The translations under genes were made by a program, and so were the position numbers. Of a DNA stretch of 38,967 bases, positions 1-38,967 are shown piece after piece. Each line of letters starts with the position of its first letter. Position 1 is the first letter of the stretch. The DNA is from Deltaproteobacteria bacterium (GTDB lineage Bacteria; Myxococcota_A; Polyangia; Polyangiales; Polyangiaceae), in assembly GCA_016875405.1 (NCBI GenBank), contig VGRJ01000037.1, positions 1 through 38,967 on the forward strand, in the 5' to 3' direction. The notes under the pieces were generated by a model, which saw only the letters and a list, made by a program, of their open reading frames with translations, was not told the DNA's origin and did no database searches.

Positions 1-49
1 CGCGGTGACTTTGTCGACCGAGCGCAGCGGATGGCGCTACCATCATGGA

Positions 50-907
50 ATGAACTCTCCGCGTCCCTTCCTTGGTGTCGCTGCGCTCCTCGTCGCGGCG
101 GTGATCTCCAACGGCTGTTCGTCGGATTCGAACGACACGACGGGAGGCGCTGGAGGTGCGGGCAGCGGAGGCTCGGCGTCCACCAGCATGTCCTCGATGT
201 CGACGTCGACCACGATGCCGAGCACGTCGTCGACCACGATGCCGAGCACCAGCTCGGGCGGCCTCTCCTGCATGGAGAACTACACGTCGATCCCCACCGG
301 CGAGTGCGATCTCCTCCAGCAGAACTGCCCGTCGGGCTCGTTCTGCGTCGTCGACAAGGTCAACGGCATGGTCACGACGAAGTGCGTCCCGGACCAGGGC
401 GGCCTCAAGGACAAGGGCGTCGAGTGCACGACGAACAGCGAGTGCAAGGGCGGCCTCAACTGTGTCGACAAGCACTGCTCGCCGTTCTGCTGCCCCGGGA
501 CGAACGAGCCCTGCGGCGGCGGCACGTGCGACGTCAACCTCTCCTTCGACATCGACAAGACCCTCTTCGCGATGACGTGCAGCTACTCGGTGAGCTGCGA
601 CCTGTTCGCGGGCAACTGCGCGCAGGGATCCGACTGCCACATCTCCGATGCGTCGGCGTGCCTCGCCGTCTGCGACGCGCCGTCGGATCAGGCCGTGGCC
701 GAGGGGGGCAAGTGCATGTACCGCAACGACTGCGGTGACTCGCAGATCTGCAACAAGAATCAGCCCGACGACGGCGTGTGTCGCTTCTTCTGCAAGACGA
801 AGAGCATGGGCTTGACGCCGGGCAAGGGGGGCTGCCCGAGCGGCCAGAGCTGCAAGGCGATAAGCGGCACCGGGTGCGCCGATCTCGGCCTCTGCTTGCC
901 GATGTGA
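50..907 (+). CDS. Cysteine-rich lipoprotein of unknown function
   Basis: Predicted secreted lipoprotein of 285 residues. The ATG at 50 puts a short n-region (MNSPRP), a hydrophobic core and the lipobox-like VISNGC right at the N-terminus; an ATG-like codon further upstream would add an implausible tail. A Ser/Thr/Met/Gly linker with a repeated MPSTSS motif (about residues 35-75) follows. The rest is a cysteine-rich domain with many C-x(3-8)-C spacings and short Gly/Asp turns, as in disulfide-stabilised surface proteins that are common in myxobacteria. No enzyme motif is visible. It stands alone and converges on the VWA gene at 926. The role is unknown; a surface or adhesion function is only an inference from architecture. 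Confidence 0.8.
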   Translation: MNSPRPFLGVAALLVAAVISNGCSSDSNDTTGGAGGAGSGGSASTSMSSMSTSTTMPSTSSTTMPSTSSGGLSCMENYTSIPTGECDLLQQNCPSGSFCVVDKVNGMVTTKCVPDQGGLKDKGVECTTNSECKGGLNCVDKHCSPFCCPGTNEPCGGGTCDVNLSFDIDKTLFAMTCSYSVSCDLFAGNCAQGSDCHISDASACLAVCDAPSDQAVAEGGKCMYRNDCGDSQICNKNQPDDGVCRFFCKTKSMGLTPGKGGCPSGQSCKAISGTGCADLGLCLPM

Positions 908-908
908 T

Positions 909-918
909 CGACCGGTCG
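909..918. other. Perfect 10-bp palindrome between convergent genes
   Basis: CGACCGGTCG lies two bases after the stop of the lipoprotein and eight before the stop of the opposing gene. It could form a short stem in either transcript, but there is no T-tract, so a terminator role is weakly supported. Confidence 0.3.
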
Positions 919-925
919 GCGAGGC

Positions 926-2281
926 TCAGCGCCTCGCCATCACCAGGAGACGCCCGAACGGCGGCGGCGTCGCGGGCGGCGTCGGCGTCACCCACAAAAC
1001 GTCGAGCAGGCGGCTGCTCGGCGGCTCGGGAAAACGCCCCTCGAGATCGGTGAGGTACACCACGGTGAAGCGCTGACCCTGCCGACGCGCGTCCTCGGCG
1101 AGCCGCTCGAGCGCGGGTCCGAAGTCCGTGCCTCCGCGGCCCGAGATCGCGACCTGACGGAACAAGAGCTCGGCGGTGTCGAGCTCTTCGTCGCGCGCAA
1201 TGGCCGCGTCCGCCTGCACGAGGCGGAGCTCGTCGATCCCCTCGGCCGCGGCCGTCGCGACCACCGCGCCGAAGAAGCGCGCGAGCGTGTCCGACGGTAG
1301 CGAAGCCGAGGTGTCGACGACCGCGACGAGGCGCCCCGCGCTCTCGATGCGTCGACCGGGCATCGTCACGAGGTCTGGCCAGTCGCCCTCGGCGTCGACC
1401 AGCGCGCTCATCCGACGCGAGGGTCGGAGGTAGCTTCGGTCGGTGCGGTGGAGCTGGTGGATCGACTGCTGGAGCACGGCGGACCAATCCGCGGGCGGCT
1501 CGATCGTCGCGCGCAACAGCTCGTCGAGCCAGGCCGGGACCTCGCCGAAGGTCGGACCACCCTGCGCGACCTCCTCCTCGTAGGCGGCCGCGAGCCGGAG
1601 CTTCCACGCGAGCTCGTGCGCCGCCGTGTCGAGGGGCGTCGTCGGCGCCGGCGCCGGCATCGGGGACGGCCCCTCGTCGCCGCCGTCCGCGGGCGCGCCC
1701 GGGTCGCCCTCCTCGCCGCCGTCGCGGCGGGTGAAGGTTCCGCGCGGCGCGGCGTCCTCGTGCGGAGGGTCGCACAGGTCGCACCAAAGCGGATCCGGCG
1801 CGACCCCGTCCTGGAGGTGCGCGTAATAGCCCTCGGCGCTGGTGCCGCTCGCGAGCCGCGGCGCGTCGTCGCGGAAGACCGTCGTGGGCGCGCGGCCGAC
1901 GCCGAGCTCGGCCGCCTCCAGCAACGGCGCGATCGCCAGATCGCAGGCCACATTCCAGCGCCGGGCCTCCCGCTCCTTGCGGCGCGCGAATGCGCCGAGC
2001 GCGGCGTGGAGCGACAGGTGCGCGAGCCGCGCCGTCAGCGCCGGGAAACGCGCCCCGAGCACCGCGAGCGGGTTGTAGAGCAGGCGGTCGTCGGGTAGCA
2101 GGCGATAGCCCGCGATGCCGAGCGTCGCCTCGAGGCGGAAGCCCCGCGCGAGCACGCCGAAGAACGGCTTGTGCCGCAGGAGCCAGACCCGCGCGGCCGC
2201 GAGCTTGTCGCGGGACTCTCGCGCTGCTGCGGCAGGGTCGGCGTAGAGCTGCCGAACGTCGCTCTCGGAGAGGTGCTCCAC
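926..2281 (-). CDS. DUF2201/VWA-like protein, partner of MoxR ATPase
   Basis: 451-residue protein. The N-terminal half resembles the DUF2201 N-terminal (putative metallopeptidase) domain, with the landmark WNVACDLAI at 109-117. The C-terminal part is a VWA-like domain with the MIDAS-type DTSAS at 323-327, GRGGTD at 381-386 and YLTD at 409-412. An acidic, Gly/Pro-rich linker (about 160-220) separates them. Such proteins are usually encoded beside a MoxR AAA ATPase, as here, and are thought to act with it in chaperone-like or metal-insertion work; the substrate is unknown. The expected HExxH reads HLSLH (88-92), and the later LGH reads LGA, so the peptidase site looks dead. The GTG at 2281 was chosen because GAGG lies just upstream and MoxR ends 7 bases before it, which implies one operon. 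Confidence 0.88.
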   Translation of the reverse strand: MEHLSESDVRQLYADPAAAARESRDKLAAARVWLLRHKPFFGVLARGFRLEATLGIAGYRLLPDDRLLYNPLAVLGARFPALTARLAHLSLHAALGAFARRKEREARRWNVACDLAIAPLLEAAELGVGRAPTTVFRDDAPRLASGTSAEGYYAHLQDGVAPDPLWCDLCDPPHEDAAPRGTFTRRDGGEEGDPGAPADGGDEGPSPMPAPAPTTPLDTAAHELAWKLRLAAAYEEEVAQGGPTFGEVPAWLDELLRATIEPPADWSAVLQQSIHQLHRTDRSYLRPSRRMSALVDAEGDWPDLVTMPGRRIESAGRLVAVVDTSASLPSDTLARFFGAVVATAAAEGIDELRLVQADAAIARDEELDTAELLFRQVAISGRGGTDFGPALERLAEDARRQGQRFTVVYLTDLEGRFPEPPSSRLLDVLWVTPTPPATPPPFGRLLVMARR

Positions 2282-2288
2282 GGCGACC

Positions 2289-3347
2289 TCAACCGTCGCG
2301 CCCGAAGCGGCCGAGCCGCAGCACGTCGACGAGCACGGGCGAACCAGCGCTGCGGAGGTGATCGACGAAGGCCTCGCGGGCGGCGGTCTTGCGGCCCTTG
2401 CGGAGCGCGCCCTCCACCGTCCAGACCGCGATTTCCATCGAGCGTGCGGCGAGCGCTGAGAGTGCCTTCGCCGCGACGACGCCCTCTTCGGAGGTCGCGC
2501 GCGCGAGCGCCGAGAGGCAACACGCACCCAGAAAATGCAAGAGATCCGGGTCTTCTGGCGCAACCGCGCTCCCGTCTGCGAGCGCCGCGAGGCTTGGCGC
2601 GCCGAGGGCTCGCCGGGCGTACGCCGTGAACTCGGCGCCCGCCCGGTCGCCCACGCTGCCGGCCGCGAGCGCGGGCCAGAGCTCCTCGCCGGTGGCAGCG
2701 AGCGCGTCCGACAGTAGGTGCCATGCGCGCGGCGTGGGGTAGGCAGGCGTGGTGTCGGCTGGCGGGAGCTCGTGCAGCCGATCGGGCCGCGCCCGCACAA
2801 AGCCGAGCACCAGCGGGTGCAGGCCGTTCTCGGCGCCCCACGCGAGCCAAGCGTCGGCGTTAGGCTCGAGCGCGACGTGGAGCATGCGGTTCGAGAGCGC
2901 GGTCGCCATCGGCCTCACGAGCGCGCGATCTTCGATGCGGTTGCCGGCGCCGATGACGCGCGAGCCCAGCGGGAGCTCGTAGTCCCCCAGGCGCCGATCG
3001 AGGATCAGCGAATAAAAGGCCTTCTGCACGTCGGGGACCGCACTGTTCAGCTCGTCGATGAACAGCAAGAACGGCTCGCTCCGCAGGATCGCCCGAGGCG
3101 GACAGAACTCGGTCACGTGGCGCTCCGCCTCGCCGATCGAGGTGCGCACGATGCGCGGAACGCCGATCAAATCCTCGGGGGCGAGCTGCGTCCCGAGCAA
3201 CGTGACGCAGGGCAGCTCCAGCCTCTCGGCCGCGAGCCGCACGAGCGCGCTCTTGCCGATCCCTGGCGGGCCCCAGAGAAACGGAGTGCGCGTCGCGGGC
3301 AGTGCGGCGAGGAGCTCGACGATCTCGGGCGGGCTCAGCGCGAGCAT
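2289..3347 (-). CDS. MoxR-family AAA+ ATPase
   Basis: 352-residue cytoplasmic AAA+ ATPase. The Walker A motif GPPGIGKS is at 26-33 and the Walker B FIDE at 96-99. After Walker B come NSAVPDVQKAFYSLILDRR and sensor-1-like GAGNRIED, the typical MoxR layout; helical C-terminal segments follow. MoxR ATPases remodel or activate partner VWA proteins, and the gene directly downstream encodes one, so the two probably work as a complex. The ATG at 3347 is the only good start: the frame upstream of it reads through the divergent promoter with no family similarity. No Shine-Dalgarno sequence is visible before this ATG, and an AT-rich TATATA lies only 7 bases upstream, which suggests a leaderless transcript. 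Confidence 0.92.
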   Translation of the reverse strand: MLALSPPEIVELLAALPATRTPFLWGPPGIGKSALVRLAAERLELPCVTLLGTQLAPEDLIGVPRIVRTSIGEAERHVTEFCPPRAILRSEPFLLFIDELNSAVPDVQKAFYSLILDRRLGDYELPLGSRVIGAGNRIEDRALVRPMATALSNRMLHVALEPNADAWLAWGAENGLHPLVLGFVRARPDRLHELPPADTTPAYPTPRAWHLLSDALAATGEELWPALAAGSVGDRAGAEFTAYARRALGAPSLAALADGSAVAPEDPDLLHFLGACCLSALARATSEEGVVAAKALSALAARSMEIAVWTVEGALRKGRKTAAREAFVDHLRSAGSPVLVDVLRLGRFGRDG

Positions 3348-3393
3348 GCAAGGTATATAGCAAGGGCTCGCCGTCCTGGTAGCCGCCGTCCGC
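3348..3393. promoter_or_regulatory. Divergent promoter region with TATATA element
   Basis: This 46-bp gap separates the MoxR gene (-) from the repeat protein gene (+). TATATA at 3354-3359 is a rare AT island in this DNA and reads the same on both strands, so it could be the -10 element in either direction. For MoxR it would place the transcription start at about the A of the ATG. I see no convincing -35 hexamer. Confidence 0.4.
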
Positions 3394-5481
3394 ATGCTCG
3401 ACCCCGAACTTCTCGAACGCCTCGCCGAGCACCCGGAGAAGAACGCCCCCGAGGTCAACGTCGCCCTGGCCGACGAGGGCCCGACCACGGTGCTCGTGGC
3501 TCTCGCGCGCTCGGGGGGGATCGGTTCGTCCGTGATTCGAGCGATCGCCCGTCGCGTCGAGGCCCAACCGGACCAGCTCGTCCGCGAGTACCGTGAGGCG
3601 TTCGGTCTTCACGAGGACGAGCCGTGCGAGGTGCTCGCGGAGCTCGAACGTGCGCTCGTCGCGCACCCGAGCGCACCGCCCGACGTTCGGGACGCGCTGC
3701 TCGCGCGGCACGCCGACGACCCGTTCTTCGTGCTCGCCGCGGCCTCCCATCTCGGCGCGACGCTCGCCGCCATCGAGCGCGCTGCGACCTGGCCCGCGCG
3801 CGCGCCGGTGCTCGAGCGCCTCTGGCTCGCGCTCGTCCCACACGGTGCGTTGCCCCCGCTCGTCGCGGAGGAGTGGGCCGACGATCCCGAGCCCGACCGC
3901 CGCGAGGCCGTCGCGCGCTGGACCGACTCGCCGTCGCTCCTCGAGCGGCTCGCGGGCGACGCGGCGCGGCAGGTGCGCCGCGCCGTGGCCACGAACCCGC
4001 TCGCGCAGGAGCTCCGGGCGAGGCTCGCGAAGGACGATCCGGCGCCCGAGGTGCGCGCTCGCGCCGCGAACGCGCTCGGCGACCATTCGGGACCGGTGAG
4101 CATCGACTCGGGTCGCTTCGCGGCGTCGCTCCGTGCGATGCACGAGGGCGGAGCGCTCACCGCCGACGTCGCCGGCGCCCTCGGAGCGGCCGGCGCGGCG
4201 CTCGATGAAGAGGGCGCGATGTGGGCGGCGCGCTTGCTGACGCGTGAGCGCGTCGTGAGTCTCGTCACGACGTGCGGCGACCGCGAGGGGCGAGCCTCGG
4301 TCGGCCTCGCGGTCGGGCTCGGGCTGCGCGATCCCGTCGACGAACGGCTCGGCGGCGAGGAGGATTTCCGCGATCTGGTGGCGGAGGTCGCCAAGGCGTT
4401 CTCGGGGGCGAGCGAGCGCTACGACGCCCTCACCGGCAAGGCGCGGCTCGCCGCGTGGATCGGCGACTCGCTCGCGGAGTCCATGGCGATTCGTGGCGAG
4501 CGCCTCCTCGGCGACCTCGAGCCTACGCCGATCGTCGCCGACCCGGTCGTGCTCGGCCGCGCGACCGGGACCGCGGGGCACCTCGAGGCGCTCGTCGCGT
4601 CGGCCGCCACCCGCACGACCGTCGCTCCGGTGCTGCTCGAGCTCGCCTGGGCGTCGGACCGGATCGACGACGCGACGGTGCTCGCGCTCGCGCGCCGCCT
4701 CGCTCGCTCGCGGCCGCGTGGCCGTGAGCTGCCCGACGACGAGCTGGATCTCGACCCGAATCGCCGCGGGGCCACGATCGTCGAGGAGGTGGTGCTCGCG
4801 GCGTGCCGCTCGGTCACGCTCTCGCCGCGCGCGGCGCTGACGGCGGTCGCGCTCGACTCTCGCCGCGTACGCTACGTGCTCACCGCCATGCCGGCGTGGC
4901 GAGGCCGCTTGTCGGGCACGATGCTCGGTCGCGTCCTCAAGCAAAACGTCGGCGCGCTCACGGCAGGCCCCGCGGAGGCGCGCTACCGTGGCGAGCAGAT
5001 GCGCGGCTGGACCGAGCGGCTCTTGAACGACATCGAGCTCGCGGTCGCGCTCGCGATAGGTCACATCACCGTCGAGGTGCTCGTCGAGCGGCTCGAGATC
5101 GGGCGCCATCGGCTCGAGGACGGTGTCGGGCTCGCCGCTGCGGCCGATGCACGCGCGGCCGTTGCGGGCGTCGAGACGATTCGGCCCCTGCTCACGTGGG
5201 CGAACCGCCGCCGCAACGCCGAGCAGGGCGCCCTCGCGGTGTGGCTGCTGCTCGAGCACCACGATCGAACGCGCCCCTCGAGCATGATCGCCTCGGCGGT
5301 CGACTCGCTCTCGGCGGAGAAGGTGTCGACTTCCGTCATCGAAGCGCTCGCGGGCCTCGAGCGCCGCAGGCCGGGGCGCCTTCCCACGGTGCTCGCTCAG
5401 ACGCCTCGCGGGAAGGCCACCGTCGCGAGCGCGCTCGCGCGGGCCTACCGTGCCGTCGGAGGCCTTCGTGACGAGCGATGA
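3394..5481 (+). CDS. Large alpha-helical repeat protein (HEAT/LRV-like), unknown function
   Basis: 695-residue soluble protein with no signal peptide or membrane segment. The N-terminal half (about 1-240) contains recurring segments such as LERLAGDAARQVRRAVATNP and LAKDDPAPEVRARAANALGDH, which look like leucine-rich-variant or HEAT-type helical repeats (short helix, Asp/Pro turn, RxxxAxN helix). The C-terminal half is also predicted helical but is not recognised. Such repeats usually mediate protein-protein contact. It starts with ATG 46 bp from the divergent MoxR gene, so shared regulation is possible. A smaller protein with the same flavour lies at 13986-14744. No catalytic motif seen. Confidence 0.85.
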   Translation: MLDPELLERLAEHPEKNAPEVNVALADEGPTTVLVALARSGGIGSSVIRAIARRVEAQPDQLVREYREAFGLHEDEPCEVLAELERALVAHPSAPPDVRDALLARHADDPFFVLAAASHLGATLAAIERAATWPARAPVLERLWLALVPHGALPPLVAEEWADDPEPDRREAVARWTDSPSLLERLAGDAARQVRRAVATNPLAQELRARLAKDDPAPEVRARAANALGDHSGPVSIDSGRFAASLRAMHEGGALTADVAGALGAAGAALDEEGAMWAARLLTRERVVSLVTTCGDREGRASVGLAVGLGLRDPVDERLGGEEDFRDLVAEVAKAFSGASERYDALTGKARLAAWIGDSLAESMAIRGERLLGDLEPTPIVADPVVLGRATGTAGHLEALVASAATRTTVAPVLLELAWASDRIDDATVLALARRLARSRPRGRELPDDELDLDPNRRGATIVEEVVLAACRSVTLSPRAALTAVALDSRRVRYVLTAMPAWRGRLSGTMLGRVLKQNVGALTAGPAEARYRGEQMRGWTERLLNDIELAVALAIGHITVEVLVERLEIGRHRLEDGVGLAAAADARAAVAGVETIRPLLTWANRRRNAEQGALAVWLLLEHHDRTRPSSMIASAVDSLSAEKVSTSVIEALAGLERRRPGRLPTVLAQTPRGKATVASALARAYRAVGGLRDER

Positions 5482-5497
5482 CCCAACCCCGCGCTCC

Positions 5498-6196
5498 TTA
5501 CGGATACCCGTCGTAGCAGACGCCGTACTCGACGCCGCCCGCGAAGAGCGGTGGCGACAGCGCGTTGCACAGGTCGAGGCTGCCGCAGTCGAAATCGCTC
5601 GTGCACCATTGCAGGCAGTACGTCGTGTTGAATGGCGTGTTGACGCACTCGAAGGGCGCGCCGCAGTCCGCGCTCGTGGCGCAGGACGAATACTGGAGCC
5701 CCGCCCCGATCGGCCCCTTGCACATCGGGTTGTTGTCGGGAGTCGGTGGACAATGCTTGCCGTTGCCGCAGACTTGAATGGGGAACATCGGATCGCACGC
5801 CCCGCCACCCGATCCGGTGGAGGCGGCGACGCTGGTCGAGGCGGCGACGCTGGTCGAGGCGGCGACGCTGGTCGAGGCAGCGACGCTGGTCGAGGCGGCG
5901 ACGCTGGTCGAGGCGGCGTCACCGCTGCCCGTCGTGCTCGGCGTGCCCGCGCCGCAGAGCCCGCCGACGCAGGCCTCCCCGGCCTCACAGGCGAGGCCAC
6001 ACGCCCCGCAATGCGCGGGATTCGAGCCCAGTTCGACGCACAGCCCGGCGCAAGCGGCGTAGCCGTCGAAGCAGCTGGCGGCGCTGCCCGTCGACAGGAG
6101 GGGGCTGCTGCCACCCGCGCCTCCCTCGACCAGGCTGCCGTCGCCGGCGCGGGCGCACCCGCAGAGGAGCGCCACGAAGAGCACGAAGCGACGCAT
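5498..6196 (-). CDS. Cysteine-rich lipoprotein with repetitive Ala/Ser/Thr linker
   Basis: 232-residue predicted lipoprotein: MRRFVLFVALLCGCARAG gives a short basic n-region, hydrophobic core and a lipobox at CGC. Residues about 42-82 form a compact Cys module (C-x-GYAAC...HCGACGLAC...C-x-GGLCG) of the Stig1-like type frequent in myxobacterial surface proteins. A linker made of five AASTSV hexapeptides follows, then a second Cys-rich domain (about 130-232) ending in CYDGYP. The linker is encoded by an exact 18-bp tandem repeat, so its length could change by slippage without breaking the frame. It converges with the gene ending at 5481. Function unknown; a surface location is inferred from the lipobox. 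Confidence 0.85.
   Translation of the reverse strand: MRRFVLFVALLCGCARAGDGSLVEGGAGGSSPLLSTGSAASCFDGYAACAGLCVELGSNPAHCGACGLACEAGEACVGGLCGAGTPSTTGSGDAASTSVAASTSVAASTSVAASTSVAASTSVAASTGSGGGACDPMFPIQVCGNGKHCPPTPDNNPMCKGPIGAGLQYSSCATSADCGAPFECVNTPFNTTYCLQWCTSDFDCGSLDLCNALSPPLFAGGVEYGVCYDGYP
5820..5920. repeat. 18-bp in-frame tandem repeat (5 units plus partial)
   Basis: The unit GAGGCGGCGACGCTGGTC starts at 5820, 5838, 5856, 5874 (one base changed, GAGGCAGCG) and 5892, followed by a partial copy to 5920. It encodes the AASTSV linker on the minus strand. Near-identity of units suggests recent slippage expansion or gene-conversion-like homogenisation. Confidence 0.95.
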
Positions 6197-6309
6197 CCCC
6201 TCACGCTACCGGAACAGGACTGCCCCGCAAGCGCCCGCGATCGTCGGCCGCTTGCCTCGCCGCCCGGGCCGCGTCAGAACCTCGCGAGGCCTCGAGGTGG
6301 CCGCGCACC

Positions 6310-6798
6310 GTGCTGAACCGCCGAACGATCACGATGGTCCTGACGAGCCTCTTCGCGGCCGGCTCGGTGCTATGGATGCAGCAGAAGTTCGAGGCGGGCG
6401 ACGAGCGCAACGCCCTCGCCGTCGTGCAGGCCTACCGCGCTCGGCACGCGAGCATTCCCGAGGTGCTCGAGTCCCGTCACCCCGGTCGCCCGGTCGCGTG
6501 GAGCACGGCGACCGAGTCCGCGTGCTTTCAGCACGTTCGCGTCCACGCGGTGATCGAGGAGCCCGGCCTGGAGCCCTCTCTCTACGCGTTCACCGTCGAC
6601 ATCAACGGCCCCTCCATCCACCCGGCCAACGAAGGCGGGCGCGCGGTGCTCGCGGCCCTCGACACGCCGCTGCCGCCCCGCGCCCCGAGCGCGGCTTCGG
6701 TGGCGCCGACCGCGGCCGTGTCCGCGAGCGCCTCCGCCGCGCCGGTGCCTTCCGCCCCCGCGTCGGGCGCGTCGCCGCAGGGCCTCCGTGGACCTTGA
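6310..6798 (+). CDS. Small membrane-anchored protein, unknown function
   Basis: 162-residue protein. The GTG at 6310, with GAGGTGG about ten bases upstream, gives MLNRRTITMVLTSLFAAGSVLW: a basic start and one hydrophobic helix, so an N-terminal membrane anchor or uncleaved signal. An ATG at 6334 is the alternative start but would cut off the positive n-region. A small soluble domain (about 25-115) follows, with one Cys (ESACFQHVRVHAV) and no recognised motif, then an Ala/Ser/Pro-rich tail. The stop overlaps the start of the next gene by 11 bases, so the two are translationally coupled. It might assist the downstream membrane protein; this is inference only. Confidence 0.7.
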   Translation: MLNRRTITMVLTSLFAAGSVLWMQQKFEAGDERNALAVVQAYRARHASIPEVLESRHPGRPVAWSTATESACFQHVRVHAVIEEPGLEPSLYAFTVDINGPSIHPANEGGRAVLAALDTPLPPRAPSAASVAPTAAVSASASAAPVPSAPASGASPQGLRGP

Positions 6799-8218
6799 GC
6801 CGGGGCTCTCCGGCCCGCGCCGCGATTGGCTCCTCGTCCTCGGTGCTCGCGCCGCCGCCTCGGCCGCGGTGCTCGCGTCGGGCTTTCGCGCGGTGAGCGA
6901 CGATGACTACGCGCGCGTCGTGCTCGCGCAGGAGTTCGCCGCCTCGCCGCGCCTCGACCCGACCGGGACGAGCTGGCTGCCCTTTCCGTTCTGGGTCGCG
7001 GGCGGCAGCATGCATCTCTTCGGCACGACGAGCCTCCTCGCAGCTCGCGTCGTCGCGTTGCTCCTCGGTTTCGCGTCGTCGCTCCTGTTGCTCGCCGCGG
7101 CGCGGCTGCTCGTGCGAAACCGCAACGCGGCCCTCTTGGGCGCGCTGTTCGCGAGCCTTTTTCCTTGGAGTGTGCGGCTGGGTGTCGCCACGGTCCCCGA
7201 GCTTTCGACGGCGGCGCTGTCGGTCTTCGGCCTCGCGACGCTCGCGTCGCCGCGCGGATGCCTGCGGGTGGCGGGAGCCGCCGCACTCTTCGCCGCGACG
7301 CTCTCGCGCTACGAGCCGTGGTTCGTCGCGGCCGGCTTCGTCGTCGCCGGCGCGGTCCCCGCGCTCTCTGCGCCCGTGCGCCCATCGCTGCGGCGCCTCG
7401 CGGCGGTGCTCGCCCTCCTCGGGCCTCTCGCCTGGCTCGGCCACAACGCCGTCGCGCACGGCGCGCCGCTCCATTTCGTTGCGCGCGTCTCGGCATACCA
7501 CCGCGCCGTCGGAGGCGACGCGGCGCTCGCCGCGATCGGGTATCCGCTCGGGCTCTTGCGAGAAGAGCCAGAGCTGTGGCTCCTCGCCGTCGTCGTGACC
7601 CTCTCCCGGGGGCGCGCGGCGCCTCCTCCTTCGCTCCGTGGGCCGGTCGCGGCGCTCGCGGCGATGGTGGCCGCGCTGTCGCTCGCTGCGGCTCGGGGTG
7701 GCGCTCCGACTCACCACAATGCCCGCGCGTTGCTGGCGGTCTGGCTCGTCGTCGCGCTCGGCCTCGGCGCGGCCGCGTGGCACGCGCTCGCGGCCGGCGG
7801 GCGCCGTCGCATGGCTCTCGTCGCCGCAGGAGCGGTAGTCCTCCCGCTCGGCGGCCTCGTGCTTCGCCCTTGGTACGCGCGGCTCGACTCGATGGCGGCA
7901 CGTGCCGACGAGGAGCGCATCGGGGCGCTCGTTGCCGAGCGGGGCGCCGACGCGGTGCTCCTCGAGGTGCGGGATTTCGGCTTCTTCGCGGTGCAGGCGG
8001 GCAGCGGTGCGCCCGCGCGCTTCGTCCTCGACCGAACGCTCGACCCGCGCGAGCCCGACCGTGGCTCGAGCTTCCGCGACGAAGCGGCCTTGCGTCAGCG
8101 CGTCGAGGAGTCGGGCGCCCGCCACGTCGTCGCGCGACCCTGCGACGCGACCCGCTGGCTCGGTGCGCCGCTCGCGATGGCCGGCGCGCTCGGTCTCTGG
8201 CGCGTTCCGTCGCGCTGA
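6788..8218 (+). CDS. GT-C-like polytopic membrane glycosyltransferase candidate
   Basis: 476-residue inner-membrane protein with roughly nine to eleven hydrophobic segments. After the first helix comes the acidic loop VSDDDYARVVLAQEF (DDD at 38-40), then WLPFPFWVAGGSMHLFG, a pattern like the first periplasmic loop of ArnT/PMT-type (GT-C fold) glycosyltransferases that use polyprenyl-phosphate sugars. The C-terminal 130 residues form a soluble domain. It starts at GTG 6788, inside the end of the upstream gene. The donor and acceptor are unknown, and no polysaccharide cluster surrounds it. The GT-C assignment rests on topology and the acidic loop, so an unrelated multipass protein remains possible. 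Confidence 0.65.
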   Translation: MDLEPGLSGPRRDWLLVLGARAAASAAVLASGFRAVSDDDYARVVLAQEFAASPRLDPTGTSWLPFPFWVAGGSMHLFGTTSLLAARVVALLLGFASSLLLLAAARLLVRNRNAALLGALFASLFPWSVRLGVATVPELSTAALSVFGLATLASPRGCLRVAGAAALFAATLSRYEPWFVAAGFVVAGAVPALSAPVRPSLRRLAAVLALLGPLAWLGHNAVAHGAPLHFVARVSAYHRAVGGDAALAAIGYPLGLLREEPELWLLAVVVTLSRGRAAPPPSLRGPVAALAAMVAALSLAAARGGAPTHHNARALLAVWLVVALGLGAAAWHALAAGGRRRMALVAAGAVVLPLGGLVLRPWYARLDSMAARADEERIGALVAERGADAVLLEVRDFGFFAVQAGSGAPARFVLDRTLDPREPDRGSSFRDEAALRQRVEESGARHVVARPCDATRWLGAPLAMAGALGLWRVPSR

Positions 8219-8240
8219 CGGCGTCGGCGGACGGTCACGC

Positions 8241-9668
8241 TCAAACGAGTCGTGCCACGCGCGCGCGAACGAGGCGATAGACCGCTGCGGTTACGTCGAA
8301 GGCCGCCTGATCGCTCGCCTCGACGAGCTGCCGCAGCGAGCGCGCCCCGTTCGCGAGGACCACGGCTTCGCGCTCGAATGGGCCGAGCCTTGCTTGGACC
8401 GCCTCGAGAGCGCGCGCGTCCATCACCACCCGTCGGTCTCGATCGAGGGCCTCGTCGAGCACGCGCCACTCATCCACTCGACGGAAGCCCTCGAGGACGA
8501 GCTCGTTCACGCCGAGCCCGAGGTGCGCGCGCAGCGCCTCCGGCCACGGCGGCTCGAGCGTCACCGCGCAGCGGCCGTGCGTCCAGCGAAGGGCTTCGTA
8601 GACGAGCTCGGTCGATTGCGTCGCGAGCGCGCGATGGAGCCCCTGCAGGTCGAGCTTGCCTGCCCGGATGAGCCACTCGCCGAGCGGCGACCTCCCGCGG
8701 CACTCGGCGACCGCGTCTTCGACCTCGTCGCGCGTCAGGAGCTCGAGCCGTGACAGGTAGCGTCCGAGTCGGAACGACGGGCCGAGGCCGCGCGCGAACG
8801 CGAGCTCGAGCCTGCCGTTCTCGAGCGCGAGCCGCAGTCGCCGGGGCCCGCTCGCGACGCTGAGGACGCCGCTCTGCCGCCGAAGCTCGAGCAGCTGGAG
8901 CACCTCGGCGAGCGGGAGATGCGCGAGGTCGCAGCGCAGAAGCGCCCCGCTCTCGAGCGGGAGTTCGAGCGAGTCGAGGGCCGAGGCGAGCTTCGTCAGC
9001 AGCCGCTCGTCCTCGAGGCCTACGAGCAGCGCGTCTTCGACCACGCGCGCGGGCGGCAGATCGGTATGCCGCAGGATCGCGAGGTGTGGGCCCACCGCGG
9101 TCGCGAGGTCGCGCGCGAAGGCTGCGACGGCCTCCTCGCGCCGCTGGGGAGGCGGGGCTTCGGAGCCGTGCGCCGCCCGCTCCTCGTCGACCAGGTCGGT
9201 GGCGGTCGGCGCGCTCGGACGCCCCGGCGGGACTGCGCTCGCGGCCTCGAGGGCGTGGCTCACGGCCTCGACGAGGGCGCGCGGCTCGAACGGCTTCGCG
9301 ACCGCGCCGAGGGCCCCGAGCTCGTCGATGAACAGCTCGCGCAGCGCGGACGCTCGCGCGCTCATCAGCACGATGGCAAGGCGCGCGTGCCGTCGCTCGC
9401 GCCGGATCGAGCGACAGAGCTCGTAGCCCGACATGCCGGACATCGCGAAATCGACGAGCGCCAGCGAGAAGGGCGCCTCGCGCTCCAGCGCCGCGAGGGC
9501 GGCCTCGCCGCTTCGCGCAGCCACGACCACGTAGCCCTCGGCGACGAGCACCGTCTCGATCAGCGCCAGGATGGTTGGGCTGTCGTCGACGACGAGGATG
9601 CGCGGCCTGCGAGGGTCACTCGAGGCGCCGGGCGCCGAGTCGGTCGGCGAGGTCCTCTCTGCGGCCAC
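8241..9668 (-). CDS. Response regulator with receiver and DUF4388 (PATAN-like) domains
   Basis: 475-residue cytoplasmic signalling protein. The receiver domain (about 22-140) has the acidic pair D28/D29, phosphoacceptor D73 (LALVDFAMSG), the conserved Ser at 103 and K125 (AKPF). The middle and C-terminal regions fit a DUF4388 architecture: CDLAHLPLAEVLQLLELRRQSGVLSV followed by an ENGRLELAFARG turn, with helical segments after it. Such proteins are numerous in myxobacteria and are thought to act through protein contacts, not DNA binding; no HTH is seen. The start is GTG at 9668, only 3 bp after the aspS stop, so it is probably the second gene of an aspS transcript. No histidine kinase is nearby. 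Confidence 0.88.
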   Translation of the reverse strand: MAAERTSPTDSAPGASSDPRRPRILVVDDSPTILALIETVLVAEGYVVVAARSGEAALAALEREAPFSLALVDFAMSGMSGYELCRSIRRERRHARLAIVLMSARASALRELFIDELGALGAVAKPFEPRALVEAVSHALEAASAVPPGRPSAPTATDLVDEERAAHGSEAPPPQRREEAVAAFARDLATAVGPHLAILRHTDLPPARVVEDALLVGLEDERLLTKLASALDSLELPLESGALLRCDLAHLPLAEVLQLLELRRQSGVLSVASGPRRLRLALENGRLELAFARGLGPSFRLGRYLSRLELLTRDEVEDAVAECRGRSPLGEWLIRAGKLDLQGLHRALATQSTELVYEALRWTHGRCAVTLEPPWPEALRAHLGLGVNELVLEGFRRVDEWRVLDEALDRDRRVVMDARALEAVQARLGPFEREAVVLANGARSLRQLVEASDQAAFDVTAAVYRLVRARVARLV

Positions 9669-9671
9669 GGT

Positions 9672-11612
9672 TTACCTCGCGGGGTCGGCGCTGGCCGCCA
9701 CCGCGACGTGGAGCTCGTCGAGCTGCGCCGGCGCGACCACGACGGGCGCTCCGCTCATCGTGTCGACGCCCTGGTTCGTCTTCGGGAACGGGATGACGTC
9801 GCGCAAGGTCGAGCCCCCCGAGAGGAGCATCGTCAGACGATCCATGCCGATGGCGATGCCGCCGTGGGGCGGAGCGCCGGAGCGCAGCGCCTCGAGCAAG
9901 AACCCGAACATGTTCTTGGCGGATTCCTCGTGGATCCCGAGCACCGAGAACACCTTCTGCTGGACGTCCGGATCATGGAGGCGGATCGAGCCGCCGCCGA
10001 TCTCGAAGCCGTTCAAGACGAGGTCGTACCGATAGCAGAGGACGCGCGCCGGGTCGCTGTCGAGCAGCGCGACGTGCTCGTCGACGGGTCGCGTGAACGC
10101 GTGGTGCGCGGCCGCCCAGGTGCCGTCCTCGTTCTGCTCGAAGAGCGGCGGGTTCACCACCCAGAGGAGCCTCCACTGGCCGCCGTGCCCGCTCTCCGGG
10201 ATGAGGCCCATCTTCTTGCCGACGTCGAGGCGCAGCTTCGCGAGGGCGGCGTTGACGACGTCGGTCTTGCCGAACTGGAAGCAGATCACGTCGCCGTCGC
10301 TCACCCCGAGCGCGGCGTTGACGGCGAGCCGGAACTCGTCCGTGACGGTCTTCAGCGGGCTCTGCGTCCAGGCGCCACCGTCGGCGACCTTGGCGCGCGC
10401 GAGGCCCTTGAAGCCCTTGATTTCGCGCAAGGACTTCTCGAACGCCTCGAGCTGCGGGCGCGAGAAGTTTGCGCTCGCGGGGATCACGAACGCCTTCACG
10501 ATCTCGGCGGGGACCTCGAGTCGGTATGCGCCGCTCTTGAACGAATCCGTGATCGCCTTGACGAGCGGCAGGCCACCGCCATCGTGGGCGATGGCGAGCT
10601 CGGTCAGCTCCGTGAGCTCGAGGCCGAAGCGCAGATCCGGCTTGTCGTTTCCGAAGCGACGGACCGACTCTGCGAACGACATGCGAGGGAACTCGCCGCT
10701 CGGGTAGTGGGCCTTGAGATCGGCGGCGCCCGTCTTCTCGAAGACGCGGAACATCAGGCCCTCGAGGAGCCGGAAGATGTCGTCCTGGCAGACGAACGAC
10801 ATCTCGATATCGATCTGGGTGAACTCGGGTTGGCGGTCGAGGCGCAGGTCCTCGTCGCGGAAGCACTTCACGATTTGGAAGTACTTGTCGAACCCGCTCA
10901 TCATGAAGAGCTGCTTGAAGAGCTGCGGGCTCTCCGCGAGCGCGTAGAACTTCCCCGCGTTGAGGCGCGAGGGCACGAGGAAGTTGCGCGCGCCACCGGG
11001 CGTGTACTTGCAGAGGATCGGCGTCTCGAGCTCGAGCGCGCCCTGGTCGCTCAAGTAGCTGCGCACCGTCTGGTTGACTTCGTGCCGCATCCGCAGGTTG
11101 CGTTGCAGCGGGGCGCGGCGCAGGTCGATGTAGCGGTACTTCAGGCGAATGTCCTCGTCGGTCGCGATCTCGTCTTCGACCGAGAAGGGAGGCGTCTCGG
11201 CGCGGTTGAAGACGACCGCCTCGGCCACCCGCACCTCGATCTCGCCGGTCCCGAGGCGTGGGTTCACGTTCTTCTCGCCGCGATGCACCACCACGCCGCG
11301 AACTCCGATCACCCATTCCCGGCGCACCTCTTCGGCGAGCTGCTGAGCGGAGTCGGCGACCGTCGAGTCCCAGAACGCCTCGCCCCGGGCGGCGAGCGCC
11401 GTGATGCGCGAGACCTCGCCCGTCGGGGTGTAGGTCCGATCGAACACCACCTGCGCGATCCCCTCTCGATCGCGGAGATCGAGGAACACGCAGCCGCCAA
11501 AGTCGCGGCGGTGCGCGACCCAGCCGAACAGCACGACCTCCTTGCCGAGGTCGGATGCGCGGAGCTCGCCGCAGTAGTGGGTCCGTTGGAGGTCGTCGAT
11601 GAAGCGCGCCAT
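9672..11612 (-). CDS. aspS: Aspartyl-tRNA synthetase
   Basis: Class IIb aminoacyl-tRNA synthetase that charges tRNA-Asp in the cytoplasm. The ATG at 11612 gives 646 residues, somewhat longer than a typical bacterial AspRS of about 590. The N-terminal OB-fold reads THYCGELRASDLGKEVVLFG then WVAHRRDFGG. Class II motif 2 is FRDEDLRLDRQPEFTQIDIE and motif 3 is GIAIGMDRLTMLLSGGSTLR then DVIPFPK; the bacterial GAD insertion lies between them. The usual His or Leu just after RRD in the OB-fold, linked in other species to tRNA-Asn discrimination, is Phe here, so specificity cannot be called. The stop lies 3 bp before the response-regulator gene; a divergent membrane-protein gene starts 63 bp upstream. 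Confidence 0.98.
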   Translation of the reverse strand: MARFIDDLQRTHYCGELRASDLGKEVVLFGWVAHRRDFGGCVFLDLRDREGIAQVVFDRTYTPTGEVSRITALAARGEAFWDSTVADSAQQLAEEVRREWVIGVRGVVVHRGEKNVNPRLGTGEIEVRVAEAVVFNRAETPPFSVEDEIATDEDIRLKYRYIDLRRAPLQRNLRMRHEVNQTVRSYLSDQGALELETPILCKYTPGGARNFLVPSRLNAGKFYALAESPQLFKQLFMMSGFDKYFQIVKCFRDEDLRLDRQPEFTQIDIEMSFVCQDDIFRLLEGLMFRVFEKTGAADLKAHYPSGEFPRMSFAESVRRFGNDKPDLRFGLELTELTELAIAHDGGGLPLVKAITDSFKSGAYRLEVPAEIVKAFVIPASANFSRPQLEAFEKSLREIKGFKGLARAKVADGGAWTQSPLKTVTDEFRLAVNAALGVSDGDVICFQFGKTDVVNAALAKLRLDVGKKMGLIPESGHGGQWRLLWVVNPPLFEQNEDGTWAAAHHAFTRPVDEHVALLDSDPARVLCYRYDLVLNGFEIGGGSIRLHDPDVQQKVFSVLGIHEESAKNMFGFLLEALRSGAPPHGGIAIGMDRLTMLLSGGSTLRDVIPFPKTNQGVDTMSGAPVVVAPAQLDELHVAVAASADPAR

Positions 11613-11632
11613 GACCGCGGCGGACTCTAGCA

Positions 11633-11662
11633 CCAAAGTTGTCCGCTTTCGGCCCGCTTTGG
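11633..11662. promoter_or_regulatory. Inverted repeat in the aspS divergent promoter region
   Basis: CCAAAG (11633-11638) and CTTTGG (11657-11662) form a 6-bp inverted repeat with an 18-bp spacer, centred in the 63-bp gap between aspS and the gene at 11676. It could be an operator or chance; no known site was recognised. Confidence 0.3.
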
Positions 11663-11675
11663 CACCTACGTCGTC

Positions 11676-13520
11676 GTGGTTCCGCGAGGTCGCATCACGC
11701 GGGGGCTCGCCCTCGTCGTGCCGTTCACGGTGTGGTGCGTCGCCCTCTCTCGAGGCGCGACGGGCCCGCAGTGGCGCGCGGATCTCGCGGCGCTGCGCGA
11801 TCGTGGCCTCGCGGGGGTCGGCTTCGGCGGCGCCATCTCGTCGGCGTTGACGCAGGTCTTCGGGCTCCTGCCGCTCGGGTCACTTGCCGAGCGCGCGGCC
11901 GCAGCCTCGGCGCTCGCGTCTGCGTTCGCCGCGTGGCTCCTCTACCGATTGGGCCACCGCACGATTGTGGCCGCGCTCGAAGGCCGGACGGGAGGCGCAA
12001 CGGCCGCCGTCGACCGCCTCGCAGCGGTGCTCGCCGCCGTCGCCGCGCTGACGAGCGGGCTCAGCCCCAGCTGGCAAGCCGAGGCGACCGTCGGAGGTGG
12101 CGCGGCCGTCTCGCTCGCGCTCGGGCTCGTCGTCCTCGAGCGCGTGGCGGCCCTCGCCACGCGGACGGCGGCGCTCACGCCCGCGGCGACCCGCGGTTGG
12201 CTCGCGGTGTCGGCGGCGACAGGCTTGCTCGTCGCCGAGAGCCTGCCGTCCGCGATCGGCGTGCTCGCCGCCGCCTTTGCGATGCTCGTCACCGCGGAGC
12301 GGCGTCCTCCAGCGCGGCTCTGGCTCCCGCTCGCAGGCGGTGCGTTCGCGGTCGCTGCCCTCGCGGCCATGCCGGTGCTCTGGCGCCCCCTCGCGCCGAG
12401 CTCGCTCGCGGACGTCGAGCGGCTCTTCTCCTCGGCAGGCCTTCACGCAGTGCCCCGTGCCTCGGGGCGCGACGCCGTGCTCTCGTGGGTCGCGCAGCTC
12501 GGCTACGTCCAGCTCGCCCTCGCTGGCCTCGGGCTCGTCGTCGGAGCCTCCCGCCCCCGCCAGCGCGTGTCGGTGACCGCGCTCATCGCGCTGCCGCTCG
12601 TCGACCTCGCGCACCCCGCCGGCCAATGGCTCGACGGCACCCAGACCTCGCTCCGAGCGCTCTGCGTCGCGGCCTTCGCGCTCGCGGCCACGCTTGGGGT
12701 CACCGAGATCGTCGCCTTTCTCCGCGGGCTCGAGCTCGCCTCGGCGCGCGTTGCCGCGGTGTTGACGATCGCCTTTCACATGACCCTCGCCGCGGTGATT
12801 TGCGAAGAGGCAAGTTTCACCGCCGACCGCACCTCGCGCCTCGCCGCGGAGGAGTGGACCGATCTTGCGCTCGACCGGCTGCCACGCGGCGCGGCCCTCG
12901 TGGTCCGCTCGCCCGATCTCGCGTGGCGCTTGTGGTGCGCTCAGCGCGTCGAGGGGCATCGACCCGACGTGCTGCTCGTCGCCTCGCCGCTGCTCGTGCG
13001 CAGCGCCGGAATCGCCCGCCTCTTGCCGCACGGCCCCGAGGTCACCCCGATCCTGCGCGACCTCGCGCTCGCCGGCACCGCTAGCGAATACGCCTTGAGC
13101 GTGCTCGCAGACGCGCGAGCGCTCCGCGTCGAGCTCGACGCGACGTGGGAGCCGCGGATGCTCACCCACGTGCTGCTCGACGGTCCGTGGCTCCGCTTCG
13201 ACGCCGAGGCGCTGGGCGTCTCCGACAGACCCACCGACGGCACGAGCGCGCTCCGCGCCGAGGCGCGCCTCGCCGCGTACGTGAGCGGCGGCCCGCGTCG
13301 AGACGCCGTCTCGGCGGAGCTCTTTGGCCGCACGCTGAAGGAGCAGACCACGGCCCTCTCGATGGTCGGCTTGCCCGCGGCGACGAGCCCGCTCCTCGAC
13401 GAGCTCGAGCGCCTGCTCCCCGACGATCCCTTCGTCGTCAGCGCGAGGCTGCGGGTCGGCCACGCGCTTCGTCAGGGTCGGCCTGGCGCCGTCGAGCTCC
13501 GCGATCTGCTGCGCTTCTGA
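11676..13520 (+). CDS. Polytopic membrane protein, DUF2723/TMEM260-like
   Basis: 614-residue protein with about ten hydrophobic segments in the first 400 residues and a soluble C-terminal part (about 400-614). The region just after the last helix, RGAALVVRSPDLAWRLWCAQ then RPDVLLVASPLLVRS, resembles the post-membrane segment of DUF2723 (TMEM260-like) proteins, a GT-C-related group, where a report on resident name and address (RPDV) is typical. The classical N-terminal acidic loop is weak here, so glycosyltransferase activity is uncertain. Start is GTG 11676. It is the first gene of a probable operon with the thioesterase (15-bp gap) and the repeat protein. A second GT-C-like protein lies at 6788-8218. 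Confidence 0.65.
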   Translation: MVPRGRITRGLALVVPFTVWCVALSRGATGPQWRADLAALRDRGLAGVGFGGAISSALTQVFGLLPLGSLAERAAAASALASAFAAWLLYRLGHRTIVAALEGRTGGATAAVDRLAAVLAAVAALTSGLSPSWQAEATVGGGAAVSLALGLVVLERVAALATRTAALTPAATRGWLAVSAATGLLVAESLPSAIGVLAAAFAMLVTAERRPPARLWLPLAGGAFAVAALAAMPVLWRPLAPSSLADVERLFSSAGLHAVPRASGRDAVLSWVAQLGYVQLALAGLGLVVGASRPRQRVSVTALIALPLVDLAHPAGQWLDGTQTSLRALCVAAFALAATLGVTEIVAFLRGLELASARVAAVLTIAFHMTLAAVICEEASFTADRTSRLAAEEWTDLALDRLPRGAALVVRSPDLAWRLWCAQRVEGHRPDVLLVASPLLVRSAGIARLLPHGPEVTPILRDLALAGTASEYALSVLADARALRVELDATWEPRMLTHVLLDGPWLRFDAEALGVSDRPTDGTSALRAEARLAAYVSGGPRRDAVSAELFGRTLKEQTTALSMVGLPAATSPLLDELERLLPDDPFVVSARLRVGHALRQGRPGAVELRDLLRF

Positions 13521-13535
13521 TAAGTCGAAGGGAGC

Positions 13536-13982
13536 ATGCCCGAGCCCCTCGATCCCGCGCGCGCCACCTCGACCTTCCGCATGCGCGTCCGCTTTTGCGA
13601 GACCGACATGATGGCGATCGTGCACCACGCGAACTACCTCGTGTACTGCGAGGCCGCGCGCGTCGACTGGCTCCACAAACGCGGCGTGTCGTACGCCGAA
13701 TGGGAGCGGATGGGCATTCACCTACCCGTCGTCGACGCGCGCCTCCGCTACCGACAACCCGCGCGCTTCGAGGACGTCCTCGATGTCGAGACCCGCGTGA
13801 GCGAGCTGTCACGCGCGTCCGTGCGCTTCGCGTATCGGGTGCGGCGCGGCGACGACCTCCTTTGCGAGGCCGAGACGCTGCTCGCATGCGTGGGTCACGA
13901 CCTCGGCCTCCGGCGCTTCCCTGACGATGTCCTCGCGGCGCTCCGAAGCCCCGAGACGACGTCCGTCCCTGCAGAGGTGTAG
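13536..13982 (+). CDS. YbgC-type acyl-CoA thioesterase (hotdog fold)
   Basis: 148-residue 4-hydroxybenzoyl-CoA thioesterase-family protein, likely hydrolysing acyl-CoA thioesters in the cytoplasm. The signature RFCETDMMAIVHHANYLVYCE carries the catalytic Asp at 24 and the HHANY segment (30-34) at the substrate-binding helix. The length matches the YbgC group. AAGGGAG sits seven bases before ATG 13536, a clear ribosome binding site. It follows the membrane protein by 15 bp and precedes the repeat protein by 3 bp, so the three are probably cotranscribed. The tol-pal genes that often accompany ybgC are not here, so the physiological substrate is open. Confidence 0.88.
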   Translation: MPEPLDPARATSTFRMRVRFCETDMMAIVHHANYLVYCEAARVDWLHKRGVSYAEWERMGIHLPVVDARLRYRQPARFEDVLDVETRVSELSRASVRFAYRVRRGDDLLCEAETLLACVGHDLGLRRFPDDVLAALRSPETTSVPAEV

Positions 13983-13985
13983 CTC

Positions 13986-14744
13986 GTGCCGACCCGTGTC
14001 GCGCGTTGGCTCTCGGCCATCCCGGGGCTCACCGACCACCCGCTCAAGGTGGCGTACGCGCGCCGCGAGCTGCTCGAGGTTCCCCCCGACGAGCTGGCGC
14101 ACGCACTCGACGCGCTCTGCCGAGCCGTCGACAACGCGAGCTCCGGCGCGCGCGACGTGCTCGGCGCTTTCGTGCCGGTGCTCGTCGACCCAGAGGTCCT
14201 CGCCCCGCTCCAGCCGATCCGGCTCGTGGCTCGAGAGGCGAGCCTCCCGGCCGCCAGCCGCCTCTTGCGCTGCAGCTCGCGACAGGGCCACCTGTTCGAT
14301 AGGCGAGACGTCCCGTCGCGACAGGACTCGCGCACCATCACCCTCGGCGAGCGGCGGGCGCTCGCGCGCAAGCCCTCGCGCGCGATGCTCGCGAAGCTCC
14401 TCGCCGATCCTCACCCCATGGTCGTCCGCATCGTCCTCGCGAACCCGCGTCTGACCGAGGACGACGTCGTGACCATGGCGGCGCGTCGCCCCGCGGTACC
14501 CGAGGTGCTCGTCGAGGTGGCCAAGACCTGGAGTCGCCGCGCGCGCGTCCGAATGGCGCTGGTGCTGAACCCCGGCGCGCCCCCCGCCGTCGGCGTGCCC
14601 GTGCTCGGCCTCTTGTCGCGCCCCGAGCTCGCCGAGGTCGCACGAGCGTCGGACGTGCTCCCGGTGGTGCGCGCGACCGCGAGCGAGCTGTGGGAGCTGC
14701 GGCCTCCGCTGCGCGTCGTCGCGCCCCCCGACGACTTGCACTGA
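13986..14744 (+). CDS. Helical-repeat protein (LRV-like), unknown function
   Basis: 252-residue soluble protein. It has short repeated units such as LLADPHPMVVRIVLANPRLT and VAKTWSRRARVRMALVLNPG, with an Asp/Pro turn followed by R-x-x-x-A/L-x-N-P, as in leucine-rich variant repeats. The same style of unit occurs in the 695-residue protein at 3394. No signal peptide, membrane segment or catalytic motif was seen. The GTG start at 13986 comes 3 bp after the thioesterase stop. A scaffold or protein-contact role is an inference from the fold. Its stop codon lies inside a perfect 16-bp palindrome shared with the convergent gene. Confidence 0.8.
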   Translation: MPTRVARWLSAIPGLTDHPLKVAYARRELLEVPPDELAHALDALCRAVDNASSGARDVLGAFVPVLVDPEVLAPLQPIRLVAREASLPAASRLLRCSSRQGHLFDRRDVPSRQDSRTITLGERRALARKPSRAMLAKLLADPHPMVVRIVLANPRLTEDDVVTMAARRPAVPEVLVEVAKTWSRRARVRMALVLNPGAPPAVGVPVLGLLSRPELAEVARASDVLPVVRATASELWELRPPLRVVAPPDDLH

Positions 14745-14756
14745 CCCGCGGGTCAG
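14741..14756. terminator. 16-bp perfect palindrome spanning both convergent stop codons
   Basis: CTGACCCGCGGGTCAG contains the TGA of the plus-strand gene (14742-14744) and the TCA, that is TGA in reverse, of the minus-strand gene (14753-14755). It could fold in either transcript and act in both directions. No T-tract follows, so intrinsic termination is uncertain. Confidence 0.4.
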
Positions 14757-15178
14757 TCCTTGCTGCCGCGGCAGTACGCGTTGATGTCCTGCTCGAGCGC
14801 GCGCTTTCGGGGGGAGAACGCCTTCACTTCGTCGGCGGCCTTCTGCGCTTCGCGGGGCGCGCCGAGTCTCACCGCGGTCTTGCGCGTCGCGGCGGCGAGC
14901 CCCTGCGCGAGCTCGAGGTAGCGATCGCGGTAGGCGACGAGCTTCGCGTCCTTCAGCTTGAGGACGCGGAGCTTCGCCGCGAGGTCGTCGTGCGCCCGCG
15001 CGTAGGACTCGAGCGACGCTTCGGTCGGCTCCGGTCCCCCAGCCACCACGAGGATCTCCGCCATCTTCGCGTGCTCCTGGTTGATCGTGTCGACCAGCCG
15101 GTTGCACTGCGGCGTACGGGTCTCGCAGCCGGCGAGGACGCCGACGAGCGAGAGCAGCGGCAGCGCGCGCGCGTCCAT
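14753..15178 (-). CDS. Small predicted lipoprotein with helical domain
   Basis: 141-residue protein. MDARALPLLSLVGVLAGC gives a signal peptide with lipobox LAGC (Cys18). The mature part is mostly charged alpha-helix (NRLVDTINQEHAKMAEIL..., DDLAAKLRVLKLKDAKLVAY) and ends in a Cys (AYCRGSKD), which could pair with Cys at 25 (TPQCNRL). No family was recognised; the helical, coiled-coil-like body suggests a periplasmic or outer-membrane tether. It is divergent from orn, with a perfect inverted repeat in the 41-bp gap, and convergent with the gene ending at 14744. Confidence 0.78.
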   Translation of the reverse strand: MDARALPLLSLVGVLAGCETRTPQCNRLVDTINQEHAKMAEILVVAGGPEPTEASLESYARAHDDLAAKLRVLKLKDAKLVAYRDRYLELAQGLAAATRKTAVRLGAPREAQKAADEVKAFSPRKRALEQDINAYCRGSKD

Positions 15179-15191
15179 GGGCGCGTCACTC

Positions 15192-15209
15192 TACCACAGG
15201 CCCGTGGTA
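15192..15209. promoter_or_regulatory. Inverted repeat between the lipoprotein gene and orn
   Basis: TACCAC and GTGGTA, separated by AGGCCC, form a perfect 6-6-6 inverted repeat in the 41-bp gap between the two divergent starts. The position suits an operator or a shared regulator site; no known consensus is recognised. Confidence 0.4.
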
Positions 15210-15219
15210 TGAGCCGACC

Positions 15220-15756
15220 ATGCAAGGCCGTTTGGTGTGGGTCGATCTCGAGATGACAGGCCTCGACGCGGAGGCGTGCGCGATCGTCGAGATCGCGACG
15301 ATCGTCACGGACGAACAGCTCGGGATTGTCGCCGAGGGGCCCAACCACATCGTCTACCAGCCCGAGGAGGTGCTCGCGCGCATGCACCCCGAGGTTGTCG
15401 CCATGCACACGAAGAGCGGCCTGCTCGACCGCATCCGCGCGTCGAGGGTGTCGGTCGCCGAGGCCGAGGCCGCGACGCTCGCGTTCGTGCGCGAGCACTG
15501 CGAGGCGAAGGCGTCGCCGCTCTGCGGCAACTCGGTCCACAAGGACCGGCAGTTCCTCGAGCGCTACATGCCCCTGCTGCACGCTCACCTGCACTACCGC
15601 AACATCGACGTCTCGACGGTGAAGGAGCTCGTCCGCCGCTGGTATGGCGACCGCGTGCCTGCGTATGCGAAGGGCGACAAGCACCGCGCGCTCGACGACA
15701 TTCGTGAGTCGATTGGCGAGCTCCGTCACTACCGCGAGCGCGTCTTCGTCGGCTGA
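15220..15756 (+). CDS. orn: Oligoribonuclease
   Basis: 178-residue 3'-to-5' exoribonuclease that removes di- to pentanucleotides at the end of RNA turnover and, in many bacteria, hydrolyses pGpG left by c-di-GMP phosphodiesterases. The DEDDh residues are all visible: D9 and E11 in WVDLEMTGLD, D109 in HKDRQFL, H155 and D160 in KHRALDDIRES. Length and the NSVHKDRQFLERYMP block match the family closely. The start ATG 15220 gives the family N-terminus directly. It stands alone on the plus strand, divergent from a lipoprotein gene. A GGDEF gene about 3.6 kb away gives a loose thematic link to c-di-GMP. Confidence 0.98.
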   Translation: MQGRLVWVDLEMTGLDAEACAIVEIATIVTDEQLGIVAEGPNHIVYQPEEVLARMHPEVVAMHTKSGLLDRIRASRVSVAEAEAATLAFVREHCEAKASPLCGNSVHKDRQFLERYMPLLHAHLHYRNIDVSTVKELVRRWYGDRVPAYAKGDKHRALDDIRESIGELRHYRERVFVG

Positions 15757-15769
15757 CCGCGGGTCGACG

Positions 15770-15787
15770 GGCGAGGGTCGCCTCGCC
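15770..15787. terminator. Hairpin between convergent orn and the luxC-like gene
   Basis: GGCGAGG (15770-15776) and CCTCGCC (15781-15787) form a perfect 7-bp stem with loop GTCG in the 36-bp gap between the stop codons of orn and the LuxC-like gene. No T-run follows on either strand, so it may be a weak bidirectional terminator or an RNA 3'-end structure. Confidence 0.45.
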
Positions 15788-15792
15788 GCCGC

Positions 15793-16890
15793 TCAGCCGA
15801 CAGGCGAACGCGGGGCGCGCTCGCGTCGATCGACTGGGCCATCGAGCGGAGGTCGCTGCATCTCGCCGAGCCGCGCACGACGAGCCGCGGGGACGAGCGG
15901 ACCGACGGCCCGAACGAGCCGCCCCTCCGAGCCCGCGCCGAGTGTCGTCACGTAGCGGGCGAGCCCGGCGAGGAGCCTCGCGGCCGAGCCCTCGGTCGCG
16001 GGGTACACCGTGAGCGCGCGGTGCGCGGGCGCAGGCGACGCGGCGAGCGGCGCGGGGTCGAGGCCGATCAGGTGATGCGGCCCCTCGAACACCTCGCCGA
16101 CGAGCTCGAGCGAGCGCCGATGCAGGGCCAGCGTCGACCGCTCCGCGTCACCGAGCGGGCCTCGTGGCACACGCTCCCCGCGGAGCGAGAGCGCGACGTG
16201 CAGGGCCGCGGCGAACGCGCGCGCGCGCGCCGGCGAGCCGTCGACGAGGGCGAGCCGTGGCGACAGGCAGCCGCGCCCGTCGAACGGGACGAGATCGCGC
16301 GCGAGGTCGTCGGCCGCGAGCCCGAGGTCGTCCTCGTCCTCGACGAGCGCGACCCCGAACCCCGTCCCGTGTGCGCGGAGCCTCGCGCCTCGCGCCGCGG
16401 CAGGCCGTTCGAGCGCGTCGATGGTCGCGTCCGAGCCGTAGACGTGGAGTTCGTCGCCGGGCTCGAGCGCGTCGAGGGCCTCGTCGGTCGTCGTGACGAG
16501 CCGCGCCCACGGGAGCGCGCCGGCGAGCCGCTCTGCGAGCACCGCGTCTCGTCTAGAAGGCTTGACGACGATCATGTCCGAGCCCGCGAGGCCGAGCGCC
16601 AGCGCGCGTACGGCGGCGGTGCAGACGTTCGCCGACAAGACGATCGCGACTTGCCTGCACGGGCGCGCGGACGCGACGAGCGCGCGAAGAGATTCTGCCG
16701 TCGCGTGCGTCTCGAGGTGCTCGGTCAGCGCGAGCTCGATCCCTTCGGGCGAGAGATCGCCTGCCTCGACGAGCCGTCGTCGCGCGTCTTGGCCGAGCGC
16801 GTCGTTTGGATCCGCGAGGCGCCTCGCGAGCGCGAGGAGCGCCTCGACCCGCTCCCTGGGCGAGGCCGAAGAGGCCGCCCCGTCACGCAT
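15793..16890 (-). CDS. LuxC-like acyl-CoA/acyl-enzyme reductase
   Basis: 365-residue protein of the LuxC family, which reduces an activated fatty acyl group to an aldehyde with NADPH through an acyl-Cys intermediate. SANVCTAAVRALALGLAGSD then VVKPSRRD (K110) matches the aldehyde-dehydrogenase-like cofactor region, and FDGRGCLSP puts the catalytic Cys at 208. It is shorter than the roughly 480-residue luminescence LuxC, mainly at the N-terminus. Its ATG (16890) overlaps the stop of the LuxE-like gene by 8 bases, so the two are coupled. There are no luxAB genes, so light production is not implied; an aminotransferase two genes upstream suggests the aldehyde becomes an amine. Confidence 0.85.
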   Translation of the reverse strand: MRDGAASSASPRERVEALLALARRLADPNDALGQDARRRLVEAGDLSPEGIELALTEHLETHATAESLRALVASARPCRQVAIVLSANVCTAAVRALALGLAGSDMIVVKPSRRDAVLAERLAGALPWARLVTTTDEALDALEPGDELHVYGSDATIDALERPAAARGARLRAHGTGFGVALVEDEDDLGLAADDLARDLVPFDGRGCLSPRLALVDGSPARARAFAAALHVALSLRGERVPRGPLGDAERSTLALHRRSLELVGEVFEGPHHLIGLDPAPLAASPAPAHRALTVYPATEGSAARLLAGLARYVTTLGAGSEGRLVRAVGPLVPAARRARLGEMQRPPLDGPVDRRERAPRSPVG

Positions 16891-17995
16891 GTCCGAGGAG
16901 GTGCTCGAGGGCGAGCGAGCAGCCGCGAGGTGTGGCGCCAGGGAGCCTCCCGAGCAGCGTGACCGCGCCGTCGGCCGCGACGATGACGCGATCGGCCGTC
17001 TGCACGGCCAGCGACGAGTCGACGTTCGCGAGATCGACGAAGCGCGCGATCCCCACCTCGCCTCGCGGAAGCGTCGCGAGCGTCGTCGGACAGGCGGCCT
17101 CGACGCGCAGCCAGGGCGGCGGATGGTAGGCGTCGTCCGCGGCGCTCGAGCCCGCCACGAGCGGCGCTCCGTAGAGCGCGGCGATCCCTCCCTGGTAGAG
17201 CTGGCTCGCGAGCTCGGTCATGCCGTACTCGGCGATCACCGCCCGCTCGTCGAGCGCGAACAGGTCGGCGATCGAGCGCCGCAGCGCGGACGCCTCGACC
17301 TCGCGGCTGCGCCCCTTGAAGCCGCCGGTCTGCATCACGCGACTCCCGGCCGGGAGCGGCAGTGCGCGGCGGACGGCGTCGCACAGGTGGACGAAGGCGA
17401 ACGAGGTCCCCGCGACGAGGACGGGTGCGTCGCCCGCGCGGGCCTCGTCGAGCTCGCGCGCGAGCGCATCATGGTCGAGTCGCTCGCCGTCCCAGAAGAA
17501 ACGGCCGCCACCGTGCCGATCCGCGAAGCGCGCCAGCATGTAGCCAAGCGACGACTCCGGGGCCCGTTCTTCGTCGGCGGTGAGCAACACGACGCGTAGC
17601 CGCGCGTCGTCTGGCCAGAGCGCGCGCGCCCCCCAGGCGAGAGCGCCGCGGCGATAGGTCTCGAGCGTCCGGAACGGATGGCGCCCGCGCTGCGAGCCCG
17701 TCGTCCCGCTCGTCGCGAACACCCGCAGGTCCTCGCTCTCGGGATGGGCGGCGATCCGCCGGAGGCGGAACACGTCGGTCGGCAGCGCGGGGATCGCGGC
17801 CGCATGGTCGAGGGCTCTCGGATCGACGCCCGCTCGCGCGAAGGCGCTCGCGACCCCGGGCACGTACTCGGCCTGATGGCGAGCGAGGTCGCACGCCAAG
17901 CGATCGAAGGTCTCACGGTGGGCGCCCGCGAGGCTCGCGTCGATGAAGGCTCGAACGCGCTCGTGGAGGCGGTCCGTCTCGGCGACCCGACTCAC
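16883..17995 (-). CDS. LuxE-like acyl-protein synthetase (acyl-activating enzyme)
   Basis: 370-residue member of the LuxE group of the adenylate-forming family, which activates a carboxylic acid with ATP and holds it as an acyl-thioester for the reductase. The phosphate-binding loop FATSGTTGSQRGRHPF has SGTTG at 96-100; VIAEYGMTEL is the Y/GMTE adenylation motif. The C-terminal GATPRGCSLALEHLL carries Cys359, where luminescence LuxE proteins have their acylated Cys. The start GTG 17995 shares bases with the aminotransferase stop (GTGA overlap), the only arrangement that fits the family N-terminus. Substrate chain length cannot be read from sequence. A stand-alone acyl-CoA ligase role is possible, but pairing with LuxC favours aldehyde formation. 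Confidence 0.86.
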   Translation of the reverse strand: MSRVAETDRLHERVRAFIDASLAGAHRETFDRLACDLARHQAEYVPGVASAFARAGVDPRALDHAAAIPALPTDVFRLRRIAAHPESEDLRVFATSGTTGSQRGRHPFRTLETYRRGALAWGARALWPDDARLRVVLLTADEERAPESSLGYMLARFADRHGGGRFFWDGERLDHDALARELDEARAGDAPVLVAGTSFAFVHLCDAVRRALPLPAGSRVMQTGGFKGRSREVEASALRRSIADLFALDERAVIAEYGMTELASQLYQGGIAALYGAPLVAGSSAADDAYHPPPWLRVEAACPTTLATLPRGEVGIARFVDLANVDSSLAVQTADRVIVAADGAVTLLGRLPGATPRGCSLALEHLLGHA

Positions 17996-19293
17996 CTCGC
18001 CTCCAGGCACGCGAGGAGGGCCGCGCCGAAGCCGTCGAGCTCGTCGAGCTCGACGGTGAGCGGGGGCGTGAGCGTGAGCGTCGCCCCGTCGACTCCGCCC
18101 GTCACGACGAGGTAGCCACGCCGCAAGAGCTCGCGGGTCGCGCCGAGCGCGGTGCGTGCCGAGTCGAGCTCGACACCGATCATGAGTCCCGCGCCCCGCA
18201 CGTCCCGGACGCTCGGGTGGGCGAGGCGCTCGCGCAGGGCGACCCGGGCGTCCTCCCCGACTGCGCGCGCGCGCTCGACGAGCCTCTCCTCGCGCAGCGT
18301 CGCGAGGACGGCCAGCGCCGCCGTGCAGCCGAGCGGCGCCCCTGCGTGCGTCGAGGTGTGGATCACCTCGCCGCTCGACCAGCCTGCCATCGCCGCGCGC
18401 GAGGCGACACACGCCGAGATCGGCATGCCGCCCCCCAGGCCTTTGCCGAGGCACACCACATCTGCGGCTACGCCCTCGGCTTCGCTCCTGAGCCATGAGC
18501 CCGAGCGCCCGAGGCCGGTCCACACTTCGTCGACGACGAGCAGCGCGCCGGCTTCCCGCGTGAGCGCCGCGACCGCCGCGAGCCACCCAGGCGGCGGGAC
18601 CACGCACCCGCCGCGCCCTGCGATGGGCTCGACCAACACCGCGGCGGTCGGGGTCGCCGCGAGCGCCTGGCGAAGCTGCTCGAGCGAGACCGCTGCCGTC
18701 GCGCCGCGCACGCCAGGATAGGCGCAGAAACCGACGTGTCGGTTGAGCTGCGGAGCGAACGGCTCGCGGAAGCTCGCCTTGAAGCCGCAGGCTGCGAGCG
18801 GCCCATGGGCGAGCCCGTGGTATGCTCCATCGAATGCGACGAAGCCGTGCCGCCCGGTCGCGAGCGAGGCCGTCTTCATCGCAGCGGTCACGGCGTCGGC
18901 ACCCGACTGCGTGAGGAGCGCCTGGCCATCGCCACCCGGAATAAGGGCCGCGAGCTCACCGAGGAGCGCCACCTTCACGTCGCTCGCGTAGACGTCGCCG
19001 AGGCCCTGCACGAGCGTGTCGACCTGAGCGTGAAGCGCTGCGCGGAGCTTCGGGTGATCGTGCCCGAGCAGCACCGAGCCAAAGCCCGCCGCGAGGTCGA
19101 GGTAGCGGTGTCCGTCGACGTCGACGAGCGTCGTGCCGGCCCCGCGTTGAAGGACGATCGGCGCGGCGTCGGCAGCGTCTGCGCCGCTTCGGCCTGTCCG
19201 CCGCCTCGCGAACGCGGGGCACTCGACCCCCGCGAGCTCGTCTCCGAGCGCGAGCGACCGTGGCCCCGGGATCGACGCGCCGTCGCGACTCAC
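17992..19293 (-). CDS. Class III PLP-dependent aminotransferase
   Basis: 433-residue aminotransferase (fold type I, class III: the group of GABA, ornithine and amine:pyruvate aminotransferases), moving an amino group onto an aldehyde or keto acid. The PLP-binding Lys is K284 in CLGKGLGGGMPIS; D255 in LLVVDEVWTGLGR binds the pyridine nitrogen; TQSGADAVTAAMKTA binds the phosphate. The start GTG 19293 follows a strong GGAGGAG ribosome binding site. Its stop overlaps the LuxE-like start, so it begins a tight three-gene operon. Class III enzymes often act on terminal aldehydes, which is exactly what LuxC would make, so the predicted step is aldehyde to primary amine; the reverse direction cannot be excluded. 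Confidence 0.9.
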   Translation of the reverse strand: MSRDGASIPGPRSLALGDELAGVECPAFARRRTGRSGADAADAAPIVLQRGAGTTLVDVDGHRYLDLAAGFGSVLLGHDHPKLRAALHAQVDTLVQGLGDVYASDVKVALLGELAALIPGGDGQALLTQSGADAVTAAMKTASLATGRHGFVAFDGAYHGLAHGPLAACGFKASFREPFAPQLNRHVGFCAYPGVRGATAAVSLEQLRQALAATPTAAVLVEPIAGRGGCVVPPPGWLAAVAALTREAGALLVVDEVWTGLGRSGSWLRSEAEGVAADVVCLGKGLGGGMPISACVASRAAMAGWSSGEVIHTSTHAGAPLGCTAALAVLATLREERLVERARAVGEDARVALRERLAHPSVRDVRGAGLMIGVELDSARTALGATRELLRRGYLVVTGGVDGATLTLTPPLTVELDELDGFGAALLACLEAR

Positions 19294-19321
19294 GCGCCCT
19301 CTCCTCCTTTTCCGCCGTGCG

Positions 19322-20227
19322 TCAGGCGCACACGCGGTTGCGGCCGCCGTTCTTCGCCTGGTAGAGCCGCTCGTCGGCGCGCTGGATAAGCTCGGTCGCG
19401 GTCTTGTCCGACTCGCCGAGCAACGCGCAGCCGCCGCTCACGGTCACCTTGATACGGTCCTGCTGGAAGGTGAACGATTGCTCGGCGATTTGCTGTCGAA
19501 GGCGCTCGCCGACCTCGACCGCTCCTTGAAGGGGCGTCTCGGGCAACACGAGGCAGAACTCCTCGCCGCCGTACCGCGCGAACACCTCGTCGCGCCGGAT
19601 CCGCGCCTGCACCAGCCGCGCGACCTCCTTCAGCACATAGTCGCCTGCGAGGTGGCCGTGCAAGTCGTTGATCCGCTTGAAGTGATCGATGTCAAACATC
19701 AGGATCGACAGGTCGCGGCCGTGACGGCGCGCGCGGATGAGCTCTCGCTCGAGCGCCTCGCTGAGGTAGCGCTTGTTGTGGATCTGGGTGAGGCCGTCCA
19801 CGATCGTGAGCCGGTAGATCTCCTCGTGGTACTGCGCCTCGACGTCCTCGCCGGAGAGATACTTGAAGATCGTCGAGCCGATCTTCACGCGGTCGCCGTT
19901 GCGCAGCGCGACCTCGCGGCGCACTTGCTCGTCGTTGCAGTAGGTTCCGTTGGTGCTCCCGTCGTCGGCCACCACCCACTGCGCGCCGCGGGCGTCGAAG
20001 TGGGCGTGGCGACGCGACACCGCGTCGCTGTCGAGGACGATCTGATTGTCCGTCCCCCGGCCGACGCGGACCACGTCTCCGTCGAGGACGAAGCGCTTGC
20101 CCATCAGCGTGGGCTCCTTCGTGTAGATGACGACGAGGCAGTCGGTCCGCGGACCAGCGCCGTCCTCCGCGCCGCCCTCTGCCGGGCGCACCACCTTCGT
20201 GACGCGCGTCTTCTCGTCGAAACTCAC
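19322..20227 (-). CDS. FHA-GGDEF protein, probable diguanylate cyclase
   Basis: 301-residue cytoplasmic protein. The FHA domain (about 40-125) shows GRGTDNQIVLDSDAVSRRHA and GSTNGTYC (SRRHA at 71-75, NGT at 93-95), so it probably binds a phosphothreonine partner. The GGDEF domain (about 140-300) has an intact active site RYGGEEF (GGEEF 220-224) and the metal/nucleotide loop FDIDHFKRIND. The product-inhibition site position reads RRDE (211-214), RxxE not RxxD, so feedback may be weak. The start is GTG 20227 (a second GTG sits directly upstream at 20230); no good start gives a longer N-terminus. The aminotransferase follows by 28 bp, so they may share a transcript. Confidence 0.9.
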   Translation of the reverse strand: MSFDEKTRVTKVVRPAEGGAEDGAGPRTDCLVVIYTKEPTLMGKRFVLDGDVVRVGRGTDNQIVLDSDAVSRRHAHFDARGAQWVVADDGSTNGTYCNDEQVRREVALRNGDRVKIGSTIFKYLSGEDVEAQYHEEIYRLTIVDGLTQIHNKRYLSEALERELIRARRHGRDLSILMFDIDHFKRINDLHGHLAGDYVLKEVARLVQARIRRDEVFARYGGEEFCLVLPETPLQGAVEVGERLRQQIAEQSFTFQQDRIKVTVSGGCALLGESDKTATELIQRADERLYQAKNGGRNRVCA

Positions 20228-20415
20228 CACCTGGAACCTTGCCCGTCCTCGACCCGCTCCGCGCACGCAGCGCCTCGCCGGGGCCCCATCCGAACGGCCC
20301 AGGAGCCTACGCCCCGCCGCTCCCCCGTGCAACTCGCTCGCCGGCGCTGCCGCGGGCGACTCCTCGGCGGTCACTTCCGCCGAGTGGCCGCCGCTTCCCC
20401 CGTTCGGCTGCCGCT

Positions 20416-20730
20416 TCAGCCCAGGACGACGCGGAAGATTCGCTTCGAGGGTGGCGCGCCCGGCACGCCGGACTCCATCGGCGGCGTCAGGTAGTAGTAG
20501 GCGCAGCGATCGCCGTCGGCGAGGATCTCGAGCAGCGCGCGCTCCATATCGTCGGGGCCAAGGTCGTTCGACACCTCCCAGGTGTCTTCGGTCACGGGAT
20601 CGCCCATCCACGGGCCGCGACACAGCTCGACCATCCGCCCTCGTCGCAGCGGGTCTCCGATCGTGAAGGCGAGCACGTAGTCGTGGTTGAGGAACCCGCT
20701 CAGCAGTCGGTCGTCGCGCATCGTCGTCAT
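20416..20730 (-). CDS. Short soluble protein of unknown function
   Basis: 104-residue protein with no signal peptide or membrane segment. It reads as a compact alpha/beta domain: FLNHDYVLAFTIGDPLRRGR, ELCRGPWMGDPVTEDTWEVS, MERALLEILADGDRCAYYYL. No family was recognised. Its ATG overlaps the stop of the upstream DUF4149 membrane-protein gene in an ATGA junction, so the two are translationally coupled and may work together at the membrane. The next gene downstream (FHA-GGDEF) starts about 190 bases later; that gap (20228-20415) shows no gene or RNA that I recognise. Confidence 0.8.
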   Translation of the reverse strand: MTTMRDDRLLSGFLNHDYVLAFTIGDPLRRGRMVELCRGPWMGDPVTEDTWEVSNDLGPDDMERALLEILADGDRCAYYYLTPPMESGVPGAPPSKRIFRVVLG

Positions 20731-21374
20731 TGCCTCGGGCCAGGCGGCAGGGGCGCCGCCGCGTCGTCGTCCTCGTCGTCGCGCGCCGAGCGGATGGTCG
20801 CGATGTGGAGCGCGAGGGTCGCGACCGCCGCGACGAGCAGCCCCTTCGACAGCGACTCCGCCTGCTTGTGCACCGCTGCGAGGTGCGCGCCCTCGGGGCC
20901 GACGCCGCGTCGCACGCCGCTCTTGTGGAGCCGCACGATCTCGGGCGTGAGCATCGTCCCAGACACGATCGCCCCGGCCGCCGCCAGCATCCCGAGGTAG
21001 CGGCGCGCGCGGGCGAGCCGCCGATCGCGCGGCGCTCGTGGGCTCCGAAGATCGAGGAAGGTCCGCGTCGCCTCGGCGCCGAGGGCCGCCACGACGCAGC
21101 CGATCGCGATGCCATCGAAGCGGGCGAACGCGGCGCTCATCGCGTCCGCGGAGAACGGGTAAGGCGTGAGGCCGAACACCATCGGCGCGGCGCAGGCCCC
21201 GAGCGCAACGAGCCCGCCACACCAAAGCCCGAGCCCAAGCACCGCGACGAACGTCGCCCCTCGGTCGACACGGGCGCGCCGACGAGCCTGCGCCTCCCAC
21301 TCGGGCGGTGCGAGGTCCGCCTCCGTGAAGGTCTCGTGTCCGGGTGGCGTCACCATCCCCATCGCCCTCATCAT
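20727..21374 (-). CDS. DUF4149-like membrane protein
   Basis: 215-residue inner-membrane protein with four hydrophobic segments (about 40-60, 85-100, 128-145, 178-198). The pattern GLWCGGLVALGACAAPMVFG...FARFDGIAIGCVVAAL...HKQAESLSKGLLVAAVATL fits the DUF4149/TMEM205-like domain: a GxxF/APxxF first helix and a final helix after an H-x-x-x-x-x-x-x-GLL stretch. The function of that family is unsettled. The first 30 residues are soluble and acidic. ATG 21374 is the start I chose, with M-M-R-A-M giving two later alternatives. Gene order and the ATGA overlap put it in an operon with the short protein downstream and possibly with the HEAT and lipoprotein genes upstream. Confidence 0.8.
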   Translation of the reverse strand: MMRAMGMVTPPGHETFTEADLAPPEWEAQARRRARVDRGATFVAVLGLGLWCGGLVALGACAAPMVFGLTPYPFSADAMSAAFARFDGIAIGCVVAALGAEATRTFLDLRSPRAPRDRRLARARRYLGMLAAAGAIVSGTMLTPEIVRLHKSGVRRGVGPEGAHLAAVHKQAESLSKGLLVAAVATLALHIATIRSARDDEDDDAAAPLPPGPRQ

Positions 21375-21405
21375 GGTGCGCTCGCCCGGGCGCGAGCAAG
21401 CGAAG

Positions 21406-22446
21406 TTACTTGCCGCGGTTCGCTTCGAGCTCGTCGAGCGCGAGCTCGACCGCCTCGGGGTCCGCGCGCCCCGCGTCGCCGCGCATCGCCTCGAGGAGGG
21501 GGCGGGCCTCGGCGAGCCGCGCTCGACCGGCGGCGGCCGCCGCGAGGGTACGGCGCTCGCGGTCCCACGAGGTGAGCTCCGACAGGATCCACCGACGCTG
21601 GCGCCCGTCGCCGAGCCGCGCGAGCGCGACTCGGGCCTGCCAGGCGAGCGGGTCCCCGCCGAGCCCGAACGCCCCGAGCGACGTCCGGCGGCGCAGGAGC
21701 GGCAGCGCCTCTTTCAGGCCGAGCTCGCCGACGAGCTCGATCGCCGCGGCCTCGTCCTCGAGCTGGGTCGTCTCGAGCGTGCGCGACACGAGCGCGAGCA
21801 GCGTGCCGTACCCTTCGGTGCGGCCGGCCCGCGCGAGGATCACCGCGGCGGCAGCGCGCAGCTCGACGGCCTCGTCCGAGACGAGCTCGAGGCAGCGTAG
21901 GACGATCGCGGGTGCGACCGGGCCGCGGTCGTCCCCGAGTTCTTCGGCGAGTCGAAGGGCGATGTGGGCGACGAGCGGGTCGCGATCGTGCGTGGCTGCG
22001 ACGAGCCGCTCGAGCACCTCTCGGTGGGTCGCCGATCGGGCGTACGCGATGAGCGCCTGGAAGCGCACCCTCGGCTCGGGATCCTCGGCGAGGGAGCCGA
22101 GTCGCGCGGCGGCCTCGGGTGAGCGGATCGCGCCGAGCGCGAGCAGCGCGAGCTCGCGCACGTGGGGCTCGTCGTCCTCCGCGCACGCGAGCAGCGGTTC
22201 GACGGCCTCGGCTGGAGCTCGGGTCGCGAGGCCCTCGGCTGCAGCGGCGCGTACGCGCGGCTCCTCGTCGTCGAGCGCGCGGAGCAAGGCGGCGACTGCG
22301 TCGGTGGCCGAGCCTTCCTCGGTGCGACCGAGGTCGCTCGCCGCGGCCGCGCGGACCTCGGCCTTCGGGTGCTCGAGATCGCGCAGTGCCGCCGCGACCG
22401 TTCGTGTCGTCAGCGTCGGGCCGAACAAGCGCTCACCCCGACCCAC
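21406..22446 (-). CDS. HEAT-repeat protein
   Basis: 346-residue soluble protein built almost entirely of HEAT-type repeats, seven to nine of them: LRDLEHPKAEVRAAAASDLG, LRALDDEEPRVRAAAAEGLA, CAEDDEPHVRELALLALGAI and LAEDPEPRVRFQALIAYARS, each a helix-D/E-P-x-V-R-helix hairpin. Such proteins scaffold other proteins and often sit in signalling or assembly complexes. No lyase-type catalytic His was seen (compare phycobilin lyase-like members). The GTG start at 22446 overlaps the end of the lipoprotein gene by 14 bases, so a downstream TTG is also possible. Downstream is the DUF4149 gene, 31 bp away. Confidence 0.88.
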   Translation of the reverse strand: MGRGERLFGPTLTTRTVAAALRDLEHPKAEVRAAAASDLGRTEEGSATDAVAALLRALDDEEPRVRAAAAEGLATRAPAEAVEPLLACAEDDEPHVRELALLALGAIRSPEAAARLGSLAEDPEPRVRFQALIAYARSATHREVLERLVAATHDRDPLVAHIALRLAEELGDDRGPVAPAIVLRCLELVSDEAVELRAAAAVILARAGRTEGYGTLLALVSRTLETTQLEDEAAAIELVGELGLKEALPLLRRRTSLGAFGLGGDPLAWQARVALARLGDGRQRRWILSELTSWDRERRTLAAAAAGRARLAEARPLLEAMRGDAGRADPEAVELALDELEANRGK

Positions 22447-22993
22447 CGGCGCCGCCCGCGCTCGAGGAGCTCGTCGCGCCGCCCGCGCTCAAGGAGCTCG
22501 AGCCTCCCGCCGAGGCCGTCGTCGGGACCAGCGGGGGCGACGTCCCAGGCAGGCACACCCCGGGCGCCTCGGCGGGGGGAGTGACGAGCGTGGCGATCGG
22601 CAAGCAGATCTTGAGCGCGCCCGGGTCTTCGCGCTTCGCGTCGAGGAGCTCGGCGTCTCGTGTCGCCGGGGCCTCGCACGCGTAGCCTTCGCGGCAGTCG
22701 TCGGTCTCTTCGCACGTGCGCATGCAGAACGACTGCGCGAACCGTCCGCCCTTGCCGTCCGCGGTGGTGCCGCACGCAGGGTCGAGGCTGGCCCGGAAGA
22801 CGATGCAGGCCGCCTCCGTCGGGCAGCCATCCGGCTGGCAGCCGAACTGCGTGCAGTAACCGCCAGGCAACGTCGTGTCGCACAAGCGGTCGCCGAGCGT
22901 CGAGCAGTCGAGCGAGAGCGTGCACTTGTCGCCGATCTTCGGGGTGCAGCCCGAGATGGCCACGAGCAACGCGAACCCCGCACGAACGTGCAT
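22433..22993 (-). CDS. Cysteine-rich lipoprotein with Gly/Ser tail
   Basis: Predicted lipoprotein of 186 residues from the ATG at 22993 (MHVRAGFALLVAISGC, lipobox ISGC). A GTG at 23029 would add twelve residues with RRS before the hydrophobic core; no ribosome binding site separates the two choices. The mature part has about a dozen cysteines in C-x(5-8)-C spacing (KCTLSLDCSTLGDRLC...GYCTQFGCQPDGC), then an unusual C-terminal Ser/Ala/Gly-rich tail (SAGGSSSLSAGG...AGGAGGSG) where such linkers normally lie near the N-terminus. It overlaps the HEAT gene. Function unknown; probable surface display. It is divergent from the Kelch lipoprotein. Confidence 0.78.
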   Translation of the reverse strand: MHVRAGFALLVAISGCTPKIGDKCTLSLDCSTLGDRLCDTTLPGGYCTQFGCQPDGCPTEAACIVFRASLDPACGTTADGKGGRFAQSFCMRTCEETDDCREGYACEAPATRDAELLDAKREDPGALKICLPIATLVTPPAEAPGVCLPGTSPPLVPTTASAGGSSSLSAGGATSSSSAGGAGGSG

Positions 22994-23199
22994 CGAGGCG
23001 GACAGGGAGCGGCGCGAGGCGGTGGTCACGGTGAGGGCCCTAGATGGGCCACGACATGACCCTGGGTCGGCGGTTCATACCGCGCCGTTCCTCACCTGCC
23101 AAGCGCACCGGCACCGATGACTTTCTCGTCGGGTCAGGGATGTACTAAGCTCCTCGCGTCCACGCGGCGCGGCGCCTCGCCCACCGCATCGGAGGAAGT

Positions 23200-24702
23200 A
23201 TGGCTTCGATTCGCGCCCTGTCCCCCTGGCTCCTCGGAACCCTCGTGCTCTCGACGGCGTGCGTCGACGCGCTGCGACTCGAGCCGCCGACCGGCTCCGG
23301 CAGCGGCGGCTCCGGGAACTCGACCGGCTCGACGCAGGGTGCTGGAGGCGGCGAGGCGATCCCCTGCAACTCCAACAGCGAGTGCCCCGAGCCGACCAGC
23401 GTGTGCGACACCGTCCAGGGACTCTGCGTCGAGTGCTTGGTGCTCTCGGACTGCGGGTTCCGGCCCGGTACCGTGTGCAGCGAGGGCGCGTGCGTGTGCC
23501 CGGACAAGCTCTCGTACTGCGGCCCGAGCGAATGCGTCGATCTCACCACCTCGCCGGTTCACTGCGGCAAGTGCGGTCACGCGTGCTTCGGTCTGTGCGC
23601 CGCGGGTACGTGCGTCGATCCGTGGGAGCCCGTCGCTGCCGAGGGGGCTCCGTCCGCGCGCTCGAACCATGTCGCGGTCTGGACGGGCAGCAAGATGGTC
23701 GTCTGGGGCGGGCTCTCGAACGGCTCGGGCAACGGCGCGGTGGCGACCGGCGGCGTTTACGATCCGACGACCTACACCTGGACGACGACTTCCCCCGTCG
23801 GAGCACCGAAGGCTCGCTACGACGCGACCGCGGTATGGACCGGGACCGAGATGGTCGTCTGGGGCGGCCTCGACTCGCATGGGCTCGCCTTGAACGACGG
23901 CGCGCGCTTCGACCCCACGAAGAACGCGTGGACGCCGATCTCGTTGAGCCTCGCGCCGACTCCGCGCGGGGGTCACTCGGCGGTGTGGACCGGCAGCGAG
24001 ATGATCGTCTGGGGTGGCAAGAGCGACGTCGGCGAGCTGAGCAACGGCGCGCGCTACAACCCGACGACCAACGCCTGGACGCTGATCATGACCTACGCGT
24101 TCCCGCAGACCGCGCGGACGCGCCACTGCGCCGTGTGGGACAAGGCGAAGTCCCTCATGAACGTGGTCGGTGGCTTCGGTGACAACGTGACCGATGCCGT
24201 GACCGACGTGTACTTCCCGAACGGAACGGCGCGCGCGCTCCTGCAGTACGCGCCGGTCGGCGAGAACTGGTACAACACCGGCGAGCCGTCCGAGCCTTCC
24301 GCACGCTCCAATCACACCTGCGTGTACGACGGCCTGAAGACGATCGTCTTCGGCGGCATGGTGAGCGGCACCTACCACCCGTCCGGCGCCGCTTGGGATC
24401 CGACCCTCGGCTGGACCACGATCGGCGGGACGCTGCCCGAGCCGCGCGCCGACCACTCGGCCGTGTGGCTCGACACCCAGAAGGTGATGGTCACCTTCGG
24501 CGGCCGCAACCCGAACCCGCTCGACAGCGGCGACATCTACAACAGCGCGTCGAACAGCTGGATCGGACAGGTCCCGCGTGCGCTCTCGGCCCGGTATTCG
24601 CACACCGCCGTCGCGACGGGTGACCGCATGATCGTGTGGGGCGGAACCGGTCCGATGATGGATCGCCTCGCCAACGGCGGCATCTACACGTACAAGCCTT
24701 GA
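23200..24702 (+). CDS. Kelch-repeat lipoprotein with Cys-rich N-terminal region
   Basis: 500-residue surface protein. MASIRALSPWLLGTLVLSTAC is a signal peptide with lipobox STAC (Cys21); a Gly/Ser linker (about 31-52) follows. Residues about 55-145 are Cys-rich with a Stig1-like HCGKCGHAC. From about 150 to the end, Kelch blades form a beta-propeller: RSNHVAVWTGSKMVVWGG, RYDATAVWTGTEMVVWGG, GGHSAVWTGSEMIVWGG, then RADHSAVWLDT and RYSHTAVATGDRMIVWGG, six to seven blades. Propellers of this kind usually bind protein or glycan partners. GGAGGAA eight bases before ATG 23200 is a strong ribosome binding site. Its stop abuts the priA start. Confidence 0.92.
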   Translation: MASIRALSPWLLGTLVLSTACVDALRLEPPTGSGSGGSGNSTGSTQGAGGGEAIPCNSNSECPEPTSVCDTVQGLCVECLVLSDCGFRPGTVCSEGACVCPDKLSYCGPSECVDLTTSPVHCGKCGHACFGLCAAGTCVDPWEPVAAEGAPSARSNHVAVWTGSKMVVWGGLSNGSGNGAVATGGVYDPTTYTWTTTSPVGAPKARYDATAVWTGTEMVVWGGLDSHGLALNDGARFDPTKNAWTPISLSLAPTPRGGHSAVWTGSEMIVWGGKSDVGELSNGARYNPTTNAWTLIMTYAFPQTARTRHCAVWDKAKSLMNVVGGFGDNVTDAVTDVYFPNGTARALLQYAPVGENWYNTGEPSEPSARSNHTCVYDGLKTIVFGGMVSGTYHPSGAAWDPTLGWTTIGGTLPEPRADHSAVWLDTQKVMVTFGGRNPNPLDSGDIYNSASNSWIGQVPRALSARYSHTAVATGDRMIVWGGTGPMMDRLANGGIYTYKP

Positions 24703-24704
24703 GC

Positions 24705-26954
24705 GTGGTCGCGTGGGCGGAGGTCGGCGTCCCGGTCCCGCTCGGCCAGCGCTGGACGTATTCGGTCCCCGCCGCGCTCGCGCCGCGGATCGCTCCGGGG
24801 GCACGCGTCCTGTGCGAGTTCGCCCGGCGCAAGGTGGCGGCGGTCGTGCTCGCCGTGACCGACCGGCCGCCGGAGATCGACTTGACAAAGGTCAAGCCTC
24901 TTCTGGCGGTGCTCGACGCGGAGCCCGCCCTGCCGACCGAGCTCTTGCGATTCCTCGAAGAGCTCGCGCGCTACTACCTCGCGCCGATCGGTGAGGTGCT
25001 CCGGCTTGCGCTGCCCGCGGTCGAGCGAGAGGTGGTTCGGGCGCTCGAGGAGCAGGGCGAGCTGCTGCCCGGCGAGGGCCCTCTCCGCTCGAGGCAGGTC
25101 GGCCGACCCGTGCTCGTCGCCAAGGCCACCCCTCGCGTCGAGGAGCCGGGGCGCTTGCGAGGTCAGGCGGCGGCCATTCTCGCTTGGCTGCGCGCCAACG
25201 GCCCGACCCCGGTCGCGGAGCTCGCGTCGCGCCACGGCAACGCGCGCTCGGCCCTCCGTAAGCTAGGCGAGCTCGGCCTCGTCGAGGAGGAGCGTCGCAG
25301 CGTCGATGTCGGCGCGCTGCACGAAGACGAGGTCCCCCGCGACTCGCCCCCCGAGCTCACCGAGGCGCAGCGCGAGGCCGTGCGTCGCATCGGCGAGGGG
25401 TTCGGACGGCCCGAGGGCTTCCTCCTCTTCGGCGTCACCGGCAGCGGCAAGACCGAGGTCTACATGCGTGCGATCGAGCGCTGTCGAGAGCTCGGCAAGG
25501 GCGCCATCGTCCTCGTCCCCGAGATCGCGCTTACGCCGCAGCTCGTCGGGCGCTTTCGTGCCCGCTTCGGCGACGAGGTCGGCGTGCTGCACAGCGCGCT
25601 GCCGGAGGCCGCTCGTCATCGCATGTGGCGGAAGCTGCGCAGCGGAGAGCTGCGCATCGCGGTCGGCGCGCGCTCCGCCCTGTTCGCGCCGGTGCTCGAC
25701 CTCGGGCTCGTCGTCATCGACGAGGAGCACGACGGCTCGTTCAAGCAGGAAGAGGGCGTCCGCTACCACGCGCGCGACATGGCGCTGCTCCGAGCGCACC
25801 GAGCGGGCGCGGTCACCGTCCTCGGGTCGGCGACCCCGTCGCTCGAGTCGCTGGCGCTCGCCCGTCGCGGTAGGCTGTCGTTGCTCGAGCTGCCCGAGCG
25901 CGCCACCCGCGCGGAGCTGCCGCGCGTCGAGATCGTCGACCTCCGCCGCATCGGCCCCGGCCCGACCGGCGAGCGCCTCCTGTCGCTGCCGCTGCACCGG
26001 GCGCTCGAGGCCTGCCTCGCCGCCGGCGAGCAGGCGATCGTCTTCTTGAATCGCCGCGGCTTCGCTCCCGCGGTGCTCTGCACCGGCTGCGGCGGCGTGC
26101 GCACGTGCAAGCAGTGCTCGGTCGCGCTCACCTATCATCGGAGGGACGCGACCGTGCGCTGTCACTCCTGCGAGTTCGTGGGCCCGCTCCCGCCGCGCTG
26201 TGCCGACTGCGGAGGCGTCCTCTCGCTCGAAGGGCTCGGCACCGAGCGGCTCGAGGACGCCCTCGCCCGCGCGTTCCCATCCGCGCGCATTGGTCGGCTC
26301 GACCGCGATGTCGCGGCGGGCGCGAAGAGCTCTCGAATCCTGGAGAAAATGCGGCGCGGTGAGCTCGATCTCCTCGTCGGGACGCAGATGGTGACCAAGG
26401 GTCATGATCTCCCGCGCGTGACCCTCGTCGGGGTCGTCAACGCCGACGCGGCCCTGTCGCTCCCCGATTTTCGCGCCTCGGAGCGCGGCTTCCAGTTGCT
26501 CGTCCAGGTCGCCGGGCGTGCGGGCCGGCACGAGCGTGCAGGTCGCGTGATCATTCAGACCTACAACCCCGACCACCCGGCGATCCTCTGCGCTGCCGCC
26601 CACGACGTCCGGCGCTTCCTCGACCGGGAGCTCCAGGAGCGGGCGGACGTCGGCTACCCTCCGTATCGCAGGCTCGCCCTCGTGCGCGTGTCGGCGGTCG
26701 ACGAAGCGGTCGCGCGCGACGCAGCGGCCGACCTCGCCCGCCTCGCGCGGACCGGCCCGTCCGAGGTCGAGGTGCTCGGGCCGGCGCCCGCTCCGATCGC
26801 TCGTCAGCGAAACCGCTACCGCTTTCGGGTCATGCTGCGTTCGCGCGAGCGAGGGCCGCTCCGCGCGGTGCTCGGCGTGCTCGCGCGCGCAACGGCGAAG
26901 CTCCACCGCGACGTGCGCGTCGTCCTCGACGTCGATCCGGTGGCCATGCTGTGA
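24705..26954 (+). CDS. priA: Primosomal replication restart helicase PriA
   Basis: 749-residue superfamily 2 DNA helicase that recognises stalled or collapsed forks and reloads the replisome. Walker A GVTGSGKTEVY is at about 243-250, the DEEH box at about 339-342, and the zinc-binding pairs run CTGCGGVRTCKQC ... CHSC ... CADCGG at about 459-505; a 3'-DNA-binding domain precedes these (AWAEVGVPVPLGQRWTYSVP). Length and motif order are normal for the family. The GTG at 24705 follows the Kelch gene by 2 bp; a TTG at 24699, overlapping that stop as TTGA, is an equally plausible start and would add two residues. The close spacing suggests readthrough from the Kelch gene, an odd pairing for a replication gene. 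Confidence 0.95.
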   Translation: MVAWAEVGVPVPLGQRWTYSVPAALAPRIAPGARVLCEFARRKVAAVVLAVTDRPPEIDLTKVKPLLAVLDAEPALPTELLRFLEELARYYLAPIGEVLRLALPAVEREVVRALEEQGELLPGEGPLRSRQVGRPVLVAKATPRVEEPGRLRGQAAAILAWLRANGPTPVAELASRHGNARSALRKLGELGLVEEERRSVDVGALHEDEVPRDSPPELTEAQREAVRRIGEGFGRPEGFLLFGVTGSGKTEVYMRAIERCRELGKGAIVLVPEIALTPQLVGRFRARFGDEVGVLHSALPEAARHRMWRKLRSGELRIAVGARSALFAPVLDLGLVVIDEEHDGSFKQEEGVRYHARDMALLRAHRAGAVTVLGSATPSLESLALARRGRLSLLELPERATRAELPRVEIVDLRRIGPGPTGERLLSLPLHRALEACLAAGEQAIVFLNRRGFAPAVLCTGCGGVRTCKQCSVALTYHRRDATVRCHSCEFVGPLPPRCADCGGVLSLEGLGTERLEDALARAFPSARIGRLDRDVAAGAKSSRILEKMRRGELDLLVGTQMVTKGHDLPRVTLVGVVNADAALSLPDFRASERGFQLLVQVAGRAGRHERAGRVIIQTYNPDHPAILCAAAHDVRRFLDRELQERADVGYPPYRRLALVRVSAVDEAVARDAAADLARLARTGPSEVEVLGPAPAPIARQRNRYRFRVMLRSRERGPLRAVLGVLARATAKLHRDVRVVLDVDPVAML

Positions 26955-26956
26955 CG

Positions 26957-26975
26957 GGGCGGCTCCTCGCCGCCC
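26957..26975. terminator. GC-rich hairpin after priA
   Basis: GGGCGG (26957-26962) and CCGCCC (26970-26975) form a 6-bp stem with a 7-base loop, starting two bases after the priA stop and before the convergent trxA stop. No T-tract follows, so termination is a guess. Confidence 0.35.
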
Positions 26976-27002
26976 ACGTCTTCCGCGGTCACGCCGCGCG
27001 CG

Positions 27003-27326
27003 TCAGGAGACGCCCGCCATGTCGAGCAGCTTCTGCCGGTTCGCGAGCCCGGTGTGCGTTGCCTTGGTCTTGCCGGCCTCGAACACGATGACGGTGGGGA
27101 CGCTGGTGATGTTGTAGCGAGACGCGAGGTTCGGCGCCTGGTCGAGGTCGACCTTCGCGACCGTCAGCTTGCCCGAGAACTCGTCCGCGAGCTTCTCGAC
27201 GATCGGGGCCAGCATCTTACAAGGGCCGCACCACGTCGTGTAGAAGTCCACCAGCACCGGCCCGCTCGCGCCGAGCACCTCGGCCTCGAAATTCGAGTCG
27301 TTCACGATCTTCACGTTCTTCGCCAT
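27003..27326 (-). CDS. trxA: Thioredoxin
   Basis: 107-residue cytoplasmic thioredoxin, the general protein disulfide reductase recycled by thioredoxin reductase. The active-site WCGPC is in VDFYTTWCGPCKMLAPIVEK; the conserved Asp-containing strand (KVDLDQAP), the cis-Pro in TSVPTVIVF and the family length all match. The ATG at 27326 has a purine-rich AAAGGCG upstream; an earlier in-frame start would add a non-conserved tail. A perfect 16-bp inverted repeat lies in the leader just upstream of the ribosome binding site. It is convergent with priA and divergent from the GyrI-like gene. Confidence 0.97.
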   Translation of the reverse strand: MAKNVKIVNDSNFEAEVLGASGPVLVDFYTTWCGPCKMLAPIVEKLADEFSGKLTVAKVDLDQAPNLASRYNITSVPTVIVFEAGKTKATHTGLANRQKLLDMAGVS

Positions 27327-27346
27327 CGCGCGTTCGCCTTTCGTGT

Positions 27347-27362
27347 CGGACCGCCCGGTCCG
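27347..27362. promoter_or_regulatory. Inverted repeat in the trxA leader
   Basis: CGGACC (27347-27352), GCCC, GGTCCG (27357-27362) is a perfect stem-loop 21 bases upstream of the trxA ATG. On the trxA transcript it would sit immediately before the ribosome binding site, where it could act as an operator in DNA or a leader hairpin in RNA. Confidence 0.4.
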
Positions 27363-27447
27363 GGAGGGGCCAAACCTAGGACGTGGGCCGGACCTCGGCA
27401 AGGGGGTGGCCGTCCGAGCCCGGTCCGACTATGGTCTCGAGCCGGAC

Positions 27448-28056
27448 ATGGCGGACGAGATCACGCAGAAACACCTGAACCGCGCACGGGTTCGCGGGGC
27501 ACCGTCGAGCATCCCCGGGGCGAGCGGCCTCATTGGCAGCTACGCCTTCGAAGAGATCCAGCGCCAGACGGTGCGCGCGATCCGGCTGTCGCTCGACAAG
27601 GATTTCTCCCTTGCCGAGCTCCGCGACGCGCAGGAGAAGCTCGCCGCCCACGCGGCGCGCCACGGACTCGTCCCGATCGAGGCGCCGATGTTCGCCCTCG
27701 CCGCAGACCCCATGGAGCAGGTCCCCCACGAGTGGGAGTGGCACCTGTTCCTCCCGGTCCGAGGGAAGGCCGTCGCGGACGAGGCCGCGGGGATCCGCGT
27801 CGAGAGGCTCCACGGCGGCTCGTACCTCGAGACGCAGACCATGAAGGGCTTCCAGGACCTCCGGAACCTCTACACCTACTTCCTCGGCGAGTTCCTGCCG
27901 ACCCGCGCGCAGCAGCTCACTCGCCCCGCCATCTACCATCGCGTCGTCGCCGGGCTCGAGGGGGACGACCCCTCGAAGCTCACGCTCTCGGTCTTCATCC
28001 CGTTTGGGATGTCGCTCCGCGAGCCGCTGCGCCTCGTCACGCGCGAAGAGCTCTGA
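27448..28056 (+). CDS. GyrI-like small-molecule-binding domain protein
   Basis: 202-residue soluble protein. Residues about 75-200 resemble the GyrI-like or AraC-effector-binding fold: VPIEAPMFAL, EWEWHLFLPVRGKAV, IRVERLHGGSYLETQTMKGF, YTYFLGEFLPTRAQQLTRPA and the terminal strand KLTLSVFIPF, with the E/Y positions that line the binding pocket. There is no DNA-binding domain, so it is a stand-alone effector-binding protein, not an AraC regulator. The ligand is unknown. The ATG at 27448 gives MADEITQKHL; the frame is open further upstream but overlaps the trxA promoter region. It lies 121 bp from the divergent trxA start and 9 bp before the barrel gene. Confidence 0.65.
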   Translation: MADEITQKHLNRARVRGAPSSIPGASGLIGSYAFEEIQRQTVRAIRLSLDKDFSLAELRDAQEKLAAHAARHGLVPIEAPMFALAADPMEQVPHEWEWHLFLPVRGKAVADEAAGIRVERLHGGSYLETQTMKGFQDLRNLYTYFLGEFLPTRAQQLTRPAIYHRVVAGLEGDDPSKLTLSVFIPFGMSLREPLRLVTREEL

Positions 28057-28065
28057 GCACGGGCC

Positions 28066-29499
28066 TTGTCGCGCTTCGGAGACCAGGTCTCGCCGAGGCG
28101 CCTCGAGGTCGCCGCGCGTAGGCTCTGTGCCACGCTGGCAGCGGCCTCCATGTGCTTGCGTGCGCCTGGGGCCGGGGCCGACGACGCGGCGCCGCCTGCG
28201 GCCGCGCGAGCCCCTGACCTCGCGACCGCGCCAAACGACCCGCTCGCTGTCGCAGGCCTCGAGCGACCGGCGCGTCCCCGAGGGTACGGTGGTCGCGCCG
28301 TCGCGAACGCCATCCTCGTCGGTCCCCGGCTCCTCATCGACTACACCTTCAAGGGGGTCGAGGTCGCCGCCAACCTCGTGACCGATCGACAGCTCATCCC
28401 GCGCTACCGCGAGCTCTTCGGCTCTCCGCGCGGAGACCTCTACGTGTTTCCGACGCTCTTCGCCGAGACGGGCAGCCCGGCGAGCGTCGGCGCGCGGATG
28501 ATCTTCGACAGCCCACGCTTCCTCTCGAGTCAGCGGGTCGGGTTCGGCGGTCCGCGACAGGTCGAGTCGGAGACGCGCGTCGTGCTGAAGGGCACCCTCG
28601 CGGACCACCCGAGCGTCCTGTCGCTCGAGGCGCACTATCAGCTCGAGGACGACCTCGATTACGACGGCATCGGCGTCGTGCCGCGGAGCGACCCCCGCAA
28701 TCGGTTCGTCGTCGGGACGCCGTTCGAGCGCGGCACCTACACCGAGCGACGCGTCCGCTTCCTCGCGAGCGGAGGTCTTCGGTTGAGCGACCTCCTCGAG
28801 CTCCTGGTCTCGACGAGCCTCTACCGACGCCAGACCGAGCCCGACCCCACCGAGGAGCGCACCTCGGTCGCCGAGGTCTTCGAGCCCGGCAGCATCCCGG
28901 GGCTCACCACCGCGAGCCCGTTCGTCTCGTACTCGGAGGTCGCGGCGCGCATCGACACCCGTCGGCTCCGCAACCGCCCGAGTCCGGGCTGGCACGTCGA
29001 GTCGTACGTCGGCGGGGCGCGCTCGCTTCCAGGCGACTTCACCATCAGCTACATGCGCCTCGGCCTGCGCGCGGGGGTGGGAGTCCCGGTGCGCCGCCGC
29101 ACGAACGTCTTCACGTTGCGCCTCTCGATCGATGGGGTGACGCCGCTTTCAGGCACCGTGCTTCCCTTCGTCGAATACGAGCACCCGAGGGAGTTTCGCG
29201 GCTTCGACACGAGGCGCGACCACGTCGCGATCCTCGGTGCCGCCGACTACACGTGGCAGCTCGTGCCGGTCCTCGGGCTGAGGCTCTTCGTCGACGCGGT
29301 GACGTTCGCGCCGTCCCTCTCCGCGGTCGGCATCGAGCAGCTACAAAACGTGCGCCTCGCGGGGGGCTTCGGCTTCGACGTGTTCACCGGTACCAACACG
29401 CTCGCGAGCTTCGTGACGAGCGCTTCCGGGGATGGCGTGCGCGTCGTGGCGAGCTTCGGAGCCCCGGAGAGCCACGGTGATCGACAGCACCGGAGATGA
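28066..29499 (+). CDS. Omp85-like outer-membrane beta-barrel protein without POTRA domains
   Basis: 477-residue exported protein. The N-terminus (RRLCATLAAASMCLRAPGAGA) is a signal-peptide-like segment; the start is TTG 28066, chosen because no ATG or GTG gives a complete signal. The body alternates amphipathic strands (about 90-470). Near the C-terminus EYEHPREFRGFDTRRDH matches the VRGF/Y-type L6 motif of the BamA/Omp85 superfamily, followed by the FVDAVTFAP and GGFGFDVFTGTNTLASFVTS strands. No POTRA repeats fit in the short region before the barrel. It overlaps the next lipoprotein gene in an ATGA junction, so the products are probably partners. Role unknown: a translocation or lipid-transfer barrel is inferred, not shown. 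Confidence 0.7.
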   Translation: MSRFGDQVSPRRLEVAARRLCATLAAASMCLRAPGAGADDAAPPAAARAPDLATAPNDPLAVAGLERPARPRGYGGRAVANAILVGPRLLIDYTFKGVEVAANLVTDRQLIPRYRELFGSPRGDLYVFPTLFAETGSPASVGARMIFDSPRFLSSQRVGFGGPRQVESETRVVLKGTLADHPSVLSLEAHYQLEDDLDYDGIGVVPRSDPRNRFVVGTPFERGTYTERRVRFLASGGLRLSDLLELLVSTSLYRRQTEPDPTEERTSVAEVFEPGSIPGLTTASPFVSYSEVAARIDTRRLRNRPSPGWHVESYVGGARSLPGDFTISYMRLGLRAGVGVPVRRRTNVFTLRLSIDGVTPLSGTVLPFVEYEHPREFRGFDTRRDHVAILGAADYTWQLVPVLGLRLFVDAVTFAPSLSAVGIEQLQNVRLAGGFGFDVFTGTNTLASFVTSASGDGVRVVASFGAPESHGDRQHRR

Positions 29500-31013
29500 C
29501 GATGACCTTCCTGCGCGCGCTCTCGTTCGCCTCGTGCCTCGCGCTCGCCGCGTGCGCCTATCGCCCGCCGCGCTTCGTCGACGCGCCGGCGGTCGAGCGG
29601 GTCGCCGACCGCGAGCCCATCCCGATGCCGACGCCGCGCCGCCTGATGCGCGCGCTCCACGACGCCAACGTCTACGTTCGGCGCGAGCTCGTCCGCGCGC
29701 TCGATCCTCGGGGCGCGAGCGATGCCGGAGACGTGAACGCGCTCGACGAGGTGCCCGAGTCCGCGTTCTTCCGACGCCTGGAGGATCTCGGCCGCCCGCT
29801 CGTAGGCTTCCGCCGCGATGGGGCGCCGGTGTCGCCGCTCCGCGACCGCGGGGTGCCGCCCGCCTCGGAGGCCCCGGGCGCCCGCACGATCGTCGACGCG
29901 CGCGGTCTCGGCTACGAGCTCGTCCCCGACGAGCCAAACCACCGCGGACGCATGAGCGGTGCCGCTGCCACGTCGAGCCGCCTGCTCCACGCCATCGGTT
30001 ACCGCGTCGCCGAGGTGCACGTCGTCGACCTCGAGGGCGAGCGGTTCGCCGCGACGCGCTGGCCGGTCGGTGTGGACCTCGGTCCGACGGCGGCCGAGGG
30101 CACGCGCGACGACGACCCGAACGATCGCCTCGACCACCGCGACCGACGCACGCTGCGGTCCCTGCGCCTCGCCGCAGCGTGGCTCGACATCGTCGACCTC
30201 GAGCCGCGCATGTTGCGCGACCACTACCTCGGCGAGCCGGGCGAAGGCCACGTCGAGCACACGCTTATCGGGATCGATGGCGCCCTCGGCGTCGGCACGC
30301 TGCGCGCGGCCGAGGCGTGGGCGCGCGACCCCGACCGTGCCGACGAGAACTTCTTCTTTCGAATGTTCACGCTCGGGCTCTCGCCGATCCCGCGGGCGAA
30401 GCCGCCGGTGGCGGCCTTCACGTCGGTCGGGCTCCTCGAGCCGTTCGTGCTCCCGGGCTCGTTCTCGCCATCCCCGCCGTTCTCGCCGAGCGATCGCATG
30501 ACGCCTGCGGATGGATATTGGCTCGCGAAGCGCGTCGCCACGATCCCCTCGCGGGTGCTCAGGCGCGCGGTGCTCGCGTCCAAATTGCCCCCGCTCGAAC
30601 AGAACTGGCTCCTGCAGATGCTCGAGCTTCGCCGCGCCCAGATCGTCGCGTGGGCGTACGATCGGGTGACGCCGCTCGACCCCGGGCTCCTGTCGCCGGC
30701 GAACCCCTCGCGAGGCCTCGAGGCCCGCCTGCTGCTCGCCGATCGGGCGGTGCTGAGCCGCATGACGCCGGCCGAGTCGTCCTCGTACGACGTCGAGTTC
30801 CTCGACGACGAAGGCGCGCCGCTCGCCCGCAAGCGCGGCCTCGCGTGCGACCGCGGCATCGTCACGCTCCCGCTTGGGGCCGAGCTGCAAGCGCGCGAGT
30901 ACGTCGTCGCGGAGGTCACGGCGCGGCGCGCCGGCAAGGCGCTCCCGAGGCCCGTCGAGCTTCACTTCCGTCGTCGCGGGGAGGCCCTCGCGCTCGTCGG
31001 GGTGCGGCACTAG
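29496..31013 (+). CDS. Kinase-like-family lipoprotein with degenerate catalytic residues
   Basis: 505-residue predicted lipoprotein (MTMTFLRALSFASCLALAAC, lipobox LAAC, Cys20). Landmarks NALDEVPES (81-89), TRDDDPNDRLDHRDRR (203-218), AAAWLDIVDLE (226-236) and HVEHTLIGIDGALG (252-265) match a conserved family I know from other bacteria, whose pattern resembles CotH/HipA-like kinases (R-x-DDPND-x-x-x-H-x-x-RR-x-LR, AAWL-x-H-x-D-x-x-x-x-N, H-x-L-I-D-F-G). Here the Lys of the lKFD strand reads ELVPDE, the H-x-D reads IVD and the Asn is lost, so catalysis is doubtful. This comes from recall of the family, not a search. The start overlaps the barrel gene (ATGA). The C-terminal 150 residues look like a beta domain. 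Confidence 0.7.
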   Translation: MTMTFLRALSFASCLALAACAYRPPRFVDAPAVERVADREPIPMPTPRRLMRALHDANVYVRRELVRALDPRGASDAGDVNALDEVPESAFFRRLEDLGRPLVGFRRDGAPVSPLRDRGVPPASEAPGARTIVDARGLGYELVPDEPNHRGRMSGAAATSSRLLHAIGYRVAEVHVVDLEGERFAATRWPVGVDLGPTAAEGTRDDDPNDRLDHRDRRTLRSLRLAAAWLDIVDLEPRMLRDHYLGEPGEGHVEHTLIGIDGALGVGTLRAAEAWARDPDRADENFFFRMFTLGLSPIPRAKPPVAAFTSVGLLEPFVLPGSFSPSPPFSPSDRMTPADGYWLAKRVATIPSRVLRRAVLASKLPPLEQNWLLQMLELRRAQIVAWAYDRVTPLDPGLLSPANPSRGLEARLLLADRAVLSRMTPAESSSYDVEFLDDEGAPLARKRGLACDRGIVTLPLGAELQAREYVVAEVTARRAGKALPRPVELHFRRRGEALALVGVRH

Positions 31014-31014
31014 C

Positions 31015-31860
31015 TCACTTCACGAACGAGACGATCCCGGCTGGCGACGGCGTGAACGCGCCGACCGCGCTCAGCGTGACGCGCGTGTCCCCGCCCACGA
31101 CCGACGTCGCGACGTCGACCGCGCCGCCGAGGTCGACGAGTACATGCGTGCGCGCCCCGGTGCCTGGCACCACGTACGACACGGGCAGCTGCGCGGGGAG
31201 GCCAGAGGCGCGGCGGCTGAGCACCACCACGAAGCCCCCGGTCTCCGCCCCGTCGATCTCACCGGTCGTCGTGACGCGCTAGGCCACCAGCGCGAGCGCG
31301 CGTGCGAGCCGTTGCTTCGAGCGCTCGCCGCCATTCGCGCCTTCGCGCCAGTCGCCCCCTGCACCTCGCTCGCGAGATAGTCGAGGACGCCGCCGGGCTT
31401 CGGCAGCTTGTCGTCGAGCACCGCGAGGAGTTTCGTGGCCGAAGGGCGACCTTCGCGCGCGAGCGCATACGCGGCGAACGCCGCCCCTTCGAGGAGGGCG
31501 TGGTGGTCGTTGTTCCCAGCGTCGTCGAGGCCCCAGCCGCTCCCCTGGTTGTCGAACCAAAGCTCCTCGGTCCAGGACTCGAGGTAGTCCGCGAGCCCGG
31601 CGCGCTCGGACGCGGAGAGCGCGGACCCGCACCAGCCGAGCGCCGCATGGCATCGCCGAACTCGAGGAAGCTGTCGAAGCGCACGTTGAACCCGTCGATC
31701 AGCGCTTTTTCCAAGAATACGCGGCTTTCGCGTGCGCCCCGCCACCCGTCGTCTCGCTTGGTGGGGCGCTCGACGTCGAGGCGGGCGAGCAGGCGATGGC
31801 GGCGAGCCCGAGCGCGGCGAGCGAGCTCAAGCGACGGAAGAGGCGAGGCGCGTTGGGCAT
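31015..31860 (-). pseudogene. Decayed lipoprotein gene with frameshifts and a nonsense codon
   Basis: The minus strand carries one recognisable protein spread over three frames. From ATG 31860: MPNAPRLFRRLSSLAALGLA then AIAC, a clear lipoprotein signal, then a Ser/Thr linker in the same frame up to about 31745. The next block, ESRVFLEKALIDGFNVRFDS, continues in a second frame to about 31650. Then ADYLESWTEELWFDNQGSGW and NNDHHALLEGAAFAAYALAR run in a third frame to about 31320. The tail returns to the first frame, meets TAG at 31279-31281, and continues as a beta-rich 85-residue segment to the stop at 31015. The ancestor may have been an exported hydrolase-like or lyase-like protein, but this is not established. 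Confidence 0.75.
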
Positions 31861-31971
31861 GGCCGCCCCGACGCTCGCGGCGCGATCCGCACGGGCAAGT
31901 CGCCGCGCGCGCGGTCGTGACGGCGCTCAGCGATGCCACTCAGCCACGCGACAGCGTCGCGAGGGGACAGC

Positions 31972-32298
31972 TCAGCCGAGCAGCTGCTCGAGCAGCGCGA
32001 AGCTCTCGTCCTCTTCGGGGTCGACGAGGCCGTCGATGGTCACGATCTCGCGGATCGTGTTGAGGAAGAGCTGGCGGTGTGCCTTCGGCACGTCGGTCGG
32101 GTCGACCTCCTCCGGGCTTGGCGGCACGGCGAGCCACGCGTCGACCTGCTTCTTCTCGTCGGCGGTAAGCTTGAGCTTGCGCACGAGCTTTTTGACGAAC
32201 GAGCGCTCCTCGGCCTGGACCTCGAGATCGGCCCACGCAAACGAGCAGACGAAGCGCATGAGCCGCATGCGATCTTCTCGAGACAGCTTATCGAGCAT
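31972..32298 (-). CDS. TerB-like small protein
   Basis: 108-residue all-helical protein resembling the tellurite-resistance TerB domain: FAWADLEVQAEERSFVKKLV at about 19-38 and TIDGLVDPEEDESFALLEQL at the end, with paired acidic D/E positions that could bind a metal. The N-terminus MLDKLSREDRMRLMRFVCSF begins the first helix. TerB-like proteins are often stress- or membrane-linked; the biochemical role is unresolved. The ATG at 32298 overlaps the end of the PAP2-like gene by 11 bases, so the two are coupled. No tellurite-resistance cluster is present. Confidence 0.82.
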   Translation of the reverse strand: MLDKLSREDRMRLMRFVCSFAWADLEVQAEERSFVKKLVRKLKLTADEKKQVDAWLAVPPSPEEVDPTDVPKAHRQLFLNTIREIVTIDGLVDPEEDESFALLEQLLG

Positions 32299-33262
32299 GG
32301 CGGCAGCGTAGCCCAACCCTCGCCTCGAGAAACCCAAGAAGTTCGCGGAGAACGCCCCCCCCGAGCGTCGGTCCTCCGGGGGTCGCGAGCGGCAGCTCGG
32401 TCGGGTCTGCGGCCCCCGGCACCTCGCGCAGCGCGGTCGGCGGCGCAGGCGGCTTCTCGTTCGACGTCCACGGGTGCGCGAGCGCGACGAGCGCGCCAAC
32501 CCCGTGGCCGAGCAGAAAGCCTCCGAGCTCATCGTCCCACGAGTGCGCGCCGGAGGCGGTCCGCAGCGCTCCGGTGGCCACCGTCGCGGCCTCCGCGAGC
32601 GCGAGGGAGACGACGCGCGCTTCGGCGCCCGACCCCGATCGGAGCGCGTGCACGAGCCGCACGCCTGCGATCGAGGCGATGGTCGAGGTGTGCCCGAACG
32701 GGAAAGCGTCGTGCTCGCCCCCGACGCACGAGAGGCCGTCGTAGGCGCGGGGTTGGCAGCGCTCCGTCAGCGCTTTCAGGCCACCCGTGAGTCCGCTCGT
32801 CAGCGCGAGCGCCTCGGCCTCGACCAGGCTCGAGCGCATCGCGCGCACGAAGGCCGCCGGATCCCGCTGCTTTTGGTAGAACGCGACCTCGAGCCCGACG
32901 CCGCTCAGCATGGCGAGCCCCGTCCCGAAGAACGAGCCGGTGACGTTGCTCTGGCTCGCGTACCGAGCGTCGTGCGGCACCACCGACGCGGGACCCCAGT
33001 CGCTCGCCTGCTGCGGGCTCATGTAGGCGGCGAGCGAGAGCAGGCTCGCCGTCGCAAGGGCCACCTCGCCCGCGGGGCTACCGAACGCCCAGCTCGGCCC
33101 GTTGGGTGCGGCGACCTCGGTCACCTCGGGCGACGGGACGGTCGAAGGTGGCGCGGCCGGCTCCGCGAGGGCGTCCTCGCTCGCGAAGACCGCGGCGAGC
33201 CCTACCGCGAGCCACGACGCGAGGCGGGGGGAACACGTCGTGGGTTCGACGGAGGCATGCAC
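32288..33262 (-). CDS. PAP2-family phosphatase-like membrane protein
   Basis: 324-residue protein with a signal peptide or first helix (LASWLAVGLAAVFASEDALA) and several further membrane segments. The PAP2 (type 2 phosphatidic acid phosphatase) motifs are present but altered: motif 1 KALTERCQPR (K153) lacks the usual RP, motif 2 reads FPFGHTS (H181; normally PSGH), and motif 3 LRTASGAHSWDDELGG keeps R214, H220 and D224. The catalytic His pair survives, so lipid-phosphate or polyprenyl-phosphate hydrolysis is possible. I chose GTG 33262; a TTG at 33292 would extend the N-terminus by ten residues. Coupled with the TerB-like gene downstream; divergent from the extensin-like gene. Confidence 0.8.
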   Translation of the reverse strand: MHASVEPTTCSPRLASWLAVGLAAVFASEDALAEPAAPPSTVPSPEVTEVAAPNGPSWAFGSPAGEVALATASLLSLAAYMSPQQASDWGPASVVPHDARYASQSNVTGSFFGTGLAMLSGVGLEVAFYQKQRDPAAFVRAMRSSLVEAEALALTSGLTGGLKALTERCQPRAYDGLSCVGGEHDAFPFGHTSTIASIAGVRLVHALRSGSGAEARVVSLALAEAATVATGALRTASGAHSWDDELGGFLLGHGVGALVALAHPWTSNEKPPAPPTALREVPGAADPTELPLATPGGPTLGGGVLRELLGFLEARVGLRCRHAR

Positions 33263-33371
33263 GCTCGAAGCGGTCGCGCCCGACTGGGTCAAGGCGCGCC
33301 CACGAGCGCCGCGATCCTGCGCAACCGCCGTTTTCTGTGCCTTCTCGGCGAGGTCGGGCTAAAGGCCCCCC

Positions 33372-35096
33372 ATGTCCATCAGGGCGTGTGTTCTCGGAGC
33401 GATCGTCGCCGGCGGCCTCGGTCTTGTCGCCTCGCCGGCCTCGGCCAGCTCTCCCTTCGTCGAGGTGCCTCCCGCCGAGATCCTCGAGGCGTCGCCAGCG
33501 TACCGCTACGCCAACATGTCGGACGACGACGCGCTCCGTGAGCTCGAGCGCCGCGGCATTGCGTACGAGCGCCTCGACCGCGTGCCGGGCGTGCGCGCCC
33601 CGGTGCGCCTCGCCGGCAAGCTCCACGGCGTGCTGGTCCGCTCCTCGCTCCCGCCGGAGGAGCGAATCGACTCGCCGTTCGAGATCCTCGACGCGCGCCT
33701 CGCGTTGACGCTCGACGATTTCACCGCCTTGCTCGAGGCACACGATGTCGTCGAGCTGGTGCACTACACGATGTACCGGCCGAACGTCGCTCCGTCCGGC
33801 AGCGTGCCCTCGAACGCCGCGGACGATCACGCGGCCCTGCCCGCGGCCGCGCCGAAGCACGTCCCCTCGAAGGCGGTCCCGTCGAAGGGCTCCGTCGTGC
33901 ACCATGGCTCCGCGAAGGGCAAAGACGGCGAGGTCGAGAAGCCCGCGGCGGAGGCGAAGCCCGCGGCGGAGGCGAAGCCCGCGGCGGAGGCGAAGCCCGC
34001 GAGCGCGACGAAGCCCGAGAAATCGGAGAAATCCGAGAAGACCGCGAAGGCTGACAAGGCGCGCAAGAAGGGCAAGAAGAAGAAGGGCGAGGGCAAGGAC
34101 GGCGCTCGCACGGCCGCGAAGATCAAGGGTGCGAAGGAGAAGGAGCGCGACGGTCGCGTCGCGAAGGCCACCCGCACGACCAAGACCTCGCCCCAGGAGG
34201 CCGCGAAGGCAGGCGAGGGGCCCGGCAAGTCCGCGCCGGTGGCGGTCGCCGCCAACGAGCGTCGCGCCGCTGCGCCGTCCGAGGCTGCCCCGGCTGCGGC
34301 TGTCCCGGCTGCGGCTGTCCCGTCCGCGGGCACGCCGCCCGTGGTCGCGCTGTCGAAGGGGGTCGGCGCCGAAGGAGCCGTCACCTCGAGCGGCGTCGAG
34401 CCGAGCGCGGGTGAGGTCACGTCGACCGACGGCGCCTCTAAGGCGACGAGCGCAGAGAAGCCTCGCAAGCGCCGCGCGCGCCATGACAAGGCCACGAAGG
34501 GCCGTCGCGCTGCCCGCGAAGACAGGGCCGAGAAGGCCGAGACGGCCGACGCGAAGGGCGACAAGGCCGACAAGGCCGACGCGAAGGGCGACAAGGCCGA
34601 CAAGGCCGACAAGGCCGACAAGGCCGACAAGGCCGACAAGTCGGACGCGAAGGGCGACAAGGCCGACAAGGCCGACAAGCCTGCCGCGAAGGGCGAGAAG
34701 GCCGACAAGGCCGACAAGTCGGACGCGAAGGGCGACAAGGCCGAGAAGCCTGCCGCGACGGGCGAGACGAGCTCCGATGCCGCGCGGCGGACCTGGGCGC
34801 CGCCGGGAACGCGACATCCCGCCGGGCTCGCCATCGACGTCGGGGCGCTTCGCAAGAGCGATGGCACGTGGCTCCAGGTCGCCGAGCACTTCGGCGGCGC
34901 CATCGGCGCGCCCACCTGCGGCGACCGCGCCAACCCTCCCCAGTCGACCGAGGGGCGCGAGCTCTGGTCGATCGTGTGCGAGTCACGCGACGCCGGCCTC
35001 TTCAGCTACGTGCTGACGCCGAACTACAACGCCGCGCACGCCGACCATTTCCACATGGAAATCAAGCCCGGCTCGCGACTCGTCCTCTTCCACTGA
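33372..35096 (+). CDS. Extensin/M15-like protein split by a Lys/Ala-rich repeat segment
   Basis: 574-residue exported protein (MSIRACVLGAIVAGGLGLVA, cleavage near ASA-SSP). Residues about 27-136 (DARLALTLDDFTALLEAH, ELVHYTMYRPNV) look like the first half of an extensin-like, peptidase-M15-type domain. The second half starts at about 478: TRHPAGLAIDVG (H482, D489, zinc-ligand pattern), two Cys, and TPNYNAAHADHFHMEI (H556, H559, H561). Between them lie about 340 residues of Lys/Ala/Glu-rich low complexity with AEAKP and KADKADAKGD repeats. The domain may be a peptidoglycan peptidase; the insertion, highly basic then mixed-charge, could form a long flexible arm or bind polyanions. ATG 33372 starts it, 80-110 bp from the divergent PAP2-like gene. 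Confidence 0.78.
   Translation: MSIRACVLGAIVAGGLGLVASPASASSPFVEVPPAEILEASPAYRYANMSDDDALRELERRGIAYERLDRVPGVRAPVRLAGKLHGVLVRSSLPPEERIDSPFEILDARLALTLDDFTALLEAHDVVELVHYTMYRPNVAPSGSVPSNAADDHAALPAAAPKHVPSKAVPSKGSVVHHGSAKGKDGEVEKPAAEAKPAAEAKPAAEAKPASATKPEKSEKSEKTAKADKARKKGKKKKGEGKDGARTAAKIKGAKEKERDGRVAKATRTTKTSPQEAAKAGEGPGKSAPVAVAANERRAAAPSEAAPAAAVPAAAVPSAGTPPVVALSKGVGAEGAVTSSGVEPSAGEVTSTDGASKATSAEKPRKRRARHDKATKGRRAAREDRAEKAETADAKGDKADKADAKGDKADKADKADKADKADKSDAKGDKADKADKPAAKGEKADKADKSDAKGDKAEKPAATGETSSDAARRTWAPPGTRHPAGLAIDVGALRKSDGTWLQVAEHFGGAIGAPTCGDRANPPQSTEGRELWSIVCESRDAGLFSYVLTPNYNAAHADHFHMEIKPGSRLVLFH
33941..33994. repeat. 18-bp tandem repeat (three units) encoding AEAKPA
   Basis: GCCCGCGGCGGAGGCGAA occurs at 33941, 33959 and 33977, exact copies in frame in the extensin-like gene. 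They sit near the start of its low-complexity segment. Confidence 0.9.
34551..34759. repeat. Degenerate 9-bp tandem repeats encoding Asp-Lys-Ala
   Basis: GACAAGGCC units are repeated many times, interrupted by GCGAAGGGC and AAGTCGGAC variants, forming a long K-A-D-rich stretch in the extensin-like gene. Copy number probably varies between strains through slippage. Confidence 0.9.
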
Positions 35097-35220
35097 CGCG
35101 CGCAGCGACGCGAGGGAGGGGTCTCCTGACGGCGTGCGCCGCTCGCTCGAGGTCGGCGCGCCGCCTGTTTCTTGAGTTGCCCCGACCGCGGGCCTACCAT
35201 CCGCTCTTCGGAGGTCTCCC

Positions 35221-35994
35221 ATGAAGCTTCGTCCTTTCCTTGGTGTGCTCGGTGCTGCGGTCCTCTCGTCCTCGAGCGCGCTCGCGTTCGACATCGTCAC
35301 GATCGGCGCCGGCGCGCAGTTCCAGGCTGGCGCGGTCGGCCTCATGAAGCCGGACGATCAGACGGCGCCGAGCCCCATCGGGCCTGAAGACTACCCGGGC
35401 TTCGCGGGCCTCAGCCTCGGCGGCGGCGGCTTCGTCGACGTGCGCTTCCTCCACGTCGTCGGCATCGAGTTCGGCGTGCTGCACATGACCGACCGCGGCG
35501 CGGCGGAGATCAAAATCTCGGATGCCGTGGGGAACACGATCTCGAAGTTCGACGTCAAGCTGAAGCAGAACGCGCTCCACATGCCGCTCTACTTGAAGGG
35601 CGCGATCCCGACCGGCGTCGCCAACATCGTCGGCTTCGTCGGCCCCGAGTTCGTGGTGCCGCTCGCGAGCTGCAAGGCGGACGCCGCCGATCGCTTCACC
35701 AACCCCGACTGCGCGGCCGAGATCGTGCCTGACGCACAGTTTCCTAACGCGACTGGAAACTACGGAATTCGCACCAAGTCGAGCGTCCTCGTGTCAGGCG
35801 GCATCGGCTTCGAGTTCAAGCTGCCGATCCCGGCCGTCGACATCCGCATCCCCTTCAGCATCCGCGTCGCCGGCGACCCGAAGCCGAGCGAGAAGCGGAT
35901 CGAGCGCGAGTTTCACGAGGGCGGCCGCGTCGAGTACCAGACGAACTGGCAGCTTCAGGGCCACGCGAACCTCGGCGTCGGCGTCTACTTCTGA
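35221..35994 (+). CDS. Predicted small outer-membrane beta-barrel protein
   Basis: 257-residue protein. MKLRPFLGVLGAAVLSSSSA then LA gives a signal peptide (cleavage ALA-FD). The mature part alternates amphipathic strands with Gly-rich turns (GLSLGGGGFVDVRFLHVVGI, VLVSGGIGFEFKLPIP) and ends in LGVGVYF, with a C-terminal Phe as required for barrel assembly. Four Cys in the 160-185 loop (ASCKADAADRFTNPDCAAEI) may form a disulfide on the surface. CGGAGG lies before the ATG at 35221 (ribosome binding site). Function unknown, perhaps a porin-like or sensing barrel. The 124 bp before it hold no recognisable element. Confidence 0.82.
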   Translation: MKLRPFLGVLGAAVLSSSSALAFDIVTIGAGAQFQAGAVGLMKPDDQTAPSPIGPEDYPGFAGLSLGGGGFVDVRFLHVVGIEFGVLHMTDRGAAEIKISDAVGNTISKFDVKLKQNALHMPLYLKGAIPTGVANIVGFVGPEFVVPLASCKADAADRFTNPDCAAEIVPDAQFPNATGNYGIRTKSSVLVSGGIGFEFKLPIPAVDIRIPFSIRVAGDPKPSEKRIEREFHEGGRVEYQTNWQLQGHANLGVGVYF

Positions 35995-36109
35995 CGGCGC
36001 ACGGCCGCGCTCGCGCGTGGCCTCGCCTTGACGAGGATCAAGGTGTGGCCGACGCGCCGTTCTTCGCGCGGACGGCCGCTCATCTCGTACCTTAGAGGTC
36101 CACGCCCCG

Positions 36110-37282
36110 ATGCTCCGACGCACACTCCGCGCGTTCGCCGCGCTCGCGCTGGCTGCCGTCTCCGCGGGCTGCGAGCCCTTCGCCGTCACCTACGACGCCG
36201 CGCGCGAGGACGTGCCGGTGTTTCGGCGCTCCACCGTGCTCGAGCCGGGAGATCCGGGGACGCCGGCCGAGCTCCGCGTCGTCGCCTGGAACATCAAGTA
36301 CGGGGCCGGTCGCATCCCCTTCTGGTTCGACTGTTGGGGTGACCGCGTGCAGATGTCGAAGGCCGAGGTCGACGAGAACCTCTCCAAGCTCTACGCGCAC
36401 CTGAGAGAGCTCGACCCGGACGTCCTCTTGGTCGAGGAGATCGAGGTCAACTCGCGGCGCTCGGCCTACGTCGACATGGTGCGAGGGATCCTCGAGAACA
36501 CGCGCCTCAACTACGCGGCGTACTACGAGACCTGGAACAGCCAGTACGTCGCCTCCGAGGGCGTCGGCCGCATCAACCTCGGGAACGCGATCTTCTCCAA
36601 GTACCCGATCCGTCGCGCCGAGCGCATCCGCCAAGAAGACCGCACCGATCAGGGCGGGCTCACCAAGTACTTCTACCTTCACCGCGCCGTCGGGCGCGCC
36701 GAGCTCGAGCTGCGTCCGGGCGAGCGCGCCGTCGCCCTCGTCGTGCACACCGAGGCCTACGACAACGACGGCACCAAGCAGCGCCAGATCCAGCAGATCC
36801 GCGAGCTGGTCGCAGCCGAGACCCTGCCCACCGTGCTCGGCGGCGACTTCAACGAGCTCCCGCCCGTCGCGGTGCGACTGGAGGGATTCCCCGACGAGCG
36901 CGACGAGGCGGTGTGCAGCGAGGACTTTGTGCAGCCGCCGTACACACCGCACGTGATGCAGCCGTTCTATGACGAGCTCGTCCCCGCGCTCGCGCTCGAG
37001 CGCTACGGGACGACGGAGGCCGAGCAGTCCCGCTACTTCACGCACTCGGTCCTCGGGCCGGACGACGTGAACGACGAGGGCCAGAGCGGCGACTGGAACC
37101 GCACGCTCGATTATTTGTTCGCGACGACGTCGACGAGCTGGGTGCCCGGCTCGACCGACGTCGTGCAGCGCAAGGGCCAGCGGCTCGGTGGAGACGCGGG
37201 GCTCGGGCCGGTCATCGTCTCGGACGTGCTGCGCCTGTCCGACCACGCCCCGGTGATCGGGACCTGGAGGCTCACGCCATGA
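36110..37282 (+). CDS. Endonuclease/exonuclease/phosphatase-fold lipoprotein
   Basis: 390-residue predicted lipoprotein (MLRRTLRAFAALALAAVSAGC, lipobox SAGC, Cys21). The EEP fold residues are all visible: WNIKYG (60-65), the metal-binding Glu in LLVEEIE (109-112), the catalytic His region VVHTEAY (H213), GGDFNE (D246, N248), RTLDYLF and SDHAPV (D378, H379). This superfamily cleaves phosphoester bonds in DNA, RNA, lipids or phosphoinositides; the exported location favours an extracellular substrate. The length suits a nuclease or sphingomyelinase-like member; the substrate is undetermined. Its stop overlaps the next gene by four bases (ATGA), so it forms an operon with that barrel. The gap 35995-36109 contains TTGACG at about 36028 but no matching -10. 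Confidence 0.88.
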   Translation: MLRRTLRAFAALALAAVSAGCEPFAVTYDAAREDVPVFRRSTVLEPGDPGTPAELRVVAWNIKYGAGRIPFWFDCWGDRVQMSKAEVDENLSKLYAHLRELDPDVLLVEEIEVNSRRSAYVDMVRGILENTRLNYAAYYETWNSQYVASEGVGRINLGNAIFSKYPIRRAERIRQEDRTDQGGLTKYFYLHRAVGRAELELRPGERAVALVVHTEAYDNDGTKQRQIQQIRELVAAETLPTVLGGDFNELPPVAVRLEGFPDERDEAVCSEDFVQPPYTPHVMQPFYDELVPALALERYGTTEAEQSRYFTHSVLGPDDVNDEGQSGDWNRTLDYLFATTSTSWVPGSTDVVQRKGQRLGGDAGLGPVIVSDVLRLSDHAPVIGTWRLTP

Positions 37283-38160
37283 GGCTCGCGCCCTACGCCG
37301 CCGCGCTGGCCCTGTCCCTCGCGTCGTCCTTCGCTGCGGCGGAGCCCATGCCTGCGCGCGAGACCGCCGACGTCTTGCCCCCAAAGAGCTTCGAGATCGG
37401 CGTCTTCAGCCCCGCGCGGATTGGCCTGCCGCACGTCGAGCTCGAGGTGCACCCGCTCGCGGCGCTGGTGGCCCCTCACGTCGACGCACGCTTTTGGCTG
37501 CGTCGCCCCGCGTCGCTCGGCGACGTCCGGTTCTCGTGGGTCCTGGGCCTCGCGGTGCCGACGCCCGCGCTCCGGCTCGCGAAGCCTCTCGGGCTCGCGG
37601 GTGATCTCGTCCCGTCTTGCAAGGTCGCGGCCGTCGAGCCCAACGCCGCGCGCTGGTGTCAGGAGTCCGGCTGGGTGGTCGCGCCGAAGCTCGCGCTCTG
37701 GATGTCGAAGGGCGTCGTGCGCGGAGGCGAGGAGCGCGGCGTCTTCACGATGCTCGCCGAGGCGACGAAGGGCCTCGTCGTCGCGGGCGAGGCCGCGCGA
37801 CCGCTCGACGCGTGGGCCCCGGTCACGACGCAGCTCGCCCCCTATCTCGGCGGCTTTCGCGCCGACCTCCGCGCGCGCTACGACCACGCCGTGCTCGACG
37901 GCCTCCGTCTGCGCGGAGAGCTCGGAGCGACCTGGATCGGCCGCCCCGCCGACGATCCGCTCTCGCCGCTCTTCCTGATGGCGTACGTCGGGGCGGACGT
38001 GCGCACGAGTCCGCACACCCGCATCACCGCGGGCGTCGTCGCGTGGAACGCCGACAAGCACGAGCGCGTCGTCGTGACCAACGCCGACGGCTTCGCCGAG
38101 GTCTCGTACGTCCGGTCGTACGAGCTGTGGCCGGCCGTGGACTTCGTCTGGCGGTATTAG
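37279..38160 (+). CDS. Predicted outer-membrane beta-barrel protein
   Basis: 293-residue exported protein. MRLAPYAAALALSLASSFAA is a signal peptide with cleavage at AAA-EP. The body alternates strands (KSFEIGVFSPARIGLPHVEL, VDARFWLRRPASLGDVRFSW, GVVAWNADKHERVVV) and ends YELWPAVDFVWRY, with an aromatic C-terminal residue. Cys115 and Cys131 (SCKVAAVEPNAARWCQ) may pair. It shares an ATGA overlap with the EEP lipoprotein, so both are probably made together at the outer membrane. No family was recognised. A stem-loop follows its stop codon. Confidence 0.82.
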   Translation: MRLAPYAAALALSLASSFAAAEPMPARETADVLPPKSFEIGVFSPARIGLPHVELEVHPLAALVAPHVDARFWLRRPASLGDVRFSWVLGLAVPTPALRLAKPLGLAGDLVPSCKVAAVEPNAARWCQESGWVVAPKLALWMSKGVVRGGEERGVFTMLAEATKGLVVAGEAARPLDAWAPVTTQLAPYLGGFRADLRARYDHAVLDGLRLRGELGATWIGRPADDPLSPLFLMAYVGADVRTSPHTRITAGVVAWNADKHERVVVTNADGFAEVSYVRSYELWPAVDFVWRY

Positions 38161-38161
38161 G

Positions 38162-38184
38162 CGCCGCTCGGGGTGTGAGCGGCG
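38162..38184 (+). terminator. Stem-loop after the barrel gene
   Basis: CGCCGCTC (38162-38169), loop GGGGTGT, GAGCGGCG (38177-38184) is an 8-bp perfect stem just past the TAG of the barrel gene. No T-run follows. A second 6-bp stem, ACGCAC/GTGCGT, lies at 38217-38234. Together they may end this transcript or the opposing one. Confidence 0.45.
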
Positions 38185-38316
38185 GGGCCGTCGTTGGCCG
38201 CGCCGCTCCGATGCTTACGCACAAAGTCGTGCGTTCTGCTTCGGTCCTCGAGTCCGCGTGAGGCCAAGACGGTCCTCCCCTTCGCGATAGTTGCGGCGCT
38301 CTTGAGAGCAACGCCT

Positions 38317-38967
38317 TCACTCACAGACGTAAGACGAGACCGTCATCGTAACGAGCTTGTCGGCCCCGCAACCGGTTTCACCCGTGAGGGTAATTGTTGA
38401 ACCGTCGGCACTGATGGTTGCGGTGCGCCCCTGCATCGCGCCTGTCTCCTTCAAGTCGGCGAGCGGTTTCAGTTCGACGCCGCCCACGTCGAGCACCCTT
38501 GCTTCGACGCCGACGTGCGAAGCATCACAGATAGCGGTCGTCGTGCCGCTCTTCGAGCACGAGCCAGTCATGACCGCATCCGACTTCGAACCTTTCGCCT
38601 TCCAAGTAGGCTTCGGCATTGCCCCCGCTTTGCACTGAAACGTAGTGACACTCACCGTCACGAGCTTGTCGGCGCCGCAACCGGTTTCACCCGTGAGGGT
38701 AATTGTTGAACCATCGGCACTGATGGCTGCGGTGCGCCCCTGCATCGCGCCTGTCTCCTTCAAGTCGGCGAGCGGCTTCAGTTCGACGCCGTCCACGTCG
38801 AGCACTCTCGCTTCGACCCCAACGGAGGCCGCGTCGCAAACCGCCGTCGTCGTGCCGCTCTTCGAGCACGAGCCAGTCATGACCGCCTCCGACTTCGTGC
38901 CCGTTGCGACCCAACTATAACCAGGACCGAGATTTGCCTGACACTTGGCGGACACGCACGTCTCGTT
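38317..38967 (-). CDS. Protein with two tandem Cys-rich domains (partial at the right edge)
   Basis: The reading frame stays open to the window's right end, so the N-terminus is missing. What is visible is two copies of an about 100-residue domain: copy 1 (GYSWVATGTKSEAVMTGSCS ... VTTFQC) and copy 2 (KPTWKAKGSKSDAVMTGSCS ... VSSYVC). Each has four cysteines (SCSKSG, VCD, GCGA, QC/VC) and the segments VGVEARVLD, LKPLADLKETGAMQGRT and GSTITLTGETGCGADKL, with alternating strands typical of a beta-sandwich or surface repeat module. No family was recognised. The two copies are nearly identical and the DNA is visibly less GC-rich, with unusual codons for the region, so recent duplication and perhaps acquisition are likely. 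Confidence 0.8.
   Translation of the reverse strand, partial: NETCVSAKCQANLGPGYSWVATGTKSEAVMTGSCSKSGTTTAVCDAASVGVEARVLDVDGVELKPLADLKETGAMQGRTAAISADGSTITLTGETGCGADKLVTVSVTTFQCKAGAMPKPTWKAKGSKSDAVMTGSCSKSGTTTAICDASHVGVEARVLDVGGVELKPLADLKETGAMQGRTATISADGSTITLTGETGCGADKLVTMTVSSYVCE
38350..38897. repeat. Direct duplication: two 239-bp copies with a 309-bp period
   Basis: Copies at 38350-38588 and 38659-38897 match at roughly nine bases in ten by my hand count, with differences concentrated near the middle of the domain. Period 309 bp equals 103 codons, so the gene can gain or lose whole domains in frame. Confidence 0.9.

Follow-up and report, generated by a model that had tools for sequence, protein, structure and literature searches.

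A conserved aminotransferase–LuxE–LuxC gene trio as a probable nitrile-free route to preQ1

The locus raises the question of what product three overlapping genes, encoding an aminotransferase, a LuxE-like protein and a LuxC-like protein, make together. The genes are located on the reverse strand of the window, the whole stretch of 38,967 nucleotides that was analysed. The first gene (17992–19293, GTG start) encodes a class III PLP aminotransferase of 433 aa (PF00202). It is followed by the gene for a LuxE-like acid-activating enzyme of 370 aa (16883–17995, GTG start, PF04443) and by the gene for a LuxC-like acyl reductase of 365 aa (15793–16890, ATG start, PF05893). The aminotransferase and LuxE-like genes share the four bases GTGA of their stop and start codons (17992–17995), and the LuxE-like and LuxC-like genes overlap by eight bases (16883–16890). 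The operon with these two overlaps, described in an earlier note on this DNA, was thus confirmed.

Gene order and neighbourhood of the trio

The earlier note had suggested looking for the same three genes in other genomes. The gene order is kept across the taxonomic order of the host and beyond, in other Myxococcota classes, Verrucomicrobia, Planctomycetota, Omnitrophota and others, and the trio is therefore more than a chance arrangement. Within the host's order it is near-universal and mostly present in a single copy. The LuxC gene is unlinked in some loci (e.g. L077, L078, L079, L085 and L088), and fusions of LuxE with LuxC are found in the loci L087, L130, L137 and L250. The annotated neighbours across the loci include ribosomal and RNA polymerase genes, suf genes, dnaN-recF and QueE genes; no lipid genes were found among them.

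Upstream of the aminotransferase gene lies a gene encoding a diguanylate cyclase-like protein with FHA and GGDEF domains (19322–20227, reverse strand; PF00498, 1.3e-18; PF00990, 1.6e-48). Its stop codon is separated from the aminotransferase start by 28 bases (19294–19321), which had led to the suggestion that it controls the trio. The position of the gene is as described, whereas control by c-di-GMP is unproven, since conservation of this neighbour does not extend beyond the host's family. There it is frequent (family f1, cluster 2, 32 loci), and the loci compared outside this family lacked it upstream of the trio. The FHA-GGDEF gene is regarded as a conserved family neighbour and is not counted in the pathway.

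The three encoded enzymes

The aminotransferase matches the Aminotran_3 family with 4.6e-86 and 289.5 bits in Pfam, and its PLP-binding lysine K284 and the aspartate D255 are invariant in the homologue alignment. An AF2 model of the protein has a pLDDT of 92.9. The best PDB matches of the aminotransferase are ArgD, putrescine aminotransferase and GabT, and PigE (4ppm) is also among the matches. The signature of the ArgD/GabT/PatA type, a gate glutamate together with a carboxylate-binding arginine, is absent from the protein. With the columns set from class III reference chains of this type, the gate-glutamate position (EPxxGE) is occupied by arginine (R227) in 118 of 118 subfamily members, and the canonical arginine before xxPPL is present in none of the 118. 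The two outcomes that the earlier note named as refuting its reading did not occur: the trio is kept as a unit, and the enzyme stays below the cut-off of all 25 best NCBIfam models and so does not fall into a known amino-acid family. Judged by these residues, the aminotransferase is a distinct class III subfamily. This subfamily was detected in 281 of the 361 genomes, and almost all of these have a single copy. It is missing from all 19 genomes labelled "same class" in the list of negatives, and each of the 19 carries QueC. The aminotransferases linked in Methylomirabilota, Nitrospirota and KSB1 belong to the canonical type.

The LuxE-like protein matches PF04443 with 1.8e-7 and 30.8 bits, above the Pfam gathering cut-off of 24.9, and its closest solved structure is the LuxE of 7xc6 (E 9.5e-7). 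The cysteine expected to be acylated, C359 near the C terminus, is invariant in 28 rows and in two further alignments, and S96-G97-T98 and E256-YGMTE are invariant in the 28 rows. The LuxC-like protein matches PF05893 with 7e-15 and 55.2 bits (gathering cut-off 21), carries an invariant catalytic cysteine, C208, and has a C-terminal GxMQxPPLDGPVD motif. A PDB search with its sequence alone returned nothing, but the fold comparison of its AF2 model (pLDDT 94.3) placed the LuxC of 7xc6 (7xc6_A) at the top with an E value of 3.2e-15, in agreement with an ALDH fold. The residues named earlier for the three proteins (K284, C359 with S96-G97-T98 of SGTTG, and C208) are correct and invariant in diverse homologues.

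Luminous LuxE and LuxC act on fatty acids, and the closest fold to the LuxC-like model is a LuxC of this system, both of which would suit a trio that converts a fatty acid through a fatty aldehyde into a fatty amine or a lipid head group. However, with the model for luminous LuxE, the long-chain-fatty-acid-protein ligase equivalog NF052244 (cut-off 550 bits), the protein reaches only 26.8 bits, and it is accordingly LuxE-like by sequence and not a luminescence LuxE. The annotated neighbourhood also lacks lipid genes, and a lipid product leaves the distribution of queuosine genes described below, namely the mutual exclusion with QueF and the missing step from 7-carboxy-7-deazaguanine (CDG) to preQ1, unexplained. 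We regard this reading as quite improbable.

Queuosine genes in genomes with the trio

Canonical synthesis of preQ1 needs QueD, QueE, QueC and QueF (PMC11130926). The host genome, which is 99.1% complete, carries QueE (261 bits, a full-length match below the 300-bit cut-off of the model), QueA (406 bits) and a single Tgt (456 bits) with QueA adjoining; neither QueC nor QueF was found in it. In the host's order LuxE is present in 69 of 72 genomes, and QueC or true QueF, defined by at least 76 bits, in none of the 72. Among 379 Myxococcota genomes, in which presence of the trio was scored by its LuxE (E<1e-40), LuxE is found in 292 and true QueF in 47, and no genome has both. Fisher's test, which ignores relatedness, gives 3e-36 for this exclusion, a value that overstates independence because the pattern is phylogenetically clumped. 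A strong LuxE occurs together with QueC in three Myxococcota genomes (G176, G232 and G249); in G176 the QueC pair lies in a cluster of its own that also contains FolE2 and a different type of QueE.

A QueF-like protein of 55–64 bits was detected in twelve genomes of the families f33 and f35, most of them also with LuxE. These matches look like counter-examples to the exclusion; two of the twelve were read, and both lack the catalytic cysteine, with FLGVANQPDF/Y in place of the LCPxTGQPDF region. Weaker QueF matches of about 21–33 bits, mostly to profile positions 1–59, are taken as likely FolE-type cross-matches.

The cross-phylum sample comprised 50 genomes from many phyla, picked by LuxE alone and reached through the loci. 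Canonical QueF is present in three of them and canonical QueC in three, four genomes altogether. No aminotransferase adjoins the LuxE gene in these four, and the LuxE proteins of the three QueF genomes form one separate clade. True QueF is absent from all 22 genomes with an aminotransferase gene near LuxE; divergent QueC-like proteins (71–133 bits; Pfam cut-off 22 bits) are found in eight of the 22. A match to the QueE model is present in 43 of the 50 genomes.

The QueE gene itself adjoins the trio on the same strand in the Verrucomicrobia loci L194, L198 and L206 (303–307 bits against the cut-off of 300), in L221 of KSB1 and in L086 of the host's order. This linkage is rare, with five of 160 scanned loci in three lineages. 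Control by a preQ1 riboswitch is common for preQ1 biosynthesis and is not required; none was found in 13 trio loci.

These data also bear on a product from core metabolism, such as a polyamine or an amino acid made in the manner of ArgB/ArgC/ArgD or LysZ/LysY/LysJ, in which case the anti-QueF pattern would reflect lineage history. The housekeeping neighbours, the near-universal, mostly single-copy occurrence and the best PDB matches of the aminotransferase would fit such a product. It is at odds with the adjacency of QueE in three lineages, with the absence of both QueC and QueF where QueE, QueA and Tgt are kept, with the recurrence of the QueF exclusion in the multi-phylum sample and with the lack of the canonical carboxylate-binding arginine, and we consider it improbable. 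The lipid amine or head group favoured in the earlier note is unsupported, as the trio tracks the absence of QueC and QueF and adjoins QueE. Both readings were dropped in view of the lack of neighbouring lipid genes and the upstream position of QueE in Verrucomicrobia.

It is also conceivable that LuxE and LuxC use CDG for a different 7-deazaguanine, for DNA modification or a secondary metabolite, and that preQ1 is obtained by salvage. Two Tgt homologues are present in many Myxococcota outside the host's class, and 7-deazaguanines also have functions beyond tRNA (PMC6884629). However, nearly all genomes of the host's order carry the module, which sets it apart from clusters for DNA modification or secondary metabolites; salvage of preQ1 would make QueE superfluous, and the host has one Tgt, adjoining QueA. 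This alternative is very unlikely.

The proposed route and known systems

What the data show directly is the order of the genes, the conserved active sites, which genes are present or absent, and the linkage to QueE. The single-copy, near-universal occurrence of the trio, the absence of QueC and QueF and the adjacency of QueE favour the conversion of CDG into preQ1. The trio is very likely, on this genomic evidence, an alternative route between these compounds that bypasses the nitrile preQ0. We infer the substrate, the order of the steps, the amino donor and the product from the genomes. The starting acid would be CDG, made by QueE. The LuxE-like enzyme would adenylate its carboxylate with ATP and take the acyl group onto C359. 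The LuxC-like enzyme would accept the acyl group on C208, and reduction with NAD(P)H would yield 7-formyl-7-deazaguanine. The aminotransferase would convert this aldehyde, through K284-bound PLP, into 7-aminomethyl-7-deazaguanine (preQ1), the base that Tgt inserts into tRNA toward queuosine. If the trio performs these steps, QueC, which converts CDG into preQ0, and QueF, which converts preQ0 into preQ1, are not needed. The sequence from carboxylate through aldehyde to aminomethyl group on CDG matches the chemistry of the three enzyme families exactly, and the conversion of an acid through an aldehyde into a primary amine without luxAB, proposed previously, is consistent with all results.

It is likely that this nitrile-free pathway is widespread, as a non-orthologous replacement of QueC and QueF in much of Myxococcota and in several other phyla, with the active-site arginine of the aminotransferase moved and with other lineages, among them KSB1, having recruited a second aminotransferase of canonical type. 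The trio is probably an unrecognised second way to preQ1 where the two usual enzymes are missing; no description of it or of a route independent of QueC and QueF was found in the open-access literature searched. Queuosine is a widespread wobble modification, for which eukaryotes rely on bacteria. Surveys assign species to makers or users according to whether QueD, QueE, QueC and QueF are present (PMC11130926), and species with the trio route would therefore count as unable to make preQ1. If the proposal is true, a gap in the preQ1 pathway is closed across much of Myxococcota and in parts of other phyla, and three enzymes become available for work on 7-deazaguanines: an adenylase that acts on a purine-like acid, a reductase, and an aminotransferase for aldehydes.

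Canonical QueC and QueF likewise lead from CDG to preQ1, the conversion proposed for the trio, and begin with ATP activation of the same carboxylate. They share no homology with the trio and proceed through a nitrile and a nitrile reductase, in contrast to its aldehyde and transaminase. ArgB-ArgC-ArgD and LysZ-LysY-LysJ convert a carboxylate through an activated acyl group and a semialdehyde into an amine, with a class III aminotransferase as the last enzyme. The intermediate is an acyl phosphate there and would be an acyl-adenylate and thioester here, and the aminotransferase subfamily differs. PigE of prodigiosin and TamH of tambjamine biosynthesis convert an acyl thioester through an aldehyde into a primary amine by means of a class III aminotransferase; unlike the trio, they are fused enzymes of secondary metabolism and are neither LuxE/LuxC proteins nor core genes. 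The luminous LuxC-LuxE pair (7xc6) shares with the trio the adjacent genes, a LuxE with a C-terminal cysteine and a LuxC of ALDH fold with a catalytic cysteine. Its LuxC has 477 aa, compared with 365 aa here, and only in the trio is the pair coupled to an aminotransferase.

Genes, residues and folds of the trio

The class III aminotransferase gene (17992–19293), the LuxE-like gene (16883–17995) and the LuxC-like gene (15793–16890) lie on the minus strand and overlap by 4 and 8 bases, as the earlier note had described from the sequence. A gap of 28 bases separates them from the FHA-GGDEF gene (19322–20227, minus strand), and the family assignments of all four genes are backed by Pfam. The key residues named at the outset, K284 of the aminotransferase, SGTTG and Cys359 of LuxE and Cys208 of LuxC, proved correct and are invariant across alignments of 23–28 diverse homologues. 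The LuxE-like protein shows a sequence match (E 9.5e-7) to LuxE of 7xc6, the Photobacterium LuxC–LuxE complex. A sequence search of the PDB with the LuxC-like protein returned no convincing relative; the top fold match of its AlphaFold2 model (pLDDT 94.3) is LuxC of 7xc6 (E 3.2e-15).

The aminotransferases of the trio form a distinct subfamily. In 118 of 118 proteins, arginine (R227 in the window protein) takes the place of the glutamate of EPxxGE, and where the reference chains of ArgD, GabT and PatA have the arginine that binds the donor carboxylate, these proteins have Thr, Ser, Ala or other residues. The charge appears to have shifted to the opposite side of the aminotransferase site. In lineages such as KSB1, Nitrospirota and Methylomirabilota, a canonical Glu/Arg-type class III enzyme is linked to LuxE/LuxC instead (loci L152, L155, L156, L158, L217 and L221), which is a second recruitment of an aminotransferase.

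Conservation and neighbourhood of the trio

The gene order was checked across genomes, and the trio is conserved as a unit in the host's order, in the other classes of the phylum and in further phyla. LuxE is present in 111 of 116 relatives, mostly as a single copy. The aminotransferase precedes it on the same strand in 60/60 loci of the host's order; LuxC is the next gene in 48 of these, and in another 3 it follows at a distance of up to 10 kb. Of 20 loci that represent the phylum's other classes, 15 have all three genes in order; in the remaining 5, LuxE and LuxC are linked and an aminotransferase of this subfamily is encoded elsewhere in the genome (for example in the single-contig genome G122). 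A scan of named genomes revealed the identical order in Verrucomicrobia, Planctomycetota, Omnitrophota, one Chlamydiota MAG and UBP4. Two genomes of the host's family without LuxE, G020 and G025, do carry the aminotransferase, in G020 at a contig end. Fusions of LuxE with LuxC occur in four genomes drawn from different families (L087:10051–12282, 743 aa; L130:1104–3521, 805 aa; L137:100–2487, 795 aa; L250:8303–10708, 802 aa), in keeping with direct acyl transfer from one enzyme to the other.

No constant extra neighbour of the trio was found among the loci compared. The neighbours are housekeeping genes: several genomes of the host's order have rpsD-rpoA-rplQ upstream, another class of the phylum has suf genes, G122 has dnaN-recF and Omnitrophota have glutamate synthase. 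Within the host's family the FHA-GGDEF gene is a conserved upstream neighbour of the trio (a cluster of 32 loci); in the compared loci from outside that family it was not found upstream. The suggested control by c-di-GMP or a kinase is unproven, and it is unsupported beyond that family, because this neighbour is a family-level feature. In the window, an oligoribonuclease-like exonuclease of the RNase_T family (15220–15756, plus strand, 3.9e-29) is convergent with the trio, and the closest relatives (L034, L035) retain this adjacency. The window also encodes a Kelch-repeat protein whose N-terminal part is rich in Cys (23200–24702, plus strand).

QueE linkage and the distribution of QueC and QueF

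The product of QueE, 7-carboxy-7-deazaguanine (CDG), is an acid, and 7-aminomethyl-7-deazaguanine (preQ1), needed by Tgt, is the matching primary amine. In Verrucomicrobia, the aminotransferase gene is preceded by one for a radical SAM protein of 215 aa, which scores 303–307 bits against a QueE cut-off of 300. In the KSB1 locus L221, QueE comes directly after LuxE, LuxC and the aminotransferase and shares their strand, and in L086, from the host's order, QueE lies upstream of the trio, again on its strand. Altogether 5 of 160 scanned loci, from three lineages, are linked to QueE, which exceeds the figure of about 0.4 that a rough estimate gives for random placement of one QueE per genome at these genome sizes.

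The host genome, rated 99.1% complete, contains QueE (G000:C118) and Tgt with adjoining QueA (G000:C52); QueC and QueF were not found in it. Tgt was present in 104/104 genomes sampled. Many Myxococcota outside the host's class have two full-length Tgt homologues, and the host has one. QueF scores fall into three groups (at least 76 bits; 55–64 bits, 12 genomes; at most 33 bits), and the score thresholds were chosen after the scores were known, with wide gaps between the groups. Among the same 379 genomes of the phylum, LuxE occurs in 303 at E≤1e-15, and setting aside 11 weak matches leaves 292 at E<1e-40. True QueF (at least 76 bits) occurs in 47, and no genome combines it with LuxE at E<1e-40. 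The exclusion gives a Fisher p of 3e-36, with genomes treated as unrelated though they are related. By family, true QueF occurs in 12, none of which has strong LuxE. QueC mostly tracks QueF, and the aminotransferase subfamily tracks LuxE. In the host's order LuxE is present in 69 of 72 genomes, and QueC and true QueF in none; the other orders of the class have QueC and mostly QueF, with LuxE matches weak at most.

Several exceptions were noted. The 12 genomes with QueF-like proteins of 55–64 bits belong to families f33 and f35, and most have the trio LuxE. The two such proteins read (L262:6652–7230 and L263:7153–7734, both minus strand) carry N-terminal extensions of about 50 residues, score below the QueF-II cut-off and lack a Cys at the position of the catalytic one of QueF, where they read FLGVANQPDF/Y. 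Genome G176, which also has LuxE, contains a QueC-FolE2-QueE-QueC cluster (L261:5718–8918, minus strand). This is likely a separate use of the 7-deazaguanine pathway, since two QueC genes are clustered with FolE2 and a different, Cx14CxxC type of QueE. G232 and G249 are further exceptions in which QueC and strong LuxE occur together.

Outside the phylum, 50 genomes were selected solely for a trio-type LuxE, and a QueE-model match, in some cases weak, was obtained in 43. True QueF occurs in three (G473, G475, G479) and canonical QueC in three (G471, G475, G479), always with a LuxE lacking an adjacent aminotransferase; LuxE of G473, G475 and G479 forms one clade separate from that of the trio. 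None of the 22 genomes with the aminotransferase near LuxE has true QueF. Eight of them have divergent QueC-like proteins (71–133 bits). Proteins of this kind at 90–133 bits were seen in G444–G447, G438, G440, G442 and G482, genomes of Verrucomicrobia, Methylomirabilota and Omnitrophota that lack true QueF.

Proposed route to preQ1

The chemistry of LuxE/LuxC and of class III aminotransferases is established, as are the product of QueE and the substrate of Tgt. On the observed genes, gene order, residues, folds, presence and absence and QueE linkage, we propose that CDG is probably the substrate of the trio. Cys359 of LuxE would hand the acyl group to Cys208 of LuxC, NAD(P)H would probably be used to form 7-formyl-7-deazaguanine, and the aminotransferase would yield preQ1 as the product. 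No description of the trio or of such a route was found in the open-access literature that was searched. The known enzymes for the conversion of CDG into preQ1 are QueC and QueF (PMC11130926), both of which the proposed route would bypass.
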